Source: Buttiauxella agrestis (lineage in GTDB: Bacteria > Pseudomonadota > Gammaproteobacteria > Enterobacterales > Enterobacteriaceae). Taken from it: a stretch of 64,000 bases of DNA. Each line of letters opens with the position of its first letter. Position 1 is the stretch's first letter. Below the pieces are notes generated by a model. The model saw only the letters and a list, made by a program, of their open reading frames with translations, made no database searches and was not told the origin of the DNA. The stretch spans positions 3,064,763 through 3,128,762 of the forward strand of contig NZ_UIGI01000001.1 in assembly GCF_900446255.1 (NCBI RefSeq), read 5' to 3'. Position numbers and translations under genes: made by a program. Below, piece after piece: positions 1-64,000 of this stretch.

Positions 1-773
1 AAGAAGGCATGATCCAGAAGATCGATAAAAGCAAACTGAGCAATTTCAAAAACCTCGATCCTGAAATGCTTAATAAGCCCTTTGACCCGAATAACGATTA
101 CTCCATTCCCTACATCTGGGGTGCGACAGCCATTGGTGTAAACAGTGATGCTATCGACCCGAAAACTGTCACCAGTTGGGCTGATTTATGGAAGCCGGAG
201 TACAAACAAAGCCTGCTGCTGACCGATGATGCGCGCGAAGTGTTCCAGGTCGCGCTGCGTAAGCTCGGTTATTCCGGCAACACGACTGATCCGAAAGAGA
301 TTGAAGCGGCTTATCACGAACTTCAAAAGCTGATGCCAAACGTGGCGGCATTCAACTCAGATAACCCAGCCAACCCGTATATGGAAGGCGAAGTGAATCT
401 CGGTATGGTGTGGAATGGCTCGGCGTATGTTGCCCGCCAGGCAGGCACGCCGCTGGAAATTGTCTGGCCGAAAGAAGGTGGGATTTTCTGGATGGATAAC
501 TTGTCTATTCCGGCAAATGCCAAAAACGTGGACGGTGCGTTGAAACTAATTAACTTCCTGTTGCGCCCGGAAATTGCAAAACAGGTCGCGGAAACTATCG
601 GCTACCCGACGCCAAACCTTGAAGCACGCAAATTGCTGCCAAAAGAAGTTTCCGGTGATAAGACGCTTTATCCAGATGAAGCCGTGCTGAAAAATGGTGA
701 GTGGCAAAACGATGTCGGCGACGCCAGTACGATTTATGAGAATTATTATCAGAAATTGAAAGCGGGACGCTGA
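1..773 (+). CDS. potD: PotD, spermidine/putrescine-binding periplasmic protein (5' end outside window)
   Basis: Periplasmic substrate-binding protein of the PotABCD polyamine ABC importer. Only the C-terminal part is present: the frame is open from base 3 and reads straight into residues characteristic of E. coli PotD (DPNNDYSIPYIWGATAIGV, then WPKEGGIFWMD and NDVG near the end). The ATG at 9 is internal, not a start. The C-terminus ends in YYQKLKAGR as in E. coli. The rest of the pot operon would lie to the left. An inverted repeat follows the stop and is the likely terminator. Assignment rests on near-continuous similarity to the E. coli protein. Confidence 0.95.
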   Translation, partial: EGMIQKIDKSKLSNFKNLDPEMLNKPFDPNNDYSIPYIWGATAIGVNSDAIDPKTVTSWADLWKPEYKQSLLLTDDAREVFQVALRKLGYSGNTTDPKEIEAAYHELQKLMPNVAAFNSDNPANPYMEGEVNLGMVWNGSAYVARQAGTPLEIVWPKEGGIFWMDNLSIPANAKNVDGALKLINFLLRPEIAKQVAETIGYPTPNLEARKLLPKEVSGDKTLYPDEAVLKNGEWQNDVGDASTIYENYYQKLKAGR

Positions 774-787
774 GTTTAGCGTTGATG

Positions 788-824
788 TATCCCCTCTCCT
801 TCAAGGAGAGGGTTAGGGTGAGGA
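788..824. repeat. Palindromic dispersed-repeat-like element between potD and cobB, possible terminator
   Basis: CCCTCTCC-TTCAA-GGAGAGGG forms a short hairpin at 792-812, followed by GGTTAGGGTGAGG. This composition is typical of small dispersed intergenic palindromes in enterobacteria and pseudomonads. It lies between two convergent genes and lacks a clean T-run. It may end potD and cobB transcription, or simply be a repeat copy. Confidence 0.5.
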
Positions 825-829
825 TGGTT

Positions 830-1654
830 TTAAGACAGACCTTTCAACAACCGTTCCACATACTCCGGCACCACTTCGCTGGCTAAACCGTAGAATTTCT
901 CCTCGAACTCACTCCCAACCTGGCTTGGTTCAAGATTTAGCTCAACGGTATGTGCACCTTGCAAACGGGCTTCGTGCACGAACCCGGCAGCCGGGTAAAC
1001 ATGGCCTGATGTGCCGATGGCAATAAAGTAATCGGCTGTCGCCAGCGCCTGGTAAATCTCATCCATACCGAGCGGCATTTCGCCAAACCACACCACATGC
1101 GGGCGCAAAGGTGAGGAAAGTTGGCAGCAGTGGCAGCGGTCTTGCGAAGTAATATCCGTTTTCCACTCCAGCACTTGTCCGCTATGCACACAGCGAACTT
1201 TTAGCAGCTCACCATGCATATGGATAATATTTTTATTCCCGGCGCGTTCATGCAGATTATCAATATTTTGCGTCACCAACAGAAAGTGATCGCCCAGTTC
1301 TTCTTCAAGGCGAGCCAGCGCCAGATGAGCGGCGTTAGGCTTAATTTCTGCCTGCTGGAGTTGCTGGCGACGCGCATTATAAAATGCCTGCACCAGTTCC
1401 GGGTCACGAGCAAAACCCTCTGGCGTCGCCACATCTTCTACCCGATGTTCTTCCCACAAGCCATCGGTGGCGCGGAAAGTTCTAATCCCTGACTCGGCGG
1501 AAATCCCCGCCCCGGTCAGTACCACAACTCGAGGTTTTTCCATCGCTTCGGGTCCAGGACTGTCTCTGAAAAAAGCACGCTGACGTAAGCGCTGGCGGAG
1601 CAATCGTTTGGTTTTGCGAAACCGGCTTAACCGATGTTGACGACGCGATAGCAT
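830..1654 (-). CDS. cobB: CobB, NAD-dependent protein deacylase (sirtuin)
   Basis: Class III sirtuin that removes acyl groups from protein lysines using NAD+, and acts on acetyl-CoA synthetase among others. The sequence has the Arg-rich N-terminal extension of the long enterobacterial form ([14 protein letters not shown]), the NAD-binding [14 protein letters not shown] motif near residue 48, [12 protein letters not shown], the catalytic HMHGEL and the RPHVVWFGE motif. Length is 274 aa against 279 in E. coli, the difference being at the C-terminus. ATG start at 1654; an internal Met at residue 38 could yield the short isoform known in E. coli. It lies 3 bases downstream of nagK, so the two are probably cotranscribed. 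Confidence 0.95.
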
Positions 1655-1657
1655 AAT

Positions 1658-2569
1658 TTACTCCGTGAGATGGAGGAAAGCCGCACCACGCATACCGCCA
1701 GCATCGCCATGGCGTGCAGGTTCAATGCGAGGGACTTTTGCCACAGGTAATAAATACTTAGGCAAACGCTCAGGCAGTTGCTGGTACATCTCAGTAAAGT
1801 TAGACAACCCACCGCCAATGACCACCAGATGCGCGTCAATGGCGGTCAGCAAGCTGCCGAGGCAACAGGCCAACAGCTCAACAAAACGGTCAACGTGGGC
1901 AATCGCTTTATCATCACCCGCACGATAGCGGGCAACGATTTCTTTGGGTTCCAGTGGTTCAGAGTAGAAGTGTTGGTAAACCCATGCAAATCCACGGCCT
2001 GAAAGATAGTTTTCGATACAGCCATGCTGGCCGCAACCGCAGCGTGTCAGGGGGATGTCACGGCCCAGCACATTCAGCGCATCAACTGGCAAACGGGTAT
2101 GGCCAAATTCGCCAGTAATGTAATTACGCCCGGTGATCGATTTACCGTTAACGATAATTCCGCCACCGACGCCAGTGCCGAGAATCAGCCCCATCACCAG
2201 CGGGTACTCGCGGAACTCATCATCCCAGGCTTCAGAGAGCGCGAAACAGTTAGCGTCGTTATCCATACGCACTTCACGCCCAAGCATTGCGCTCAAGTCA
2301 GCCTGCACCGGTTTGCCACTGGCAGCGGGAACATTTGCTGCATACAACGTGCCATCGTCCGTGACTGGCATGCCAGGGATACCGATACCAACCGAACCTT
2401 TGGTACCGAAACGACTATCCGCTTCTTCAACCATGGAAACGATAGCCGCCAGGAAGTTCTCGTAACTGTCGTGTGGAGTGGGTACACGAGTTTCCCACTG
2501 TAACTGGCGTTCCGTGTCATAAACCCCAAGAGCCATTTTCGTGCCGCCAATGTCGAATCCGTAATACAT
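1658..2569 (-). CDS. nagK: NagK, N-acetyl-D-glucosamine kinase
   Basis: ROK-family kinase that phosphorylates GlcNAc released during peptidoglycan recycling, feeding GlcNAc-6-P to NagA. It shows the N-terminal phosphate-binding [11 protein letters not shown], the GTGVGGG loop and the ROK zinc site RCGCGQHGC followed by [10 protein letters not shown] place the start at the ATG at 2569 (MYYGFDIGG, 303 aa, same as E. coli) rather than an upstream TTG at 2587. It follows lolE by 40 bases and precedes cobB by 3 bases, matching the E. coli lolCDE-nagK-cobB order. Confidence 0.95.
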
Positions 2570-2609
2570 CGCTTCGCTGCTCCCCAATACCGCATTATCA
2601 ATTAATTAA

Positions 2610-3854
2610 TTATTGCCCGCTTAATACTCGTGCTGGGTCGATATTACTGGCTCGGCGAGCTGGATACCAACTGGCGAGTAAACTCAGTAACAACGCTGTG
2701 ATCAAGACATAAAATACGTCCAGCCAATGAAGTTCTGATGGCAGGAAATCAATAAAGTAGATATCGCCGGACAGGAACTGGTGGCCGATGAGCTTTTCAA
2801 TCACACGAATGATGTTGGTCAATTGCCATGAAGCCAGTACGCCGACAATCACGCCGCTCACGCTACCAAATAGCCCCGCCAGCAAGCCATACCAGACGAA
2901 AATCGCGCGGATCAAACCGTCTTTTGCCCCAAGCGTACGCAACACCGCAATGTCGCTACTCTTGTCTTTCACCGCCATCACCAGCGTGGATACGATGTTA
3001 AAACAGGCCACGCCAATCACCAGCACCATCGCCAGATACATGATGGCGCGAATCATTTGAATGTCGCGGTACATATAGCCGTAAGTGCCAATCCAGCTTT
3101 TGATATAAACGTATGCGTTAGTGACTTCACCCGCATCGCGCACCAGTTGGTTAGCATTAAAGACATCGTGAACCTTAATGGCGATACCCGTGACGCTGTC
3201 GCCCATGTCTAAATAACTCTGGGCGTCCGCCATTGGCACCATAGCAAAGCTATGATCGAGCTGCCCGCTGAGGGCCAGAATGCCTTCAACCTGGAGGCGA
3301 ACACGCTTCGGCTGCAACAGTTTAGTGCCGCCATCGCTATTCGGGATCATGATGGAGATCCAGTCGCCCTGCTTCACTTTCAGGGCATCGGCCACACCTT
3401 TACCGATAATGATTTGTTGCTGCCCGGCTTTAAAGTTCTGCCACGCATTGTTTTGCACATATTGCGGTAACGCGCTCAGATGAGCTTCCTGAGCAGGATC
3501 AACACCCTTCACCTGAATGGCACGCAGATTAGGTCCGCTTTCCACCAGCCCCGTAAAGTTGATGTACGGTGCTGCGGCGGCAATGCCCTTCACTTTCTCA
3601 ATGCGTTGTAAAACACCGCTCCAGTCGTGGAATGGCTGATTCACCGGCTCAATTTCGCCGTGCGGAACCACCGCCAGAATGCGATTATTCAGCTCACGCT
3701 CAAAGCCGTTCATCGCACTCAGGCCGACAATCAACACCGCCACACCGAGCGCGATGCCTAACGTTGAAATCACAGATATCAGTGACACCATGCCGCTGCG
3801 GCGACGCCCGCGGCTGAAACGTAAACCAATCAGCAGTGACAGTGGCGATGCCAT
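2610..3854 (-). CDS. lolE: LolE, lipoprotein-releasing ABC transporter permease
   Basis: Inner-membrane subunit of LolCDE, which extracts outer-membrane lipoproteins and hands them to LolA. At 414 aa it is the same length as E. coli LolE. Sequence shows the N-terminal transmembrane segment ([20 protein letters not shown]), a large periplasmic domain, and three C-terminal transmembrane helices with the FtsX-like core ([21 protein letters not shown]) ending in [20 protein letters not shown]. Its ATG shares one base with the lolD TAA stop (TAATG), indicating translational coupling. Confidence 0.96.
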
Positions 3855-4558
3855 TAATCGGCTCCCATCAAAGTCAGCTCATGACTCAGGCGACCATCTT
3901 GCATTTCTAACTGACGAGACATGCGCTTAGCCAGTTTCAGGTCGTGAGTGACCACTAAAAACGCGGTTCCCTGACGCACATTCAGCTCGCCCAATAACTC
4001 GAAGATGCTGTCAGCGTTACGCGCATCAAGATTACCGGTTGGCTCATCTGCCAGCACCAGGCGCGGGTTATTCACCAGCGCACGGGCAATCGCCACACGC
4101 TGACGCTCGCCGCCCGAAAGCTCAGACGGACGGTGATTACTACGGTGATCAAGCCCTACCGCTTTAAGCATTTCCAGCGCGCGTTGCTTAGTATCATCGG
4201 TATTGTTTTTACCGATTAGCAGCGGCATGGCGACGTTTTCCATCGCCGTGAAATCTGGCAGCAAATGGTGGAACTGGTAGATAAAGCCCAGTTCGCGGTT
4301 ACGCAGTTCGGCTTTAGCGGAAGACGACATAGAACTCATCGCCTTACCGTTGAAAATCACATCGCCAGAAGTGGGTGTATCCAACCCGCCCAGCAGATGC
4401 AGCAAAGTACTTTTGCCAGAGCCGGAGCTGCCGACAATCGCCATTAACTCGCCGGTATTAATACTGAAGCTGACATCATGCAATACGTCCGTTTGCACTT
4501 TGCCTTCCTGATAGCGTTTGCACAGCTTGTCACACTGCAACAGGACAGAATTACTCAT
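3854..4558 (-). CDS. lolD: LolD, lipoprotein-releasing ABC transporter ATPase
   Basis: ATP-binding subunit that powers LolCE. Visible motifs are Walker A GSSGSGKS, a Q-loop ([12 protein letters not shown]), the ABC signature [15 protein letters not shown], Walker [14 protein letters not shown] and the switch His in VVTHD. Start is set at the ATG at 4558 ([12 protein letters not shown], 234 aa); longer readings upstream run inside lolC. It overlaps the lolC stop by 8 bases and the lolE start by 1 base, so the three proteins are made from one coupled message. Confidence 0.96.
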
Positions 4559-5750
4559 AACGTAAAGCCTCAGCGGGAAGTGTCGCGGCAGCGCGCCACG
4601 ACGGGTAAAGCGTGGATAACAGTGCGACAGCCATAGCAATAATCGCAATCACAATAACTTGTACAGGGTCGATAGCGACGGGCAGCGCGGCGCCATCCAG
4701 CAACGCGCCAATAATCGGCATCAAATTGTTCAGCTGGCTGGCAAGCAAAGCGCCTAATAATGCGCCCAACAAAGCGCCAATCACACCTGCGCTCGCCCCT
4801 TGCACCATAAACACCGCCATGATTTGGCGACGTGTTAATCCCTGGGTCTGAAGAATGGCGACTTCGCCCTGCTTTTCCATTACCAGCAGGCCAAGAGAGG
4901 TGATGATGTTAAATGCAGCGACGGCCACAATCAGGCTTAACAGCAGGCCCATCATGTTTTTCTCCATGCGCACGGCCTGGAACAACTCGCCTTTACGTTC
5001 GCGCCAGTCCTTCCATTCGGTGCCCGGCGGCAACGTTTGTTGGCTTAAAACGTCTACTTTCAGCGGTTCAGCCAGCCACAAACGCCAGCCGGTGATATTG
5101 CCTGCCGGGTAGCGCATCAGACGCGAGGCATCCTGCTGGTTCACCAGCATCTGATAGCCGTCGACTTCGCTGCTGGCCGCGAAAGTCCCGATGACCGTAA
5201 ACAGACGCTGGCTTGGCAAACGGCCCATCGGCGTGAACTGGCTCGCTGACGGCACCATGACGCGGATACTGTCACCGCGTTTAATACCCAGTTGCCCGGC
5301 AAGTTGTTCACCGAGAATGATGTTGTATTTCCCGGCGACCAGGTCAGTTTGTTTCACGTTCACCAGGAACGGCGAAAGGGGATCTTTTTCTTCAGGTTTC
5401 ACGCCCAACATCACGCCGACCGCGACACTGCGCGCGCTTTGTAGCACCACATCGCCAGTGGTCACGGGCGCAATACGCGTGACACCTTCAAGTTTGAGAT
5501 CTTTAGCAGGGAGAGTTTCTGGGTTAATCGAGCCGCCAGGCGAAGTGATGATCGCTTGTGGCATTAGCCCAAGAATGTTGTTTTGCAGCTCACGCTCGAA
5601 GCCGTTCATCACGGAAAGCACCGTCACCAGCGCCATTACGCCAAGCGTAATGCCGATAGTCGACAGCCATGAGACGAAACGACCGAAACGGTCAGATGCT
5701 CGCCCACGCATGTAGCGCAGGCCTATAAATAACGCGACAGGTTGATACAT
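4551..5750 (-). CDS. lolC: LolC, lipoprotein-releasing ABC transporter permease
   Basis: Second membrane subunit of LolCDE and the one that recruits LolA through its periplasmic Hook. Length is 399 aa from the ATG at 5750 ([16 protein letters not shown]), identical to E. coli; codons further upstream are non-homologous. It has one N-terminal and three C-terminal transmembrane segments and the family motif [23 protein letters not shown]. First gene of lolCDE-nagK-cobB; a sigma-70 promoter is visible just upstream. Confidence 0.96.
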
Positions 5751-5792
5751 GTATTCCGTCTTGTTGCAGTTGCGGATGCAAAGTTGGCGAGA

Positions 5793-5821
5793 AGTATATA
5801 AGCGATACCGTATCAAGTAAA
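5793..5821 (-). promoter_or_regulatory. Candidate sigma-70 promoter of lolCDE
   Basis: On the minus strand TTTACT, a 17-base spacer and TATACT lie about 45 bases upstream of the lolC ATG, implying a leader of roughly 36 nt. Position and spacing fit a constitutive promoter. No experimental support. Confidence 0.5.
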
Positions 5822-6051
5822 TGAAACGTAACGTTTTTTTGATATTTCAGAACATGCGAAATCCCTGTTAAATCAAACTCATAACATCTTGTTTTCGAAG
5901 TCAAAGCTGCGATAAAACGGAGATAAATTGTTCCTGCGGAATTTCCTAAATGCGCCAGATTCTTACAAAAACAGACAATTCAGGTAAAAAAATGTCGGGC
6001 AATCTTCCACCCTGAAGGCCAATACAGGGCAACAGAAGAAACTACGGGCGC
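5822..6051. other. Divergent intergenic region lolC/ycfT
   Basis: This AT-rich spacer between divergent lolC and ycfT should carry the ycfT promoter. TTGTTT and GATAAA spaced by 16 bases around 5890-5920 could serve, but the match is weak. I see no conserved operator, open frame or repeat here. Confidence 0.3.
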
Positions 6052-7125
6052 ATGAAAAACAAACAATTGTGGATAAATCATATCAAAGGGCTGTGCATTT
6101 GCCTGGTCGTCATTTACCACTCAGTAATCACCTTTTATCCCCACCTGGTTCAGTTCCAGAGCGGGCTCCCGGAATACATCGCTAAGAGCTGGATTTACCT
6201 TAACTTGTATCTGGCGCCCTTCCGGATGCCGGTGTTCTTCTTTATTTCAGGCTTTTTGATAACCCGTTATATCGACGCAGTGCAATGGCGTGATTGTGTT
6301 GATAAGCGCCTGTGGAATATCTTTTATGTTCTGCTGTTGTGGGGCGTCTTGCAGTGGCTGGGAATTTCGTTAATCAACCAGTGGCTGGCGCCGGATCTGG
6401 TACGCAACCCGACCTCTAACGCAGCCTATTCAGAAACCTTGATCCAGTTTGCCACCAGCATGGCGAAAGCCAGCACCAGCCTTTGGTATCTTTATGCGTT
6501 AGTGCTTTATTTCCTGGTGTTCAAAAGCCTGCGTCAATTCAGAGTCCCGGTCATTTTGATGTTGCTGGCCGTGAACGTCGTGATTAGCTTTGCGCCACTA
6601 CCCTGGTGGGGCATGAACAGCGTGGTACGTAATATGTGTTATTACGGGCTGGGAGCGTGGTTCGGTACGCAATTAATGACGGCAATGAAAGAATTTAATC
6701 TTCGTCAGCATCCCCTGATTTGTGCCGCTGCCGCACTGGTTTCAGTGGCGTTGTATCTGGTCAATGTCCCACTCGTGATTTCGCTAGTCTCGATTTTTGT
6801 CATCATGAAGCTGTTTTATCTGCTCGATAACTGGCGTGAAAGCCGTACCGATGCATTCCTTAATATCGTCGGCACCAATACGATTGCTATCTACACCACT
6901 CACCGCATCGTTATCGAAGCACTCAGTTTGTTCACCCTTGGGCAGATTAGCGCCGGACGAATTTCCGATAACCTCTTGCTCGCCATTCTGATGGTTTACC
7001 CGTTTGTCAGCCTGGCGATTTGCACGGTATTAGGGTTAGGTTTCAGGAAATTATCGCGTGCTGCGTTTGGTGACATGTTCTTTTCACCGCCAGCTAAATT
7101 AGTGCCCGCAACGCAGGCGCGTTAA
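6052..7125 (+). CDS. ycfT: YcfT, multi-pass acyltransferase-3 family protein
   Basis: Member of the acyltransferase-3 (OafA/OpgC-like) integral membrane family; substrate and acceptor are not known. About ten hydrophobic segments are visible, with the family hallmarks of an early His in CICLVVIYHSVITF (residues 13-26), the FRMPVFFFISGFL motif near residue 60 and IAIYTTHRI near residue 285. Length is 357 aa, the same as E. coli YcfT. ATG at 6052. It is divergent from lolC and co-directional with mfd, with 151 bases between. Confidence 0.88.
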   Translation: MKNKQLWINHIKGLCICLVVIYHSVITFYPHLVQFQSGLPEYIAKSWIYLNLYLAPFRMPVFFFISGFLITRYIDAVQWRDCVDKRLWNIFYVLLLWGVLQWLGISLINQWLAPDLVRNPTSNAAYSETLIQFATSMAKASTSLWYLYALVLYFLVFKSLRQFRVPVILMLLAVNVVISFAPLPWWGMNSVVRNMCYYGLGAWFGTQLMTAMKEFNLRQHPLICAAAALVSVALYLVNVPLVISLVSIFVIMKLFYLLDNWRESRTDAFLNIVGTNTIAIYTTHRIVIEALSLFTLGQISAGRISDNLLLAILMVYPFVSLAICTVLGLGFRKLSRAAFGDMFFSPPAKLVPATQAR

Positions 7126-7276
7126 GTCACACTCTGTGGACGATGAATCCCAGGTTGCGGTGCGATTGTGTTGCTAATACAAAACGATCGCGGATAATAA
7201 TAAGCAACTTCTTGACGCGTCTGGTGGTCATTTGCCCACAAAGCACGGCGCAACCTGAGAGATTCTGACATCCGAT

Positions 7277-10200
7277 ATGCCTGAAAATTATCGCTACTCC
7301 TTACCTGTAAAAGCTGGCGATCAGCGCCAGCTTGGTGAACTCACCGGCTCTGCGTGCGCGACTGAAGTTGCCGAAATCACTGAGCGCCATAATGGCCCGG
7401 TGGTGTTGATCGCCCCTGATATGCAGAATGCGCTGCGTCTGCATGACGAAATCAGCCAGTTTACGGAAAGCATGGTGATGAATCTTGCCGACTGGGAAAC
7501 CCTGCCTTACGACAGTTTCTCGCCGCATCAGGAAATCATCTCTTCACGTTTATCAACACTATATCAGCTACCAACCATGCAGCGCGGCGTGTTAATCCTG
7601 CCGGTGAATACTCTGATGCAACGCGTGTGTCCACACAGCTATTTACACGGACACGCGTTAGTGATGAAGAAAGGCCAGCGTTTGTCGCGTGATAACCTGC
7701 GCAGCCAGCTGGAACAAGCCGGTTATCGCAGCGTTGATCAGGTCATGGAGCACGGTGAATTTGCGACCCGTGGCGCATTGTTGGATTTGTATCCGATGGG
7801 CAGCGACCAGCCCTATCGCATCGACTTTTTCGATGATGAAATCGACAGCCTGCGCGTTTTTGACGTAGATACGCAGCGCACGCTCGAAGAAGTCGACGCC
7901 ATTAACCTGCTCCCTGCGCACGAATTCCCGACCGATAAATCCGCCATCGAGCTGTTCCGCAGCCAGTGGCGCGACAAGTTTGATGTGAAGCGCGAGCCTG
8001 AACATATTTACCAGCAGGTCAGTAAAGGCATGCTCCCGGCGGGGATTGAATACTGGCAGCCGCTGTTCTTCAGCGAACCATTACCGCCACTTTTTAGCTA
8101 TTTCCCAAAAAACACGCTGCTGATTAATACCGGTGATATCGAAACCAACGCCGAGCGTTTCTGGCAGGATACGTTTGCCCGTTTCGAGAATCGTGGCGTT
8201 GACCCAATGCGCCCGCTGCTTCCGCCAGAAAGCCTGTGGTTACGCGTTGACGAACTGTTCAGCGAACTAAAAAACTGGCCGCGCATTCAGCTCAAAACGG
8301 AATCGTTAGCCGACAAAGCTGCGTTTACCAACCTGGGTTATCACGCCCTACCCGATCTATCCGTTCAGGCGCAGCAAAAAGCGCCGCTCGATAACCTGCG
8401 TAAATTCCTTGAATCTTTCGATGGCCCCGTCGTATTTTCCGTCGAAAGTGAAGGCCGCCGTGAGGCATTAGGCGAACTGTTAGCGCGAATTAAAGTTGCC
8501 CCGAAACGTATTTATCGGCTCGATGAAGCGGCCGATAAAGGCCGTTATTTAATGCTGGGTTCCAGCGAACATGGTTTTATCGACACGCTGCGCAACCGGG
8601 CGCTAGTTTGTGAAAGTGACCTGCTGGGAGAGCGCGTCAGCCGCCGCCGTCAGGACAGCCGTCGCACTATTAACCCGGATACGTTGATTCGCAACCTGGC
8701 CGAGTTGCATACCGGGCAGCCTGTTGTGCACCTCGAGCATGGCGTCGGGCGATATGCCGGCCTCACCACTCTTGAAGCGGGCGGTATTACAGCTGAATAC
8801 CTGATGCTGACCTACGCAGGGGACGCCAAACTTTATGTCCCTGTTTCGTCGCTCCATTTAATTAGCCGTTATGCGGGTGGTGCCGAAGAAAATGCACCAT
8901 TGCATAAGCTCGGCAGCGATGCCTGGTCGCGCGCGCGTCAAAAAGCGGCTGAGAAAGTGCGCGATGTGGCGGCAGAACTGCTGGATATTTACGCTCAACG
9001 TGCCGCCAAACAAGGCTTCGCCTTCAAGCATGACCGTGAACAGTACCAAATGTTCTGCGATGCTTTCCCGTTTGAAACCACACCGGACCAGGCGCAGGCC
9101 ATCAACGCGGTATTAAGCGACATGTGCCAGCCCTTGGCCATGGACCGCCTGGTATGTGGCGACGTCGGCTTTGGTAAAACCGAAGTTGCGATGCGTGCCG
9201 CTTTCCTCGCGGTGGAAAACAACAAACAAGTTGCGGTACTCGTGCCAACGACGCTGCTGGCCCAACAGCACCTCGACAACTTCCGTGACCGTTTTGCTAA
9301 CTGGCCGGTGCGTATCGAAATGCTGTCGCGTTTTCGTACCGCTAAAGAGCAAGCGCAAATTCTGGAAGAGGCGCGTGAAGGGAAAGTCGACATTCTTATC
9401 GGCACCCATAAGCTGCTGCAAAATGATGTGAAGATGAAAGATCTCGGCCTGCTGATCGTCGATGAAGAGCACCGTTTTGGTGTGCGCCATAAAGAGCGTA
9501 TCAAGGCGATGCGTGCCGATGTGGATATTCTGACGCTGACCGCCACCCCGATTCCACGAACCTTGAATATGGCGATGAGTGGAATGCGCGATTTATCGAT
9601 TATCGCTACTCCGCCAGCCCGCCGTCTGGCAGTGAAAACCTTCGTGCGTGAATACGACAGCCTGGTGGTTCGCGAAGCCATCCTGCGCGAAGTGCTGCGT
9701 GGCGGCCAGGTTTACTATCTTTACAATGATGTTGAAAACATCCAGAAAGCGGCAGACAAACTCGCGGAATTGGTTCCGGAAGCGCGAATCACCATCGGTC
9801 ACGGCCAAATGCGCGAGCGTGAACTGGAACGGGTGATGAACGATTTCCACCACCAGCGTTTTAACGTGCTGGTGTGCACCACGATTATCGAAACCGGTAT
9901 CGATATTCCGACAGCCAACACCATTATCATTGAACGTGCAGACCATTTCGGCCTCGCGCAGCTGCACCAGCTCCGTGGCCGCGTTGGGCGTTCGCATCAC
10001 CAGGCTTATGCGTGGCTGCTGACGCCTCACCCGAAAGCCATGACCACCGATGCGCAAAAGCGCCTCGAAGCTATCGCTTCTCTCGAAGATTTAGGGGCGG
10101 GTTTTGCGCTGGCAACACACGACCTGGAAATCCGAGGTGCAGGTGAATTGCTTGGTGAAGGCCAAAGCGGCTCAATGGAAACAATCGGCTTTTCTCTGTA

Positions 10201-10723
10201 TATGGAAATGCTGGAAAACGCGGTCGATGCGCTCAAAGAAGGTCGCGAGCCATCGCTTGAAGATTTGACCAGCAGCCAGACCGAAGTCGAATTGCGCATG
10301 CCTGCCCTGCTGCCAGATGATTTTATCCCGGATGTGAATACGCGCCTGTCGTTTTATAAGCGCATTGCCAGCGCCAAAACGGCACATGAGCTTGACGAGT
10401 TAAAAGTCGAACTGATTGACCGCTTTGGATTGCTACCGGATCCGGCGCGTAATCTGTTGGATATCGCGGCATTGCGTCAGCAAGCTCAGAAACTGGGTGT
10501 GCGCAAAATCGAAGGCAATGAAAAAGGCGGGGTGATTGAGTTTGCCGAGAAGAACAATGTTAATCCGGTTTGGCTGATTGGCTTATTGCAAAAGCAACCG
10601 CAGCATTACCGCCTGGATGGACCAACGCGTCTTAAATTTATTGAAGATCTCGCCGATCGCAAAGCGCGAATGGAATGGGTGCGTAACTTTATGCATCAAT
10701 TAGCCCAGAACGCAGCAGCTTGA
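7277..10723 (+). CDS. mfd: Mfd, transcription-repair coupling factor
   Basis: ATP-dependent DNA translocase that pushes stalled RNA polymerase off lesions and recruits UvrA. 1148 aa, identical in length to E. coli. Domains in order: UvrB-like N-terminal module with degenerate helicase fold (about 1-350), RNA polymerase-interacting domain near 475-545 (HLEHGVGRYAGL marks its start), RecG-like translocase with Walker A GDVGFGKTEVAM (about 629), DEEH box (about 728), ATPIPRT and the TRG region LRGRVGRSHHQAYAWLL, then the C-terminal UvrB-mimic D7. ATG at 7277. Confidence 0.98.
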   Translation: MPENYRYSLPVKAGDQRQLGELTGSACATEVAEITERHNGPVVLIAPDMQNALRLHDEISQFTESMVMNLADWETLPYDSFSPHQEIISSRLSTLYQLPTMQRGVLILPVNTLMQRVCPHSYLHGHALVMKKGQRLSRDNLRSQLEQAGYRSVDQVMEHGEFATRGALLDLYPMGSDQPYRIDFFDDEIDSLRVFDVDTQRTLEEVDAINLLPAHEFPTDKSAIELFRSQWRDKFDVKREPEHIYQQVSKGMLPAGIEYWQPLFFSEPLPPLFSYFPKNTLLINTGDIETNAERFWQDTFARFENRGVDPMRPLLPPESLWLRVDELFSELKNWPRIQLKTESLADKAAFTNLGYHALPDLSVQAQQKAPLDNLRKFLESFDGPVVFSVESEGRREALGELLARIKVAPKRIYRLDEAADKGRYLMLGSSEHGFIDTLRNRALVCESDLLGERVSRRRQDSRRTINPDTLIRNLAELHTGQPVVHLEHGVGRYAGLTTLEAGGITAEYLMLTYAGDAKLYVPVSSLHLISRYAGGAEENAPLHKLGSDAWSRARQKAAEKVRDVAAELLDIYAQRAAKQGFAFKHDREQYQMFCDAFPFETTPDQAQAINAVLSDMCQPLAMDRLVCGDVGFGKTEVAMRAAFLAVENNKQVAVLVPTTLLAQQHLDNFRDRFANWPVRIEMLSRFRTAKEQAQILEEAREGKVDILIGTHKLLQNDVKMKDLGLLIVDEEHRFGVRHKERIKAMRADVDILTLTATPIPRTLNMAMSGMRDLSIIATPPARRLAVKTFVREYDSLVVREAILREVLRGGQVYYLYNDVENIQKAADKLAELVPEARITIGHGQMRERELERVMNDFHHQRFNVLVCTTIIETGIDIPTANTIIIERADHFGLAQLHQLRGRVGRSHHQAYAWLLTPHPKAMTTDAQKRLEAIASLEDLGAGFALATHDLEIRGAGELLGEGQSGSMETIGFSLYMEMLENAVDALKEGREPSLEDLTSSQTEVELRMPALLPDDFIPDVNTRLSFYKRIASAKTAHELDELKVELIDRFGLLPDPARNLLDIAALRQQAQKLGVRKIEGNEKGGVIEFAEKNNVNPVWLIGLLQKQPQHYRLDGPTRLKFIEDLADRKARMEWVRNFMHQLAQNAAA

Positions 10724-10744
10724 TTCAAACCTTAATTTGCTTAA

Positions 10745-10775
10745 CGTGCCTTAGTTTCCCCTAAGGCACTTTGTA
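10745..10775 (+). terminator. mfd terminator
   Basis: GTGCCTTAG-TTTCCC-CTAAGGCAC at 10746-10769 is a perfect 9-bp stem directly after mfd, followed by TTTGT. Rho-independent type with a short T-run. Confidence 0.7.
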
Positions 10776-10886
10776 ACATTTACACATTCTTTTCAAATCA
10801 CCAGGGTTTCCCTACATCTTCAACCGCCATAATTCGCGATTAACTTTTTAATAACATTAACCTTAATAATAATGAGGTTTCGCTTA

Positions 10887-11858
10887 ATGCAGTCGTCGCG
10901 ACTTTTCTCTTTACCTGTTCGTTGGTTGGCATCGCTGATGCTGGTCAGTGCAAGCCTTGCCGTTTTCCCGGCAAGCGCTAATTCCTACCCTCTGCCGCCT
11001 GAAGGCAGTCGCCTTATCGGCCAGAACTTTTTCCATGTGGTCGAAGATAACGGCGGCTCGCTTGAAGCCATCGCCAAAAAATACAATGTCGGCTTCCTTG
11101 CCCTGCTTCAGGCAAATCCAGGTGTTGATCCGTATGTGCCACGTGCGGGTAGCGTGCTGACGATTCCGCGCCAGATGCTATTGCCAGATGCGCCGCGTCA
11201 GGGGCTGGTAATGAATCTTGCCGAACTGCGTGTTTATTACTATCCCGCAGGGAAAAATAGCGTAACCGTTTACCCGATTGGCATTGGCCAACTCGGTGGC
11301 GACACCGTGACACCAACTATGGTCACAAGCGTTTCAGATAAACGCGCCAACCCGACCTGGACGCCAACGGCCAATATTCGCGCTCGCTACCTGGCGAACG
11401 GAATCAAACTTCCGGCGGTCGTTCCAGCCGGGCCGGAAAACCCAATGGGCCACCATGCCATCCGCCTCGCAGCCTATGGTGGCGTTTATCTGCTGCACGG
11501 AACGAATGCGGACTTTGGGATTGGAATGCGCGTGAGTTCTGGCTGTATTCGACTGCGTGATGACGATATTAAAGCGTTGTACAAAGAGATGCCTGTTGGT
11601 ACGCCTGTGCGCATCATCAACACCGCGATTAAAACCTCAGTGGAGCCAGATGGCAGGCGTTTAGTTGAAGTCCATCAGCCTCTGTCTAAACACATTGATG
11701 ACGATCCAAAAGTACTACCGATTGTGTTAACAGAGCAGATGAAACAGTTCCAGTCTGCACCAGAAACAGATGCTAACGTCATGGAACAAGCCATGCAGCA
11801 CCGCTCCGGGATGCCGATTGAAGTGAACGCGTACGGTATTGCCAGCAACGAGATTTAA
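10887..11858 (+). CDS. ldtC: LdtC (YcfS), L,D-transpeptidase
   Basis: Periplasmic enzyme that attaches Braun lipoprotein to peptidoglycan. It has a Sec signal peptide (MQSSRLF...LAVFPASA, about 31 residues), a LysM module (FHVVEDNGGSLEAIAKKYNVG to LTIP, about 45-90) and a YkuD catalytic domain with HGTNADFGIG and the active-site SSGCIRL. I choose the ATG at 10887, preceded by TGAGG at good spacing and giving a signal peptide like the E. coli one. An in-frame ATG at 10872 would add five residues without a clear ribosome-binding site. Its terminator is shared with bhsA copy 1. Confidence 0.93.
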   Translation: MQSSRLFSLPVRWLASLMLVSASLAVFPASANSYPLPPEGSRLIGQNFFHVVEDNGGSLEAIAKKYNVGFLALLQANPGVDPYVPRAGSVLTIPRQMLLPDAPRQGLVMNLAELRVYYYPAGKNSVTVYPIGIGQLGGDTVTPTMVTSVSDKRANPTWTPTANIRARYLANGIKLPAVVPAGPENPMGHHAIRLAAYGGVYLLHGTNADFGIGMRVSSGCIRLRDDDIKALYKEMPVGTPVRIINTAIKTSVEPDGRRLVEVHQPLSKHIDDDPKVLPIVLTEQMKQFQSAPETDANVMEQAMQHRSGMPIEVNAYGIASNEI

Positions 11859-11872
11859 TTGTTTTGAGATGC

Positions 11873-11906
11873 AAAAAGGCCCTGTTTTTTAACAGGGCCT
11901 TTTTTT
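11873..11906. terminator. Bidirectional terminator between ldtC and bhsA copy 1
   Basis: AAAAAGGCCCTGTT-TTTT-AACAGGGCCTTTTT is a perfect 14-bp stem with T-runs on both strands, so it can end both ldtC and the convergent bhsA copy. A diverged version occurs again at 13110-13137 before the second bhsA. Confidence 0.85.
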
Positions 11907-11930
11907 ATGAAACTCATTTTTCCGTGAGTC

Positions 11931-12188
11931 TTATTTATAAATTACCGCAGTACCGTGCAATGTATTCGGACCGGTTACTGAAGTAATACGGAATGAACTC
12001 GCACCCATTTCTTCAGCTTTCTGAGCCAGTTGGTCTTCAAGAGAACCCAGGTTAGTCCCGGCGGTTGCAGTGATAGTGCCTACTTTCTGCTGGCCTGCTG
12101 GCGTTGCCTGAACTTCAACAGCCGCGAAGCTTGCAAAAGAGATTGAGCTAAGAACAACAGCAGCGATAAGAGTTTTTACGTTTTTCAT
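11931..12188 (-). CDS. bhsA: BhsA (ComC/YcfR) copy 1, YhcN/DUF1471 stress protein
   Basis: Small periplasmic/outer-membrane protein of the YhcN family. In E. coli BhsA is induced by many stresses and by copper, and affects biofilm and copper permeability. 85 aa with signal peptide ending SFASFA-AVEVQ (cleavage near residue 22) and the family C-terminus SFRITSVTGPNTLHGTAVIYK. It differs from the second copy at only about five residues (positions 29, 33, 40, 42, 60). ATG at 12188. Divergent from comR copy 1 across a regulatory spacer with CRP-like and palindromic sites. Confidence 0.95.
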   Translation of the reverse strand: MKNVKTLIAAVVLSSISFASFAAVEVQATPAGQQKVGTITATAGTNLGSLEDQLAQKAEEMGASSFRITSVTGPNTLHGTAVIYK

Positions 12189-12238
12189 GATTTTTGACCT
12201 TAAGCAGATGATTTGTAAGCCCGTTAAATTTATTTACT

Positions 12239-12250
12239 TAACGTTCGATA
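12239..12250. promoter_or_regulatory. Operator-like site A1 near the bhsA copy 1 start region
   Basis: TAACGTTCGATA is a near match to the inverted repeat TAACG-NN-CGTTA. It lies downstream of the CRP-like site, where the bhsA -10 or start point is expected. The same motif sits at the equivalent place in unit B (13480-13491). Candidate ComR site; inference from position and repetition only. Confidence 0.5.
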
Positions 12251-12263
12251 AGTAAATCATAAA

Positions 12264-12279
12264 CGTGATCTGCGTCACA
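12264..12279 (-). promoter_or_regulatory. CRP-like site in the bhsA copy 1 promoter
   Basis: On the minus strand TGTGA-CGCAGA-TCACG matches the CRP consensus TGTGA-N6-TCACA at 9 of 10 conserved bases. It is flanked by TTGACG upstream and TATGAT downstream (18-base spacing), so it sits inside a candidate sigma-70 promoter. Confidence 0.6.
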
Positions 12280-12295
12280 CGTCAAATTATTTTTA

Positions 12296-12307
12296 TAACG
12301 ACCGTTA
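12296..12307. promoter_or_regulatory. Operator-like palindrome A2
   Basis: TAACG-AC-CGTTA is a perfect 5-2-5 inverted repeat upstream of the candidate bhsA -35. It is identical in unit B at 13537-13548. Probable ComR-family operator. Confidence 0.55.
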
Positions 12308-12395
12308 ATTATTTTATTAATGACTTATTTTTCATACAGATAGCCATGATTTATTTTTGGACAAACTAGCACTAGAACCCATGAGATATTATTTT

Positions 12396-12409
12396 TATAA
12401 TGATCGCTC
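12396..12409 (+). promoter_or_regulatory. comR copy 1 -10 with overlapping operator-like site A3
   Basis: TATAAT at 12396-12401 overlaps TAATGATCGCTC (12398-12409), a weaker relative of the TAACG-NN-CGTTA motif. Its place at the comR promoter suggests autoregulation. The equivalent in unit B is 13638-13649. Confidence 0.45.
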
Positions 12410-12439
12410 ATAAAATAGAAAAGGTTAAAACGGCTAATT

Positions 12440-13072
12440 ATGTCTACCGACACCTGCGATACCAAAAAAAGCCGTGGCCGACCAAAAGTGTTCGACAAAG
12501 AATCCGCACTCGATAAGGCCATGGTTTTGTTCTGGCAACACGGCTACGAAGCCACTTCAATGGCACATCTGGTTGAAGCAACAGGGGCAAAAGCCCCAAC
12601 GTTATATGCCGAATTCACCAATAAAGAAGGTTTGTTCAAGGCTGTCTTAGACCGTTACCTTGCTCGTGTGACGAAACTGCGAGAGACCTGCCTGCGTTGT
12701 GACAATCGAACGCTTGAAGAGGCGCTTGAGGATTATCTTTATCTGGTGGCGAAACTGTTTACCGATAAAGAAACCCCAACGGGGTGCTTTATGATTTGTA
12801 CTTCGTCCGTTCTGGCAGTCTCTTCGCACGATATCTCTGAAATGATCAAGGCTCGTCAGTCTCTGCTCGAAGCCACGCTGCTTAAATTCCTCGAGCAACA
12901 CCAGCAGAAAGGTGAAATCCCGGCCACAACATACGTTGGAAATTTGGCTAGATACCTGTGTTGTATTGTTCAGGGCATGTCAGTCAGCGCACGGGAAGAC
13001 GCGAGCCACGAGGAATTAATGCAGATCGTCAACACGACACTTCGCTTGTTACCGGAGCTGAAAAAAATCTAA
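12440..13072 (+). CDS. comR: ComR (YcfQ) copy 1, TetR-family repressor
   Basis: TetR-type regulator; E. coli ComR represses bhsA and is relieved by copper. 210 aa, same length as E. coli. The N-terminal helix-turn-helix (about 12-60) reads KSRGRPKVFDKESALDKAM...ATGAKAPTLYAEFTNKEGLF. Between residues 9 and 73 it differs from copy 2 at only about four positions, whereas in residues 74-210 about 45 of 137 differ. Start is the ATG at 12440. Inferred: both repressors bind the same operators but may sense different signals. Confidence 0.93.
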   Translation: MSTDTCDTKKSRGRPKVFDKESALDKAMVLFWQHGYEATSMAHLVEATGAKAPTLYAEFTNKEGLFKAVLDRYLARVTKLRETCLRCDNRTLEEALEDYLYLVAKLFTDKETPTGCFMICTSSVLAVSSHDISEMIKARQSLLEATLLKFLEQHQQKGEIPATTYVGNLARYLCCIVQGMSVSAREDASHEELMQIVNTTLRLLPELKKI

Positions 13073-13075
13073 CCC

Positions 13076-13096
13076 TCGGCGGCGCCTGCCGCCCTT
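13076..13096 (+). terminator. GC-rich hairpin after comR copy 1
   Basis: GGCGGC-GCCT-GCCGCC followed by CTTTTC directly after the comR stop is a small rho-independent-like terminator. A related hairpin follows copy 2. Confidence 0.55.
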
Positions 13097-13109
13097 TTCA
13101 GCAATAGAA

Positions 13110-13137
13110 AAAGACCCTGTTTTTCAACAGGGCCTTT
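13110..13137. terminator. Terminator copy before bhsA copy 2
   Basis: AAAGACCCTGTT-TTTC-AACAGGGCCTTT is the same hairpin as at 11873-11904 with one stem mismatch. It marks the left edge of duplication unit B and should end transcription of bhsA copy 2. Confidence 0.7.
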
Positions 13138-13172
13138 CTTATGGAGAGAATTTTTACTTAGAGGGCACAGGC

Positions 13173-13430
13173 TTATTTATAAATTACCGCAGTACCGTGC
13201 AATGTATTTGGGCCAGTGACTGAAGTAATGCGGAATGAACTTGCGCCCATTGCTTCAGCTTTCTGCGCCAGTTGGTCTTCCAGAGAACCCAGGTTAGTCC
13301 CGGCGGATGCGCTGATAGTCCCTACTTTCTGCTCGCCTGCTGGAGCAGCCTGAACTTCAACAGCTGCGAAGCTTGCAAAAGAAATTGAACTAAGAACAAC
13401 AGCAGCAATAAGAGTTTTTACGTTTTTCAT
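13173..13430 (-). CDS. bhsA: BhsA (ComC/YcfR) copy 2
   Basis: 85-aa YhcN-family protein with the same signal peptide as copy 1 and about five substitutions in the mature part (for example Thr to Ala at 29 and Glu to Ala at 60). ATG at 13430. Expected role is as for copy 1. Its promoter region has the same CRP-like and operator-like elements. Which copy is the E. coli orthologue cannot be told from the protein; copy 1 keeps the E. coli-like residues TP and GQQ in the segment after the signal peptide. Confidence 0.94.
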   Translation of the reverse strand: MKNVKTLIAAVVLSSISFASFAAVEVQAAPAGEQKVGTISASAGTNLGSLEDQLAQKAEAMGASSFRITSVTGPNTLHGTAVIYK

Positions 13431-13479
13431 GATAGTTACCTTGAAATAATTATTTATAAGGCCGTTAAATTTATTTACT

Positions 13480-13491
13480 TAACGTTCGATA
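13480..13491. promoter_or_regulatory. Operator-like site B1 near bhsA copy 2
   Basis: TAACGTTCGATA, identical to site A1 at 12239-12250 and in the same relation to the CRP-like site. Confidence 0.5.
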
Positions 13492-13504
13492 ACTAAATCA
13501 TAAT

Positions 13505-13520
13505 CGTGATCTGCATCACA
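13505..13520 (-). promoter_or_regulatory. CRP-like site in the bhsA copy 2 promoter
   Basis: Minus strand TGTGA-TGCAGA-TCACG, equivalent to 12264-12279 with changes only in the central six bases. The conserved arms are unchanged, which suggests that they are under selection. Confidence 0.6.
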
Positions 13521-13536
13521 CGTCAAATTATTTTTA

Positions 13537-13548
13537 TAACGACCGTTA
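13537..13548. promoter_or_regulatory. Operator-like palindrome B2
   Basis: TAACG-AC-CGTTA, identical to A2 at 12296-12307. Confidence 0.55.
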
Positions 13549-13635
13549 ATTATTTTATAAAAGCTCTTATTTTCATAAGCATAGGAATTAATTATTTTTT
13601 CACTCTTCCCTATAGCTACTGCGTGATATTATTTT

Positions 13636-13649
13636 TATAATGATCGTTC
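13636..13649 (+). promoter_or_regulatory. comR copy 2 -10 with overlapping operator-like site B3
   Basis: TATAAT at 13636-13641 overlaps TAATGATCGTTC (13638-13649), one base closer to TAACG-NN-CGTTA than the unit A version. Confidence 0.45.
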
Positions 13650-13678
13650 AATAAACAGACAAAGGTTAAACGGCGCAT

Positions 13679-14311
13679 ATGTCATCTGATACGACTTGCA
13701 TTAAAAAAAGCCGGGGCCGACCGAAGGTGTTTGACAGGGAAGCAGCACTCGACAAGGCTATGGCTTTGTTCTGGCAACACGGTTATGAGGCCACTTCATT
13801 GGCGCATCTGGTTGAAGCGACGGGCGCAAAAGCTCCGACGCTGTACGCAGAGTTCACCAACAAAGAAGGGTTATTCAAGGCCGTTCTGGATCGCTATATC
13901 GAACGTTTCTCGCAAATGCGTGAGAATTGCCTGTTCTGCGAAGAACGCACGCTCGAACAAGCACTGGAAGATTATTTTTCGCTGATTGCGAAGCTCTTTA
14001 CTGAGAAAGACACCCCAACAGGTTGCTTTATCATCTGTACCTCCTCCGTGCTGGCAGCGTCTTCGGAAGATATCGCGGCAGTGATAAAAACGCGCCAGTC
14101 GATGCAGGAAGAAACACTGGTGCGTTTTCTGGCAAAGCGCCAGGAACAAGGCGAAATGCCTGCGACCAGTTGTATCCGTAAACTGGCTAAGTACCTGTGC
14201 TGTATTATTCAGGGGATGTCTGTGAGCGCGCGCGAAAACGCCAGCTATGAAGAGCTGATGCAAATCGTGAATACGACGATGCGGCTGATGCCAGAACTTA
14301 AAAAAATCTAA
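13679..14311 (+). CDS. comR: ComR (YcfQ) copy 2, TetR-family repressor
   Basis: 210-aa TetR-family regulator paralogous to copy 1. The DNA-binding half is nearly unchanged (ATSLAHLVEATGAKAPTLYAEFTNKEGLF). The effector half diverges, although the central TPTGCFxICTSSVLA and the C-terminal QGMSVSARE...EELMQIVNTT segments are kept. Features such as IERF and LFCEERTLEQALEDYF make it slightly closer to E. coli ComR than copy 1. ATG at 13679. It ends 29 bases before the stop of the convergent siderophore-interacting protein gene. Confidence 0.93.
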   Translation: MSSDTTCIKKSRGRPKVFDREAALDKAMALFWQHGYEATSLAHLVEATGAKAPTLYAEFTNKEGLFKAVLDRYIERFSQMRENCLFCEERTLEQALEDYFSLIAKLFTEKDTPTGCFIICTSSVLAASSEDIAAVIKTRQSMQEETLVRFLAKRQEQGEMPATSCIRKLAKYLCCIIQGMSVSARENASYEELMQIVNTTMRLMPELKKI

Positions 14312-14313
14312 TA

Positions 14314-14340
14314 CAGGGCGGCGTTTGCCGCCCTACTCTT
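14314..14340. terminator. Hairpin between comR copy 2 and the SIP gene
   Basis: GGGCGGC-GTTT-GCCGCCC at 14316-14333, followed by TACTCTTTT, is a modest terminator shared by the two convergent genes. Confidence 0.55.
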
Positions 14341-15234
14341 TTAACGCACTCGCCCTTGACTCCAGTACGCCATAAAGTTGATTGCATCATGGTTCACGCC
14401 ACATTCACCAATCAAATGGCGGCGCAGGAGTTTCACCACTGTGGATTCTGCCGCGACCCAGCCATAAAAATCATTGCTGCCCGTGGTCGCTTTATCCCAC
14501 AACAGTTCGCCTTCCGCTTCTTCATTAAGTGCTTCCGTCACGCCTGCTGCTTCAGGTACCTGCACATTTTCTCTCACAGATTTAAGCAGGCATTCTCCAT
14601 GCGAGGCATTCGCTGGTTTACGCGCTAACCAGTGAATTTTCGCGAAGCTGAACTCGCTCAAATCGACACAGTCGCCTTCGTCTGGCACTTCAAAAAATGC
14701 CTGAATTTGTGGCGGGTTCTGCCCCGCAGCCAGCAATTCAAGAATACCTTTCGCCGCGGCCAATGCCGTTTCGTCGGCGATGATTAGCCCATGGCGTAAA
14801 CCGCTCGGCGGAGTCCATTCGTATCCACCGCTGTCTTGAGCATATTCGGCATTAGGCGCAACGATTTGAATCTGGTCGCCAGGCTGGGAGTTAATTGCCC
14901 AGGCTGATGCCGGGCCTTCCGTACCGTGGCTGACAAATTCAACGGTGACTTCCTGGCGCTCGCGATCAACCTTGCGCAAGGTATAAGTGCGCACCACGGG
15001 TCGCTTTTCCCTGGGCAATTGTTGCAGCAACTGATACCACTCACCTTGATTAGGCAGAGCCGGAATGGAGCCATCTTCAGAGGGAAATAACATTTTGATT
15101 CGCTGATCGGGCGAGTCACATTTCATATGTGCAACGTCCGGGCCGCCGAAAACCAGACTTAATAGCGAAGGTGAAACTTGCGATTTATGCACTAGCTGGA
15201 CATTAAACAAGCGATACCCTTGCACTCCTGCCAT
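14341..15234 (-). CDS. Siderophore-interacting protein (ViuB/YqjH-type ferric reductase)
   Basis: Cytoplasmic flavoprotein family that reduces imported ferric siderophores to release iron. 297 aa. The FAD-binding motif RTYTLR is at 82-87, a NAD(P)H-binding region follows (GLIIADETALAAAKGILELL), and the C-terminal SIP signature is GWVAAESTVVKLLRRHL. No signal peptide. ATG at 15234. Divergent from iutA over a strong Fur box, which points to reduction of ferric aerobactin or another hydroxamate after import. It is absent from this place in E. coli. Longer than E. coli YqjH (254 aa), so it is a family member rather than a clear orthologue. Confidence 0.85.
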   Translation of the reverse strand: MAGVQGYRLFNVQLVHKSQVSPSLLSLVFGGPDVAHMKCDSPDQRIKMLFPSEDGSIPALPNQGEWYQLLQQLPREKRPVVRTYTLRKVDRERQEVTVEFVSHGTEGPASAWAINSQPGDQIQIVAPNAEYAQDSGGYEWTPPSGLRHGLIIADETALAAAKGILELLAAGQNPPQIQAFFEVPDEGDCVDLSEFSFAKIHWLARKPANASHGECLLKSVRENVQVPEAAGVTEALNEEAEGELLWDKATTGSNDFYGWVAAESTVVKLLRRHLIGECGVNHDAINFMAYWSQGRVR

Positions 15235-15323
15235 TTCGACTCCTTTGCCGCTTCAGGCCTACATCCAGAAAAAGTAAACCACATAAATCATGTGATTATT
15301 CATAAGATTAATTTAAGAAATAC

Positions 15324-15341
15324 TATCAATTGAGATTGATA
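15324..15341. promoter_or_regulatory. Second overlapping Fur-like inverted repeat
   Basis: TATCAAT-TGAG-ATTGATA overlaps the left edge of the main Fur box by a few bases. Such overlapping 7-1-7-type arrays are common at Fur promoters. Its TATCAA arm could also be the -35 (TTGATA on the minus strand) of the SIP gene. Confidence 0.5.
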
Positions 15342-15356
15342 ATGAGAACCGTTATC
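15338..15356. promoter_or_regulatory. Fur box controlling iutA and the divergent SIP gene
   Basis: GATAATGAGAACCGTTATC matches the 19-base Fur consensus at 16 positions. It overlaps a candidate iutA promoter (TTGATA at 15336-15341, 17-base spacer, CAAAAT at 15359-15364), so iron-loaded Fur should block it. Confidence 0.85.
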
Positions 15357-15425
15357 GGCAAAATTCAGTCCGTTCTTATTTCAAAATATTTTCAAATGTT
15401 AATCTTTTCCATCTAAGGAATGATG

Positions 15426-17618
15426 ATGATGCATAAAAATGCACGCTGGGTGCTTAACCCGCTGCTACTGGCTATGATGGCTCCGGCTTTTGCGCAGCAA
15501 ACTTCAGAAGAAGATATTCTGGTTTCTGCGAACCGTATGCACCGTACCGTGGCAGAAATGGCGCAGACGACCTGGGTTATCGAAGGAACTGAACTCGAAC
15601 AACAAATCCAGGGTGGCAAGGAGCTGAAAGATGCACTTGCACAGTTAATTCCAGGGCTTGATGTCAGCAGTCAAAGCCGCACCAACTACGGCATGAACAT
15701 GCGCGGCCGCTCTATCGTGGTGTTGGTAGATGGTGTTCGTCTGAATTCTTCCCGTACCGATAGCCGCCAGCTTGATTCCATTGACCCGTTCAACATCGAG
15801 CATATTGAAGTGATTTCCGGCGCGACCTCTTTGTACGGCGGCGGCAGTACCGGTGGTTTGATTAACATTGTCACCAAAAAAGGCCAGCCTGAAACCCAGA
15901 TGGAATTTGAATCGGGTATTAAATCAGGCTTTAACAGCAGCAAAGATCACGATGAGCGTATCGCAGGGGCTATTTCTGGCGGCAACGAACATGCGTCCGG
16001 CCGAATGTCGGTGGCCTATCAGAAGTTCGGTGGCTGGTTCGATGGCAATGGCGACCAGACTCTGCTTGATAACACGCAAACCGGCTTGCAGTATTCTGAC
16101 CGTCTGGATGTGATGGGAACAGGCACGCTCAATATTGATGAAACTCAGCAATTACAGTTAGTGACGCAATATTACAAGAGCCAGGGCGATGATGATTACG
16201 GATTAGACCTGGGCGAAAACTTCTCGGCTGTTACCGGAAATGGTAATGCTTACGTCAGCGACCAGCTCAATTCAGACCGTATTCCAGGCACCGAGCGCCA
16301 TCTGATTAGCCTGCAATATTCCAACAGCGATTTCCTCGGCCAGGAGCTGGTTGGGCAGATTTATTATCGTGATGAATCCCTGACGTTCTATCCGTTCCCG
16401 ACCCTGACGCGTGGCGCAGTCACCAGTTTCTCGGCCTCGCAGCAAGATACCGATCAGTACGGCGCAAAACTCGCACTGACCAGCCAGCCCGTTGATGGCT
16501 GGCAAATTACCTACGGTGTGGATGCCGATCACGAAAGCTTTACCTCAAACCAGAAATTCTTTGATTTAGCCAAAGCGAATGCCTCAGGTGGATTGAACAA
16601 CCAAAGCATTTACACCACCGGGCGCTACCCTGGCTACAGCATTACTAATTTCGCGCCATTCGCGCAAACCAGCTATGACATCACCGACATGTTTACGCTA
16701 AGCGGCGGCGTCCGTTACCAGTGGACTGAAAATAAAGTTGATGATTTTGTTGGCTTTACTCAGCAGCAAGGCATTGCAAATGGTATAGCTCAATCAGCGG
16801 ATTTTATCCCTGGCGGCACGACTGATTACGACAATGCGTTGTTCAATGCTGGCGTGTTAATGCACATCACTGAGCGCCAGCAAGCATGGTTTAACTTCTC
16901 GCAAGGCGTTGAATTACCTGACCCAGGCAAATATTACGGTAACGGGACTTACCGCCTGGTCAACGGCCATTATCAACTGGTGAACAGCGTGAACGTTGCA
17001 CAGTCAAAACTTCAGGGGATCAAGGTCGATTCTTATGAATTGGGCTGGCGCTATTCGGGTGATAGCCTGCGCACTCAGATTGCGGCGTACTACTCACTAT
17101 CTGACAAATCTATCTCCATCAACCGTGCAGATATGACCATCAATGTTGAAGATGATAAACGCCGCATTTACGGCGTTGAAGGTGCCGTGGATTACTTTAT
17201 TCCAGACTCAGACTGGAGTACCGGTGTTAACTTCAACGTGCTGAAATCCGAAACCAAAGTGGATGGAAAATGGCAGAAATGGGACGTGATATATGCCAGC
17301 CCATCGAAAGCCACGGCATATGTGGGCTGGGCGCCAGAACCATGGAGCCTGCGTGTCCAGAGCCAGCAGACCTTTGATTTAACCGATGCCAGCGACAATA
17401 AAATCAACGGTTACAACACCGTCGACTTTATCGGTAGCTACGCTCTGCCGCTGGGTAAGCTGAGCTTCAGCATCGAAAACTTGCTGGATAAAGACTACAC
17501 CACCGTTTGGGGTCAGCGCGCGCCTCTGCTCTACAGCCCAACTTACGGCAGCCCATCGCTGTACGAATACAAAGGTCGTGGACGCACTTACGGCGTGAAT
17601 TACTCCCTGCAATTCTAA
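15426..17618 (+). CDS. iutA: IutA, TonB-dependent ferric aerobactin receptor
   Basis: Outer-membrane receptor for ferric aerobactin. The protein follows plasmid/ExPEC IutA almost residue by residue: LNPLLLAMMAPAFAQQ signal peptide, VSANR...VAEMAQTTWVIEGTELEQQIQGGKELKDALAQLIPG plug, the SGATSLYGGGSTGGLINIVTKKGQPET plug motif, VELPDPGKYYG, and the C-terminal TVWGQRAPLLYSP with terminal aromatic QF. Four ATGs in a row begin at 15420. AAGGA ends right before the first, so I place the start at 15426 (MMHKNARW), which gives proper spacing and the closest match to E. coli IutA. No iucABCD genes lie in the window. A terminator follows. Confidence 0.93.
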   Translation: MMHKNARWVLNPLLLAMMAPAFAQQTSEEDILVSANRMHRTVAEMAQTTWVIEGTELEQQIQGGKELKDALAQLIPGLDVSSQSRTNYGMNMRGRSIVVLVDGVRLNSSRTDSRQLDSIDPFNIEHIEVISGATSLYGGGSTGGLINIVTKKGQPETQMEFESGIKSGFNSSKDHDERIAGAISGGNEHASGRMSVAYQKFGGWFDGNGDQTLLDNTQTGLQYSDRLDVMGTGTLNIDETQQLQLVTQYYKSQGDDDYGLDLGENFSAVTGNGNAYVSDQLNSDRIPGTERHLISLQYSNSDFLGQELVGQIYYRDESLTFYPFPTLTRGAVTSFSASQQDTDQYGAKLALTSQPVDGWQITYGVDADHESFTSNQKFFDLAKANASGGLNNQSIYTTGRYPGYSITNFAPFAQTSYDITDMFTLSGGVRYQWTENKVDDFVGFTQQQGIANGIAQSADFIPGGTTDYDNALFNAGVLMHITERQQAWFNFSQGVELPDPGKYYGNGTYRLVNGHYQLVNSVNVAQSKLQGIKVDSYELGWRYSGDSLRTQIAAYYSLSDKSISINRADMTINVEDDKRRIYGVEGAVDYFIPDSDWSTGVNFNVLKSETKVDGKWQKWDVIYASPSKATAYVGWAPEPWSLRVQSQQTFDLTDASDNKINGYNTVDFIGSYALPLGKLSFSIENLLDKDYTTVWGQRAPLLYSPTYGSPSLYEYKGRGRTYGVNYSLQF

Positions 17619-17626
17619 GTTTCCCG

Positions 17627-17658
17627 CAGCAGGCTGGCTAAAAACCAGCCTGCTTTTT
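17627..17658 (+). terminator. iutA terminator
   Basis: AGCAGGCTGG-CTAAAAA-CCAGCCTGCT followed by a T-run ends iutA, so the oxidoreductase gene downstream probably has its own promoter. Confidence 0.8.
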
Positions 17659-17757
17659 ACTCTCATACACAAAATCCTTCTCGACCAAAACCCAGTAGTC
17701 ATTTAAAACATAGGGACTCTAATGATAGGTACAGCTTATATTTGGTAGGATTAGCTT

Positions 17758-18786
17758 ATGTTGGCAGGTTTAATCGGTTTAGGTTCAGTCATCGAAACAG
17801 CATATCTCCCGGCGCTGCGCCGCATTTCTCCTCCCTTGCTCGAATGTTACGGTTATGACGCCGATCCCGCGCGTCAGATTGACGGGATTAACCGTTGTGA
17901 TTCCCTGGACGCACTGCTGGCAATGCCGCTCGATGTGGTGCTAATCACGACGTCTTCTCTGCATCACCTACCCGTTCTTGAGCGCGTCTTGCAAAGTGAC
18001 GTGCCTGCTATTGTGGTAGAAAAACCGATCGCTGCCACGCTTGCACAACTTGAGACACTTAAAACTCTGCTCGCAAAGCCGCAAAATGCCGCCCGTGTTC
18101 TGGCTTTGGATCACTGGATGGTTCGCACTCAGGCGTGCAATCACATTCACAACATCAATGAAATAAAGTGCATCGAAGGTTTTTTACTCGAGCCAAGTGG
18201 TTTTAACGCCGCGGGTGAGCCAATTGCCCTGAATTTTGCTACCGGTGAAGCAGACACTCGCCAGTTGCATCACCCAGACGGCGTAATTGTAGATATCGGC
18301 ACTCATACTCTCGCCATGATGCGTGAAACCGTTCATGAATTAGGTGGCAATGACCAGCTCACCGTTGAACTCAACTACGCACGCGATCGCCTCGGGAATG
18401 CGATTGCAGCGGGGGATTTCACTACAGCGGAAGGTGAAGCGCTGTTAACCGGGACTCTCAGTGGTATTCCCTTTACGCTCCATCTCAACAAATATGCCGG
18501 GCCTGCTGGCGGTCAAAAAGGGATGCGTATTCATCTTCATGACGGGCAAATGATCAATATCGACCGTGAGGGAATGAATGAGGTGGTGGAAAGGATCTCT
18601 GAGCAGGGAACCGAGCGCAGTACCCTCGCCGGGCCGCTTTACGACCGTTGTTTACATGATGTGGTTTTTGGCGAACAAAGGCTGTTTTTGCGCACGCCTG
18701 ACGAAATACCCGCCTACACTCAGCGCCGCATAGCAGAAGTTACTGCGCTGCTGGAGCTGCAACAGCAGTTACGCGGTAGTCATTGA
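17758..18786 (+). CDS. Gfo/Idh/MocA-family oxidoreductase, function unknown
   Basis: 342-aa NAD(P)-dependent dehydrogenase-like protein. It has an N-terminal Rossmann motif (GLIGLGSVIE, residues 4-13), the family EKP motif at 88-90 (VVEKPIA) and a C-terminal Gfo-type DIGTH motif at 179-183, so the catalytic Lys and His positions look intact. TAGGA precedes the ATG at good spacing. It lies between iutA and ycfJ, a place where E. coli has no gene. Substrate is unknown. The family includes sugar and inositol dehydrogenases and the thiazolinyl imide reductases of siderophore synthesis, so a siderophore link is possible but unsupported by sequence. Confidence 0.75.
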   Translation: MLAGLIGLGSVIETAYLPALRRISPPLLECYGYDADPARQIDGINRCDSLDALLAMPLDVVLITTSSLHHLPVLERVLQSDVPAIVVEKPIAATLAQLETLKTLLAKPQNAARVLALDHWMVRTQACNHIHNINEIKCIEGFLLEPSGFNAAGEPIALNFATGEADTRQLHHPDGVIVDIGTHTLAMMRETVHELGGNDQLTVELNYARDRLGNAIAAGDFTTAEGEALLTGTLSGIPFTLHLNKYAGPAGGQKGMRIHLHDGQMINIDREGMNEVVERISEQGTERSTLAGPLYDRCLHDVVFGEQRLFLRTPDEIPAYTQRRIAEVTALLELQQQLRGSH

Positions 18787-18788
18787 GC

Positions 18789-18815
18789 AAAAGCCCATCT
18801 CACAAGATGGGCCAT
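18789..18815. terminator. Terminator between the Gfo/Idh gene and ycfJ
   Basis: GCCCATCT-CACA-AGATGGGC at 18793-18812. On the minus strand it is followed by TTTTGC, so it mainly serves ycfJ and may also stop the convergent oxidoreductase gene. Confidence 0.65.
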
Positions 18816-18827
18816 GATTTATAACCA

Positions 18828-19364
18828 TTAGATTTTATTCAAAACTAGCTGGCCATTGTTATCCAGCGGGATTTGCGTGCCAGGGTCTTTATCCATACGG
18901 ATTTTACCCTGCTGATCGCCAATGCGGTACGTCACGTCGTAGCCCAGCATTTTTTCTGACTTGTCGTAGATAGTTTTACATTTCTGCTGCGTGGTGGTGT
19001 AGGTGTCGCGATCTTGCATCGCACCTTGAACCTGATTACCCGCATAACCCCCGCCCAGAGCACCGGCTACCGTCGCCACATCTTTACCACGCCCGCCACC
19101 AAACTGATGGCCAATCACGCCACCGGCAACGGCACCTAACGCTGAACCGAGAATACGGTTTTCATCCTGAACCGGACGACGATGAGTCACCGCGACGTTA
19201 CGGCATTCCTGACGTGGTGTTTTTACCGTTTCCTTGATAGGTGTCGCTGACACCACCTGTGCGTACTGAGGGCCACGGTCAAAAACATTCATGCTGGCAA
19301 CCGCTGCCACACCCAGTGCTGCGGCCACACCGATACCTATACCCGCTAACATTGATTTATTCAC
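18828..19364 (-). CDS. ycfJ: YcfJ, glycine-zipper 2TM-domain protein
   Basis: Envelope protein with an N-terminal hydrophobic segment (MLAGIGIGVAAALGVAAVA) and a glycine-zipper region (LGSALGAVAGGVIGHQFGGGRGKDVATVAGALGGGYAGNQ, about 70-110). 178 aa against 179 in E. coli. Function is poorly defined. Start is GTG at 19364, read MNKSMLAG, behind a strong AGGAGG. In E. coli it adjoins comR; here an islet of about 4.5 kb separates them. Confidence 0.9.
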   Translation of the reverse strand: MNKSMLAGIGIGVAAALGVAAVASMNVFDRGPQYAQVVSATPIKETVKTPRQECRNVAVTHRRPVQDENRILGSALGAVAGGVIGHQFGGGRGKDVATVAGALGGGYAGNQVQGAMQDRDTYTTTQQKCKTIYDKSEKMLGYDVTYRIGDQQGKIRMDKDPGTQIPLDNNGQLVLNKI

Positions 19365-19530
19365 AGGACATCCTCCTGACTGTGCAATTGCTTACAATTT
19401 TGCAACCAGAGGGCGTATAAGACAAATCAGACAACGGATGAAAAGTGCGGATCCATAGGCTGAAACTATGTGTTTGAGAGAAATCCTAAGCATGAAATGC
19501 TCATTTATGGATTTTTATGCTGAAACGTCA

Positions 19531-19560
19531 AATAAAAAACCCGGCACGCTGGCCGGGTTT
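19531..19560 (-). terminator. ndh terminator
   Basis: On the minus strand AAACCCGGC-CAGCGT-GCCGGGTTT followed by TTTATT, just after the ndh stop. Confidence 0.85.
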
Positions 19561-19582
19561 GAGAGTCAATACTGAACTGAGA

Positions 19583-20887
19583 TTAGTGCAGTTTTAAACG
19601 CGGACGAATCACGCGGTTGATACTGCCCACCAGCATCATCAGGCCGGTTTTGAAATAACCGTGAAGCGCGACCTGGTGCATACGGTACAGGGAGATGTAA
19701 ACGAAACGCGCCATACGCCCTTCTACCATCATCGAACCGCGCATCAGGTTGCCCATCAGGCTACCGACGGTTGAGAACTTAGAGAGCGAAACCAGAGAAC
19801 CGTGATCTTTGTAAACATAAGATTTCAGCGGTTTATCTTTCATTTGCGCAAGAATATTGGTCAGCACCAAAGATGCCATCTGGTGTGCAGCCTGTGCACG
19901 AGGTGGCACAAAGCCGCCTTCAGGACGTGCGCAAGAAGCACAGTCACCAATGGCATAAATATCAGGGTCACGCGTGGTTTGCAGCGTAGGCTCGGTCACT
20001 AACTGGTTAATACGGTTAGTTTCGAGGCCACCGATATCTTTCATAAAGTCTGGCGCTTTGATGCCTGCCGCCCAAACCATCAGATCCGCTGCGATATATT
20101 CGCCGTCTTTAGTATTCAGGCCGCCCGCATCAGCAGAAGTCACCATAGTTTGCGTCAGAACACGCACGCCCAGTTTGGTCAGCTCGCTGTGTGCCGCCGC
20201 AGAAATACGCGGAGGTAATGCAGGCAGAATACGTTCGCCCGCTTCAACCAGCGTCACGTTCAGCGCTTCGTTAGTCAGCCCTTTATAGCCGTAGCTGTGC
20301 AGCTGTTTGACTGCGTTATGCAGTTCAGCGGACAACTCCACACCTGTCGCCCCGCCACCCACGATAGCAATATTCACTTTGCCGCTGGCGCCCAGATTCG
20401 CAGAATACTTAAGGAACAGATTCAGCATCTCAGAGTGGAAACGACGCGCCTGATGCGGGTTATCGAGGAAGATGCAATTATCTTTCACACCCGGTGTGTT
20501 GAAGTCGTTGGAGGTACTGCCTAGCGCCATCACCAGGGTGTCGTAAGGGATCTTACGCTCGGGAACCAACAGCTCGCCTTTGTCGTCACGCAGTTCTGAC
20601 AACGTCAGCGTTTTGCTTTCGCGGTTAATATCAACCACTGAACCAAGCTGGAACTGGAAATGATGGTTGCGGGCATGAGCCAGGTAGCTCAGTGCATCCA
20701 CCCCTTCATCCAGTGAACCGGTAGCCACTTCGTGCAGCAGTGGTTTCCATAAATGGCTGTGGTTACGGTCGATAAGCGTAATCTTCGCTTTCTTACCACG
20801 ACCCAGTTTTTTACCTAACTGAGTGGCCAGTTCAAGTCCGCCAGCACCACCACCGACAATGACAATCTTTCTTAATGGCGTAGTCAA
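19583..20887 (-). CDS. ndh: Ndh, type II NADH:quinone oxidoreductase
   Basis: Single-subunit, non-proton-pumping NADH dehydrogenase at the inner membrane face. 434 aa, as in E. coli. Two dinucleotide-binding folds: FAD at [18 protein letters not shown] (residues 8-25) and NADH at [18 protein letters not shown] (about 173-190). Also the motif IYAIGDCAS near 315 and an amphipathic C-terminal tail ([25 protein letters not shown]) for membrane docking. Start codon is TTG at 20887 behind AAGGGGG; E. coli ndh also starts with TTG. The 225-base upstream spacer should hold the promoter; I could not confirm FNR sites there. Confidence 0.96.
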
Positions 20888-21057
20888 AGTGACCCCCTTA
20901 AAATATTAACCAATTGTTAATTAAAGGTTATGAAAATAGCATTTAATTAACAACAAGTTACCTAAACAAACTCACTAATGTGACCAAAGAATAACATGGA
21001 TGGTGTATTGGTCATACCAAAATTGATATGCATCAAATTTTTATGCCGAAAAGATAA

Positions 21058-21091
21058 ACAAAAAGGGCCAGCACATGGCTGACCCTTTCAA
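21058..21091 (-). terminator. ycfP operon terminator
   Basis: Minus-strand AAAGGGTCAGC-CATGT-GCTGGCCCTTTT then TGTTTATC, about 25 bases past the ycfP stop. Confidence 0.8.
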
Positions 21092-21112
21092 AAACCGACG
21101 CTTCCGACCTAT

Positions 21113-21655
21113 TTAGCCCAGCGTTTTGAATGCTTTTATTCTCTGCAAATGTGGCGAGATATTTTTGAATTTATGGGTCTGTTCCTGATCCCATACAATT
21201 TCATAGTAATGATGCAACAGTTCTGCGGCACGTACATTGTCCAGCGCCTCGTCATTGCGTGACAAAATCGCCAGGCAACGATCGCGGTTTTTCTCGCGGA
21301 AATTTTGCACGCACTTGGTCGAAATATCGGTGTATTCCTCAGGACGATCGATTTTCCCTTCCATGTTCTCTTGCGGGAACAAATTCGGGTTAAAGATCAC
21401 CTGGCGAATATCACACAGGAAACCGATACGTTCTGCCCAAAAACCGCCCAGCCCGACGCCGCAAATCAGCGGGCGCTCATCGGCACTGAGTTGCAGCATC
21501 TTGTCGACTTCTTTGAGCAGATGCTGCATGTCGTGTTTCGGATGCCGCGTGCTGTAACTGATAAGCCGCACGTCCGGGTCGATAAACTGGAGTTGCAGCA
21601 CCTTTTCATGGTTACCGGGACTGTTGGAGTCGAAACCGTGTAAATAGATAATCAT
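21113..21655 (-). CDS. ycfP: YcfP, UPF0227 alpha/beta-hydrolase-fold protein
   Basis: 180-aa cytoplasmic protein of the UPF0227 family, almost identical in length and sequence to E. coli YcfP. It begins [19 protein letters not shown] like an alpha/beta hydrolase. The expected nucleophile elbow reads GVGLGGFW, so the usual serine is not there, as in the E. coli protein. Function unknown. Last gene of the hinT-ycfL-lpoB-thiK-nagZ-ycfP string, 42 bases after nagZ. ATG at 21655. Confidence 0.92.
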
Positions 21656-21697
21656 TGCATCCTCACCACACGAATTCAGGCCAGTTGGCCCGAGGAG

Positions 21698-22723
21698 TTA
21701 AAGACCCGCCTTGTGGGCTTGCCACTGCTCATGCAGCGCCTCAAGTTGCTGGTTTGCTTCCTTCCAGCGCGCTGACGACATCAGCTCCTGGCGGGTAAAT
21801 GAACCTTTATGATACAAACCTGTAACACGCTCTGCTTTGACCGGCGACAGGTTATCTAACACGCTAACCGCACCATTACGATTATTGCAGACCAGGATCA
21901 TATCGCAACCTGCATCCAGTGACGCCTGCCCACGTTCAGCGTAGCTGCCCATAATCGCCGCGCCTTCCATCGACAAATCGTCAGAGAAGATAACGCCATT
22001 AAAGCCAAGTTCGCCACGCAAAACGGTTTTCAGCCAGTGCGGGGAACCGCTGGCCGGACGAGGGTCAACATCGGTGTAGATAACATGCGCGGGCATGATG
22101 GCATCGAGTTTGTTATCGGTAATCAGCGTACGGAAAATCTGCATATCGTGTTCACGAATCAGCGCTTCATCACGCGGGTCGCGCGGGGTTTCTTTGTGCG
22201 AATCGGCGGTGACTGCACCGTGACCAGGGAAATGCTTACCGGTCGTTTTCATGCCAGCCGCGTGCATACCGTCGATAAAGCGGGTTGCCATCGCCAACGC
22301 TTTTCGCGGATCTTCATGGTACGAACGCTCGCCAATGGCAGCGCTAATATGGCCAATGTCCAAAACGGGCGCGAAACTGATGTCGATATCCATGGCAATC
22401 ATTTCACTCGCCATCAACCAGCCTGCTTCCTCCGCCAGTTTACCGCCCTGCTCCAGACCGTGAATGGCAGCAAAAGATTGCGCGGCAGGTAGAAGCGTAA
22501 AGCCTTCGCGGAAACGCTGAACGCGCCCGCCTTCCTGGTCAACGGCCACCACCAGACGATTGCGCGAGGCTTCGCGGATTTGGCGCACCAGTTCACGCAG
22601 TTGCTCGGGGTCGTGATAGTTGCGGGTAAACAGAATCAGCCCACCGACCAGCGGGTGTTTCAGAATTTCGCGCTCTTCGGCATCCAGCTCAAAGCCTGCC
22701 ACATCTAACATTACCGGACCCAC
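21698..22723 (-). CDS. nagZ: NagZ, beta-N-acetylhexosaminidase
   Basis: Cytoplasmic GH3 enzyme that removes GlcNAc from anhydromuropeptides in cell-wall recycling. Its product pool controls AmpC induction in species that have ampR-ampC. 341 aa, as in E. coli. It shows [14 protein letters not shown], the GH3 His/Asp motif [18 protein letters not shown] and [10 protein letters not shown] containing the nucleophile Asp. Start is GTG at 22723 ([13 protein letters not shown]) behind AGAGAGG; the same codon is used in E. coli. 15 bases after thiK. Confidence 0.95.
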
Positions 22724-22738
22724 ATCTACCTCTCTTAA

Positions 22739-23569
22739 TTAGTTCTTTTCCCGCAGTTGGCTCCAGGCCTCATCTGCAAGAGTTATAAATGTTTTGTCTT
22801 GTGTTTGCCGCCAGCGGCATTCGTACCACGATGCCATCAGCATCATTACCCATGGCCGCCATCGCGCTGCCTGCCGGGTTAATGTTTCCAGCGGAATATG
22901 GCTCCATTGCGCATAGGCGCGTATCAGTGAATCATCACAGATATTATTGGCCGCCATAGTGGCCGCGAGCTCCAGCGCAACATCGCCATCACCCGCATAT
23001 TCCCAGTCAATGAGTTTAAGCCCTTGCGGTTGGTGCACAAGATTCCCGGCATGAACGTCCATATGCAGTGGTGCCAGGCGCAGCGGCTTAGGTTCGCCTT
23101 GCCGCTTCATCTTTTTAAGCAACCGCAGCCAACTCACACGTTTTCGCTCAGGGGCAGCCATTAACCAGTAGTATTCAAGCAACGGCAACAGGCTGATTCG
23201 CCAGCCAAAGCAGCTTTGTTGATGTAAATCATACAGCAAGGCACTGAGCGATTGCAGTGAGGGAAGTTGGGATTTTACCTCGCCGGTTTGCCATTCGACG
23301 ATTAACCAACCGTCAGCCAGACAAACGGGTCGCGGCGCAATACGTCGAGGCATTCGGTTCAGCGCGCGAAAGTGCCGAGAGAGCGAAACGCCCGGCTGCG
23401 GAGATGCAAGCTGGTGACGAGCGACGTACTCGCGCCCTCCGACGTTGAAATGTACGCTGCCACCACTCAATCCTTCGAGCGCAGAAAAGCAACCGGCGGC
23501 CTGAGCCGCCGGAAGATACTGAGCAATCACACTTTGCAGCGTGGCATTATTGAGTCTGTTGTACCGCAC
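22739..23569 (-). CDS. thiK: ThiK, thiamine kinase
   Basis: APH/choline-kinase-fold enzyme that phosphorylates salvaged thiamine. Catalytic loop LHMDVHAGNLVH and metal-binding LIDWEYAGDGD are clear, as is the N-terminal GLSGGSVHF. There is no ATG start. I prefer GTG at 23569, which follows AGGA by five bases and gives 276 aa against 274 in E. coli. GTG at 23593 would give 284 aa. Either way the gene starts inside the last codons of lpoB, so translation is probably coupled. Confidence 0.88.
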   Translation of the reverse strand: MRYNRLNNATLQSVIAQYLPAAQAAGCFSALEGLSGGSVHFNVGGREYVARHQLASPQPGVSLSRHFRALNRMPRRIAPRPVCLADGWLIVEWQTGEVKSQLPSLQSLSALLYDLHQQSCFGWRISLLPLLEYYWLMAAPERKRVSWLRLLKKMKRQGEPKPLRLAPLHMDVHAGNLVHQPQGLKLIDWEYAGDGDVALELAATMAANNICDDSLIRAYAQWSHIPLETLTRQAARWRPWVMMLMASWYECRWRQTQDKTFITLADEAWSQLREKN

Positions 23570-24188
23570 CGTTTCCTGACCAAATAATTTCACCTGTCTG
23601 TACCAGCATCAACTGCATTTTCAGCGTTGGAGCATTCACATTACCGCTGGCATTGCTGTAAAGCACATATTGAGCGCCCACTTTACGGGCAATACCAATC
23701 GCTTTACTGCGCGAACCCAGGCTGTCCTGCGGCGATAACCCCAGTTCCTGTTTCGCTATTGAAAGTTGTTGAGCAGAAACAAGGGTAAATTTAGTGTTGT
23801 TCGCCAACGCGCCGCGTAAAGCTTCAGTTGCTTTACTGGTTTGCAGCGAGCCATTGGTGTGATTGTTTACGCTGTCCACCAGCAGAACGCCGCCTGCGGT
23901 AACGCCATCGGCTTGCAGCATTTTACCCACCATCGGCTGCATGGCGCTGCCCCAGTCGTAAGTACGGACTTTTGGCGTTGCAGGAATGGTCGGCTGTGGT
24001 TGCTCAATTGGTCCTGGTTGAGTCGGTACAGTGGGCACCGTTGGGACGGTTGGCACCGGCTCGATCGGCTGCTGTGGACCTGGTTTAACTTCTTCCACAG
24101 GCGCTGGAGCTTCACCACGGTTAATACACCCGGATAAAATCATCGCCGCAGCGAGAATAACCAGATATCGATAGATTCCCTTAATCAA
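23547..24188 (-). CDS. lpoB: LpoB, outer-membrane lipoprotein activator of PBP1B
   Basis: Lipoprotein that reaches from the outer membrane to stimulate the peptidoglycan synthase PBP1B (MrcB). Lipobox ILSGC with the modified Cys at 21, then a Pro/Val/Thr-rich linker (about 28-70) with VPTVPTVPT-type repeats, then the globular domain containing SNASGNVNAPTLKMQLMLVQTGEIIWSG. 213 aa, same as E. coli. Start is TTG at 24188 with GGGGTG upstream. Ten bases after ycfL; the 3' end overlaps the start of thiK. Confidence 0.93.
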   Translation of the reverse strand: MIKGIYRYLVILAAAMILSGCINRGEAPAPVEEVKPGPQQPIEPVPTVPTVPTVPTQPGPIEQPQPTIPATPKVRTYDWGSAMQPMVGKMLQADGVTAGGVLLVDSVNNHTNGSLQTSKATEALRGALANNTKFTLVSAQQLSIAKQELGLSPQDSLGSRSKAIGIARKVGAQYVLYSNASGNVNAPTLKMQLMLVQTGEIIWSGNGAVQQTQ

Positions 24189-24198
24189 AATTCACCCC

Positions 24199-24573
24199 TT
24201 ATAAAGAGAGATAAAGACGGACTTTACGTGCGTCTGGATAACTGGCTATAGATGACACCGAAACGCTGGATTTCGCCGGTAGCGTTATCGTGCGCGGTTG
24301 TTCCAGAGGATGAATCTCCAACCCCTTCGCGTCATACCAATAAAAACGATAGTTGATGATGACCGGCTTCGACTGCTCATTATACAACTGACTGCGTGAA
24401 ACAGTGGCGCCGTTGTCACTTGAAATTTCAGGACTTTCAGCACTGATACCCGCCGCCAACACCGACGCTTCCATCACCAGTGTTTGCCTGTCGTTGACAG
24501 GAATGGCAGGTTTGGAGCTGCATCCCACCATCAGCACAAGGGAAAGAAGCATTAACAGCGGGTTAGTTTTCAT
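24199..24573 (-). CDS. ycfL: YcfL, DUF1425 lipoprotein
   Basis: Small predicted lipoprotein of unknown function. Signal sequence MKTNPLLMLLSLVLMVGC puts the lipidated Cys at 18, followed by SSKPAIPVNDRQTLVMEASVLAAGISAE, as in E. coli YcfL. 124 aa from the ATG at 24573, which has AAGGA eight bases upstream. A longer frame back into hinT has no homology. Four bases after hinT, so it is operonic with it and with lpoB. Confidence 0.88.
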   Translation of the reverse strand: MKTNPLLMLLSLVLMVGCSSKPAIPVNDRQTLVMEASVLAAGISAESPEISSDNGATVSRSQLYNEQSKPVIINYRFYWYDAKGLEIHPLEQPRTITLPAKSSVSVSSIASYPDARKVRLYLSL

Positions 24574-24577
24574 TAAC

Positions 24578-24934
24578 TTATCCTTTATGCGCCAGCATTG
24601 GCCCAAGCACGCGGCCACCGAGCAGATGCATATGTATGTGGTAAACCTCTTGCCCGCCGTGACGATTACAATTCATGATCAATCGATAACCGTCTTCGGC
24701 AATCCCTTCCTGCTCTGCAATTTTAGCTGCAACCGTTAACATGCGCCCTAAAGCCAGCTCATGTTCTGCGGTGACATCATTTACCGTTGGGATCAGGATA
24801 TTAGGAATAATAAGGATGTGGGTAGGTGCCTGCGGCGATATATCCCGGAATGCAGTCACTAGATCATCTTGATAAACGATATCTGCCGGAATTTCGCGGC
24901 GGATAATTTTGCTGAAAATGGTTTCTTCGGCCAT
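24578..24934 (-). CDS. hinT: HinT, HIT-family purine nucleoside phosphoramidase
   Basis: Hydrolyses AMP-lysine-type phosphoramidates and aminoacyl adenylates. The histidine-triad motif HIHMHLLGG is at about 99-107 in a 118-aa protein (E. coli 119). The N-terminus [24 protein letters not shown] is typical. ATG at 24934. First gene of the run down to ycfP. Confidence 0.96.
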
Positions 24935-25253
24935 GACGTTACCTTTATTTATTCATTGTGTGACGGGCATAACGTAAGAGTATGAGCGAGTTACTCACTC
25001 TCTTTCAACCATAAGCCAGTAATTCTTTATCACACTTCAGGTCACGAACTTGCCTTACGCACCGTAAATCCCTCCTCAATACAGGTTTAAAACAACATTT
25101 CATTTGTAGAGTAACAAATGTTTACACCATTCATATGAATGCGTATATTTCTCATTTGCATTTTCATTCATATATTGTATGCAAAAAACGCTGTACTCCG
25201 TGACCGGATTCCACTGGCACAGGGACGCAACTTCCAACATCCATTAAGGGTTT
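24935..25253. other. Divergent intergenic region hinT/fhuE
   Basis: 319 bases without a gene. It contains a perfect palindrome ATTCATATGAAT (25129-25140), a weak Fur-like stretch (25141-25159) and a possible fhuE promoter (TTGCAT at 25156-25161 and TATGCA near 25178). AAGGG precedes fhuE. The hinT-side promoter is not obvious. Confidence 0.5.
25141..25159. promoter_or_regulatory. Weak Fur-like box upstream of fhuE
   Basis: The minus strand GCAAATGAGAAATATACGC matches the Fur consensus at about 11 of 19 positions and overlaps the candidate fhuE -35. Fur control is expected from E. coli fhuE, but this match is poor. Confidence 0.35.
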
Positions 25254-27449
25254 ATGATGTCTTTCACCACTTCTACCAGGGATGGTCGGCTCGCACCCGC
25301 CAGTACACTCTCTATTCTGGCGACCTCTATCGCTTTCGCGCTGATGCCCTCTACTGCTTTCGCGGCGGAGAAAAAGAGCGAAGATACACTGATTGTAGAA
25401 AGCACGCAGGCGAACGCCAGCGATGCTGAAGATGCACAAGATTACAGTGTCAAAACCACCACCAGCGGCACCAAAATGCTGTTGGTTCCACGAGATATTC
25501 CTCAATCCGTCAGCATTATCAGTGAACAACGGATGAAGGATCAGAAGCTGGAATCCCTGGGCGATGTGCTCAATAACACCGTGGGGATAAGCGAGACCTA
25601 CGCTGATTCTGACCGCGCAACCTATTACGCACGCGGTTTTGCCATTGATAACTTTATGGTGGATGGTATTCCGACGCTGTTCGAGTCCAACTGGAATCTC
25701 GGCGATGCGCTTTCTGATACTGCAATCTATGAGCGCATTGAAGTGGTGCGCGGCGCAAATGGCCTTACCACAGGCTCGGGCAACCCTTCTGCTGCCATCA
25801 ACATGGTGCGTAAACACGCCGACAGCCGTGAATTCACCACCAGCGTCTCTGCTGAATACGGCAGTTGGGACAAACAGCGCTACGTCGCAGATTTGTCTAC
25901 CTCTTTGACCGACAACGGCAATATTCGCGGCCGAATGGTAGCAGGTTATCAGGACAACGACAGTTGGGTTGACCGCTATAACCAGAAGAAGAAATTCTTC
26001 TATGGTGTTGTGGATGCGGACCTGACCGACGCGACCAGCTTATCTGTTGGCTATGACTACCAGGAAACCAACGTCAATAACCCAACCTGGGGCGGGATTC
26101 CGCGTTGGTACACCGATGGTAGCAAAACCCATCCAGACCGTAGCTACAGCACCGCACCTGACTGGGCCTACAACGACAAAGAAACGAAGCGTACTTTTGC
26201 CACCCTCAAACAAATGCTGGGCTATGACTGGCAACTGACGGTCAATGCGACACATACGGAAACGACGCTGGATAGCCAACAACTTTATCTTGATGGCCTG
26301 GTCGATAAATCCACCGGCATGTTGGTTAGCCCGTATGGCCCGTCATATCCTTACGTTGGAGGCACGGGTTACAACACCGGGAAGCGCAAAGTCGATGCGT
26401 TAGATACCTTTGCCAACGGTTCATATGAGTTGTTCGGTCGCCAGCATGAACTGATGATCGGCACCAGCTATTCGCGCCAGAACAATACCTATTACAGCGC
26501 GTGGGCCAATATCAGCGACACCGAGCTTGGCAATTACAACAACTACAATGGTGACTTCCCTGAAACTGACTGGAGCCCATTAAGCCTCGCGCAGAAAGAT
26601 ACGATTCATCAAAAATCGGCCTACATGGCGACGCGCGTGACCCTTGCCGACCCGCTGCACCTGATCGTTGGCGCGCGTTATACCAAATACAATCTGGACA
26701 CGCTGAACCAACAACTGGAGAAAAATAATACTTCTCCATACGCCGGCGTGGTGTTTGATATCAACGATACCTGGTCGACTTACGCCAGTTACACCTCGGT
26801 GTTTAAGCCGCAAACTCAGCGCGATGTGGAGCAGAAATATCTTTCGCCAATTACCGGCAATAACTACGAAGCGGGTTTAAAAGCTGACTGGATGAGTGGC
26901 CGTTTAACGACATCTTTGGCCGCCTTCCGCATCGAACAAGATCATCTGGCGCAATCCACCGGTCTGGTTATTCCTGGCACCAATGGCGAAACAGCTTATC
27001 GTGAAGCTGACGGCACGGTGAGCCGTGGAGTTGAATTCGAAGTGAATGGCGCACTGACGGATAACTGGCAGATGTCGTTTGGCGCGACGCGTTATGTTGC
27101 TGAGGATAGCGATGGCAATGCGGTTAACCCAAATCTGCCTCGTACCAGCGTTAAGCTGTTTACCAGTTATCGTTTGCCAATGCTCCAGGCTCTTGCGGTG
27201 GGTGGTGGCGTAAACTGGCAAGACCATGTCTGGTCTGACGTTCCTGTCCCTGGTGGCACATATCGTTCAGAGCAAGGCAGTTTCGCATTGGTTGATTTAT
27301 TCGCCCGCTATAACGTGACGAAAGCGTTCTCGGTACAGGCGAATATCGATAACCTGTTTGATAAATCTTACGACACCAACGTTGATAGTCGTGGGATTGT
27401 CTACGGCGCACCGCGTAACTTCTCCGTTAGCGCGAATTACACCTTCTGA
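25254..27449 (+). CDS. fhuE: FhuE, TonB-dependent receptor for coprogen and rhodotorulate
   Basis: Outer-membrane receptor for fungal-type hydroxamate siderophores. 731 aa: signal peptide to about residue 38 (ending STAFAAEKK), a TonB-box-like DTLIVEST, plug domain with RDIPQSVSIISEQRM and VVRGANGLTTGSGNPSAAINMVRK, then the barrel with LPLHL-type repeats (LADPLHLIVGARYT) and a terminal aromatic Phe. Near-collinear with E. coli FhuE and in the same place, between hinT and ptsG. Two adjacent ATGs at 25254 and 25257; either could be used. Confidence 0.94.
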   Translation: MMSFTTSTRDGRLAPASTLSILATSIAFALMPSTAFAAEKKSEDTLIVESTQANASDAEDAQDYSVKTTTSGTKMLLVPRDIPQSVSIISEQRMKDQKLESLGDVLNNTVGISETYADSDRATYYARGFAIDNFMVDGIPTLFESNWNLGDALSDTAIYERIEVVRGANGLTTGSGNPSAAINMVRKHADSREFTTSVSAEYGSWDKQRYVADLSTSLTDNGNIRGRMVAGYQDNDSWVDRYNQKKKFFYGVVDADLTDATSLSVGYDYQETNVNNPTWGGIPRWYTDGSKTHPDRSYSTAPDWAYNDKETKRTFATLKQMLGYDWQLTVNATHTETTLDSQQLYLDGLVDKSTGMLVSPYGPSYPYVGGTGYNTGKRKVDALDTFANGSYELFGRQHELMIGTSYSRQNNTYYSAWANISDTELGNYNNYNGDFPETDWSPLSLAQKDTIHQKSAYMATRVTLADPLHLIVGARYTKYNLDTLNQQLEKNNTSPYAGVVFDINDTWSTYASYTSVFKPQTQRDVEQKYLSPITGNNYEAGLKADWMSGRLTTSLAAFRIEQDHLAQSTGLVIPGTNGETAYREADGTVSRGVEFEVNGALTDNWQMSFGATRYVAEDSDGNAVNPNLPRTSVKLFTSYRLPMLQALAVGGGVNWQDHVWSDVPVPGGTYRSEQGSFALVDLFARYNVTKAFSVQANIDNLFDKSYDTNVDSRGIVYGAPRNFSVSANYTF

Positions 27450-27456
27450 TTTACAC

Positions 27457-27490
27457 GCTGGCGGATGACGCAAGCTTATCCGCCCTACAA
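27457..27490. repeat. REP-like palindrome after fhuE
   Basis: GCTGGCGGATGACGCAAGC then TTATCCGCCCTACAAAA has the arms GGCGGAT/ATCCGCC and the CTACAAAA tail of an enterobacterial REP element. It lies in the convergent fhuE/ptsG gap and may stabilise the fhuE mRNA end. Confidence 0.7.
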
Positions 27491-27507
27491 AACCTAAAGA
27501 CGGCAAT

Positions 27508-27540
27508 AAAAAAGGGAGGCCATTTGACTGGCCTCCCTCA
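27508..27540. terminator. ptsG/fhuE convergent terminator
   Basis: GGGAGGCCA-TTTGAC-TGGCCTCCC, with six T residues after it on the minus strand. A strong terminator for ptsG, and weaker for fhuE. Confidence 0.85.
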
Positions 27541-27558
27541 GTTCTCCCCAACTACTTT

Positions 27559-28992
27559 TTAGCTGTTACGGATCCACTCATCCATTTCAGTTTTCAGGTT
27601 ATCGGATTTAGTACCGAAGATTGCCTGAACACCTGAACCAGCTACCACTACACCTGCCGCACCCAATTTCTTCAGGCCAGCCTGGTCGACTTTAGAGATG
27701 TCGGCCACGCTAACACGCAGACGGGTAATACACGCATCCAGGTTAGTGATGTTTTCTTTGCCGCCGAACGCGCTAACCAGAGCTGGTGCCATTTCGCTTG
27801 TGGAAGTGGTAGAAGTCTCGGTAGTTGCGTCTTCACGACCTGGAGTTTTCAGGTCAAGTGCTTTGATCAGCACGCGGAACACGGTGTAGTAAATCGCTGC
27901 GTAGCACAGGCCAACGATTGGGAACAACCACAGTTTGCTGCTGTTTCCGCTCAGCACGATGAAGTCAATCAGACCGTGAGAGAAGGAAGTTCCGTCACGC
28001 ATACCCAGAAGGATACAGATTGGGAACGCCAGGCCTGCCAACACCGCGTGGATGATGTACAGGATTGGAGCAACGAACATGAAGGAGAACTCGATTGGCT
28101 CGGTGATACCGGTCAGGAACGAGGTCAACGCAGCGGAGATCATGATGCCGCCGACTTTTGCACGGTTCTCAGGTTTAGCTGAGTGCCAGATTGCGATAGC
28201 CGCAGCAGGCAGACCGTACATTTTGAACAGGAAGCCACCTGACAGTTTGCCCGCAGTTGGGTCACCTGCCATGTAACGTGGGATATCGCCGTGGAATACC
28301 TGGCCCGCAGCGTTGGTGTATTCACCAATCTGCATCTGGAATGGAACGTTCCAGATATGGTGCAGACCAAATGGTACCAGGCAGCGCTCTACGAAACCGT
28401 AGATGCCGAATGCCACAACCGGGTTCTGGTAAGCAGCCCACTGAGAGAAGGTCTGAATAGCCGTACCGATTGGAGGCCAGATGAAGGACAGCACAACGCC
28501 CATGAAGATCGCAGCCAGACCAGAGATGATCGGCACGAAACGTTTGCCCGCGAAGAAGCCCAGATATTCTGGAAGCTTGATGCGATAGAAACGGTTAAAC
28601 ATGTAGGCTGCAATGGCACCCGAGATGATCCCGCCCAGAACACCGGTATCAGCCAAGTGTTTTGCCGCGATCTCTTCCGCAGGAATATGCAGAACCAATG
28701 GCGCAACAACTGCCATGGTTTTAACCATGATGCCGTATGCAACCACAGAGGCTAATGCAGAAACGCCATCGTTATTTGTGAAGCCTAATGCAACACCGAT
28801 AGCAAAAATCAGCGGCATGTTGGCGAAGACTGAACCGCCCGCTTCCGCCATAACATGAGAAACCACTGCTGGCAGCCAGCTGAAGTTTGCAGAACCGACG
28901 CCAAGCAGAATACCTGCGATTGGCAGTACGGATACTGGCAACATCAGCGATTTACCCACCTTTTGCAGGTTAGCAAATGCATTCTTAAACAT
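27559..28992 (-). CDS. ptsG: PtsG, glucose-specific PTS enzyme IICB
   Basis: Membrane component that imports and phosphorylates glucose using P~IIA-Glc. 477 aa from the ATG at 28992 ([27 protein letters not shown]), exactly the E. coli length. The IIC domain spans about 1-390 with multiple membrane helices and the [15 protein letters not shown] motif. After a linker rich in Thr/Ser ([12 protein letters not shown]) comes IIB with the phosphorylated Cys in [13 protein letters not shown] (about 421). The leader carries sites resembling the E. coli SgrS and Mlc targets. Confidence 0.97.
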
Positions 28993-28996
28993 AATT

Positions 28997-29013
28997 GAGA
29001 GTGCTCCTGAGTA
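28997..29013 (-). promoter_or_regulatory. ptsG translation-initiation region matching the SgrS target
   Basis: The mRNA reads ACTCAGGAGCACTCTC just before AATT-ATG, identical as far as I recall to the E. coli ptsG segment that pairs with the small RNA SgrS under sugar-phosphate stress. The AGGAG is also the ribosome-binding site. That sgrS exists in this genome is inferred, not seen. Confidence 0.6.
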
Positions 29014-29091
29014 TTTGTGCTTTTTTTTACGCGTTATGCGCATCGGACTGGGGGGAGATCCGGTCCATAAACAGGCATCTAAGTGCCTTTT

Positions 29092-29118
29092 GATTTATTA
29101 CGCAGAGTAAAATAAATC
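29092..29118 (-). promoter_or_regulatory. ptsG promoter region with Mlc-like operator
   Basis: The minus strand carries ATTTATTTTACTCTGCG followed by TAATAAATC, very close to the E. coli ptsG P1 region that binds the repressor Mlc. Imperfect dyad TTTATT...TAAAT. From comparison with the E. coli sequence from memory. Confidence 0.55.
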
Positions 29119-29202
29119 CATGAAAGTTTGTTTGACGGCTATCACGTTTCTCTAAAGGCCATATGAAAAACTTTCATAAATTTACAAAACGCGTTTCTGA
29201 AT

Positions 29203-29245
29203 GTTACAAAAACGGCCTGCACCGCCCTTTTTGTGGCGGTGCACT
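29203..29245 (-). terminator. ycfH terminator
   Basis: Minus-strand TGCACCGCC-ACAAAAA-GGGCGGTGCA followed by GGCCGTTTTTG, downstream of ycfH. Confidence 0.65.
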
Positions 29246-29293
29246 TTACTCGCTTCGATCATTAATTACGAGCTTTAAAATAAGTCTGATTTA

Positions 29294-30088
29294 TCAGGCA
29301 GATTGCAAGCGGGAGTCAGGAATATGGAACAACGTAGCGAAGTTTTTTGTCGTCGCAACGGCCAATTCCTCAAGTGAAACCCCTTTCAGCACCGCCATAT
29401 ATTCCGCCACGTCACGCGTCATTGCAGGCTGGTTTTCCTTGCCACGATGCGGCACTGGGGCGAGATAAGGTGAATCAGTTTCCACAAGTATGCGATCCAG
29501 TGGCACATAACGCGCCGCTTCCCTGAGTTGTTCAGCATTGCGGAAGGTCACAATACCGGAAAAAGAGATATAAAAGCCCATATCGAGCAATTTTCCAGCA
29601 GTTTCTGTGTCTTCTGTAAAACAGTGTAGTACCCCACCGCAGTCTGTCACTTTCTCTTCACGGAGAATCGAGAGCGTATCGGCGCGGGCGTCACGCGTGT
29701 GCACAATCACCGGTTTATTGAGTTCACGTCCAATTTGAATGTGATGACGGAATGACTCCTGCTGGCGTGGCTTGGTTTCCGGGGTATAGAAATAATCCAG
29801 CCCGGTTTCACCCATTGCGACCACGCCCGGATCGGCGGCAAGACGGCGAAGTTCTTCAACGTCATAATCTTCGGCCTGATTGAGCGGATGGACGCCACAG
29901 GAATATGCCACGTTATTACGCTCGCCCACCAGTTGGCGCATATTGCGATAACCCTCAAGCGTGGTGGCAACGGCAAGGCAGAATTTCACATCGCGCGCGG
30001 CCGCTTTTTCCAGAACGTCATCAACGCTTTTATGCAGGGATTGATAATCGAGGCCATCGAGATGGCAATGTGAGTCAACCAGGAACAT
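29294..30088 (-). CDS. ycfH: YcfH, TatD-family metal-dependent hydrolase
   Basis: TatD-type DNase/hydrolase fold. 264 aa with N-terminal metal ligands VDSHCHLDG, GETGLDYFYT, VIVHTRDA, HCFTE and ETDSPYLAPVPHRGKENQP. Sequence and length follow E. coli YcfH; the physiological substrate is not settled. ATG at 30088, 11 bases after holB, as last gene of the pabC-mltG-tmk-holB-ycfH series. Confidence 0.93.
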   Translation of the reverse strand: MFLVDSHCHLDGLDYQSLHKSVDDVLEKAAARDVKFCLAVATTLEGYRNMRQLVGERNNVAYSCGVHPLNQAEDYDVEELRRLAADPGVVAMGETGLDYFYTPETKPRQQESFRHHIQIGRELNKPVIVHTRDARADTLSILREEKVTDCGGVLHCFTEDTETAGKLLDMGFYISFSGIVTFRNAEQLREAARYVPLDRILVETDSPYLAPVPHRGKENQPAMTRDVAEYMAVLKGVSLEELAVATTKNFATLFHIPDSRLQSA

Positions 30089-30099
30089 ACAGATACTCT

Positions 30100-31107
30100 T
30101 TAAAGATGGAATCCAGGAAGGAGTGCACCGGGTTGCATTAAACGCTCCCAGGTGAGTAATTTTTCAGTCAGCAATAATTCTCTGTTCACGCCCACCACAC
30201 TGAGCAGTGATTCACGACAGGCAAACCAGCTATGAAGTATGGCTTGCAACATCGCAGGTGTCGCACTATTGGCAAGATTGGCGACTAAAGCTTGCTGATC
30301 GTCATTGGTCAGCCAGGCTGTTGCACCTTGCTGCCATTTTAGTGCATCAACCAGCAGCGAAGATAACCAGTGAAGTCGAACCGCGGCATCGTCGCTGTTT
30401 AAAGCAGGCAACAAAGCCAGCATGTTTTTCGTCGCACAGGATTCGCTAAGTTTGTCACACAACGCCTGACGGTGTTTCCATGAATCAGGTTGCAGCAAAG
30501 CCAGAGCGCCTGCCGGAGCGCCGGAGCTTAAACGCAATGCCGCTCGCAATTGTGCGCTCTCCAGAGTGATTTCTCGCGCAAGCCAGGCCAACGCGAAGGT
30601 TTCGTCAGGAGGAGTTAAATACCAGTAAAGGCAACGGCTACGTAATGTTGCTGGCAAACGGGCCGGTTCGCGGCAACCGAGGAAAAACCAGGTTTTAGCT
30701 GGCGGCTCTTCGAGAGTTTTCAATAATGCGTTTGCCGCAGCTTCGGTGAGAAGCCCGGCATCTTCCAGCCAGACGACTTTTGCCCCGCCCTGCTGTGCAT
30801 GGCTGTAAAGCTTCTCAGTCATTTCGCGGATAGCATCAATGCCGAGGCTCGATTTACCTTTCTCCGGGGCAATGACATAGCTGTCCGGATGCGTACCCGC
30901 CTGCATCAACTGACAGCTGCGGCATTGACCGCAGCTTTTATTACCTTGCGGCGTTTGGCACATTATCCAGCGCGTGAGAGCGTAAATTAACGCGTCGTCA
31001 CCCATGCCGGATAATGAATGAAGCAGTAATGCATGGTGCCCGCGACCTGACTGGTACTGACTGAGAATTTGCTCAAACGGTGCGCGTAACCATGGATACC
31101 ATTTCAT
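30100..31107 (-). CDS. holB: HolB, DNA polymerase III delta-prime subunit
   Basis: Clamp-loader stator subunit. 335 aa (E. coli 334). The P-loop position reads SLSGMGDDALIY, lacking the GKT of active clamp-loader ATPases, as expected for delta-prime. The zinc module CGQCRSCQLM, SRC-type motif LRSRC and NALLKTLEEPP are present. The C-terminal collar is the most diverged part. Its ATG shares one base with the tmk TAA (TAATG). Confidence 0.94.
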   Translation of the reverse strand: MKWYPWLRAPFEQILSQYQSGRGHHALLLHSLSGMGDDALIYALTRWIMCQTPQGNKSCGQCRSCQLMQAGTHPDSYVIAPEKGKSSLGIDAIREMTEKLYSHAQQGGAKVVWLEDAGLLTEAAANALLKTLEEPPAKTWFFLGCREPARLPATLRSRCLYWYLTPPDETFALAWLAREITLESAQLRAALRLSSGAPAGALALLQPDSWKHRQALCDKLSESCATKNMLALLPALNSDDAAVRLHWLSSLLVDALKWQQGATAWLTNDDQQALVANLANSATPAMLQAILHSWFACRESLLSVVGVNRELLLTEKLLTWERLMQPGALLPGFHL

Positions 31108-31745
31108 TACGCCAGCTCCTTAGCCCACTCAAGTACGGCGCTACGAACGGCCTGCGAAACGTCTTCGAGCGATTGTGTCGCATCAATCGTACGAATGCGG
31201 CTGTCGGTAGCGGCAAGTTCGAGGTAACGCGCACGGGTACGGTTAAAGAAGTCGAAAGATTCCTGTTCGATGCGATCCAGTTCGCCACGCGCACGCGCAC
31301 GCTTCAGGCCAACTTCAGGTGTCACATCGAGATAAATCGTCAGGTCCGGATAGAAATCACCAAGTACGGTATTACGCAGCGCCATGAGTAATTGCTGATC
31401 GATACAACGACCGCCGCCCTGATAGGCTTGCGTCGAGAGGTCATGACGATCGCCAATCACCCATGCTCCCCGCTCCAGTGCCGGTTTGATGACGGTTTCC
31501 ACTAACTGCACACGCGCTGCGTAGAACATCAGCACTTCGGCTTTATCCGTCACTATTTCATCGCCGATGCCTTTGTTATTCAGCGTCAGCTCGCGCAATC
31601 TTTCTGCCAGAGGAGTTCCGCCGGGTTCACGCGTGAACACCAGATCGGTGATGCCCAGCTCTTTTAAGGTCGCAACTACCACGTTATGCGCGTTAGTTTT
31701 CCCTGCTCCTTCGAGCCCTTCGATGACGATAAATTTACTGACCAT
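31107..31745 (-). CDS. tmk: Tmk, thymidylate kinase
   Basis: dTMP kinase of DNA precursor synthesis. 212 aa; P-loop [10 protein letters not shown] at 10-19, DR(H/Y) motif in [18 protein letters not shown] and LID region [15 protein letters not shown] at 31745 lies inside the end of mltG (11-base overlap); the stop overlaps the holB start by one base. Confidence 0.96.
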
Positions 31746-32757
31746 TCTTGTCCTTCAACGCTTTGATATAGACCTGCACAGCCTGATTGTGGCTGGCAAG
31801 GTTAGTATTAAATGTGTGGCCGCCCTTTCCATCCGCGACGAAATAAAGATAAGGCGTTTTCGCCGGGTGAGCCGCAGCCTGTAACGACGCATCACCCGGG
31901 ATGGCAATCGGGCCAGGCGGCATTCCGCTTATGACATAGGTGTTGTACGGCGTCGGGGTTTCCAGATCTTTGCGTGACAGCTTACCATTATAGCTTTCAC
32001 CCATGCCGTAAATTACCGTCGGATCGGTTTGTAAACGCATACCGATACGCAGGCGGTTAATAAACACGGAAGCGACCTGATCACGTTCTGCTGCAACCGC
32101 AGTTTCTTTCTCGATAATCGAAGCCATGGTAACTAAATCATTTTGCGTGTTGTACGGCAGACCGTCTTTTTTGCCATCCCACGCAGCTTGTACCGCTTTA
32201 ACCATGCGCTCATGTGCACGTTTGAGTAGCGCAACATCCGTCGTATTCGCGGTATATAACCAGGTATCCGGGAAGAACCAGCCTTCCACCCATTCTGGAT
32301 GTTCAAATTTTAAGACTTCAGCAACCGTAGAATAGCTATCATCTTTGAGCGTGTGCTGGATGTATGGCGCTTCGCGCAGTTGTTTCAGCCAGTCGCTCAG
32401 GCGCGTCCCTTCCACAAAACGGATGGGGAATTGCGCTTCTTTACCGCTGGCTAAAAGTTTAAGCATTTCGCGCACGGTCATTTGCGGCGTAAAGCGGTAA
32501 GTCCCGGCTTTGAAATTGGCGAGGTCCGGCTCAATTTTCAGCAGCCACTGGAACACGCGCGGGCGATTGAGCAGTTTTTCTTCGTACAGCTGTTTACCCA
32601 ACGCCAGACGACCCGTACCCGCCTTAAGGGTGAATATGGTTTCTTGTTCAATAGTCAGATGGCTATTAGCAAGCTGGCGGACTTTGTACAAGCCAACGCC
32701 TGCCGCCACACCTAACACCACTAACAGCAGCAGAAAGAAACGTAGCATCTTTTTCAT
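31735..32757 (-). CDS. mltG: MltG (YceG), endolytic peptidoglycan transglycosylase
   Basis: Inner-membrane enzyme that cleaves nascent glycan strands and so sets glycan length. One N-terminal transmembrane segment ([21 protein letters not shown]), then a LysM-like subdomain and the YceG catalytic domain with the Glu in [10 protein letters not shown] and [10 protein letters not shown]. 340 aa from the ATG at 32757, as in E. coli; a GTG 18 bases upstream would extend it into the pabC end. Tightly packed between pabC and tmk. Confidence 0.94.
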
Positions 32758-32767
32758 TGTTAATCGG

Positions 32768-33568
32768 TTACTCACAAAGTGGTGCTAAAAATTGATAAAG
32801 CTCACGAGATTCAAATTGCCAGGATTCAGCCTGTTTAACAGGAACAACCGGCATTAATGCGTTGCAAATTAGTACTTCGTCGGCCAGGGCCAGCGTGCCT
32901 ACTCTTTCCCGAACTTGCGTGAACTGCCAGGCAGAACCGGCAAGACAGGAGATAATATGCTGGCGCATAGTGCCGTTTACACCAGATTTATCTACATACG
33001 GTGTAAATACCTGCGTGCCTTTACGCCAGAATAAATTCGCGGCACAGCATTCCGTAAGCCACCCATCACTGTCAAGAACCAGGGCTTCCTGGGCTTGCGT
33101 CTGTTCAAGATGCGTACGAATCAGCACTTGTTCGAGGCGATTGAGGTGCTTAATCCCTGCAAGGTACGGATTAATTCCTAACTGAATCGGGCTTAGCGCA
33201 AGGCTCATACCCTCCTCGCGCCACTGCGGATAAAACGAAGGATAGGCGGAAACGGATAATATACGTGTCGGTTGCTGGCAGTTTGCCGCACTGTATCCTC
33301 GCCCACCACTGCCGCGAGTAATGACGACTTTCAAAACGGCCTGCTTTTGTGTTGAAGCGAGCTGCTGCATTTCGCTTTTTAGCAGTGACCAGTCGGCAAA
33401 CGGAATAAGGAGTTTTTCGCAGGCTTGCTGCAAACGGATGAGATGTTGTTCTAAAAATCTGACCTGACCGTCACTTACGCGAGATGTCGTAAAACAACCG
33501 TCGCCAAACTGCACTGCGCGATCGTTCGCCGCTAAAGTTTCGGTTCGCTCACCATTGATTAAATACAT
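32768..33568 (-). CDS. pabC: PabC, aminodeoxychorismate lyase
   Basis: PLP enzyme that splits 4-amino-4-deoxychorismate to p-aminobenzoate and pyruvate for folate. 266 aa; fold-type IV features [18 protein letters not shown]-like TRGSGGRGY, the PLP-lysine segment [13 protein letters not shown] and [23 protein letters not shown]. The C-terminal third diverges from E. coli. ATG at 33568. It is separated from fabF by a terminator-like hairpin. Confidence 0.93.
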
Positions 33569-33645
33569 AACAACTCCTCAATGTTTCGTGAGTTAAGAGT
33601 GCCAGTGCGAAGGATTTACAGCAAGAGGGAGAAATTTCAGATGCA

Positions 33646-33672
33646 TAAAGGGCCCGCAAGCGAGCCCTTTAT
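33646..33672 (-). terminator. fabF terminator
   Basis: Minus-strand AAAGGGCTCG-CTTG-CGGGCCCTTT directly after fabF. It separates the fab genes from the pabC string. Confidence 0.75.
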
Positions 33673-33681
33673 GGAGACGGT

Positions 33682-34953
<1,272 letters not shown>

Positions 34954-34970
34954 CTAGTGGGACACTTAGA

Positions 34971-34999
34971 TAAAACTCAGGCGGTCGAATGACCGCCTG
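34971..34999 (-). terminator. Terminator/attenuator between acpP and fabF
   Basis: Minus-strand CAGGCGGTC-ATTC-GACCGCCTG then AGTTTTA. The short T-run suggests partial readthrough, so acpP could be made in large excess over fabF. Confidence 0.65.
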
Positions 35000-35010
35000 G
35001 AGATGTTCAC

Positions 35011-35247
35011 TTACGCCTGGTGACCGTTGATGTAATCAATGGCAGCCTGAACAGTGGTGATTTTCTCAGCTTCTTCGTCCGGAATCTCAGTATCAAACTC
35101 TTCTTCCAGAGCCATTACCAGCTCAACGGTGTCAAGAGAATCAGCGCCCAGGTCCTCTACGAAGGAAGCGGAGTTGATAACTTCTTCCTGCTTAACGCCC
35201 AGTTGTTCACCGATAATTTTCTTAACGCGTTCTTCGATAGTGCTCAT
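35011..35247 (-). CDS. acpP: AcpP, acyl carrier protein
   Basis: Small acidic carrier of growing acyl chains. 78 aa from the ATG at 35247 ([18 protein letters not shown]). The phosphopantetheine Ser is in the [18 protein letters not shown] motif (Ser 37 counting Met). Sequence is essentially that of E. coli AcpP. Longer upstream reading into the fabG gap is not homologous. 154 bases after fabG, which may hold an additional acpP promoter. Confidence 0.98.
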
Positions 35248-35401
35248 ACTCTTAAATTTCCTATCAAAACTCGCTTTCGCGATGGTTTTCGTAGTGTATA
35301 AAATGTTGAAAAAGATGCAACTAAATCCCGGCAGGTCATACCACGATTTTACGCTATTTTGCGGGCATTCGCCCAAATAACGCAAATATTTTGTATCGTG
35401 G

Positions 35402-36136
35402 TTAAACCATATACATTCCGCCATTGACGTGCAGGGTTTCACCAGAGATGTAACCTGCCTCGTCAGAGGCTAAAAATGCAACAGCACTGGCGATTTCTTT
35501 TGCGTCGCCTAAACGACCCGCTGGAACTTCCGCCAGTATACCCGCACGCTGTTCATCAGAAAGCGCACGCGTCATGTCCGTTTCAATAAAGCCCGGAGCA
35601 ACAACGTTTACAGTAATACCACGAGACGCAACTTCACGTGCTAGTGATTTACTGAAACCAATCAGACCCGCTTTCGCCGCAGCGTAGTTAGCCTGACCAG
35701 CATTTCCCATGGTACCAACCACAGAACCAATAGTGATAATACGACCATGACGCTTTTTCATCATAGCGCGCATTACCGCTTTTGACAGACGGAATACTGA
35801 TGACAGGTTGGTTTCGATGATATCGTTCCACTCGTCATCTTTCATGCGCATTAACAGGTTATCACGAGTGATACCGGCATTATTAACCAGAATATCGACT
35901 TCGCCAAATTCTGCGCGAATATTTCCCAAAACAGCTTCAATTGAAGCCGGATCGGTTACATTCAGCATATAACCTTTGCCGTTATCGCCCAGATAATCAC
36001 TGATCGCCTGCGCACCGCTTTCGCTGGTCGCAGTGCCGATAACTTTCGCACCGCGGGCCACAAGGGTTTCCGCGATTGCGCGGCCGATACCGCGGCTTGC
36101 GCCGGTTACCAGCGCAATTTTTCCTTCAAAACTCAT
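35402..36136 (-). CDS. fabG: FabG, 3-oxoacyl-ACP reductase
   Basis: NADPH-dependent SDR enzyme that reduces 3-ketoacyl-ACP. 244 aa as in E. coli. Cofactor motif TGASRGIG at 12-19, NNAG, and the catalytic Ser-Tyr-Lys set in [24 protein letters not shown] at 36134-36136, 14 bases after fabD. Confidence 0.97.
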
Positions 36137-36150
36137 GGGTTTCCCTCGTC

Positions 36151-37080
36151 TTATTGCTCGAGCGCCGCTGACAATGCAACTGGCTCGTTAATGGCCGATG
36201 CAGTCAGTGTGTCAACAATACGTTTTGTCAGACCAGTCAACACTTTACCTGGCCCTACTTCCAGCAGCTGGGTCACACCCTGCGCTGCCATAAACTCTAC
36301 AGATTTAGTCCACTGTACAGGGCTGTACAACTGACGTACCAGCGCGCTACGAATAGCTTCTGGTGATGTTTCGCACTTCACGTCCACGTTGTTCACAACC
36401 GGAACTGCTGGCGCGTTGAAAGTAATATTTTCCAGCGCGACGGCAAGTTTATCCGCCGCGGGTTTCATCAGTGCGCAGTGAGAGGGCACACTGACAGGCA
36501 GTGGCAGAGCGCGTTTTGCGCCGGCGGCTTTACAAGCTGCGCCTGCACGCTCAACAGCGTCTTTGTTGCCCGCAATCACTACCTGACCTGGTGAGTTGAA
36601 GTTCACCGGAGAAACCACTTCACCTTGAGCGGCTTCTTCGCAGGCTTTGGCAATAGATGCATCATCAAGACCGATGATGGCATACATTGCGCCAGTGCCC
36701 GCAGGAACCGCTTCCTGCATCAATTTGCCGCGCAATTCAACCAGACGCACTGCGTCGGCGAAATCAATCACGCCTGCACAAACCAGAGCTGAATATTCGC
36801 CCAGGCTATGACCAGCCATCAACACAGGGCTTTTGCCGCCCTGCTGCTGCCAGACACGCCACAATGCAACAGATGCTGTCAGCAATGCAGGTTGTGTCTG
36901 CCAGGTCTTGTTCAGCTCTTCTGCTGGCCCTTGTTGGGTCAATGCCCACAAATCGTAGCCCAGCACGTCAGAAGCTTCACGGAAAGTGGCTTCTACAACA
37001 GGATTTGCTGCTGCAATTTCTGCCAGCATACCTACCGCTTGCGAACCCTGGCCTGGGAAAACAAAAGCAAATTGAGTCAT
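36151..37080 (-). CDS. fabD: FabD, malonyl-CoA:ACP transacylase
   Basis: Loads malonyl groups onto ACP. 309 aa from the ATG at 37080 (MTQFAFVFPGQGSQ), same as E. coli. Nucleophile Ser in the GHSLGEYSALVCAG motif (about 92) and catalytic His in VSVPSHCALM (about 201). A reading from 37101 would overlap fabH by four bases and has no homology. 17 bases after fabH. Confidence 0.97.
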   Translation of the reverse strand: MTQFAFVFPGQGSQAVGMLAEIAAANPVVEATFREASDVLGYDLWALTQQGPAEELNKTWQTQPALLTASVALWRVWQQQGGKSPVLMAGHSLGEYSALVCAGVIDFADAVRLVELRGKLMQEAVPAGTGAMYAIIGLDDASIAKACEEAAQGEVVSPVNFNSPGQVVIAGNKDAVERAGAACKAAGAKRALPLPVSVPSHCALMKPAADKLAVALENITFNAPAVPVVNNVDVKCETSPEAIRSALVRQLYSPVQWTKSVEFMAAQGVTQLLEVGPGKVLTGLTKRIVDTLTASAINEPVALSAALEQ

Positions 37081-37097
37081 GGTTAAATCCCTAATAA

Positions 37098-38051
37098 TCA
37101 AAAACGAACCAGTGCTGAACCCCAGGTAAAGCCGCCACCGAAGGCTTCGAGCAATACCAGTTGGCCACGTTGAATCCGTCCATCACGAACCGCTTCGTCC
37201 AGCGCTGCCGGTACGGAAGCCGCCGAAGTATTTCCGTGTCTGTCGAGCGTGACAACCACGTTATCCATCGACATGCCCAGCTTTTTCGCCGTCGCGCTAA
37301 TAATGCGCAGGTTCGCCTGATGTGGCACTAACCAGTCGAGCGCCGAGCGGTCGAGGTTATTGGCAGCCAGGGTTTCATCAACGATGTGAGCAAGCTCAGT
37401 CACCGCGACTTTAAAGACTTCGTTACCCGCCATGGTCAGGTGAATTGAATTTTCAGGATTCACGCGATCGACGTTTGGCAGCATTAACAGCTCACCGTAA
37501 CGACCATCTGCATGCAGATGGGTGGAGATGATGCCCGGTTCTTCGGAAGCGCCAAGCACAACAGCACCTGCACCATCACCAAAAATAATAATCGTTCCAC
37601 GATCGGTTGGATCGCAAGTACGTGCCAGCACGTCAGAGCCAATCACCAGTGCGTGTTTTACTGCGCCAGACTTCACGTAAAGATCAGCAACGCTTAATGC
37701 ATAGGTGAAACCTGCGCAAGCCGCTGCGACATCAAACGCCGGGCAACCTTTGATCTCCAACATTGCCTGCACCTGGCAAGCCGCGCTTGGGAAAGCGTGT
37801 GTTGAGGACGTGGTGGCAACAATGATTAAGCCGATTTCGGATTTATCAATACCGGCCATTTCCAGGGCGCGAGTTGCTGCTGCAAACCCCATCGTTGCCA
37901 CGGTTTCGTTTGGCGCGGCGATATGGCGTTCACGAATACCTGTACGGGTGACAATCCACTCGTCAGAAGTATCCACCATTTTTTCCAGGTCGGCGTTGGT
38001 ACGCACTTGTTCAGGCAGATAGCTGCCCGTACCAATAATCTTCGTATACAT
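37098..38051 (-). CDS. fabH: FabH, beta-ketoacyl-ACP synthase III
   Basis: Starts fatty-acid synthesis from acetyl-CoA and malonyl-ACP. 317 aa. Catalytic Cys in DVAAACAGF (about 112), His in [12 protein letters not shown] (about 244), Asn in [10 protein letters not shown] (about 274). ATG at 38051. It follows plsX by five bases. Confidence 0.97.
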
Positions 38052-38056
38052 GTACG

Positions 38057-39091
38057 TCAGTCACTCTTGGGTAATACTGATTCCAGGCGGGCAGCAATCC
38101 GGGTAGGGACTTGCCGCGCCACCGCCTGCACTGCCTGTTCAATCGCGACAACAAACGCTCGCTGATTGGCCGCTCCGTGACTCTTAATCACTGTGCCGCG
38201 CAATCCTAACAGACAGGCGCCATTATACTGGTCGGGGTTGAGGTGACTGAATCGCCTGCTCAGGCTTTTTTGTAACCAATGTTTCAATATAATTAGCCAC
38301 CACGACCTTTTTTTCCCTTCGCCCTGAGATTTCAAAAGCGAGAGGAACATTCTTGCAACCCCTTCCATCGTTTTAAGGGTGACGTTACCGACAAAGCCAT
38401 CACACACCAATACGTCGGTTTTTCCCGTCAACAACTCATTCGCTTCAAGATAACCAATATAGTTGATAGAAGGCATTGTTTTTAATAATGCTGATGCATC
38501 GCGAATGCTGTCGAGACCTTTTGTCTCTTCTTCGCCAATGTTCAATAACGCGACTCTGGGAGAACTGATGCCGAGAAGTTCCTCTGCCATCACAGAACCC
38601 ATAATCGCAAATTGCACCAACATATTACTGTCACATTCAACGTTCGCACCGAGATCCAGCACGACAGTTTTACCTTTTTGCTGATGCGGTAACACCGTCA
38701 TCAGCGCCGGGCGCTCAATTCCTTCAATCGGTTTGAGCAATAATTTAGCCAGGCCCATCAGAGCGCCGGTATTTCCTGCGCTTACGCAAGCTTGCGCTCG
38801 CCCTTCTTTCACTAACTCAAGCGCCACTCGCATTGAGGATCCGCGACTATTGCGGATCGCTTGCGAAGGCCTTGCATCACTGGCAATAACCGACTCCGCA
38901 GGCACAATCTGCGCACGTGAGCGTTTTTCAAAATCAGCTTTGGCAAGTAATGGCGTGATGGCGTCGGGGTCACCGACTAATAGAAGATTTAGCTCGGAAT
39001 TAGAGTCCAGTGCCTGCAATGCTGCAGGCACTGTCACGGAAGGACCGAAGTCCCCACCCATGGCATCTAACGCAAGGGTTAGACGTCTCAA
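38057..39091 (-). CDS. plsX: PlsX, phosphate acyltransferase
   Basis: Makes acyl-phosphate from acyl-ACP for the PlsY route to phosphatidic acid. 344 aa; family motifs [41 protein letters not shown] and [18 protein letters not shown]. Start is TTG at 39091 (read [14 protein letters not shown]); no better codon lies nearby. About 12 residues shorter at the C-terminus than the E. coli protein as I recall it. 11 bases after rpmF. Confidence 0.95.
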
Positions 39092-39102
39092 GGTATCGCC
39101 AA

Positions 39103-39273
39103 TTACTTGGAGATAACCTTGCGACCGCGGTAGAAACCGTCGGCGGTGATGTGGTGACGCAGATGAGTTTCGCCAGAAACTTTGTCCACGGATACTGCTG
39201 CTGTGGTCAGCGCGTCATGGGAACGACGCATGCCACGTTTGGAACGGGTTGGTTTATTCTGTTGTACGGCCAT
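39103..39273 (-). CDS. rpmF: RpmF, 50S ribosomal protein L32
   Basis: Small ribosomal protein, 56 aa: [20 protein letters not shown]..., ending [17 protein letters not shown]. One residue shorter than E. coli L32 (57), with the difference around [12 protein letters not shown]. Preceded by GAGGAGTAAGG. It sits between yceD and plsX as in other enterobacteria, linking ribosome and lipid synthesis in one operon. Confidence 0.97.
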
Positions 39274-39289
39274 GGACCTTACTCCTCAA

Positions 39290-39811
39290 TTACTTACGCT
39301 TTAAACTGGCTAATACGGCAAATGGGTTTGGTTTCTCCGCCTCGGAAGGCAGTTTGCCAAAGACCATGTCCGCCTCGGACACTTCACAGTGTTCAGATTC
39401 ATGCACCGGAACGACTGGCAAGGAGAGGATAATTTCATCTTCTACCAACGCCAGAAGATCAATTTCACCAAATTCGTTGACCTGAACTGGTTCATATCCT
39501 TCCGGGAGTGCTTCAACCTGCTCGTCTTTGACGATCGGGCTAAAACAATACTGTGTGTAGACCTGATGGGCAAAGGGCTTTCCGCAACGCTGACATTCAA
39601 GCGTCAGCGACACCTTCGCATCACCGGTAAGAACCGCGAGGCGCTGGTTGTCGATGGCGAATGACATATCGCATTCCACATCACTGTCTACACTGACTAC
39701 AAACTCGGCGACACGCTCTACCTGAATAGGGGTGTAAACACCCGTGTAATCAAGGCGTTTTTGAGCCGTACGAACCGGGTCGAGAGTCAGGGGTAATTTT
39801 ACTTTTTGCAT
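39290..39811 (-). CDS. yceD: YceD, DUF177 protein linked to 23S rRNA metabolism
   Basis: 173 aa, same length and sequence pattern as E. coli YceD, including [22 protein letters not shown] and the Cys pair [25 protein letters not shown]177 proteins in bacteria and plants have been tied to 23S rRNA accumulation and are nearly always next to rpmF. ATG at 39811. Probably the first gene of yceD-rpmF-plsX-fabHDG-acpP. Confidence 0.93.
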
Positions 39812-39952
39812 AGGGCGCGCATATTAACTTTGTAACGTCATAGAGTCAAAGAAAATGGCCTGGAAACAGCGCCTTTTCTACTTATTCGCACACATTGCGG
39901 TGGCATAGTTTAAAATGCCTTTCCCCGAATCGCTATCATTAATGAAAAAAAT

Positions 39953-40537
39953 ATGACGCAAATTGTTCTCGCCTCAACTTCCCCATGGCGCCGGGAGCTA
40001 CTTGAAAAGCTGGGTATCCCCTTTATTACCGCGGCTCCGCAGGTGGATGAAACCCCTGTTCCCGGTGAAGATGCTCGCCACTTAGTCACACGTCTGGCAC
40101 AGGCCAAAGCTCAGGCATTGAGCCGTGAATATCCGAATCATATGATTATCGGCTCGGATCAGGTTTGTGTTTTAGATGGAAAAATAACCGGCAAACCGCA
40201 TAGCGAAGAAAAAGCCGTGGAGCAGCTCATGCTTGCTCGCAACAGTATCGTGACTTTTTATACTGGTCTGGCGCTTTATCATTCAGCTTCCGGGAATTTA
40301 CAGGTGGTTTGCGAACCTTTTGATGTGCATTTCCGTCATTTAAGCGAACAAGAAATTCGCCATTACGTGCGTAAAGAGCAGCCGCTACAGTGTGCCGGAA
40401 GTTTTAAAAGTGAAGGACTGGGAATTACGCTGTTCGAACGGCTTTCAGGAAAGGATCCGAATGCCCTGGTAGGACTACCGTTAATTAGCTTGTGCGAAAT
40501 GCTGCGCAACGAAGGCGTTAACCCGCTGCTGATGTAA
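39953..40537 (+). CDS. yceF: YceF, Maf-type 7-methyl-GTP pyrophosphatase
   Basis: Nucleotide house-cleaning enzyme of the Maf family. 194 aa with [18 protein letters not shown]-type N-terminus ([16 protein letters not shown]), [21 protein letters not shown] and [12 protein letters not shown], which fit the YceF (m7GTP) subgroup. ATG at 39953. Divergent from yceD across 141 bases and convergent with rluC. Confidence 0.93.
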
Positions 40538-40540
40538 ATG

Positions 40541-40568
40541 GTGGAGGGTGGATAGCTCCACCCTCCCA
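40541..40568. terminator. Inverted repeat between yceF and rluC
   Basis: GGAGGGTGGA-TAGC-TCCACCCTCC, a perfect 10-bp stem between two convergent stops. No T-run on either side, but position suggests a bidirectional terminator. Confidence 0.6.
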
Positions 40569-40575
40569 TATATAA

Positions 40576-41532
40576 CTAGCGCGCGTTGTTGCGTAACACA
40601 GTAAGGCAACGCTTCAACTGCTCATCCAGTGGCGCTTCTACCCGCATAATCTCGCCGGTATTAGGGTGAGTGAAGCGTAATGCCGCTGCGTGCAAGAACA
40701 GGCGGTTCAGACCGGTTCCGGCCAGTTGCTTATCAAACTCACGATCGCCATAGCGGTCGTCAAAAGCAATCGGATGACCGGCATGCAATGTATGCACACG
40801 AATCTGGTGAGTTCGTCCGGTAATCGGGCTACAACGCACAAGCGTGGCGAACGCATAGCGCTCTTCAACTTTGAAACGCGTTTCAGAAGGTTTGCCTTCG
40901 CTGTTAACCCGTACAATACGCTCACCGCTTTGCAGAATATTCTTCAGTAGCGGTGCCTGCACAGCTTTGACGTGTGATTGCCATTGGCCACGTACCAACG
41001 CCAGGTAATCCTTCTGCATCCCTTTTTCACGCAGTTGCTCATGCAACGAACGCAGTGCGGAACGCTTCTTCGCCACCAGCAAAATTCCGGAAGTGTCACG
41101 GTCAAGGCGATGCACAAGCTCGAGGAAACGAGCTTCCGGACGCAATGCACGCAAGCCTTCAATCACACCAAAGCTTAAACCACTGCCGCCGTGAACCGCC
41201 GTGCCAGACGGCTTGTTGAGCACCAGAATATGGTCATCTTCATAAATAATCGCGTCAGTCAGCGCGGCGACTTTTTGTAGATGTGGTGAAACGGCTTCTT
41301 CTTCACGTTCGGCTACGCGAACCGGCGGAATACGAATTTCGTCGCCATCCTGGATTTTATATTCAGGTTTAATGCGTTTTTTATTCACGCGCACTTCGCC
41401 TTTACGCAAAATGCGATAAATCATACTTTTCGGCACGCCTTTCAAGCGGGCGAGCAAAAAGTTATCGATACGCTGCCCAGCTTCGTCAGAAGAAATGGCA
41501 ACGATTTGTACTGAAGGTGTCGGAGTTTTCAT
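40576..41532 (-). CDS. rluC: RluC, 23S rRNA pseudouridine synthase (955/2504/2580)
   Basis: Converts three uridines in 23S rRNA. 318 aa from the ATG at 41532 ([27 protein letters not shown]), against 319 in E. coli. S4-like RNA-binding segment at about 15-80 ([26 protein letters not shown]), catalytic Asp in [17 protein letters not shown], and GRTHQIRVH. Reading further upstream adds 55 unrelated residues. Divergent from rne. Confidence 0.96.
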
Positions 41533-41700
41533 GGTCGGCGATTCTAAATAGCGTGCGCGCATAGCGCCACTCATTTTTATGTGCTTAACTGAGAATCTGC
41601 CTGGTTTTAAGTCGCCTGACTCCCCTTTTTCAGTTTTCTGCGACATGCAGCGAAAAAGTGAGTTAAAAAACTGTAAGAAACGAGGCATCAAAGGCAAAAG
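41533..41700. other. rluC upstream half of the rluC/rne intergenic region
   Basis: Should contain the rluC promoter on the minus strand. I could not choose a convincing -35/-10 pair. No gene or repeat is visible in these 168 bases. Confidence 0.3.
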
Positions 41701-41707
41701 TCATCTT

Positions 41708-41715
41708 GCTATAAT
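41708..41715 (+). promoter_or_regulatory. rne promoter, extended -10
   Basis: TG-C-TATAAT is an extended -10 element (TATAAT at 41710-41715) about 390 bases upstream of rne, where the E. coli rne P1 lies. No good -35 is seen, consistent with an extended -10 promoter. Confidence 0.6.
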
Positions 41716-41721
41716 AAGGTT

Positions 41722-42103
41722 AGCAATGGAATAATGTTGCGGTTTTCCGTGTTGATACTTGTTAGAACAAGGAATTTTGCGGAATTACCAGTTTTGCCTG
41801 AACGTCCATCCACGCAGCAATGGCGTAAGACGTATTGTACTTTCAGGCAGTTAGCGGGCTGCGGGTTGCAGCCTGACCGGTAAAATGGAATCAACTCTTA
41901 AGAAATATTCTAAGGTTATTCCCACGATAATTGCGCTGTATTTCCGTATGAAATACAGGCTACCGACACTTTGCGCCTCTCAGCAAGCGACAACCGTGAG
42001 GTTGGCGACTTAGCGTTTAGTCACGAGGCCATCGGTTCACTCCCGGTCAGCGTCACCATGCCCGTAGCTTTGTCACCAATGTAAGAATAATGAGTAAGTT
42101 ACG
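41722..42103 (+). promoter_or_regulatory. rne 5' untranslated leader (autoregulatory)
   Basis: A long leader of about 380 nt aligns by eye to the E. coli rne leader over several blocks, such as CCACGCAGCAATGGCGTAAG, the AGGCAGTTAGCGGGCTGCGG block, and GTAAGAATAATGAGTAAG just before the start. In E. coli hairpins in this leader let RNase E cut its own mRNA. A GGCTGC-GGGTT-GCAGCC hairpin is at 41857-41873. Conservation is from memory of the E. coli sequence. Confidence 0.75.
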
Positions 42104-45100
42104 ATGAAAAGAATGCTAATAAACGCGACTCAGCAAGAAGAGTTGCGTGTCGCCCTTGTAGATGGGCAACGCCTGTACGATCTGGATATTGAAAGTCCTG
42201 GACACGAACAGAAAAAAGCTAACATCTATAAAGGCAAAATCACCCGTATTGAACCAAGTCTGGAAGCGGCATTTGTAGATTACGGCGCGGAACGTCATGG
42301 TTTCCTTCCTCTTAAAGAAATTGCCCGCGAATATTTCCCGTCTAATTATTCATCACATGGTCGTCCGAACATTAAAGATGTTTTGCGCGAAGGCCAGGAA
42401 GTGATTGTTCAGATTGATAAAGAAGAACGTGGTAATAAAGGCGCAGCCTTAACCACCTTTATTAGTCTGGCCGGTAGTTATTTGGTATTGATGCCGAACA
42501 ACCCACGTGCAGGTGGTATTTCCCGCCGTATCGAAGGTGACGACCGTACCGAACTGAAAGAAGCCCTTTCCTCTCTGGAACTGCCAGATGGCATGGGTCT
42601 GATTGTACGTACTGCTGGCGTGGGTAAATCCGCTGAAGCACTGCAATGGGATTTAAGCTTCCGCCTGAAGCATTGGGAAGCGATTCAAAAAGCGGCAGAA
42701 AACCGCCCTGCTCCATTCCTTATTCACCAGGAAAGCAACGTTATTGTGCGTGCTTTCCGTGATTACCTGCGTCAGGACATCGGTGAAATTCTTATCGATA
42801 ACCCGAAAGTACTTGAGCTGGCTCGCCAGCATATCGGTGCTCTGGGTCGCCCTGATTTCAGCAGCAAAATTAAGCTCTACACCGGTGAAATCCCGCTGTT
42901 TAGCCACTACCAGATTGAATCGCAGATTGAATCCGCTTTCCAGCGTGAAGTCCGTCTGCCGTCCGGTGGCTCGATTGTTATCGACTCCACCGAAGCATTA
43001 ACCGCTATCGACATCAACTCCGCGCGCGCAACTCGCGGTGGCGACATCGAAGAAACGGCATTTAATACCAACCTTGAAGCGGCTGATGAAATCGCGCGCC
43101 AACTGCGTTTGCGTGATCTCGGCGGTTTGATTGTTATCGACTTCATCGATATGACGCCTGTGCGCCACCAGCGTGCAGTTGAAAACCGTCTGCGTGAAGC
43201 TGTCCGTCAGGACAGGGCTCGTATCCAGATTAGCCATATCTCTCGCTTTGGCCTGCTGGAAATGTCTCGTCAGCGTCTCTCCCCTTCTCTGGGCGAGTCC
43301 AGCCACCACGTCTGCCCGCGTTGTAGCGGCACAGGTACGGTGCGTGACAACGAATCCATGGCACTCTCCATTCTGCGTCTGATTGAAGAAGAAGCGCTGA
43401 AAGAGAATACCCAAGAAGTTCATGCGATTGTACCGGTGCCGATTGCTTCTTACCTGCTGAACGAAAAACGTGATGCGGTGAGTGCGATTGAAACCCGTCA
43501 GGGCGGCGTGAAAGCCATCATCGTTCCTAACGATCAGATGGAAACTCCACACTATTCCGTTCTGCGTGTCCGCAAAGGCGAAGAAACCAAAACGCTGAGC
43601 TACATGCTGCCTAAGCTGCATGAAGAAGAGATGGCGATGCCTTCTGATGAAGAGTACGCCGAGCGTAAACGCCCAGAGCAACCTGCGCTTGCAACCTTCG
43701 TCATGCCTGACGTGCCGCCTGCACCGCCAGAATCTTCACCTGTGGCTGCCACACCGGCTCCAGCAGTTAAAGCTGCCGTTGCCAAAACAGCAACCCCTGA
43801 GCAGCCAGGCCTTCTGAGCCGCTTCTTCGGCGCGTTGAAAAACCTGTTTGCAGGCGAATCAACGACTGAAAGCAAAGAAGTTCAGGAAGCAAAACCTGCT
43901 GAGACTGAAAGCCAGCGTCAGGGCCAGGAACGTCGCAATAACCGTCGTCCGAATAACCGCCGTGACCGTAACGATCGTGGCGATCGCAACAATCGCGACC
44001 GTGATAATCGTGGCGAAGGCCGTGATAACCGTAGCGAAAATCGTGACAACCGTGAGCCACGTGAAAATCGTGATCGCGATGATAACCGCCGCAATCGCCG
44101 CCAGGGTCAGCAGCAAAATACGGAAGTGCGTGAAAATCGCCCGAACGTGGCTGTTGAAGAAGCTGAAAAGCCAAAAGCCCGTGACGAGCAGCAACCACGC
44201 CGCGAACGTAACCGTCGCCGCAGCGATGATAAGCGCCAGGCACAGCAGGAAGTTAAAGTTCTGCAACGTGATGACGCGGTAGCAGAAGTTGAAGTCGAAG
44301 CGGAACAGGAAGAACGCGTCCAGGTTATGCCGCGTCGTAAGCAACGCCAGTTGAGCCAGAAAGTTCGCTTTGAATCTGAACAAGATTCTGCGGCTGAAGT
44401 TGTGGCAACACCGGTAGTGGCCCAGGCCCAGGCACCGGCTGCACGTACCGAACTGGCGACTATCCCGTTACCAGCCGTTATCGATAAGCCTGTTGAGAAG
44501 GCTGAAAAGTCGAATGTTGAGCAAGATGACAACAACGACTCTCGTAACGACTCTAACGGTATGCCACGTCGTTCTCGCCGTTCTCCACGCCATCTGCGCG
44601 TGAGTGGTCAGCGTCGTCGCCGTTATCGCGATGAGCGTTACCCAACGCAATCACCAATGCCATTGATCGTTGCTTGTGCCTCTCCAGAACTGGCATCGGG
44701 TAAAGCCTGGATTAATTATCCGGTTGCTCGTACTCAAGAAGAGTCGCAGTACGAAAACAACGTTGATCATGCACCTGCCTTTGTTTCTCACGAGCAAGAG
44801 ACTGCATACGTTCACAACGCACAGCCCGTCGCTCAGGAGTTTGTTGCAGCGCAGACTGTTGTTGAAAACGTAAAAGTTGAAGACGTAAAAGTTGAAAGCG
44901 TGCAGGCTGAAAATGTTCAAGCTGAACAAATTCAGGTTGAAGCACCACACGTTGAAACCACGCATCCGGAAGTGATTGCCGCTCCAGTTAACGAGCAGCC
45001 GCATCTGATTGCAGCGCAAGATGAAGTTGTTGCTGAACAAGTGATTGATGAAGTTGAGCCTGCACAAGAAGCTGTTGCTGTCGAAACTCATCAGCAACAG

Positions 45101-45493
45101 GCAGCAGAACTTGCTCAGGTTGCTCCGGTAGTCGTTGAAGAAACTGCACCTGAAGCGCCGGTTGAAGAAGTGAAACCAGTAGAAGCGGTTGAAGCTCAAC
45201 AGCCTGTTGCTCAGGAGTCCGTTGTTGATGTGCAGCCTGAGCCTAAACTGGCTCCTGTGCAGCCAGCTCCTCAAGTGGAAACTGCGCCAGCACAGCCAGT
45301 TGTTGCACATGTGATTAAACATGCAACGGCACCAATGACGAAAGCTCCAGCGCCGGATTACAACCCGGAAGCACCACGCCAGAGCGATTGGGTTCGCCCA
45401 ACGTATGAGTTCAGTGGCCGTGGTTCTGCTGGCGCTAACAGCGCAACGCATCAGGCAACTGCTCCTGCTACACGCCCGCAAAGCGCTGAATAA
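42104..45493 (+). CDS. rne: RNase E, essential endoribonuclease and degradosome scaffold
   Basis: Single-strand-specific endonuclease for mRNA decay and rRNA/tRNA processing. 1129 aa, longer than E. coli (1061). Catalytic half is nearly identical to E. coli: S1 domain (about 35-125), 5' sensor, DNase I-like part with catalytic Asp residues in TAIDINSA (about 303) and VIDFIDM (about 346), and the zinc link CPRCSGTGT (404-407). Then the membrane-targeting helix [13 protein letters not shown], an Arg/Asn/Asp-rich RNA-binding stretch, the second Arg-rich RNA-binding segment ([22 protein letters not shown]) and an acidic Val/Glu/Ala-rich tail with pentapeptide repeats. ATG at 42104. Confidence 0.97.
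44870..44944 (+). repeat. In-frame 15-base repeat, five pentapeptides in the RNase E tail
   Basis: Residues 923-947 read [25 protein letters not shown]: five units of [VI][KQ][VA]E followed by a variable residue. The DNA units are also similar, so the tail probably grew by slippage. It lies in the disordered scaffold and helps to explain the extra length over E. coli RNase E. Confidence 0.8.
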
Positions 45494-45508
45494 TCGCTAA
45501 GCGTTGCG

Positions 45509-45545
45509 AAAAAGCCGACCGGGAAACCGGTCGGCTTTTTTATTT
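45509..45545 (+). terminator. rne terminator
   Basis: AAAAAGCCGACCGG-GAAA-CCGGTCGGCTTTTT plus more T residues is a strong rho-independent terminator 16 bases after the rne stop. Confidence 0.9.
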
Positions 45546-45572
45546 GTTACGCCCCAACACCTGAATTTAAGA

Positions 45573-45608
45573 CAAAAAAAAGCCCACTCCGGGGTGCTGA
45601 AGTGGGCA
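45573..45608 (-). terminator. flgL terminator
   Basis: Minus-strand GCCCACT-TCAGCACCCCGG-AGTGGGC followed by eight T residues, 45 bases past flgL. Confidence 0.8.
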
Positions 45609-45651
45609 TATAAAGCGTACTCAGTTTCAAAGCACGCCCAAAAAGGTAAAA

Positions 45652-46614
45652 TTATTTATTTAGTTGGAACAGAGACATACCCTGCATATCGCTAAAGGCT
45701 TTGTAAGACGCCTGAAGCGCTGCCTGCTGCATAACGTAAGAAGATATCGCTGAGTTCCAGTCCACATCCACCAGGTCGCTCATTTGCTGCGCCTGGCCCA
45801 GGGCACGGTCATTGCCTAACTCGTCAAGCTTATCCAACTCACTGAGTTGCGTACCCAATTCTGCACGGACCGTCAGCACGTTGTTCAGAGAGTTTTTCAA
45901 TCCACGGCTGGTTTTATCAATGGCCGCAGTTAAATCTGCTTTGCCTGCATCATCTAAACCTTCGGTTGGTGTTCTCAGGGTTTTGACGGCGGAGTCCAGC
46001 ATATTGAACAAGTTGGTTTCCGAAGTACCATTCCCAGGCTCTGGCACCGCATTGCTGGTGATTGAGTTGAAAATTTGGGTTCCGGTATGGCCAATGGTCA
46101 TGGTACGCGCCGCATCGACACTTTGAGATACCGGCGTATCGCCACCTTTATAAGTGACGCTTCCGGCTGTACCGCTAAACGGTGCAGCTTCGGTTTTGTA
46201 CCCGGCAAAAATATAGCGCCCGTTGCCATCAGTGCTGTTGGCAAGGTTCATTATTTGGTTGCGGATACCTTCCAGATCGGTCGCCAGAGACGCACGGTCA
46301 TCATCGCTTAATGTGCCGTTATTGGCATAAACGATTTTTTCCTGCGCTGACTGAATCGCTGTTGTCACCTGCCCAAGCACGTTTTCTTCCAGTGAAACTT
46401 TTTGCGTCGCAAAAGTACGCGCCAAAGCATACTGGCTATTTTGTGCCTGAGCCTGAGAAAGCACCACGGCTTGTGAAGCAGCAATCGGATCGTCAGACGG
46501 CTTAGTCACGCGCTTACCGGTCGACATCTGCTCGCCATAACGCAACCATTCACTTTGTGAGTTGGTCACGCCACGCATATTCTGCTGGTACATCATTGCG
46601 GTACTGATACGCAT
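45652..46614 (-). CDS. flgL: FlgL, hook-filament junction protein 2 (HAP3)
   Basis: Junction protein joining hook to filament. 320 aa (E. coli 317). Flagellin-like conserved ends: N-terminal NMRGVTNSQSEWLRYGEQMSTGKRVTKPSDDPIAASQAV and C-terminal MSDLVDVDWNSAISSYVMQQAALQASYKAF...LFQLNK, with a variable middle. ATG at 46614, 16 bases after flgK and in one transcript with it. Confidence 0.96.
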   Translation of the reverse strand: MRISTAMMYQQNMRGVTNSQSEWLRYGEQMSTGKRVTKPSDDPIAASQAVVLSQAQAQNSQYALARTFATQKVSLEENVLGQVTTAIQSAQEKIVYANNGTLSDDDRASLATDLEGIRNQIMNLANSTDGNGRYIFAGYKTEAAPFSGTAGSVTYKGGDTPVSQSVDAARTMTIGHTGTQIFNSITSNAVPEPGNGTSETNLFNMLDSAVKTLRTPTEGLDDAGKADLTAAIDKTSRGLKNSLNNVLTVRAELGTQLSELDKLDELGNDRALGQAQQMSDLVDVDWNSAISSYVMQQAALQASYKAFSDMQGMSLFQLNK

Positions 46615-46630
46615 ACGCCAGATTCCTTAA

Positions 46631-48283
46631 TTAACGGATGGACAGTAACGCATCAAACAGAGTTGATGCCGTCTGAAGCACCTGGGCATTCGCCAGGTAA
46701 TATTGTTGGAAACGCTGTAAGTTGCCGTACTCTTCGTCAAGGTTGACGCCAGAGATGGACTGCTGCTGATTACTTAACTGCGTGACCACGTTATTTTGTG
46801 TCGTGCTGGTGACTTTCAGCGTGCTGGTTTTGTTACCCACATCGCTGACCAGACTTGCGTAGGCATCGTTAAACGATTTATTGCCACCCACGACTTTACT
46901 TTTTTGCAAATCCAGCAGGGCCTGGGCGTTACGGTTATCGCTTTCACCTGAATCATTTGCACCGGCTAACGCCAGTTTGCTTTCATCAGTAATCGCGACT
47001 TCCATGTTAACAACCACATCAGACACAGGTTTAACAATGAAGCTGTCATTTTTGCTCGCAGGTGTACCACCAATTTCAAGCTTCAGTCCATCAAAGCTCA
47101 TGCTTTTACCATCAGTGGAGAGGCTAGCCTGAAATTGCTTATTGTCTGACAAGCGTGTCACTTGCCAGTCCTGGCCGTCGTAGACCACTTTGTAGTCGCT
47201 GGCCTGCACTTCCGAGCTGTTCGTCCTGGTTACAGTAAGCGAGGTATCTTTAGCAACATTGTTAGTGTTGCCCAGGGCTGATGGCCCACCGGCTTTAAAG
47301 AAAGCGTCACCAGGATTGCCATCTGCGTCAAAACCAGCTTTATGCTGCTGGTTAATAGCATCAGAAAACGCCAGAGCCAGTTGCCCCAGGCGGTTACGAG
47401 CGCCGTCCAAATCTTGTGAACGGAAGGTCAACATGCCGCCCAGCGTGCCGTTTTTCAGCTGATTCTCTGGGATTTCTGTCGTGCCTGAAACAGAGTCAAC
47501 ATAAGCAACCGTAATGCGCGAGGGATCAGCGCTGGATGAAACCGCCGCCAGCTTATTGGTTTTATCACCCTGAACCAGAGACAGGCCATTGGCGATAGAA
47601 ACGTTGTAAGTGCCGCCATCCTGAACGCTGACTTCCACGCCAACAATCTGGTTTAACTCACTCACCAGCTGATCACGTTGATCAAGCAAGTCGTTTGGTG
47701 TGGCACCCGCACCCACGCCGGTTAAGCGCGAAATCTGGTTATTCAGATTCGCAATCTGGCTGGCGTAGTTGTTGATTTGTTCCACGCTACTCTGGATTGC
47801 GGTATTTACCTGCTTATCCTGATCGCGCAGATACTGGTCCGTCACCTTAAATTGGTTTACCAGACCATTAGCGTTGCCAATCAATGCCTGTCGTGCCGCC
47901 GGATCTTCCGAGTTACTGACCAGCGTTTGCAAACCGGTGAAGAAACTCTGCATGGTGGTCGCCAGCGTATTGGTGGTGCCAGACAAAATATTGTCGATTT
48001 TCGACATTTGCTGGTACTGAGTATTCAGACCACTGCTTTGGGTTTGCGCCGCACGCAGTTGGTTAGTGATGAACGCATCATATTCACGTTGCACACCGCT
48101 GACTTGCACGCCATTACCAATCCAGCCACCTGCGCCCAGCGTACTTTGCGACTGCGACAACACGGTCGTCTGGCGGGTATAGCCTGTGACGTTATAGTTA
48201 GAAATGTTATTACTGACGGTATTCAGTGCCGCCTGGGCTGCACCCAGCCCACTCATGGCACTGTTAATCAGGCTACTGGACAT
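46631..48283 (-). CDS. flgK: FlgK, hook-filament junction protein 1 (HAP1)
   Basis: 550 aa (E. coli 547). Typical N-terminus MSSSLINSAMSGLGAAQAALNTVSNNISNYNVTGYTRQTTV and C-terminus SGVNLDEEYGNLQRFQQYYLANAQVLQTASTLFDALLSIR, which form the coiled-coil core of axial proteins. ATG at 48283. A sigma-28 promoter lies just upstream, so flgKL can be expressed late. Confidence 0.96.
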   Translation of the reverse strand: MSSSLINSAMSGLGAAQAALNTVSNNISNYNVTGYTRQTTVLSQSQSTLGAGGWIGNGVQVSGVQREYDAFITNQLRAAQTQSSGLNTQYQQMSKIDNILSGTTNTLATTMQSFFTGLQTLVSNSEDPAARQALIGNANGLVNQFKVTDQYLRDQDKQVNTAIQSSVEQINNYASQIANLNNQISRLTGVGAGATPNDLLDQRDQLVSELNQIVGVEVSVQDGGTYNVSIANGLSLVQGDKTNKLAAVSSSADPSRITVAYVDSVSGTTEIPENQLKNGTLGGMLTFRSQDLDGARNRLGQLALAFSDAINQQHKAGFDADGNPGDAFFKAGGPSALGNTNNVAKDTSLTVTRTNSSEVQASDYKVVYDGQDWQVTRLSDNKQFQASLSTDGKSMSFDGLKLEIGGTPASKNDSFIVKPVSDVVVNMEVAITDESKLALAGANDSGESDNRNAQALLDLQKSKVVGGNKSFNDAYASLVSDVGNKTSTLKVTSTTQNNVVTQLSNQQQSISGVNLDEEYGNLQRFQQYYLANAQVLQTASTLFDALLSIR

Positions 48284-48323
48284 GAAATTTCCTTAACGCG
48301 TTTATCACGATTCCTGTCAGTTA

Positions 48324-48350
48324 GTATCGGCAGCTGCTGGCGACACTTGA
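48324..48350 (-). promoter_or_regulatory. Sigma-28 (FliA) promoter of flgKL
   Basis: The minus strand reads TCAAGTGT, 11 bases, GCCGATAC, against consensus TAAAGTTT-N11-GCCGATAA. Spacing is exact, and seven of eight -10 bases and six of eight -35 bases match. Lies 41 bases upstream of the flgK ATG. Confidence 0.8.
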
Positions 48351-48368
48351 GGGTTTAATGAAGGCTAT

Positions 48369-49310
48369 TTAGAACAAATTGGATAAGTCATTGCTGTACG
48401 CTTTTGCGACCTTCTCACCCATCGCTTTCATCTGCTGAATCATGCCCGTCAATTTGCGGGCATAGTTTGGATCCGTAGCGTAACCCGCATTCTGTAAGGC
48501 TTGAGCGCCCTGCTCTGCGCTGTTGGCATTGGTCACGGCGGCGTAGCGTGGGTTACGTGTCAGCAAGCCGACGTAATCGGAAAGCGCTTCCAGATAAGAG
48601 CTGTAAACGCGGAATTTGGCCTTCACCTTTTTCGCCTCACCGTTTTCATACTCGGTGGTGGTGATCTCAGTCACCGGCCCTTTCCAGTTGCTGCTGGCTT
48701 TCACGCCAAACAGGTTAAAGCTCGGCTCGCCTTTCTCGGTGAGAATTTGACGCTGCCCCCAGCCTGATTCCAGCGCAGCCTGCGCCAGAATCAGGTGGTG
48801 CGGAATGCCGCTTTGCTCACTGGCCAGACGTGCAGGTAACGAAAGCTGCGCCAGGAAGTCTTTGCTATCCCCTGTTAGCGGCTCTTCGTTAGAAGGCGCT
48901 TTCGGGATTGCCTGGCGCACCATCTGCGTTAACGCCTGGTTCTGGAAGCTGGTGACCGTTTGCATATCAAACTTCATCGGCACTTTGCCTGCATCTTCCG
49001 TCGGATCCGCATTGCCGCCCATTTGCTCAACCATCATATCGGCCAGCCCAAGGCCTTTGGCACTGAGCTGTTGCGCGATTTGCTGGTCATAGATGCTGGT
49101 GTACATACGCGTTTGCTCACTGCTAAATAAGCCATCTTTGGGCAGCGCTTCACGCATGCTTTTCAGCATCATCTGCACGAACATCCCTTCCACCTGGCGA
49201 GCAACCGACTTCATATTGCCTTTAGGATCTTGCCCGGTTTTCGCTTTCAACTCGTTAAGAGAGTTAGCATCCCATGCCGCATTCGCCAGTGACTGGGTAT
49301 CGTTAAGCAT
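48369..49310 (-). CDS. flgJ: FlgJ, rod-cap protein and peptidoglycan hydrolase
   Basis: Bifunctional protein: the N-terminal half (about 1-150) is the rod scaffold (SVARQVEGMFVQMMLKSMREALPKDGLFSSEQTRMYTSIYDQQIAQQ). The C-terminal half is a glucosaminidase/muramidase domain with the catalytic Glu region ILAQAALESGWGQRQI. 313 aa from the ATG at 49310, same as E. coli; this ATG overlaps the flgI stop (TGATG). An upstream reading adds ten non-homologous residues. Confidence 0.95.
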   Translation of the reverse strand: MLNDTQSLANAAWDANSLNELKAKTGQDPKGNMKSVARQVEGMFVQMMLKSMREALPKDGLFSSEQTRMYTSIYDQQIAQQLSAKGLGLADMMVEQMGGNADPTEDAGKVPMKFDMQTVTSFQNQALTQMVRQAIPKAPSNEEPLTGDSKDFLAQLSLPARLASEQSGIPHHLILAQAALESGWGQRQILTEKGEPSFNLFGVKASSNWKGPVTEITTTEYENGEAKKVKAKFRVYSSYLEALSDYVGLLTRNPRYAAVTNANSAEQGAQALQNAGYATDPNYARKLTGMIQQMKAMGEKVAKAYSNDLSNLF

Positions 49311-50404
49311 CAGATGATTTCCACTTTGGCACGCAGGCAACCCGCGGTTTGCATAGATTGAAGAATCGACATCAATTCCATTGGCGATGCGCCCAGCGTG
49401 TTCAATGCCCGAACAACGTTATTCAGATTTGCGCTGGCGTTAACCCGTTGCAGCGCCCCGCCATTCTGGCGCAGGTCGATTTGCGTTTGCGGCGTGACCA
49501 CCGTTTGACCACCACCAAATGGCGTATCCGGTTGGCTCACTTGAGCCTGGCGATTCACCGTAACAGACAAGTTCCCCTGCGCCACGGCGCACGTATCGAG
49601 CGTCACTTCCTGGTTCATCACCACCGAACCGGTGCGTGAGTTGATAATCACTTTCGCATCCTGCGCAGGCATGTTGACTTCGAGATTCTGAATATCTGCC
49701 AGCAGACGCACCTGTGAACTGTTACCGGTTGGCACGCGAATTTGAATGGTGCGAGCGTCAAGCGCCGACGCACTGCCATAGCCACGCGAGCGGTTGATGG
49801 TGTCCGTGATTTGCTGCGCAAGAGTGAAATCGTCGTTGTTCAGTTGCAGGCTGATCATATTACCGGAGCCAAAGGTGCCCGGTAATTCACGCTCTATAAC
49901 CGCACCGTTGGTGATGCGCCCACCGTTAAGCTGGTTCACCTGAACGCTGCTGCCTCCCGCAGAAGCCCCGGCACCGCCGACTAAAATATTACCCTGTGCC
50001 AGGGCATAAACCTGGTTATCAACACCTTTTAACGGCGTCATTAACAATGTGCCGCCGCGCAGACTTTTGGCGTTACCCATCGAAGAAACCACCACGTCGA
50101 TGTTCTGCCCTGAGCGCGCAAATGCCGGGTATTTCGCCGTGACCATGACCGCCGCAACGTTCTTAAGCTGCATGTTGGTGCCCGCGGGAACGGTAATCCC
50201 CAACTGCGAAAGCATGTTGTTTAACGTCTGAGTGGTGAATGGCGTCTGGGTCGTCTGATCGCCCGTTCCATCAAGGCCAACCACAAGACCATAGCCAATC
50301 AGGGAGTTTTCACGCACGCCCTGAACCGTCGTCAGGTCGCGGATACGATCGGCCTGCGCCAGTGTCGCCACCAGCATCAGCAATCCGAATAAATATTTGG
50401 TCAT
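49310..50404 (-). CDS. flgI: FlgI, flagellar P-ring protein
   Basis: Forms the P ring in the peptidoglycan layer. 364 aa (E. coli 365). Short signal peptide [18 protein letters not shown], mature start [31 protein letters not shown], and the conserved [30 protein letters not shown] and C-terminal [14 protein letters not shown] with the two structural Cys residues. ATG at 50404, 11 bases after flgH. Confidence 0.96.
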
Positions 50405-50415
50405 GTGTTCCTCGC

Positions 50416-51120
50416 TTACATCGGCGATAAATTAAGGAAGAAGCGTTGCAACCAGCCCATGTTCTGCGCTTCGTTGATGTAGCCGTTACCGACATACTCG
50501 ATACGCGCATCCGCCACCTGGGTTGATGACACGGTGTTGGTGCCACTGATGGTGCGAGGATTCACCACGCCGGAGAAACGAATAAATTCGGTGCCCTGGT
50601 TAATGGCTATCTGTTTTTCACCCACGACGTGCAGGTTGCCGTTTGCCAGCACCTGATCCACCGTCACGGTCAACGTTCCGCTAAAGGTGTTACTGGCGTT
50701 TGCCCCACCTTTACCGTTAAAGCTGTTGCCGCCACCGGCATCGACGTCCGCACGGTTGTTACCGAACAGGCCTTCGAGATAGCGCGGCGTGACATCAAAT
50801 CCAAAGTTTGTTTTGCCATCGCGGCTGGCATTTGCCGAAGAACTCTTACTGGCGCTGACATTTTCCTGGAGCACAATGGTCAACGTGTCACCAACGTTAC
50901 GTGGGCGGCGGTCTTCAAACAGCGGTTGATACCCATAGTTCACCGGTTGCGCCGTCTGGAAAATAGAACCATTGATTACCGGTGCAGGGCCAGGCACTGG
51001 CTGGGCGGTCGTCGCACCTTCCACCAGCGGTTTAGTTGGTATCAGCGCACAGCCACTTGTGGCGAGCACCAGACACATCAAGACAGGACGAAGAACCATT
51101 GGGTTTTGCATTGCTTTCAT
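50416..51120 (-). CDS. flgH: FlgH, flagellar L-ring lipoprotein
   Basis: Outer-membrane L-ring protein. Lipobox LATSGC (Cys at about 24), then [84 protein letters not shown], and the C-terminal [19 protein letters not shown]. 234 aa from the ATG at 51120; an ATG at 51111 would give 231 (E. coli 232), and the true start is uncertain between them. Confidence 0.95.
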
Positions 51121-51174
51121 CTTCAGGTCATTCAGATAAAGACAGCCGGTGCATAAAACGCACCGGCAAACGCC

Positions 51175-51969
<795 letters not shown>

Positions 51970-51988
51970 TTAGTTTCGCGGCTGATTA

Positions 51989-52744
51989 TCATGTCATCGA
52001 CAACAGCTGATTCGCCCGCTGCTCGTTTTCATCCACGCTTGAAATAATTTTCATCTGCATCTCAAAACGACGAGCATTGGAAATCATGTCAGCCATGGCT
52101 TCTACCGGCTTAACGTTGCTGCCTTCCAGCACGCCAGGCATCAACGTGATGGATGCGTCAGCTTGCAACGTCGCACCACGCGTGGCCTGAGCGGCAGCAC
52201 TCGGTCGGAAAAACCCGTCATCACCGCGCACCACTTCAAGGCCAGTGGCTTTCACCAGCTTCAGACGGCCAATCGGTGCCACGGTATTGGGCTGGTCACC
52301 TGCGTTAAGCGCAGAAATGGTGCCATCCGCCGCGATAGTCAGCTCTGAACCCTGAGGCACGGCAATCGGGCCACCTTCGCCCATCACCGGTTGCCCGCCG
52401 ATGGTCAGTTGCCCGGCAGGACTCACCTGCATATTGCCGTTGCGGGTATAAGCTTCAGTACCATCAGCACTTTGTACCGCCAGCCAACCGTCTTGTTGCA
52501 GCGCAACATCCAGCGGGCGTTGGGTGTAATCAAGCTGACCTTGCGACATATCCACGCCTGGCGTTGAAGCTGTCACCAGGGTGCGCGTCGGCAAAGATAG
52601 CCCTTCCACCGGAACCGCACGCAAAGCGGTAAGCTGTGCGCGAAAGCCCGGCGTTGAAGCGTTTGCCAGGTTGCTGGCCGTCACCGCTTGTTGGTTCAGC
52701 GTCTGACTGGCCGCACCCATGGCGGTATAAATTGCGTGATCCAT
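51989..52744 (-). CDS. flgF: FlgF, proximal rod protein
   Basis: Rod component. 251 aa, as in E. coli. N-terminus MDHAIYTAMGAASQTLNQQAVTASNLANASTPGFRAQLTALRAVPVEG and C-terminus EAMADMISNARRFEMQMKIISSVDENEQRANQLLSMT match the family. ATG at 52744, 19 bases after flgE. Confidence 0.96.
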   Translation of the reverse strand: MDHAIYTAMGAASQTLNQQAVTASNLANASTPGFRAQLTALRAVPVEGLSLPTRTLVTASTPGVDMSQGQLDYTQRPLDVALQQDGWLAVQSADGTEAYTRNGNMQVSPAGQLTIGGQPVMGEGGPIAVPQGSELTIAADGTISALNAGDQPNTVAPIGRLKLVKATGLEVVRGDDGFFRPSAAAQATRGATLQADASITLMPGVLEGSNVKPVEAMADMISNARRFEMQMKIISSVDENEQRANQLLSMT

Positions 52745-52763
52745 TAAGCTATCCCGTCAGTGA

Positions 52764-54017
52764 TTAGCGCAGGTTAACCAGGGTGTTGAGGATCTGGTCC
52801 TGGGTTTTGATGGTCTGTGCGTTGGACTGATAGTTACGCTGCGCGACAATCATATTGACCAGTTCTTTACTCAGATCGACGTTCGAGGACTCCAGCGCAC
52901 CGTTGGTCAGCGTGCCGAAGTTACCGGAACCCGCCGTCCCCAGCAGGGCAACACCTGAAGCATTGGACGCAGACCACACGTTGTTACCTTCAGAAGACAG
53001 ACCTTCCGGGTTTGCAAAGTTGGACAGAACAATCTGGCCTAACAGCTGGGTTTGCTCGTTGGAGTAATTACCCACAATGCTGCCGTCTTCGTTAATCTGA
53101 TAGCTCACCAGGTCACCTGGCTTATAGCCATCCTGGTTTGCCGCCACGATGTTGTTGGAGCCGGTGTTCTGCTGCATGGAGTTCAACAGGCTGAAGGTGA
53201 AATTCACCGCCGGTGCACCATTCAGTGCGCCTGTCTGGATGTTGAACTGCGGCGTGGTACTGGTGAGAACCTGACCCGGGTTGGCTGGATCTGGCGTGGT
53301 GACGTTATCAATGGTGCCATTGGCATTAAAGTTAATCGCCCCCGCACGTACCGCTGGAGACTTGGCAACGCTGCTGTCCTGGGTGTACATATCCCATTTG
53401 TTGTCAGCGGTTTTCACGTAGAACACGTTCATGTCATGGGTGTTACCCAGTGAATCAAAAACGGTGATCGAGCCTTTTTTGTTATACGTTGCTGAGTTTG
53501 TGGCATCAAAAGGACTCACTTCAGGCACTTTGTCTGAGGAGTTCAGGTTGATTTGCATCGAAGCCTGAGTCGTCAGTTTCGCCGCCATCAGGGTATTAGG
53601 AACAGACAGCCCCACCGGGTTCGCCCCTTCCTGAATGGTTGGCGGAGTACCGGTCGCCGGATAACCCGTCAGTTGCATTCCCTGCATGTTCACCAGATTA
53701 CGGTTTTCATCCAGTTTGAACTGGCCGTTACGGCTGTAATAAACAGAACCGTTGGTATCGACCAGGCGGAAGAAACCATTCTGGCTGATAGCCACATCCA
53801 GGCCGCGCCCGGTATTGGTTGTAGTACCGTCGTTAAAGTCCTGGGTGATACCCGCAACTTTTACGCCCAGGCCCACTTTCGAGCCTGCAAACATATCGGC
53901 AAACGAAACGCTGCCGGACTTAAAACCGTAGGTGGCGGAGTTGGCAATGTTGTTACCAATCACATCCAGGTTGGTGGCCGCAGCATTCAGGCCGCTGACC
54001 GCTTGAGAAAAGCCCAT
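52764..54017 (-). CDS. flgE: FlgE, flagellar hook protein
   Basis: Hook subunit. 417 aa against 402 in E. coli, with the extra length in the surface-exposed middle (around TTPDPANPGQVLTSTTPQFN). Conserved ends: MGFSQAVSGLNAAATNLDVIGNNIANSATYGFKSG and NVDLSKELVNMIVAQRNYQSNAQTIKTQDQILNTLVNLR. ATG at 54017. Confidence 0.97.
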   Translation of the reverse strand: MGFSQAVSGLNAAATNLDVIGNNIANSATYGFKSGSVSFADMFAGSKVGLGVKVAGITQDFNDGTTTNTGRGLDVAISQNGFFRLVDTNGSVYYSRNGQFKLDENRNLVNMQGMQLTGYPATGTPPTIQEGANPVGLSVPNTLMAAKLTTQASMQINLNSSDKVPEVSPFDATNSATYNKKGSITVFDSLGNTHDMNVFYVKTADNKWDMYTQDSSVAKSPAVRAGAINFNANGTIDNVTTPDPANPGQVLTSTTPQFNIQTGALNGAPAVNFTFSLLNSMQQNTGSNNIVAANQDGYKPGDLVSYQINEDGSIVGNYSNEQTQLLGQIVLSNFANPEGLSSEGNNVWSASNASGVALLGTAGSGNFGTLTNGALESSNVDLSKELVNMIVAQRNYQSNAQTIKTQDQILNTLVNLR

Positions 54018-54044
54018 GTTTTACTCCTGCAAAGGGTTGGAGGC

Positions 54045-54722
54045 TTAGATAATCTGCCTGATATCGTCGAGGGTTGAGGTGCCGTAAGTACCGAGGTCGA
54101 GCAAGGTCTTGCCGTTACTGAGCGTGACACCGTTGACCAACGCAAAATTCAGCGGTTGAGCAACCAGTTGTGTCCCGCCATTACTGGCATTGATGGCAAC
54201 GTTATAAGCGCCGTCCGGCACTGTCGTCCCATCGGTCGCGGTGCCATCCCACGTGAAGGTATGAACCCCTGCACTAAGCGCACCAATATCGAGCGTACGA
54301 ACCACTTTGCCGGTGTTATCGGTGATGGTTGCGGTGACTTTATCCGCCCCCTGTTGCAACTCAACACCAAACGGCGTGGTCGCTTCACTGCCCGCCAAAA
54401 TTTTCGAACCAGGGATCATCACGCCATGGCCAATCAGAGCGCTGGCCTGCACAGACTGGTTATTGGTCAACTGACCAGACACAGAACCGAGCGTGGTGTT
54501 GAGTTTTTCAATGCCGCTCACGGTGCTGATTTGCGCCAGCTGGGTAGTCAGTTCGTTGTTTTGCAGAGGGTTGGTCGGGTCCTGGTTTTTCAACTGCGCA
54601 ACGAGCAGCGTCAAAAAGCTACTCTGTAGATCGGCTGCATTGTTCCCGGTAATGCTGCTATTACCCGATAAAGTATTAACACCACTGGTCGTGGTGTCGT
54701 TCATATTAACGGCGATGCCCAT
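54045..54722 (-). CDS. flgD: FlgD, hook-capping scaffold protein
   Basis: Transient cap needed for hook polymerisation. 225 aa (E. coli 231). Conserved N-terminal segment LQSSFLTLLVAQLKNQDPTNPLQNNELTTQLAQISTVSGIEKLN, then FlgD Ig-like/tudor parts with VHTFTWDGTATDGTTVPDGAYN. ATG at 54722, 11 bases after flgC. Confidence 0.96.
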   Translation of the reverse strand: MGIAVNMNDTTTSGVNTLSGNSSITGNNAADLQSSFLTLLVAQLKNQDPTNPLQNNELTTQLAQISTVSGIEKLNTTLGSVSGQLTNNQSVQASALIGHGVMIPGSKILAGSEATTPFGVELQQGADKVTATITDNTGKVVRTLDIGALSAGVHTFTWDGTATDGTTVPDGAYNVAINASNGGTQLVAQPLNFALVNGVTLSNGKTLLDLGTYGTSTLDDIRQII

Positions 54723-54733
54723 CAGTCACTCCT

Positions 54734-55138
54734 TTACTGACCCAAAGTCAGGGTTTTCAACATCATGCTTTTCACGGTGTTGAGCACTTCAACGTTGGCC
54801 TGATAGCTGCGTGACGCCGACATGCTGTTGACCATCTCACCCACTACGTCCACGTTTGGCATCCGCACATAACCTTTGGCATCGGCCAGCGGGTTCCCCG
54901 GTTGGAACACCAGTTTGTCCTGCTCCTGGCTTTCCTGAATACCCGTCACCTTTACGCCACCCGTTTCAGCACCCGGAGCGGCATCGACCTGGAAAATAAC
55001 CTGCTTAGCGCGATAAGGTTGGCCGTCCGGGCCAGTGGCGCTATCTGCGTTAGCCAGGTTACTCGCCGCCACGTTCATCCGCTTGGACTGCGCCGTCATT
55101 GCCGAACCGGCAATATCAAAAATATTCAGTAATGCCAT
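54734..55138 (-). CDS. flgC: FlgC, proximal rod protein
   Basis: Rod component. 134 aa, as in E. coli. [36 protein letters not shown] at the start and [35 protein letters not shown] at the end are the family hallmarks. ATG at 55138, three bases after flgB. Confidence 0.97.
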
Positions 55139-55141
55139 CTA

Positions 55142-55558
55142 TTAGCCACCCTGTTGCAGCACAGACATCATGCCCTTGATTTGGCCGCCGAGGACCGTGA
55201 GATCGGATTGATATTTCAGGCTGTTATCGGCAAATTGCGTACGTTCGCGGTCCATATCGACGGTGTTGCCATCCATAGATGGCTGGTCAGGAACGCGGTA
55301 GAGGAGATCAAGAGAAGGTGTTGTTTGTGTCGCCGCCGGAATATGGCGTGCGGAGGTGAGCGCGAGCGCAACACCGCTGCCTTCGGCACGGCCTCTTTCC
55401 ATCACTTTTTTCATTTCACTGGCAAAATCAATATCGCGAGCCTGATAGCCCGGGGTATCCGCATTGGCGATATTTGCGGCCAGAATTTCCTGACGCTGGG
55501 CACGCAAATTAATCGCTTCTTGCTGAAATCGCAGTGAAGCATCCAGTTTGTCTAGCAT
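55142..55558 (-). CDS. flgB: FlgB, proximal rod protein
   Basis: Rod component and first gene of flgBCDEFGHIJ. 138 aa (E. coli 138). [26 protein letters not shown] and the C-terminal [30 protein letters not shown] are typical. ATG at 55558 behind GGAGGGAAC. Divergent from flgA over 152 bases with a FlhDC-like box. Confidence 0.97.
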
Positions 55559-55617
55559 GTTCCCTCCGCATAATTAGGATTTGTCCGACAGCTTAAATCC
55601 CCTTACGCGTGCGTTAT

Positions 55618-55657
55618 CGTTGGAATAGACACAAAATGGGTCGCTATTTGTCGCCTT
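55618..55657. promoter_or_regulatory. FlhDC-like activator region between flgB and flgA
   Basis: On the minus strand AAGGCGACAAATAGCG (55642-55657) closely resembles the FlhD4C2 half-site AATGGCAGAAATAGCG. A poorer inverted half-site lies about 12 bases further on. It is placed to activate the class II flgB and flgA operons. Confidence 0.5.
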
Positions 55658-55710
55658 GATCAATTCGGTGTGCGGTTAAAATCACTGCAACCTGAACAAG
55701 GAGAAGCGAG

Positions 55711-56370
55711 ATGGCTGGACTAAAAACCTGGAGCACAATTGCCCTTTTACTGGCCTGCCCGCAGGCTTTCGCCAGTATTCTGGACGCACCATTGACCCAG
55801 TTTTTTCAGCAACGTCTGGTGGGTATAAGCAATGAAGTGTCGGTGATTGTAAAAACGCCGGATGCACAATTGCCTCCCTGCCCACTTCCCGATTTTTCGA
55901 TGCCGGGCAATGGTCGTTTATGGGGCAATGTGAGCGTTCTGGCACGATGCGGAAACGAGAAGCGCTATATTCAGGCAGAAGTGCAAGCTACCGGGAACTA
56001 CGTGGTGGCAGCGCTTGCACTGCCGCGTGGCACGGTGATCAATGAAAGTCAGGTGCAGCTCAAGCGTGGGCGTTTAGACCAATTGCCTCCGCGTGCAATG
56101 CTGGATATCAACCAGGCCAGCAGTGCTGTAACGCTGCGTGATATCGCCCCCAATCAGCCCATTATGTTGTCCATGGTACGCCAGTCCTGGCGTGTGAAAG
56201 CCGGACAGCGAGTGCAAGTCGTCGCCGCAGGGGAAGGTTTTAGCGTGAACAGCGAAGGCAAAGCGCTGAATAATGCGGCGGTGGCGCAGAATGCGCGAGT
56301 ACGAATGGATTCTGGTCAGATTGTGAGCGGCGTCGTCGGCACTGATGGGAATATTCTGATTAATCTATAA
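55711..56370 (+). CDS. flgA: FlgA, P-ring assembly chaperone
   Basis: Periplasmic chaperone for FlgI. 219 aa, as in E. coli. Signal peptide MAGLKTWSTIALLLACPQAFA, then an SAF-like C-terminal domain (TVINESQVQLKRGRLDQLPPRAM to the end, QIVSGVVGTDGNILINL). AAGGAG upstream. First gene of flgAMN; flgM and flgN also have their own sigma-28 promoter. Confidence 0.95.
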   Translation: MAGLKTWSTIALLLACPQAFASILDAPLTQFFQQRLVGISNEVSVIVKTPDAQLPPCPLPDFSMPGNGRLWGNVSVLARCGNEKRYIQAEVQATGNYVVAALALPRGTVINESQVQLKRGRLDQLPPRAMLDINQASSAVTLRDIAPNQPIMLSMVRQSWRVKAGQRVQVVAAGEGFSVNSEGKALNNAAVAQNARVRMDSGQIVSGVVGTDGNILINL

Positions 56371-56396
56371 TATTCCACTGGCGATTAAGAAGGCTA

Positions 56397-56423
56397 TAAA
56401 GGTTCTGCGGCGACTGCCGATAG
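56397..56423 (+). promoter_or_regulatory. Sigma-28 (FliA) promoter of flgMN
   Basis: TAAAGGTT, 11 bases, GCCGATAG: exact spacing and seven of eight matches in each element of TAAAGTTT-N11-GCCGATAA. Lies 67 bases upstream of the flgM ATG, giving the known late feedback loop on the anti-sigma factor. Confidence 0.9.
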
Positions 56424-56489
56424 TGTGTTAACAGATGATAGATATTGGCAGGCTCTCGTGCAGTGGGCCACCTCGATGAGGATAGAATA

Positions 56490-56783
56490 ATGAGTATTGA
56501 TCGCACATCTCCTTTGAAACCGGTAAGCACCGTACAACCGCGTGAAACGTCAGAAGCTCCGCTCCAAAAGAGCCGTCTGGAAAAGAGCACGACACCAAAC
56601 AGCACCAATGTGACACTCAGCGATGCGCAGGCGAAGTTAGTCCAGCCGGGCAGCGGTGATATCAATATGGAACGCGTTGAAGCACTCAAAACTGCTATCC
56701 GCAATGGTGAGCTAAAAATGGATACCGGCAAAATCGCCGATGCACTCATCCAGGAAGCTCAGAGCTATATATTGAGTAAATAA
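56490..56783 (+). CDS. flgM: FlgM, anti-sigma-28 factor
   Basis: Binds FliA until the hook is finished and FlgM is exported. 97 aa from the ATG at 56490 ([20 protein letters not shown]), as in E. coli; the sigma-binding C-terminal half [33 protein letters not shown] is fully conserved. The central linker is variable. GAGGATAG gives the ribosome-binding site; codons upstream of 56490 are leader. Confidence 0.96.
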
Positions 56784-56787
56784 TTGC

Positions 56788-57213
56788 ATGAATCGTCTGT
56801 TAGAAGTGATGGATCAAATGACTGTGGTGCTCAACTCTCTCAAAGAGGTGATGGACGCCGAGCAGCAACAATTATCCGCAGGCCATGTAAATGGCAGTAC
56901 ATTACAGCGTATTACCGAAGATAAAAGCTCGTTGCTGGCAACGCTTGATTATCTCGAGCAGCTTCGCCGTGCCGAACAGAATGCACATAACACAAGCAGC
57001 ACGGATATCAGCCAGCGTTGGCAGACGATTACGCAAAAAACGCAGCATTTACGTGATATCAATCAGCACAACGGTTGGCTATTAGAAGATCAGCTGGCGC
57101 GCAATGAAGAAGCGCTGGCAGTGCTCAAGCCACATCAGGAACCGAATCTATACGGTGCTGACGGGCAAGCGACGACGGTGAGTCGTGGCGGCAATAAAAA
57201 AATAACGATTTAG
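56788..57213 (+). CDS. flgN: FlgN, export chaperone for FlgK and FlgL
   Basis: Cytoplasmic coiled-coil chaperone. 141 aa (E. coli 138). MNRLLEVMDQMTVVLNSLKEVMDAEQQQLSAG, SSLLATLDYLEQLRR and QHNGWLLEDQLARNEEALAVLKPHQEPNLYGADGQ match the family. ATG at 56788, four bases after flgM. In E. coli the next gene is murJ; here it is xdhA. Confidence 0.95.
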   Translation: MNRLLEVMDQMTVVLNSLKEVMDAEQQQLSAGHVNGSTLQRITEDKSSLLATLDYLEQLRRAEQNAHNTSSTDISQRWQTITQKTQHLRDINQHNGWLLEDQLARNEEALAVLKPHQEPNLYGADGQATTVSRGGNKKITI

Positions 57214-57228
57214 CGCCATCAAAATTCG

Positions 57229-57261
57229 AGTGAGGGACCGCCTTAAAGGCGAGTCCTCACT
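57229..57261 (+). terminator. Imperfect hairpin after flgN
   Basis: GTGAGGGACCGCC-TTAAA-GGCGAGTCCTCAC pairs along 13 bp with one bulged A. No T-run follows, so it may be a weak terminator or processing site at the junction with the xdh genes. Confidence 0.5.
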
Positions 57262-57276
57262 AAACATCTCGTCGAT

Positions 57277-57307
57277 TTATCATAATGATCATCGTCTATC
57301 ATTGTGA
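57277..57307. promoter_or_regulatory. Candidate enhancer site for the sigma-54 activator upstream of xdhA
   Basis: TTATCATAATGATCA (57277-57291), followed by a half-site TATCATTGTGA (57297-57307). Similar sequences precede ygeW (63146-63186). About 130 bases upstream of the -24/-12 promoter, a usual distance for an enhancer. Assignment to YgeV is inferred. Confidence 0.45.
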
Positions 57308-57408
57308 GAAAACATCCCCTGCTCCTGACACCATTCCCTTCCTGAACAACAGCTTGTTTTCCAATGACCATCACAGTTTTTTCATAAGAAATGGCCGTTA
57401 GCAATGAC

Positions 57409-57424
57409 TGGCGTACATCTTGCT
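57409..57424 (+). promoter_or_regulatory. Sigma-54 promoter of xdhABC
   Basis: TGGC-GTACATC-TTGCT: GG and GC are separated by exactly ten bases, and the TGGC and TTGCT elements match the RpoN consensus. Lies 55 bases upstream of the xdhA ATG, and the cluster encodes its own sigma-54 activator. Confidence 0.75.
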
Positions 57425-57478
57425 TCACTCAGGAGCTAAACGAAGCGTGACCTTATTCCTGAGGATGGAGACAAAACC

Positions 57479-59785
57479 ATGTCAGAAAGAATGGGTAAAA
57501 CACCATTAGGATTGCCCTGCTTGCGAGTTGATGCGCTTGCCAAAGTCACCGGGCAAGCCAGATACACCGACGATATACCAATGACTGGCATGTGCTATGC
57601 CAAATACGTTCGCAGCCCCATCGCACACGGATATGCCCGTGCCATTGACTACCGCGCCACGCTTGAAATTCCTGGTGTCGTAGCCGTCTTTACCTGGGAA
57701 GATGTGCCGGATATCGCTTTCGCCACAGCGGGCCATGCCTGGACACTCGACCCGGCCAAACAGGACGTTGCCGATCGCTGCTTGCTAACGCAACACGTGC
57801 GGCATTTCGGCGATGCCGTAGCAATTGTCGTGGCGCGTGATGAACTTACGGCGGAAAAAGCCGCTGAAACGGTGGAGGTCAGTTGGGAAGAATTGTCCGT
57901 TATCACCTCGCCCGAAGCGGCGCTGGCCGACGATGCCCCCGCGATTCATGCAGGCGGCAATCTGCTCAAACGCAGCGAAGCGGCAACTAACAACCCTGCT
58001 GCCGCCATGCAGGCTGCGGATCACCAGTTCTCAGGCCGCTTTAAAACGCCTATTGTGCAACACTGCCATATGGAAGGCGTCACCTGCTTTGCCTGGATGG
58101 AACAGCCCGACCGCATCACTATTATCTCCAGCACGCAAATCCCGCATATCGTGCGCCGCATTGTCGCGCAGGCACTCAACATGTCGTGGTCAAAAATACG
58201 CGTCATCAAACCCTATATTGGCGGCGGGTTTGGCAATAAACAGGATGTGCTGGAAGAGCCAATGGCCGCCTTTTTGACGCTAAAACTGGGTGGCATTCCG
58301 GTCAAAGTGTTGATCAGCCGTGAAGAGTGTTTCTTTGCCTCGCGTACCCGCCATGCATTTCGGATTGATGCAAAAATGGGGGTCACATTTGATGGCGTTC
58401 TAAAAGGTTTCAGTTTAGATGTGTTGTCCAATACCGGTGCGTATGCCTCGCACGGGCACTCCATTGCTGCCGCCGCAGGAAGCAAAATTTCCTGGCTCTA
58501 CCCCCGCAGCGCCTATGGTTTCCAGGCAACAACCGTCTACACCAATCTCCCCTCTGCCGGAGCCATGCGTGGCTATGGCGCGCCGCAGGTGGTTTTCGCG
58601 GTGGAGTCCTTACTGGATGATGCCGCCGTCGCGTTAAACATCGACCCGGTAGACATCCGTTTACTCAATGCCGCCCGCGAAGGCGATATCAATACGTTGT
58701 ACAACAGGCCGATACACAGCGCCGGTTTGATTGAGTGCCTTAAACAAGGGCGTGAACGCTTCGGCTGGGACGAGCGCAAAGCGGCGTGTCTGCAAACTCA
58801 CGGCGACGTTCGCCGTGGCGTTGGCGTGGCCTGTTTTAGCTATACCTCCAACACCTGGCCGGTTGGCGTCGAAATTGCCAGCGTGCGCTTAGTGCTCAAC
58901 CAGGACGGAATCATCAATCTACAAAGCGGAGCCACGGAAGTTGGGCAAGGTGCCGATACCGTCTTTGCGCAAATGGTCGCCCAAACCATCGGCATGCCCT
59001 TCGACATGGTCCACACGATTTCCACGCAGGACACGGACATCACGCCTTTTGACCCTGGCGCATTTGCTTCGCGCCAAAGCTATGTCACCGCACCCGCTTT
59101 GCGCGAAGCCGCACAAATTTTAAGGCAAAAAATCCTCCAGCACGCGGCGTTAATGCTGCATCTGCCCGAAATGAAGCTGACAATTATCAATGGCAATATT
59201 GTGCTGGAGATGCGCCCGGAACAGGCACTGATCAGCGTGGCTGAACTGGCGATGCACACCTTTTATCATCCCGAACTGGGCGGCCAACTTTCGGCAGAAT
59301 CCTCCTTTAAAACCCAGACGAATCCGCCGACCTACGGCTGCACATTTGTTGATGTCACCGTCGATATTCCCCTGTGCAAAGTCACCATCAACCGCATCTT
59401 AAACCTGCATGATTCCGGGCAAATACTTAACCCGACGCTGGCTGAAGGACAGGTTCATGGCGGTATGGGGATGGGTATTGGCTGGGCGCTGTTTGAAGAG
59501 ATCATCGTCGATGAGCAAAGCGGCGTGGTGCGTAACCCCAATCTGCTGGATTACAAAATGCCGACCATGCCCGATTTACCGACGCTGGAGTGCGCCTTTG
59601 TGGAAACTGACGAACCGCAGTCAGCTTACGGCCATAAAGCACTGGGCGAACCGCCGATTATCTCCCCTGCCGCCGCGATTCGTAACGCAGTGCGCATGGC
59701 GACGGGTGTTGCCATCAACACGCTTCCCCTGACGCCAAAACGCCTGTTTCAGGAGTTTGTCGAGGCCGGGCTGATAAAAGGATAA
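57479..59785 (+). CDS. xdhA: XdhA, xanthine dehydrogenase molybdopterin-binding subunit
   Basis: Large catalytic subunit of a three-part xanthine-dehydrogenase-type enzyme. 768 aa; E. coli XdhA is 752. Follows E. coli XdhA closely: GKTPLGLPCLRVDALAKVTGQARYTDDIPM, the molybdopterin motif KPYIGGGFGNKQDVLEEP, SAGAMRGYGAPQV with the substrate-channel Arg, and the catalytic Glu at about 724 in HKALGEPPII. GGAG lies eight bases before the ATG at 57479. xdhB follows after four bases. Reaction (hypoxanthine/xanthine oxidation) is inferred from the family. Confidence 0.93.
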   Translation: MSERMGKTPLGLPCLRVDALAKVTGQARYTDDIPMTGMCYAKYVRSPIAHGYARAIDYRATLEIPGVVAVFTWEDVPDIAFATAGHAWTLDPAKQDVADRCLLTQHVRHFGDAVAIVVARDELTAEKAAETVEVSWEELSVITSPEAALADDAPAIHAGGNLLKRSEAATNNPAAAMQAADHQFSGRFKTPIVQHCHMEGVTCFAWMEQPDRITIISSTQIPHIVRRIVAQALNMSWSKIRVIKPYIGGGFGNKQDVLEEPMAAFLTLKLGGIPVKVLISREECFFASRTRHAFRIDAKMGVTFDGVLKGFSLDVLSNTGAYASHGHSIAAAAGSKISWLYPRSAYGFQATTVYTNLPSAGAMRGYGAPQVVFAVESLLDDAAVALNIDPVDIRLLNAAREGDINTLYNRPIHSAGLIECLKQGRERFGWDERKAACLQTHGDVRRGVGVACFSYTSNTWPVGVEIASVRLVLNQDGIINLQSGATEVGQGADTVFAQMVAQTIGMPFDMVHTISTQDTDITPFDPGAFASRQSYVTAPALREAAQILRQKILQHAALMLHLPEMKLTIINGNIVLEMRPEQALISVAELAMHTFYHPELGGQLSAESSFKTQTNPPTYGCTFVDVTVDIPLCKVTINRILNLHDSGQILNPTLAEGQVHGGMGMGIGWALFEEIIVDEQSGVVRNPNLLDYKMPTMPDLPTLECAFVETDEPQSAYGHKALGEPPIISPAAAIRNAVRMATGVAINTLPLTPKRLFQEFVEAGLIKG

Positions 59786-59789
59786 TGCT

Positions 59790-60668
59790 ATGTATGACAT
59801 TGAACGTTACCACCACGCCGAGAGCGTCGCACACGCGGTGGCTCTGCTGGCAGAAGACGAGCAGGCCCGCTTACTGGCGGGCGGAACAGATGTATTGATT
59901 CAACTCCACCATCTCAACCCGCGTTATCGCCATATCGTCGATATTCATGATTTACCCGAATTACGCGGCGTGACAGGTAACGACCACGGCGTTATTCGCA
60001 TTGGTTCCGGCACCACTTTTAGCGAACTCATCGAACATCCTTTGGTGCAACAACACCTTCCGGCGCTGGCTGCATCGGCCTCGGTTATCGCAGGGCCGCA
60101 AATCCGTAATGTCGCCACCTATGGCGGTAACATTTGCAACGGCGCAACCAGTGCCGATTCTGCCTGCCCATCGCTGATTTACGAAGCCGAACTGGAGATT
60201 GCCACCCCACAAGGAACCCGTTTTGCCTCAATTAACGGTTTCCATACCGGGCCTGGGAAAGTGGCATTAGCCGCCGGAGAAGTGCTGGTGGCCTTCCATT
60301 TCAAGCCAGAAAACTACCGCAACAAAGGGGCGGCAAGTTTCAAATATGCGATGCGCGACGCGATGGACATTTCCACTATTGGCTGTAGTGCTTTGTGTGA
60401 AATAGCGGCGGGCCGTTTCCGGGAAATCAAACTCGCCTTCGGGGTTGCCGCGCCCACGCCGGTACGTTGTGCGCATGCCGAACACGCCGCGGTCGGGCAA
60501 CCGTTAACCCACCAAACCCTGGCGGCTATCGCAGAAGCAGTCACGCAAGATGTGTCACCCAGAACCTCCTGGCGTGCTGAAAAATCATTCCGTTTACACC
60601 TGATTAGCACGCTGGCAAAACGCGTTATCGAACAGGCGGTGAAACAGGCTGGAGGAGCCATTCAATGA
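59790..60668 (+). CDS. xdhB: XdhB, xanthine dehydrogenase FAD-binding subunit
   Basis: 292 aa, same as E. coli XdhB. FAD-binding motifs [18 protein letters not shown] (about 28-45) and [28 protein letters not shown] (about 110-137), then the CO-dehydrogenase flavoprotein C-terminal domain with [16 protein letters not shown]. Passes electrons from the iron-sulfur subunit to the acceptor. The stop overlaps the xdhC start (ATGA), indicating coupling. Confidence 0.94.
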
Positions 60669-61144
60669 ACAGCAAAACCATCAACTGCCGGATTAATGGC
60701 GGCAACTATCAGTTGAGCGTATCCCCGGCGATGCCGTTATCCGATGTGCTGCGCGCCCAGGGTTTTCTCAGTATTAAACAGGGTTGCTGCGTGGGTGAAT
60801 GTGGAGCCTGTACGGTGCTGATTGATGGCACCGCCATTGATAGCTGCCTTTATCTGGCGGTTTGGGCACACGATAAATCGATCCGTACCAGTGAAGGGGA
60901 AGTGGTGAGCGGTAAACCATCGCCCGTGCAGCAAGCCTTTGCGGAAAGCGGCGCGGTGCAATGTGGATTTTGCACGCCAGGGTTTATCATGGCCGCCACC
61001 GCATTACTGGCAAAACCGCGCAGCCAGCCGATGACAGTGTTACAAATTCGTCAGGGGCTGGCGGGTAATTTATGCCGCTGCACGGGGTATCAGATGATTG
61101 TCGATGCCGTGCAGGAATGTGAGAACGGACAACACTTCGATTGA
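60665..61144 (+). CDS. xdhC: XdhC, xanthine dehydrogenase 2x[2Fe-2S] subunit
   Basis: 159 aa, same as E. coli XdhC. The plant-type ferredoxin domain has Cys 41, 46 and 49 in [12 protein letters not shown] and Cys 61. The second cluster is in [12 protein letters not shown] and LCRCTGYQM. Links the molybdenum site to FAD. No signal peptide, so the complex is cytoplasmic. ATG at 60665 overlaps xdhB. Convergent with ygeV across 35 bases without an obvious terminator. Confidence 0.95.
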
Positions 61145-61179
61145 CGGCTGTTGTGCCGGATGTCGCCGCTCTAAACCGC

Positions 61180-62976
61180 CTACGAAAGAGGTTTGTCGTC
61201 AGTACCATACTTCTTTATTTTGCGATACAGGGTGGCGATCCCTATCCCCAACTCATCCGCCGCCAGTTTTTTATTGCCGTGGCGCATCAGCGCTTCGGCA
61301 ATAAGCTGCTTTTCCATCTCCTCCAGCGCATGGGCACCATGCTCCGAATGATCGCTACTGTCGTGAGTTTTCGCGGCATGCACCCGGGTGAAATCCACCA
61401 CGATCTGCCGCTGATTGACAATGTTCGGTGGCAACAGCGACGTGGTAATCACTTCGCCTGAAGGCACCACGTTCACCAGGTACTCCATCATGTTGCTTAA
61501 CTCGCGCAAATTTCCCGGCCATTGATAGGCCGCCAGCAATGCCATGACATCGGGCGCGATGCCCGGATAAACCAGTCCGATGCGCTTCGTATGCAAATTA
61601 AGAAAATAGTGAATCAGCAAAGATAAATCTTCTTTGCGCTCACGCAGCGGCGGCAAGACCACCGGGATCACATTCAAACGGTAATAGAGATCTTCGCGAA
61701 ACTTCCCTTCGGAAACATACTTCTCCAGATTCTGATTGGTGGCAGAAATGATACGAATATCAATCGGGATTGGGCGACTTGAACCAATAGGCTGAACTTC
61801 GCGTGCTTCAATGGCACGCAGCAATTTGGCCTGAATCACTAACGGCATATCGCCAATTTCATCAAGGAACAGCGACCCCTGATCGGCGGCCTGCATTAAC
61901 CCTTGCTTACCGTTAGTCGACGCACCGGTGAAAGCGCCTTTAACATAACCAAACAGTTCACTTTCCAGCAGTTGCTCAGGGATGGCGGCACAGTTAATCG
62001 CGATAAACGGTTTATCATTACGCTGACTGAGTTTATGAATTGCCCAGGCGACCACCTCTTTACCGGTACCACTTTCACCCGTAATCATCACACTCGACGG
62101 ACCCGGTGCAATCCGGCCAATCAAGCGCTTTAACGCCACCATCGGCTGGCATTCACCAATAATATGTTCGATCTGTGGGGCTTCGTTCACGGCATCCGTA
62201 TTGATAGCCGTGTGCGATTGATGGAACGCCATTAAAAAAATCTGGTTTTCCTGTACCGTAAGTAACTGACCAATAATTATTTCGCTGCGTTCGTCGAGGG
62301 AAATAATATATTGCATATTGCCGCTGGTAAAAGAGTTCTGAAAAGTCAGCGCACGCGCTGAAATCGTTTTCCCCATCAACTGCTCATGGTTGGATTTTAA
62401 TATTTTTAATGCGACAGGGTTCGCAAATTTTAACTGATTATTTTTATCCAGGATCAACACGCCCTGATCCATATTATCGATGAGGCTTAACAGTATCCCA
62501 CTGGCGTTACTCTCACCGCTTTGGTCTTCGAGGAGTTTGGAAATAAAAATATTGGAAATATGCTGCACATAATCTGAAAATTCGCGCAAATTGTCTCTTA
62601 TGCGCTCCTGCTGCTCGCAGTTCAGTGCTACCAGGCTAATCACCCCGACGCAACAGTTCTGAAAAATCACCGGGGTACCGAGGAAAGCTTTTTCCCGGCA
62701 ATTTTGCTTATCGGTACACCCTTCACAAATGGGGTCAATACCAGACTGCGTGACGACTTTTTCTTTCTTTGATTCAATAACATGCTTTAACAAGCGTGAA
62801 TTGGTATTTAGCTTTCGCCCCAAAGATTTAGCATAAGGGCCAGTGCCTGCTACTCGAACCAGATTGACATCAACAATCTCAATTTCCAGTTGCAACACAC
62901 TTGCCAGCATCTTCGCAAAACGGATGATTGTCGGTTGGATCTGCATCAGCGCCGACTGAGTATTTACAGCCATCAT
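61180..62976 (-). CDS. ygeV: YgeV, sigma-54-dependent transcriptional activator
   Basis: Enhancer-binding protein next to the xdh genes, as in E. coli. 598 aa from the ATG at 62976 (MMAVNTQSALMQIQPTI); AAGGA lies upstream, and a TTG at 62997 is less likely. Domains: N-terminal sensory region with a Cys group (CEGCTDKQNC, Cys 84, 87, 93, plus Cys 108-109), a PAS-like segment (LIDNMDQGVLILDKNNQLKFANPVALKIL, about 165-193), the AAA+ core with Walker A GESGTGKE (about 300), GAFTGA and DEIGDMP, and a Fis-type helix-turn-helix at the C-terminus (AADELGIGIATLYRKIKKY). E. coli ygeV has been linked to anaerobic purine/uric acid use. Confidence 0.93.
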   Translation of the reverse strand: MMAVNTQSALMQIQPTIIRFAKMLASVLQLEIEIVDVNLVRVAGTGPYAKSLGRKLNTNSRLLKHVIESKKEKVVTQSGIDPICEGCTDKQNCREKAFLGTPVIFQNCCVGVISLVALNCEQQERIRDNLREFSDYVQHISNIFISKLLEDQSGESNASGILLSLIDNMDQGVLILDKNNQLKFANPVALKILKSNHEQLMGKTISARALTFQNSFTSGNMQYIISLDERSEIIIGQLLTVQENQIFLMAFHQSHTAINTDAVNEAPQIEHIIGECQPMVALKRLIGRIAPGPSSVMITGESGTGKEVVAWAIHKLSQRNDKPFIAINCAAIPEQLLESELFGYVKGAFTGASTNGKQGLMQAADQGSLFLDEIGDMPLVIQAKLLRAIEAREVQPIGSSRPIPIDIRIISATNQNLEKYVSEGKFREDLYYRLNVIPVVLPPLRERKEDLSLLIHYFLNLHTKRIGLVYPGIAPDVMALLAAYQWPGNLRELSNMMEYLVNVVPSGEVITTSLLPPNIVNQRQIVVDFTRVHAAKTHDSSDHSEHGAHALEEMEKQLIAEALMRHGNKKLAADELGIGIATLYRKIKKYGTDDKPLS

Positions 62977-63145
62977 GATCGATAGTTTCCTTAGCAATTA
63001 TTGACTTTCTAATAATCCCTTACTGAACGCCTGGCGACCTAATAAACAGATCTTATAATACTAATTATGCAAGAGAAAACATTGATAATAACCTGACTAA
63101 TTACATTTGCTCATCATTTAATAGATCTTAATGCTCACGGTTAAT

Positions 63146-63186
63146 TTATCAAATTGATAATTGGAATTGTGCCGTTATCAATTTGG
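63146..63186. promoter_or_regulatory. Candidate enhancer palindrome and half-site upstream of ygeW
   Basis: TTATCAA-A-TTGATAA (63146-63160) is a perfect palindrome; TTATCAATTTGG (63175-63186) repeats one arm. They are about 220 bases upstream of the sigma-54-like promoter and resemble the xdhA site at 57277-57307. Confidence 0.5.
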
Positions 63187-63361
63187 AGAACGAACCCGTG
63201 ATAATTCCACCCTATACCGCCAGCCTGCTAAATAGCATTTTTCTTTGATTTATCCTGACTGAAAACAACCCGCACCATTTTCATTAAAATAAGCGTGCTT
63301 TATCGATTGCGTTCACAAATTTAATTCACCTTTCCCATTCAATCGACCATTTCCCCGCACC

Positions 63362-63377
63362 TGGCATAGTTATTGTT
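63362..63377 (+). promoter_or_regulatory. Sigma-54-like promoter of ygeW
   Basis: TGGC-ATAGTTA-TTGTT has GG and GT separated by ten bases, so the -12 GC is replaced by GT. A weaker match than the xdhA promoter, but in the right place, about 87 bases before ygeW. Confidence 0.5.
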
Positions 63378-63463
63378 AATCACTAAATAGCTCACACAGA
63401 TTTGTTGGGTTAATTCTGCACAGTACAGCAGTCCTGTGACCAGTCATAACAAAGGGTGTTTTG

Positions 63464-64000
63464 ATGAAAACGATTAATGATTTAATTAAAGATCTCAGCA
63501 AACTTAACTCTCATCTTCATGAAAAGGATTTCCTGTTAACCTGGGAACAGAGTCCGGATGAGCTCAAGCAAGTCCTCGACGTCGCGGCCGTACTGAAATC
63601 CATGCGTGCCGATAACATTGCCACCAACGTCTTTACCAATGGTTTGGGCATCTCCGTTTTCCGTGATAACTCAACCCGTACCCGTTTCTCTTACGCCTCC
63701 GCCCTGAATATGCTGGGCCTGGCGCAGCAAGATCTCGATGAAGGCAAATCGCAAATTGCCCACGGCGAAACGGTCCGTGAAACCGCCAACATGATCTCCT
63801 TCTGTGCGGACGCCATCGGTATTCGCGATGACATGTTCCTTGGTGCAGGCAACGCTTACATGCGTGAAGTGGGTGCCGCACTCGATGAAGGCTACGAAGA
63901 AGGCGTGCTGCCGCAACGCCCTGCCCTGGTCAATCTGCAATGTGATATCGACCATCCCACGCAAGCGATGGCCGATTTGGCCTGGCTGCGCGAGCATTTC
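63464..64000 (+). CDS. ygeW: YgeW, aspartate/ornithine carbamoyltransferase-family protein (3' end outside window)
   Basis: First 179 codons of a carbamoyltransferase-superfamily protein. Carbamoyl-phosphate motif SVFRDNSTRTRFSYASALN and HPTQAMADLAWLREHF are present, and the N-terminus MKTINDLIKDLSKLNSHLHEKDFLLTWEQSPDELKQVLDVAA follows E. coli YgeW nearly residue by residue. The biochemical reaction of YgeW is not settled in my knowledge. ATG at 63464 with AAAGGGTG upstream. In E. coli ygeX, ygeY and further purine-catabolism genes follow; here they would be past the window end. Confidence 0.93.
   Translation, partial: MKTINDLIKDLSKLNSHLHEKDFLLTWEQSPDELKQVLDVAAVLKSMRADNIATNVFTNGLGISVFRDNSTRTRFSYASALNMLGLAQQDLDEGKSQIAHGETVRETANMISFCADAIGIRDDMFLGAGNAYMREVGAALDEGYEEGVLPQRPALVNLQCDIDHPTQAMADLAWLREHF

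Follow-up and report, generated by a model that had tools for sequence, protein, structure and literature searches.

Tandem bhsA-comR modules in Buttiauxella agrestis: a probable cross-wired circuit with a probably converted effector gene and a tangled repressor history

In the window, by which we mean the whole 64,000-nucleotide stretch of Buttiauxella agrestis DNA that was analysed, two adjacent units of about 1.24 kb each comprise bhsA, a divergent promoter region, comR and terminators, an arrangement described in the earlier note and borne out by both the repeats and the open reading frames. Direct repeats with a start-to-start spacing of 1235-1242 bases run through the terminator (11873/13108, 91%), bhsA (11927/13169, 91%), the intergenic region (12197/13438, 85%, and 12385/13625, 84%) and the first part of comR (12464/13703, 77%). 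The end of the tandem as first drawn, 14335, falls inside the comR2 terminator, and the coordinates are therefore right. The features are as follows:

11873..11904, no strand: palindromic terminator between the convergent ldtC and bhsA1 (inverted repeat I5, 14-nt perfect arms)
11931..12188, reverse strand: bhsA1, stress protein of 85 aa (ORF; PF07338; NF047859 134.8 bits, cut-off 90)
12240..12251, forward strand: operator-like box O1 in unit 1, AACGTTCGATAA, situated 52-63 bases upstream from the start of bhsA1 (pattern)
12256..12285, reverse strand: promoter-like TTGACG-18-TATGAT of bhsA1, 10/12 (consensus scan)
12265..12280, forward strand: palindrome GTGATCTGCGTCACAC of unit 1, presumably CRP-like (aligned coordinates)
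12297..12308, forward strand: operator-like box O2 of unit 1 (pattern)
12399..12410, forward strand: weak box O3 of unit 1, AATGATCGCTCA, off pattern (intergenic alignment)
12440..13072, forward strand: comR1, TetR-family repressor of 210 aa (ORF; TetR_N)
13078..13093, forward strand: GC-rich palindrome 3' of comR1, then CTTTT, terminator-like (read from the sequence; outside the terminator scan's list)
13108..13140, no strand: terminator between the convergent comR1 and bhsA2 (repeat family D8; stem 13115-13132)
13173..13430, reverse strand: bhsA2, 85 aa (ORF; NF047859 133.8 bits)
13481..13492, forward strand: operator-like box O1 of unit 2 (pattern and alignment)
13497..13526, reverse strand: promoter-like TTGACG-18-TATGAT of bhsA2 (consensus scan)
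13506..13521, forward strand: palindrome of unit 2, presumably CRP-like (intergenic alignment)
13538..13549, forward strand: operator-like box O2 of unit 2 (pattern and alignment)
13639..13650, forward strand: operator-like box O3 of unit 2 (pattern and alignment)
13679..14311, forward strand: comR2, TetR-family repressor of 210 aa (ORF; TetR_N)
14313..14336, no strand: terminator between the convergent comR2 and siderophore-interacting protein gene (terminator-like on both strands)

Both BhsA proteins score above the cut-off of the NCBIfam BhsA equivalog model NF047859. Both ComR proteins have a TetR-type DNA-binding domain (TetR_N) and are encoded divergently from bhsA; their position and similarity to the annotated E. 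coli comR identify them as orthologs, and no NCBIfam model named ComR is among their matches. An RNA family search of 10800-19500 gave nothing at gathering score. An assembly artefact is unlikely, because the two copies differ widely in sequence and their arrangement recurs in two further assemblies (L031 and L032); comR2 is 100% identical to the second comR of B. agrestis ATCC 33320 (G001).

E. coli has the same divergent pair, bhsA (ycfR, comC) and comR (ycfQ), in the same layout and with the same neighbours mfd, ldtC, ycfJ and ndh (L104). It differs in carrying a single copy, as the earlier note has it (unit 1 is matched in 5374 of 5426 genomes, at a median of one place and a maximum of two), whereas the Buttiauxella window has two units whose repressors have diverged, with an iron-uptake cassette separating comR2 from ycfJ. 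Of 12 Buttiauxella genomes, two share the tandem pair, namely B. agrestis ATCC 33320 and B. izardii, and a single comR is seen in each of the remaining 10. A wider survey took 392 family genomes from a larger group and scored at most seven candidates in each, which makes its copy counts lower bounds; in several multi-copy genomes the comR genes lie on different contigs (e.g., G134, with 400 contigs), and these copies may therefore still be adjacent. A plasmid search for a close comR1 relative found none, the 28 matches among 72,556 records all lying at 60-80% identity, and our literature search found no paper on Buttiauxella together with bhsA and none titled on a tandem bhsA-comR.

The O1 core TTAACGWTYGATA is present in 82 of 84 bhsA-comR intergenic regions; the pattern is matched at the O2 place in 56 of these and at the O3 place in 31, and 20 have no strict match anywhere. 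This pattern was drawn from the same regions, and its seven occurrences in the window are mildly above chance (3.28 expected; 7 of 100 shuffles as high). The palindrome GTGAT-N4/5-TCAC, which we take to be CRP-like, occurs in 78 of the 84 regions. The promoter scan gave seven promoter-like sites against 4.2 expected, which alone is no evidence of function. In all three tandem genomes O1 and O2 occupy matching places in both units, and O3 is off pattern in unit 1 and on it in unit 2 (the intergenic alignment took in 30 of the 84 regions); the two promoters are therefore not quite alike. The E. coli locus matches the pattern at O1 alone, and the 52-63 bases that separate O1 from bhsA here may be compared with the ComR site about 60 bp upstream of comC reported for E. 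coli in a review (PMC10141476).

The two ComR proteins are identical at all eight residues of the recognition helix and differ at 14 of 27 in helix 7 of the sensing domain. ComR1 is the faster copy: between B. agrestis and B. izardii it has changed at 25 residues (dS 0.74) and ComR2 at 4 (dS 0.54; Fisher 6e-5), the corresponding counts between strains are 5 and 0, and all 12 relative-rate comparisons, which are not independent, assign more unique changes to ComR1 (p<0.05 in 10). A Gly-Cys-Phe at residues 115-117 is kept in 30 of 30 aligned ComR sequences. The nearest solved fold to the ComR model (TM 0.83, about 30% identity) is that of the TetR repressor CifR (PDB 6nsn), presumably from Pseudomonas aeruginosa, which is also among the best sequence matches to ComR and aligns with it at the Gly-Cys of the sensing domain, but has a different target gene.

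The two BhsA copies are distinguished by 5 of their 85 residues and the two ComR copies by 53 of 210, as the earlier note had counted; its conclusion that constraint is far stronger on the effector than on the regulator is not supported. Both genes have a dN/dS of about 0.07 in the window (bhsA 0.027/0.36, comR 0.134/1.88), an equality that is rough because comR dS is saturated. The apparent conservation of bhsA reflects a synonymous divergence that is likewise low (dS 0.36 versus 1.88), and we rejected the residue counts as a measure of constraint since synonymous sites give the same contrast: differences at 4-fold sites number 12 of 48 in bhsA and 48 of 77 in comR (Fisher 5e-5). The dS between bhsA1 and bhsA2 is 0.36 in the window, 0.44 in ATCC 33320 and 0.97 in B. 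izardii; for comparison, B. agrestis and B. izardii are separated by a dS of 0.64 in bhsA1 and of 0.71 in the flanking TonB receptor gene. Even at synonymous sites, then, the two bhsA copies are unusually alike, which points to gene conversion. Informative quartet sites favor grouping by copy over grouping by genome by 9:2 in the terminator, 32:1 in the intergenic region and 81:2 in comR, versus 3:5 in bhsA (Fisher 4e-4 against the intergenic region and 2e-5 against comR), the bhsA sites being few, with these 8 plus 3 in the crossed pattern, and its tree giving little resolution (stars on 3 of 28 inner branches). For 4-fold differences, the bhsA/comR ratio in the window (0.40) is lower than in all 54 pairs formed by nine single-copy genomes and copy 1 of ATCC 33320 and B. 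izardii; in ATCC 33320 it is 0.49, with 2 of the 54 pairs equal or lower. The B. massiliensis-B. gaviniae pair was left out of this count because its comR was recently exchanged. Codon bias is doubtful as the source of the low bhsA dS, the 54 pairs having a median bhsA 4-fold difference of 0.42 and a median of 0.80 of that of comR. Likeness within a genome beyond that of the neighboring sequence, synonymous sites included, is thus found in the window and ATCC 33320, on few informative sites, and was not seen in B. izardii. Where the two izardii copies differ, both agrestis bhsA genes match bhsA1 by only about 2:1, and izardii bhsA2 stands out as either fast-evolving or foreign. On the best reading of these sequences, one bhsA tract overwrote the other once the B. 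agrestis lineage had split from B. izardii, and the two BhsA proteins would be alike mainly for this reason. Gene conversion between bacterial paralogues (concerted evolution), with copies more alike within a genome than their neighbors predict, is described in an earlier study (PMC6053082); here the effect differs in being confined to one small effector gene, with the paired regulator diverging.

The comR genes group by copy across the window, B. agrestis and B. izardii; hence both copies are older than the agrestis-izardii split, in keeping with the proposal of an old duplication that has been kept. The word duplication itself is supported in part: for the intergenic region one clade of six units is not rejected (AU p=0.15), whereas the comR trees split the copies, comR1 joining the single-copy B. 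massiliensis and B. gaviniae (hereinafter massiliensis/gaviniae) and comR2 sitting with other single-copy Buttiauxella. Trees that place the copies in unrelated clades had been named as the observation that would speak against duplication; we find this in part for comR, with the clades still within one genus, and the intergenic region gives no sign of it. A single clade of the six comR copies, which follows from the earlier claim, is rejected (AU p=0.0006 protein, 0.007 DNA), and by segment the rejection falls on codons 76-210 (p=0.003) and not on codons 1-75 (p=0.19). For the comR sensing domain, then, the trees reject a simple duplication limited to the agrestis-izardii lineage, which they do not reject for the intergenic region. 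The comR trees left out one MAG comR (L049, 176 codons), the segment trees used the 21 of 30 rows with 210 codons, and the clade of comR1 with massiliensis/gaviniae was named after the tree had been seen.

We therefore favor, with a probability of roughly 0.6, a reading in which the two modules form one cross-wired circuit, the agrestis bhsA genes were converted after the split, and the pair is older than the split with a tangled comR1 history. In this lineage each ComR would act as a TetR-type repressor of its divergent bhsA. The same recognition helix and the same main boxes at both promoters argue for one cross-wired circuit rather than two separate ones: either ComR, or a mixed dimer, should bind both promoters and cross-regulate two nearly identical effectors. 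The divergence of the sensing domains, which has gone faster in ComR1 than in ComR2, may have left the two repressors with different sensitivity to inducers, and two distinct inputs to one output, as suggested in the earlier note, are possible, fitting the shared recognition helix and divergent sensing domains. Published work gives copper as the inducer of E. coli ComR and describes E. coli BhsA as stress-induced and as lowering copper permeability; the output here would probably be more BhsA under copper, oxidant or envelope stress. The pair originated before the agrestis-izardii split, with the comR1 sensing domain sharing ancestry with the massiliensis/gaviniae lineage.

How that ancestry arose admits several accounts. 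The second unit may be xenologous, a bhsA-comR from another Buttiauxella-like lineage recombined in beside the resident one, which we hold as a tentative possibility. The placement of comR2 with other single-copy Buttiauxella and of comR1 apart from them would fit, as would nine residues exclusive, among the Buttiauxella compared, to comR1 and massiliensis/gaviniae comR (0-1 for each of eight other comparators). The massiliensis/gaviniae comR also departs from that of their relative B. noackiae (following it is rejected, AU p=0.0005 protein, 0.016 DNA), their nearby Gfo gene is also closer to the window (4-fold 0.31-0.32) than their Mfd, SIP and TBDR genes (0.48-0.58), and no convincing second-unit remnant was found in six ldtC-bhsA gaps of more than 150 bases (three from Buttiauxella and three from others, out of a set of 16 loci that did not include B. 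noackiae L038 or the MAG L049), where matches were short, the best of 17 bases (E 0.016). However, grouping the unit 1 intergenic region with massiliensis/gaviniae is rejected (AU p=0.001) where the six-unit clade is not, and no donor was found, comR1 being deeply diverged from every comR compared outside agrestis/izardii.

It is likewise conceivable, if short of probable, that the duplication occurred inside the agrestis/izardii line and that comR1 then changed rapidly and donated its sensing domain to massiliensis/gaviniae. A clade of comR1, comR2 and massiliensis/gaviniae comR is allowed (AU p=0.14 protein, 0.23 DNA), and both the confinement of the six-copy rejection to codons 76-210 and the lack of rejection of an intergenic six-unit clade are in line with it; yet comR2 goes with other species in the best trees, and the 4-fold difference between comR1 and comR2 (0.53-0.62) exceeds what Mfd and TBDR show when the window is compared with other species of Buttiauxella (0.40-0.52), though it is similar to the SIP values (0.53-0.60). 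A more speculative view, which we regard as rather doubtful, is that Buttiauxella species swap the ComR sensing domain as an exchangeable allele, with the DNA-binding half, main operators and effector staying fixed; agrestis/izardii would have kept two sensors on the same operators and, with the agrestis bhsA copied over, gained a two-sensor, one-effector switch, perhaps with mixed dimers. A duplication before the Buttiauxella radiation, with unit 1 lost in most lineages and unit 2 in massiliensis/gaviniae, appears unlikely: comR1 with massiliensis/gaviniae outside all other Buttiauxella is allowed (AU p=0.07 protein, 0.36 DNA), but about five or more separate clean losses would be needed (by the flank trees, B. 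noackiae being missing from Mfd and LdtC), the gaps searched hold no convincing remnant, and the massiliensis/gaviniae intergenic regions are not of unit-1 type. Least credible is that the copies are redundant and heading to loss, with window comR1 decaying and unit 2 alone working, for although ComR1 is faster and in the window is missing a cysteine (alignment column 166, residue 165) that is present in the ATCC 33320 and izardii ComR1 and all three ComR2, its frame is intact in three genomes, its dN/dS between agrestis and izardii is 0.060/0.74, unit 1 keeps O1 and O2, and the massiliensis/gaviniae comR, the sole copy there, also lacks this cysteine.

As a duplication the tandem bhsA-comR is ordinary in kind, and its history is instructive. 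The effector and regulator of one duplicated module offer a natural case of different histories, and it therefore separates true constraint from gene conversion, a distinction missed by residue counts alone. Should the two ComR proteins answer different signals through shared operators, the locus would be a compact model of sensing widened with output unchanged; otherwise it is a routine copy-number difference inside one genus. Adjacent DUF1471 genes in Enterobacteriaceae and a second ycfR-like gene in Salmonella are noted in a published account (PMC4092069). In our survey, genome G139 has two comR genes 1.49 kb apart with a single recognised bhsA between them, a pair that differs from the Buttiauxella tandem in its context and in having one recognised bhsA.

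The window carries a tandem pair of a known module, and this pair is real and kept in two species, a modest finding. The gene order is mfd, ldtC, the two units, genes for a siderophore-interacting protein (SIP), a TonB-dependent siderophore receptor (TBDR) and a GFO/IDH-type oxidoreductase (Gfo), and then ycfJ and ndh, where mfd, ldtC, ycfJ and ndh take their names from E. coli, on the strength of gene order and sequence similarity:

11873-14335, two tandem units, each with a terminator, bhsA (minus strand), divergent promoter DNA of about 250 bases and comR (plus strand)
14341-18786, SIP, RhtA-like TonB receptor and oxidoreductase genes, between comR2 and ycfJ
17758-18786, the oxidoreductase gene (Gfo)

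Direct repeats at a spacing of 1235-1242 extend through the unit, and the products differ at 5 of 85 residues (BhsA1/BhsA2) and 53 of 210 (ComR1/ComR2), just as the earlier note had described for two tandem units. The comR-ycfJ interval holds the TonB receptor alone in several Citrobacter and Enterobacter loci, and none of the three genes in the E. coli locus (L104). In B. massiliensis (L033, 12241-14076), the stretch from the oxidoreductase gene to ycfJ contains a TetR-like and an MFS-transporter-like ORF, both identified by eye; a similar-sized gap is present there in B. gaviniae (L034) and B. noackiae (L038).

Counting matches above 70% identity, we found side-by-side comR genes in two of 12 Buttiauxella genomes, B. 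agrestis ATCC 33320 (G001, the nearest compared genome to the window, with 36% of sampled 31-letter words in common) and B. izardii (G005), and a single comR in the other ten. Across the wider family sample, comR was recovered at E ≤ 1e-45 in 166 of 392 genomes, 16 of which have at least two copies among the matches listed; the copies are seen to be adjacent in three of these 16 (G001, G005 and G139, from another genus), adjacency being still possible in some others because their copies lie on different contigs. Among 80 loci compared, two units occur only in ATCC 33320 (L031) and B. izardii (L032), and a second could go undetected at a few because the sequence ends near the gene. In G139 (L129, 4164-6295), the two comR genes lie in tandem at a distance of 1.49 kb, flanking a single recognised bhsA, and they adjoin an ORF that matches HlyD and AcrB domains. 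Kosakonia sacchari SP1 has bhsA-comR on each of two contigs so titled (L110 and L074), with the usual neighbours absent within 7 kb in L110. L040 (JALKFA010000001.1), a record whose title reads UNVERIFIED_ORG Buttiauxella agrestis ATCC 33320 strain DSM 4586, has one unit, and in each of four flank trees it clusters with Buttiauxella sp. A111, apart from L031; one of the two ATCC 33320 labels is probably wrong.

The earlier note had also held the effector to be far more constrained than the regulator. This is not borne out: between the window copies (LWL85), bhsA has dN 0.027 and dS 0.36 and comR dN 0.134 and dS 1.88, giving a dN/dS near 0.07 for both, a rough equality because comR dS is saturated, and bhsA divergence is low at 4-fold degenerate sites too (12/48 vs 48/77 for comR; Fisher 5e-5). 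The bhsA/comR ratio of 4-fold divergence has a median of 0.80 and a minimum of 0.42 over 54 genome pairs; it is 0.40, under that minimum, for the window's own copies, 0.49 for those of ATCC 33320 (two of the 54 pairs are as low) and 0.80 for those of B. izardii (27 as low). The bhsA copies are thus alike in the agrestis genomes because of their younger age there; their likeness calls for no stronger constraint, and the constraint argument should not be repeated.

Judging from the sequences, effector similarity in agrestis is best explained by gene conversion of bhsA. In quartets pairing each agrestis genome with B. izardii, copy identity is preserved in the flanks on both sides of bhsA:

Informative sites grouping by copy:by genome, with crossed-pattern sites in brackets
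Window and B. izardii: terminator 9:2 (1); bhsA 3:5 (3); intergenic 32:1 (0); comR 81:2 (3)
ATCC 33320 and B. izardii: terminator 9:0 (2); bhsA 4:6 (4); intergenic 29:1 (1); comR 76:5 (5)

The exchanged tract would therefore roughly match the bhsA coding sequence in length. Since the bhsA1-bhsA2 dS within agrestis (0.36-0.44, low in the window and ATCC 33320 both) is below the agrestis-izardii dS of bhsA1 (0.64) and TBDR (0.71), the event would be later than that split. Against conversion stand the few informative sites, the crossed-pattern counts in bhsA, by which no one grouping stands out, a poorly resolved bhsA tree and the odd B. izardii BhsA2, which is 23/85 residues off that of ATCC 33320. 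The latter protein of B. izardii (L032, 7758-8012) is strongly diverged; close to its C-terminus, GSNH takes the place of GPNT.

The regulators have a different tree. The comR1 genes of the three genomes form one clade and the comR2 genes another (100/100 each); the sister group of comR1 is formed by the lone comR genes of B. massiliensis and B. gaviniae (100/99 DNA, 100/98 protein), and comR2 is placed among other single-copy species. A clade of all six copies is rejected (p=0.0006 protein, 0.007 DNA); when the gene is split, codons 76-210 reject this clade (p=0.003) and codons 1-75 do not (p=0.19). Tree tests reject neither of two histories: a duplication within the agrestis-izardii lineage, after which the sensing domain was exported (p=0.14 protein, 0.23 DNA), and a duplication older than the genus (p=0.07 protein, 0.36 DNA). 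The intergenic region speaks against a simple foreign unit: a tree joining unit 1 to massiliensis/gaviniae is rejected there (p=0.001), and one that keeps all six units in a single clade is not (p=0.15). Given these mixed tree, segment and intergenic results, we take as supported only that the comR split is older than the agrestis-izardii split, that both copies have been inherited since, and that the sensing domain of ComR1 has a common origin with that of massiliensis/gaviniae ComR. Between B. massiliensis and B. gaviniae, 4-fold differences number 3/94 in comR (7001-7630 in L033 and L034), 20/48 in bhsA and 33/338 in TBDR, pointing to separate recombination of neighbouring genes; their Gfo is closer to the window's (4-fold 0.31-0.32) than are Mfd, SIP and TBDR (0.48-0.58). 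Both patterns are signs of allele exchange at the locus.

The sensing halves of the two repressors have diverged: the 53 differences include 0/8 residues of the recognition helix, 14/27 of sensing-domain helix 7 and 8/38 of helices 8 and 9, which form the dimer face in TetR anatomy. The ComR1 structure model (mean pLDDT 84.1, pTM 0.74) has CifR as its best structural match (TM 0.83). Six cysteines (alignment columns 85, 88, 117, 121, 175 and 176) are common to all 15 Buttiauxella ComR proteins listed; a further one at column 166 (residue 165) is absent from the window's ComR1 and present in the three ComR2.

Boxes of the form AAYGNNCRWTMA occur in both intergenic regions, alongside a CRP-like palindrome and a sigma-70-like promoter for bhsA. 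Among 84 bhsA-comR intergenic regions, the O1 core TTAACGWTYGATA occurs in 82 and GTGAT-N4/5-TCAC in 78, and the box pattern is matched at O2 in 56 and at O3 in 31; at the E. coli locus L104 it is matched at O1 only. With O1 over the expected transcription start and O2 upstream of the –35 box, the arrangement would be fit for repression. A review places the E. coli ComR site ~60 bp upstream of comC and reports that ComR does not regulate itself (PMC10141476). Given this site, the shared recognition helix and the boxes in both intergenic regions, each repressor would be predicted to act on both promoters. According to two sources, E. coli bhsA is induced by copper via ComR and by hypothiocyanite, and BhsA lowers, or affects, copper entry (PMC7558416; PMC12096828); the former, a review, also has Cu import falling without BhsA, which points in the opposite direction. 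O3, near comR, is off pattern in unit 1 and on pattern in unit 2 of all three genomes; this minor contrast might influence how comR is expressed.
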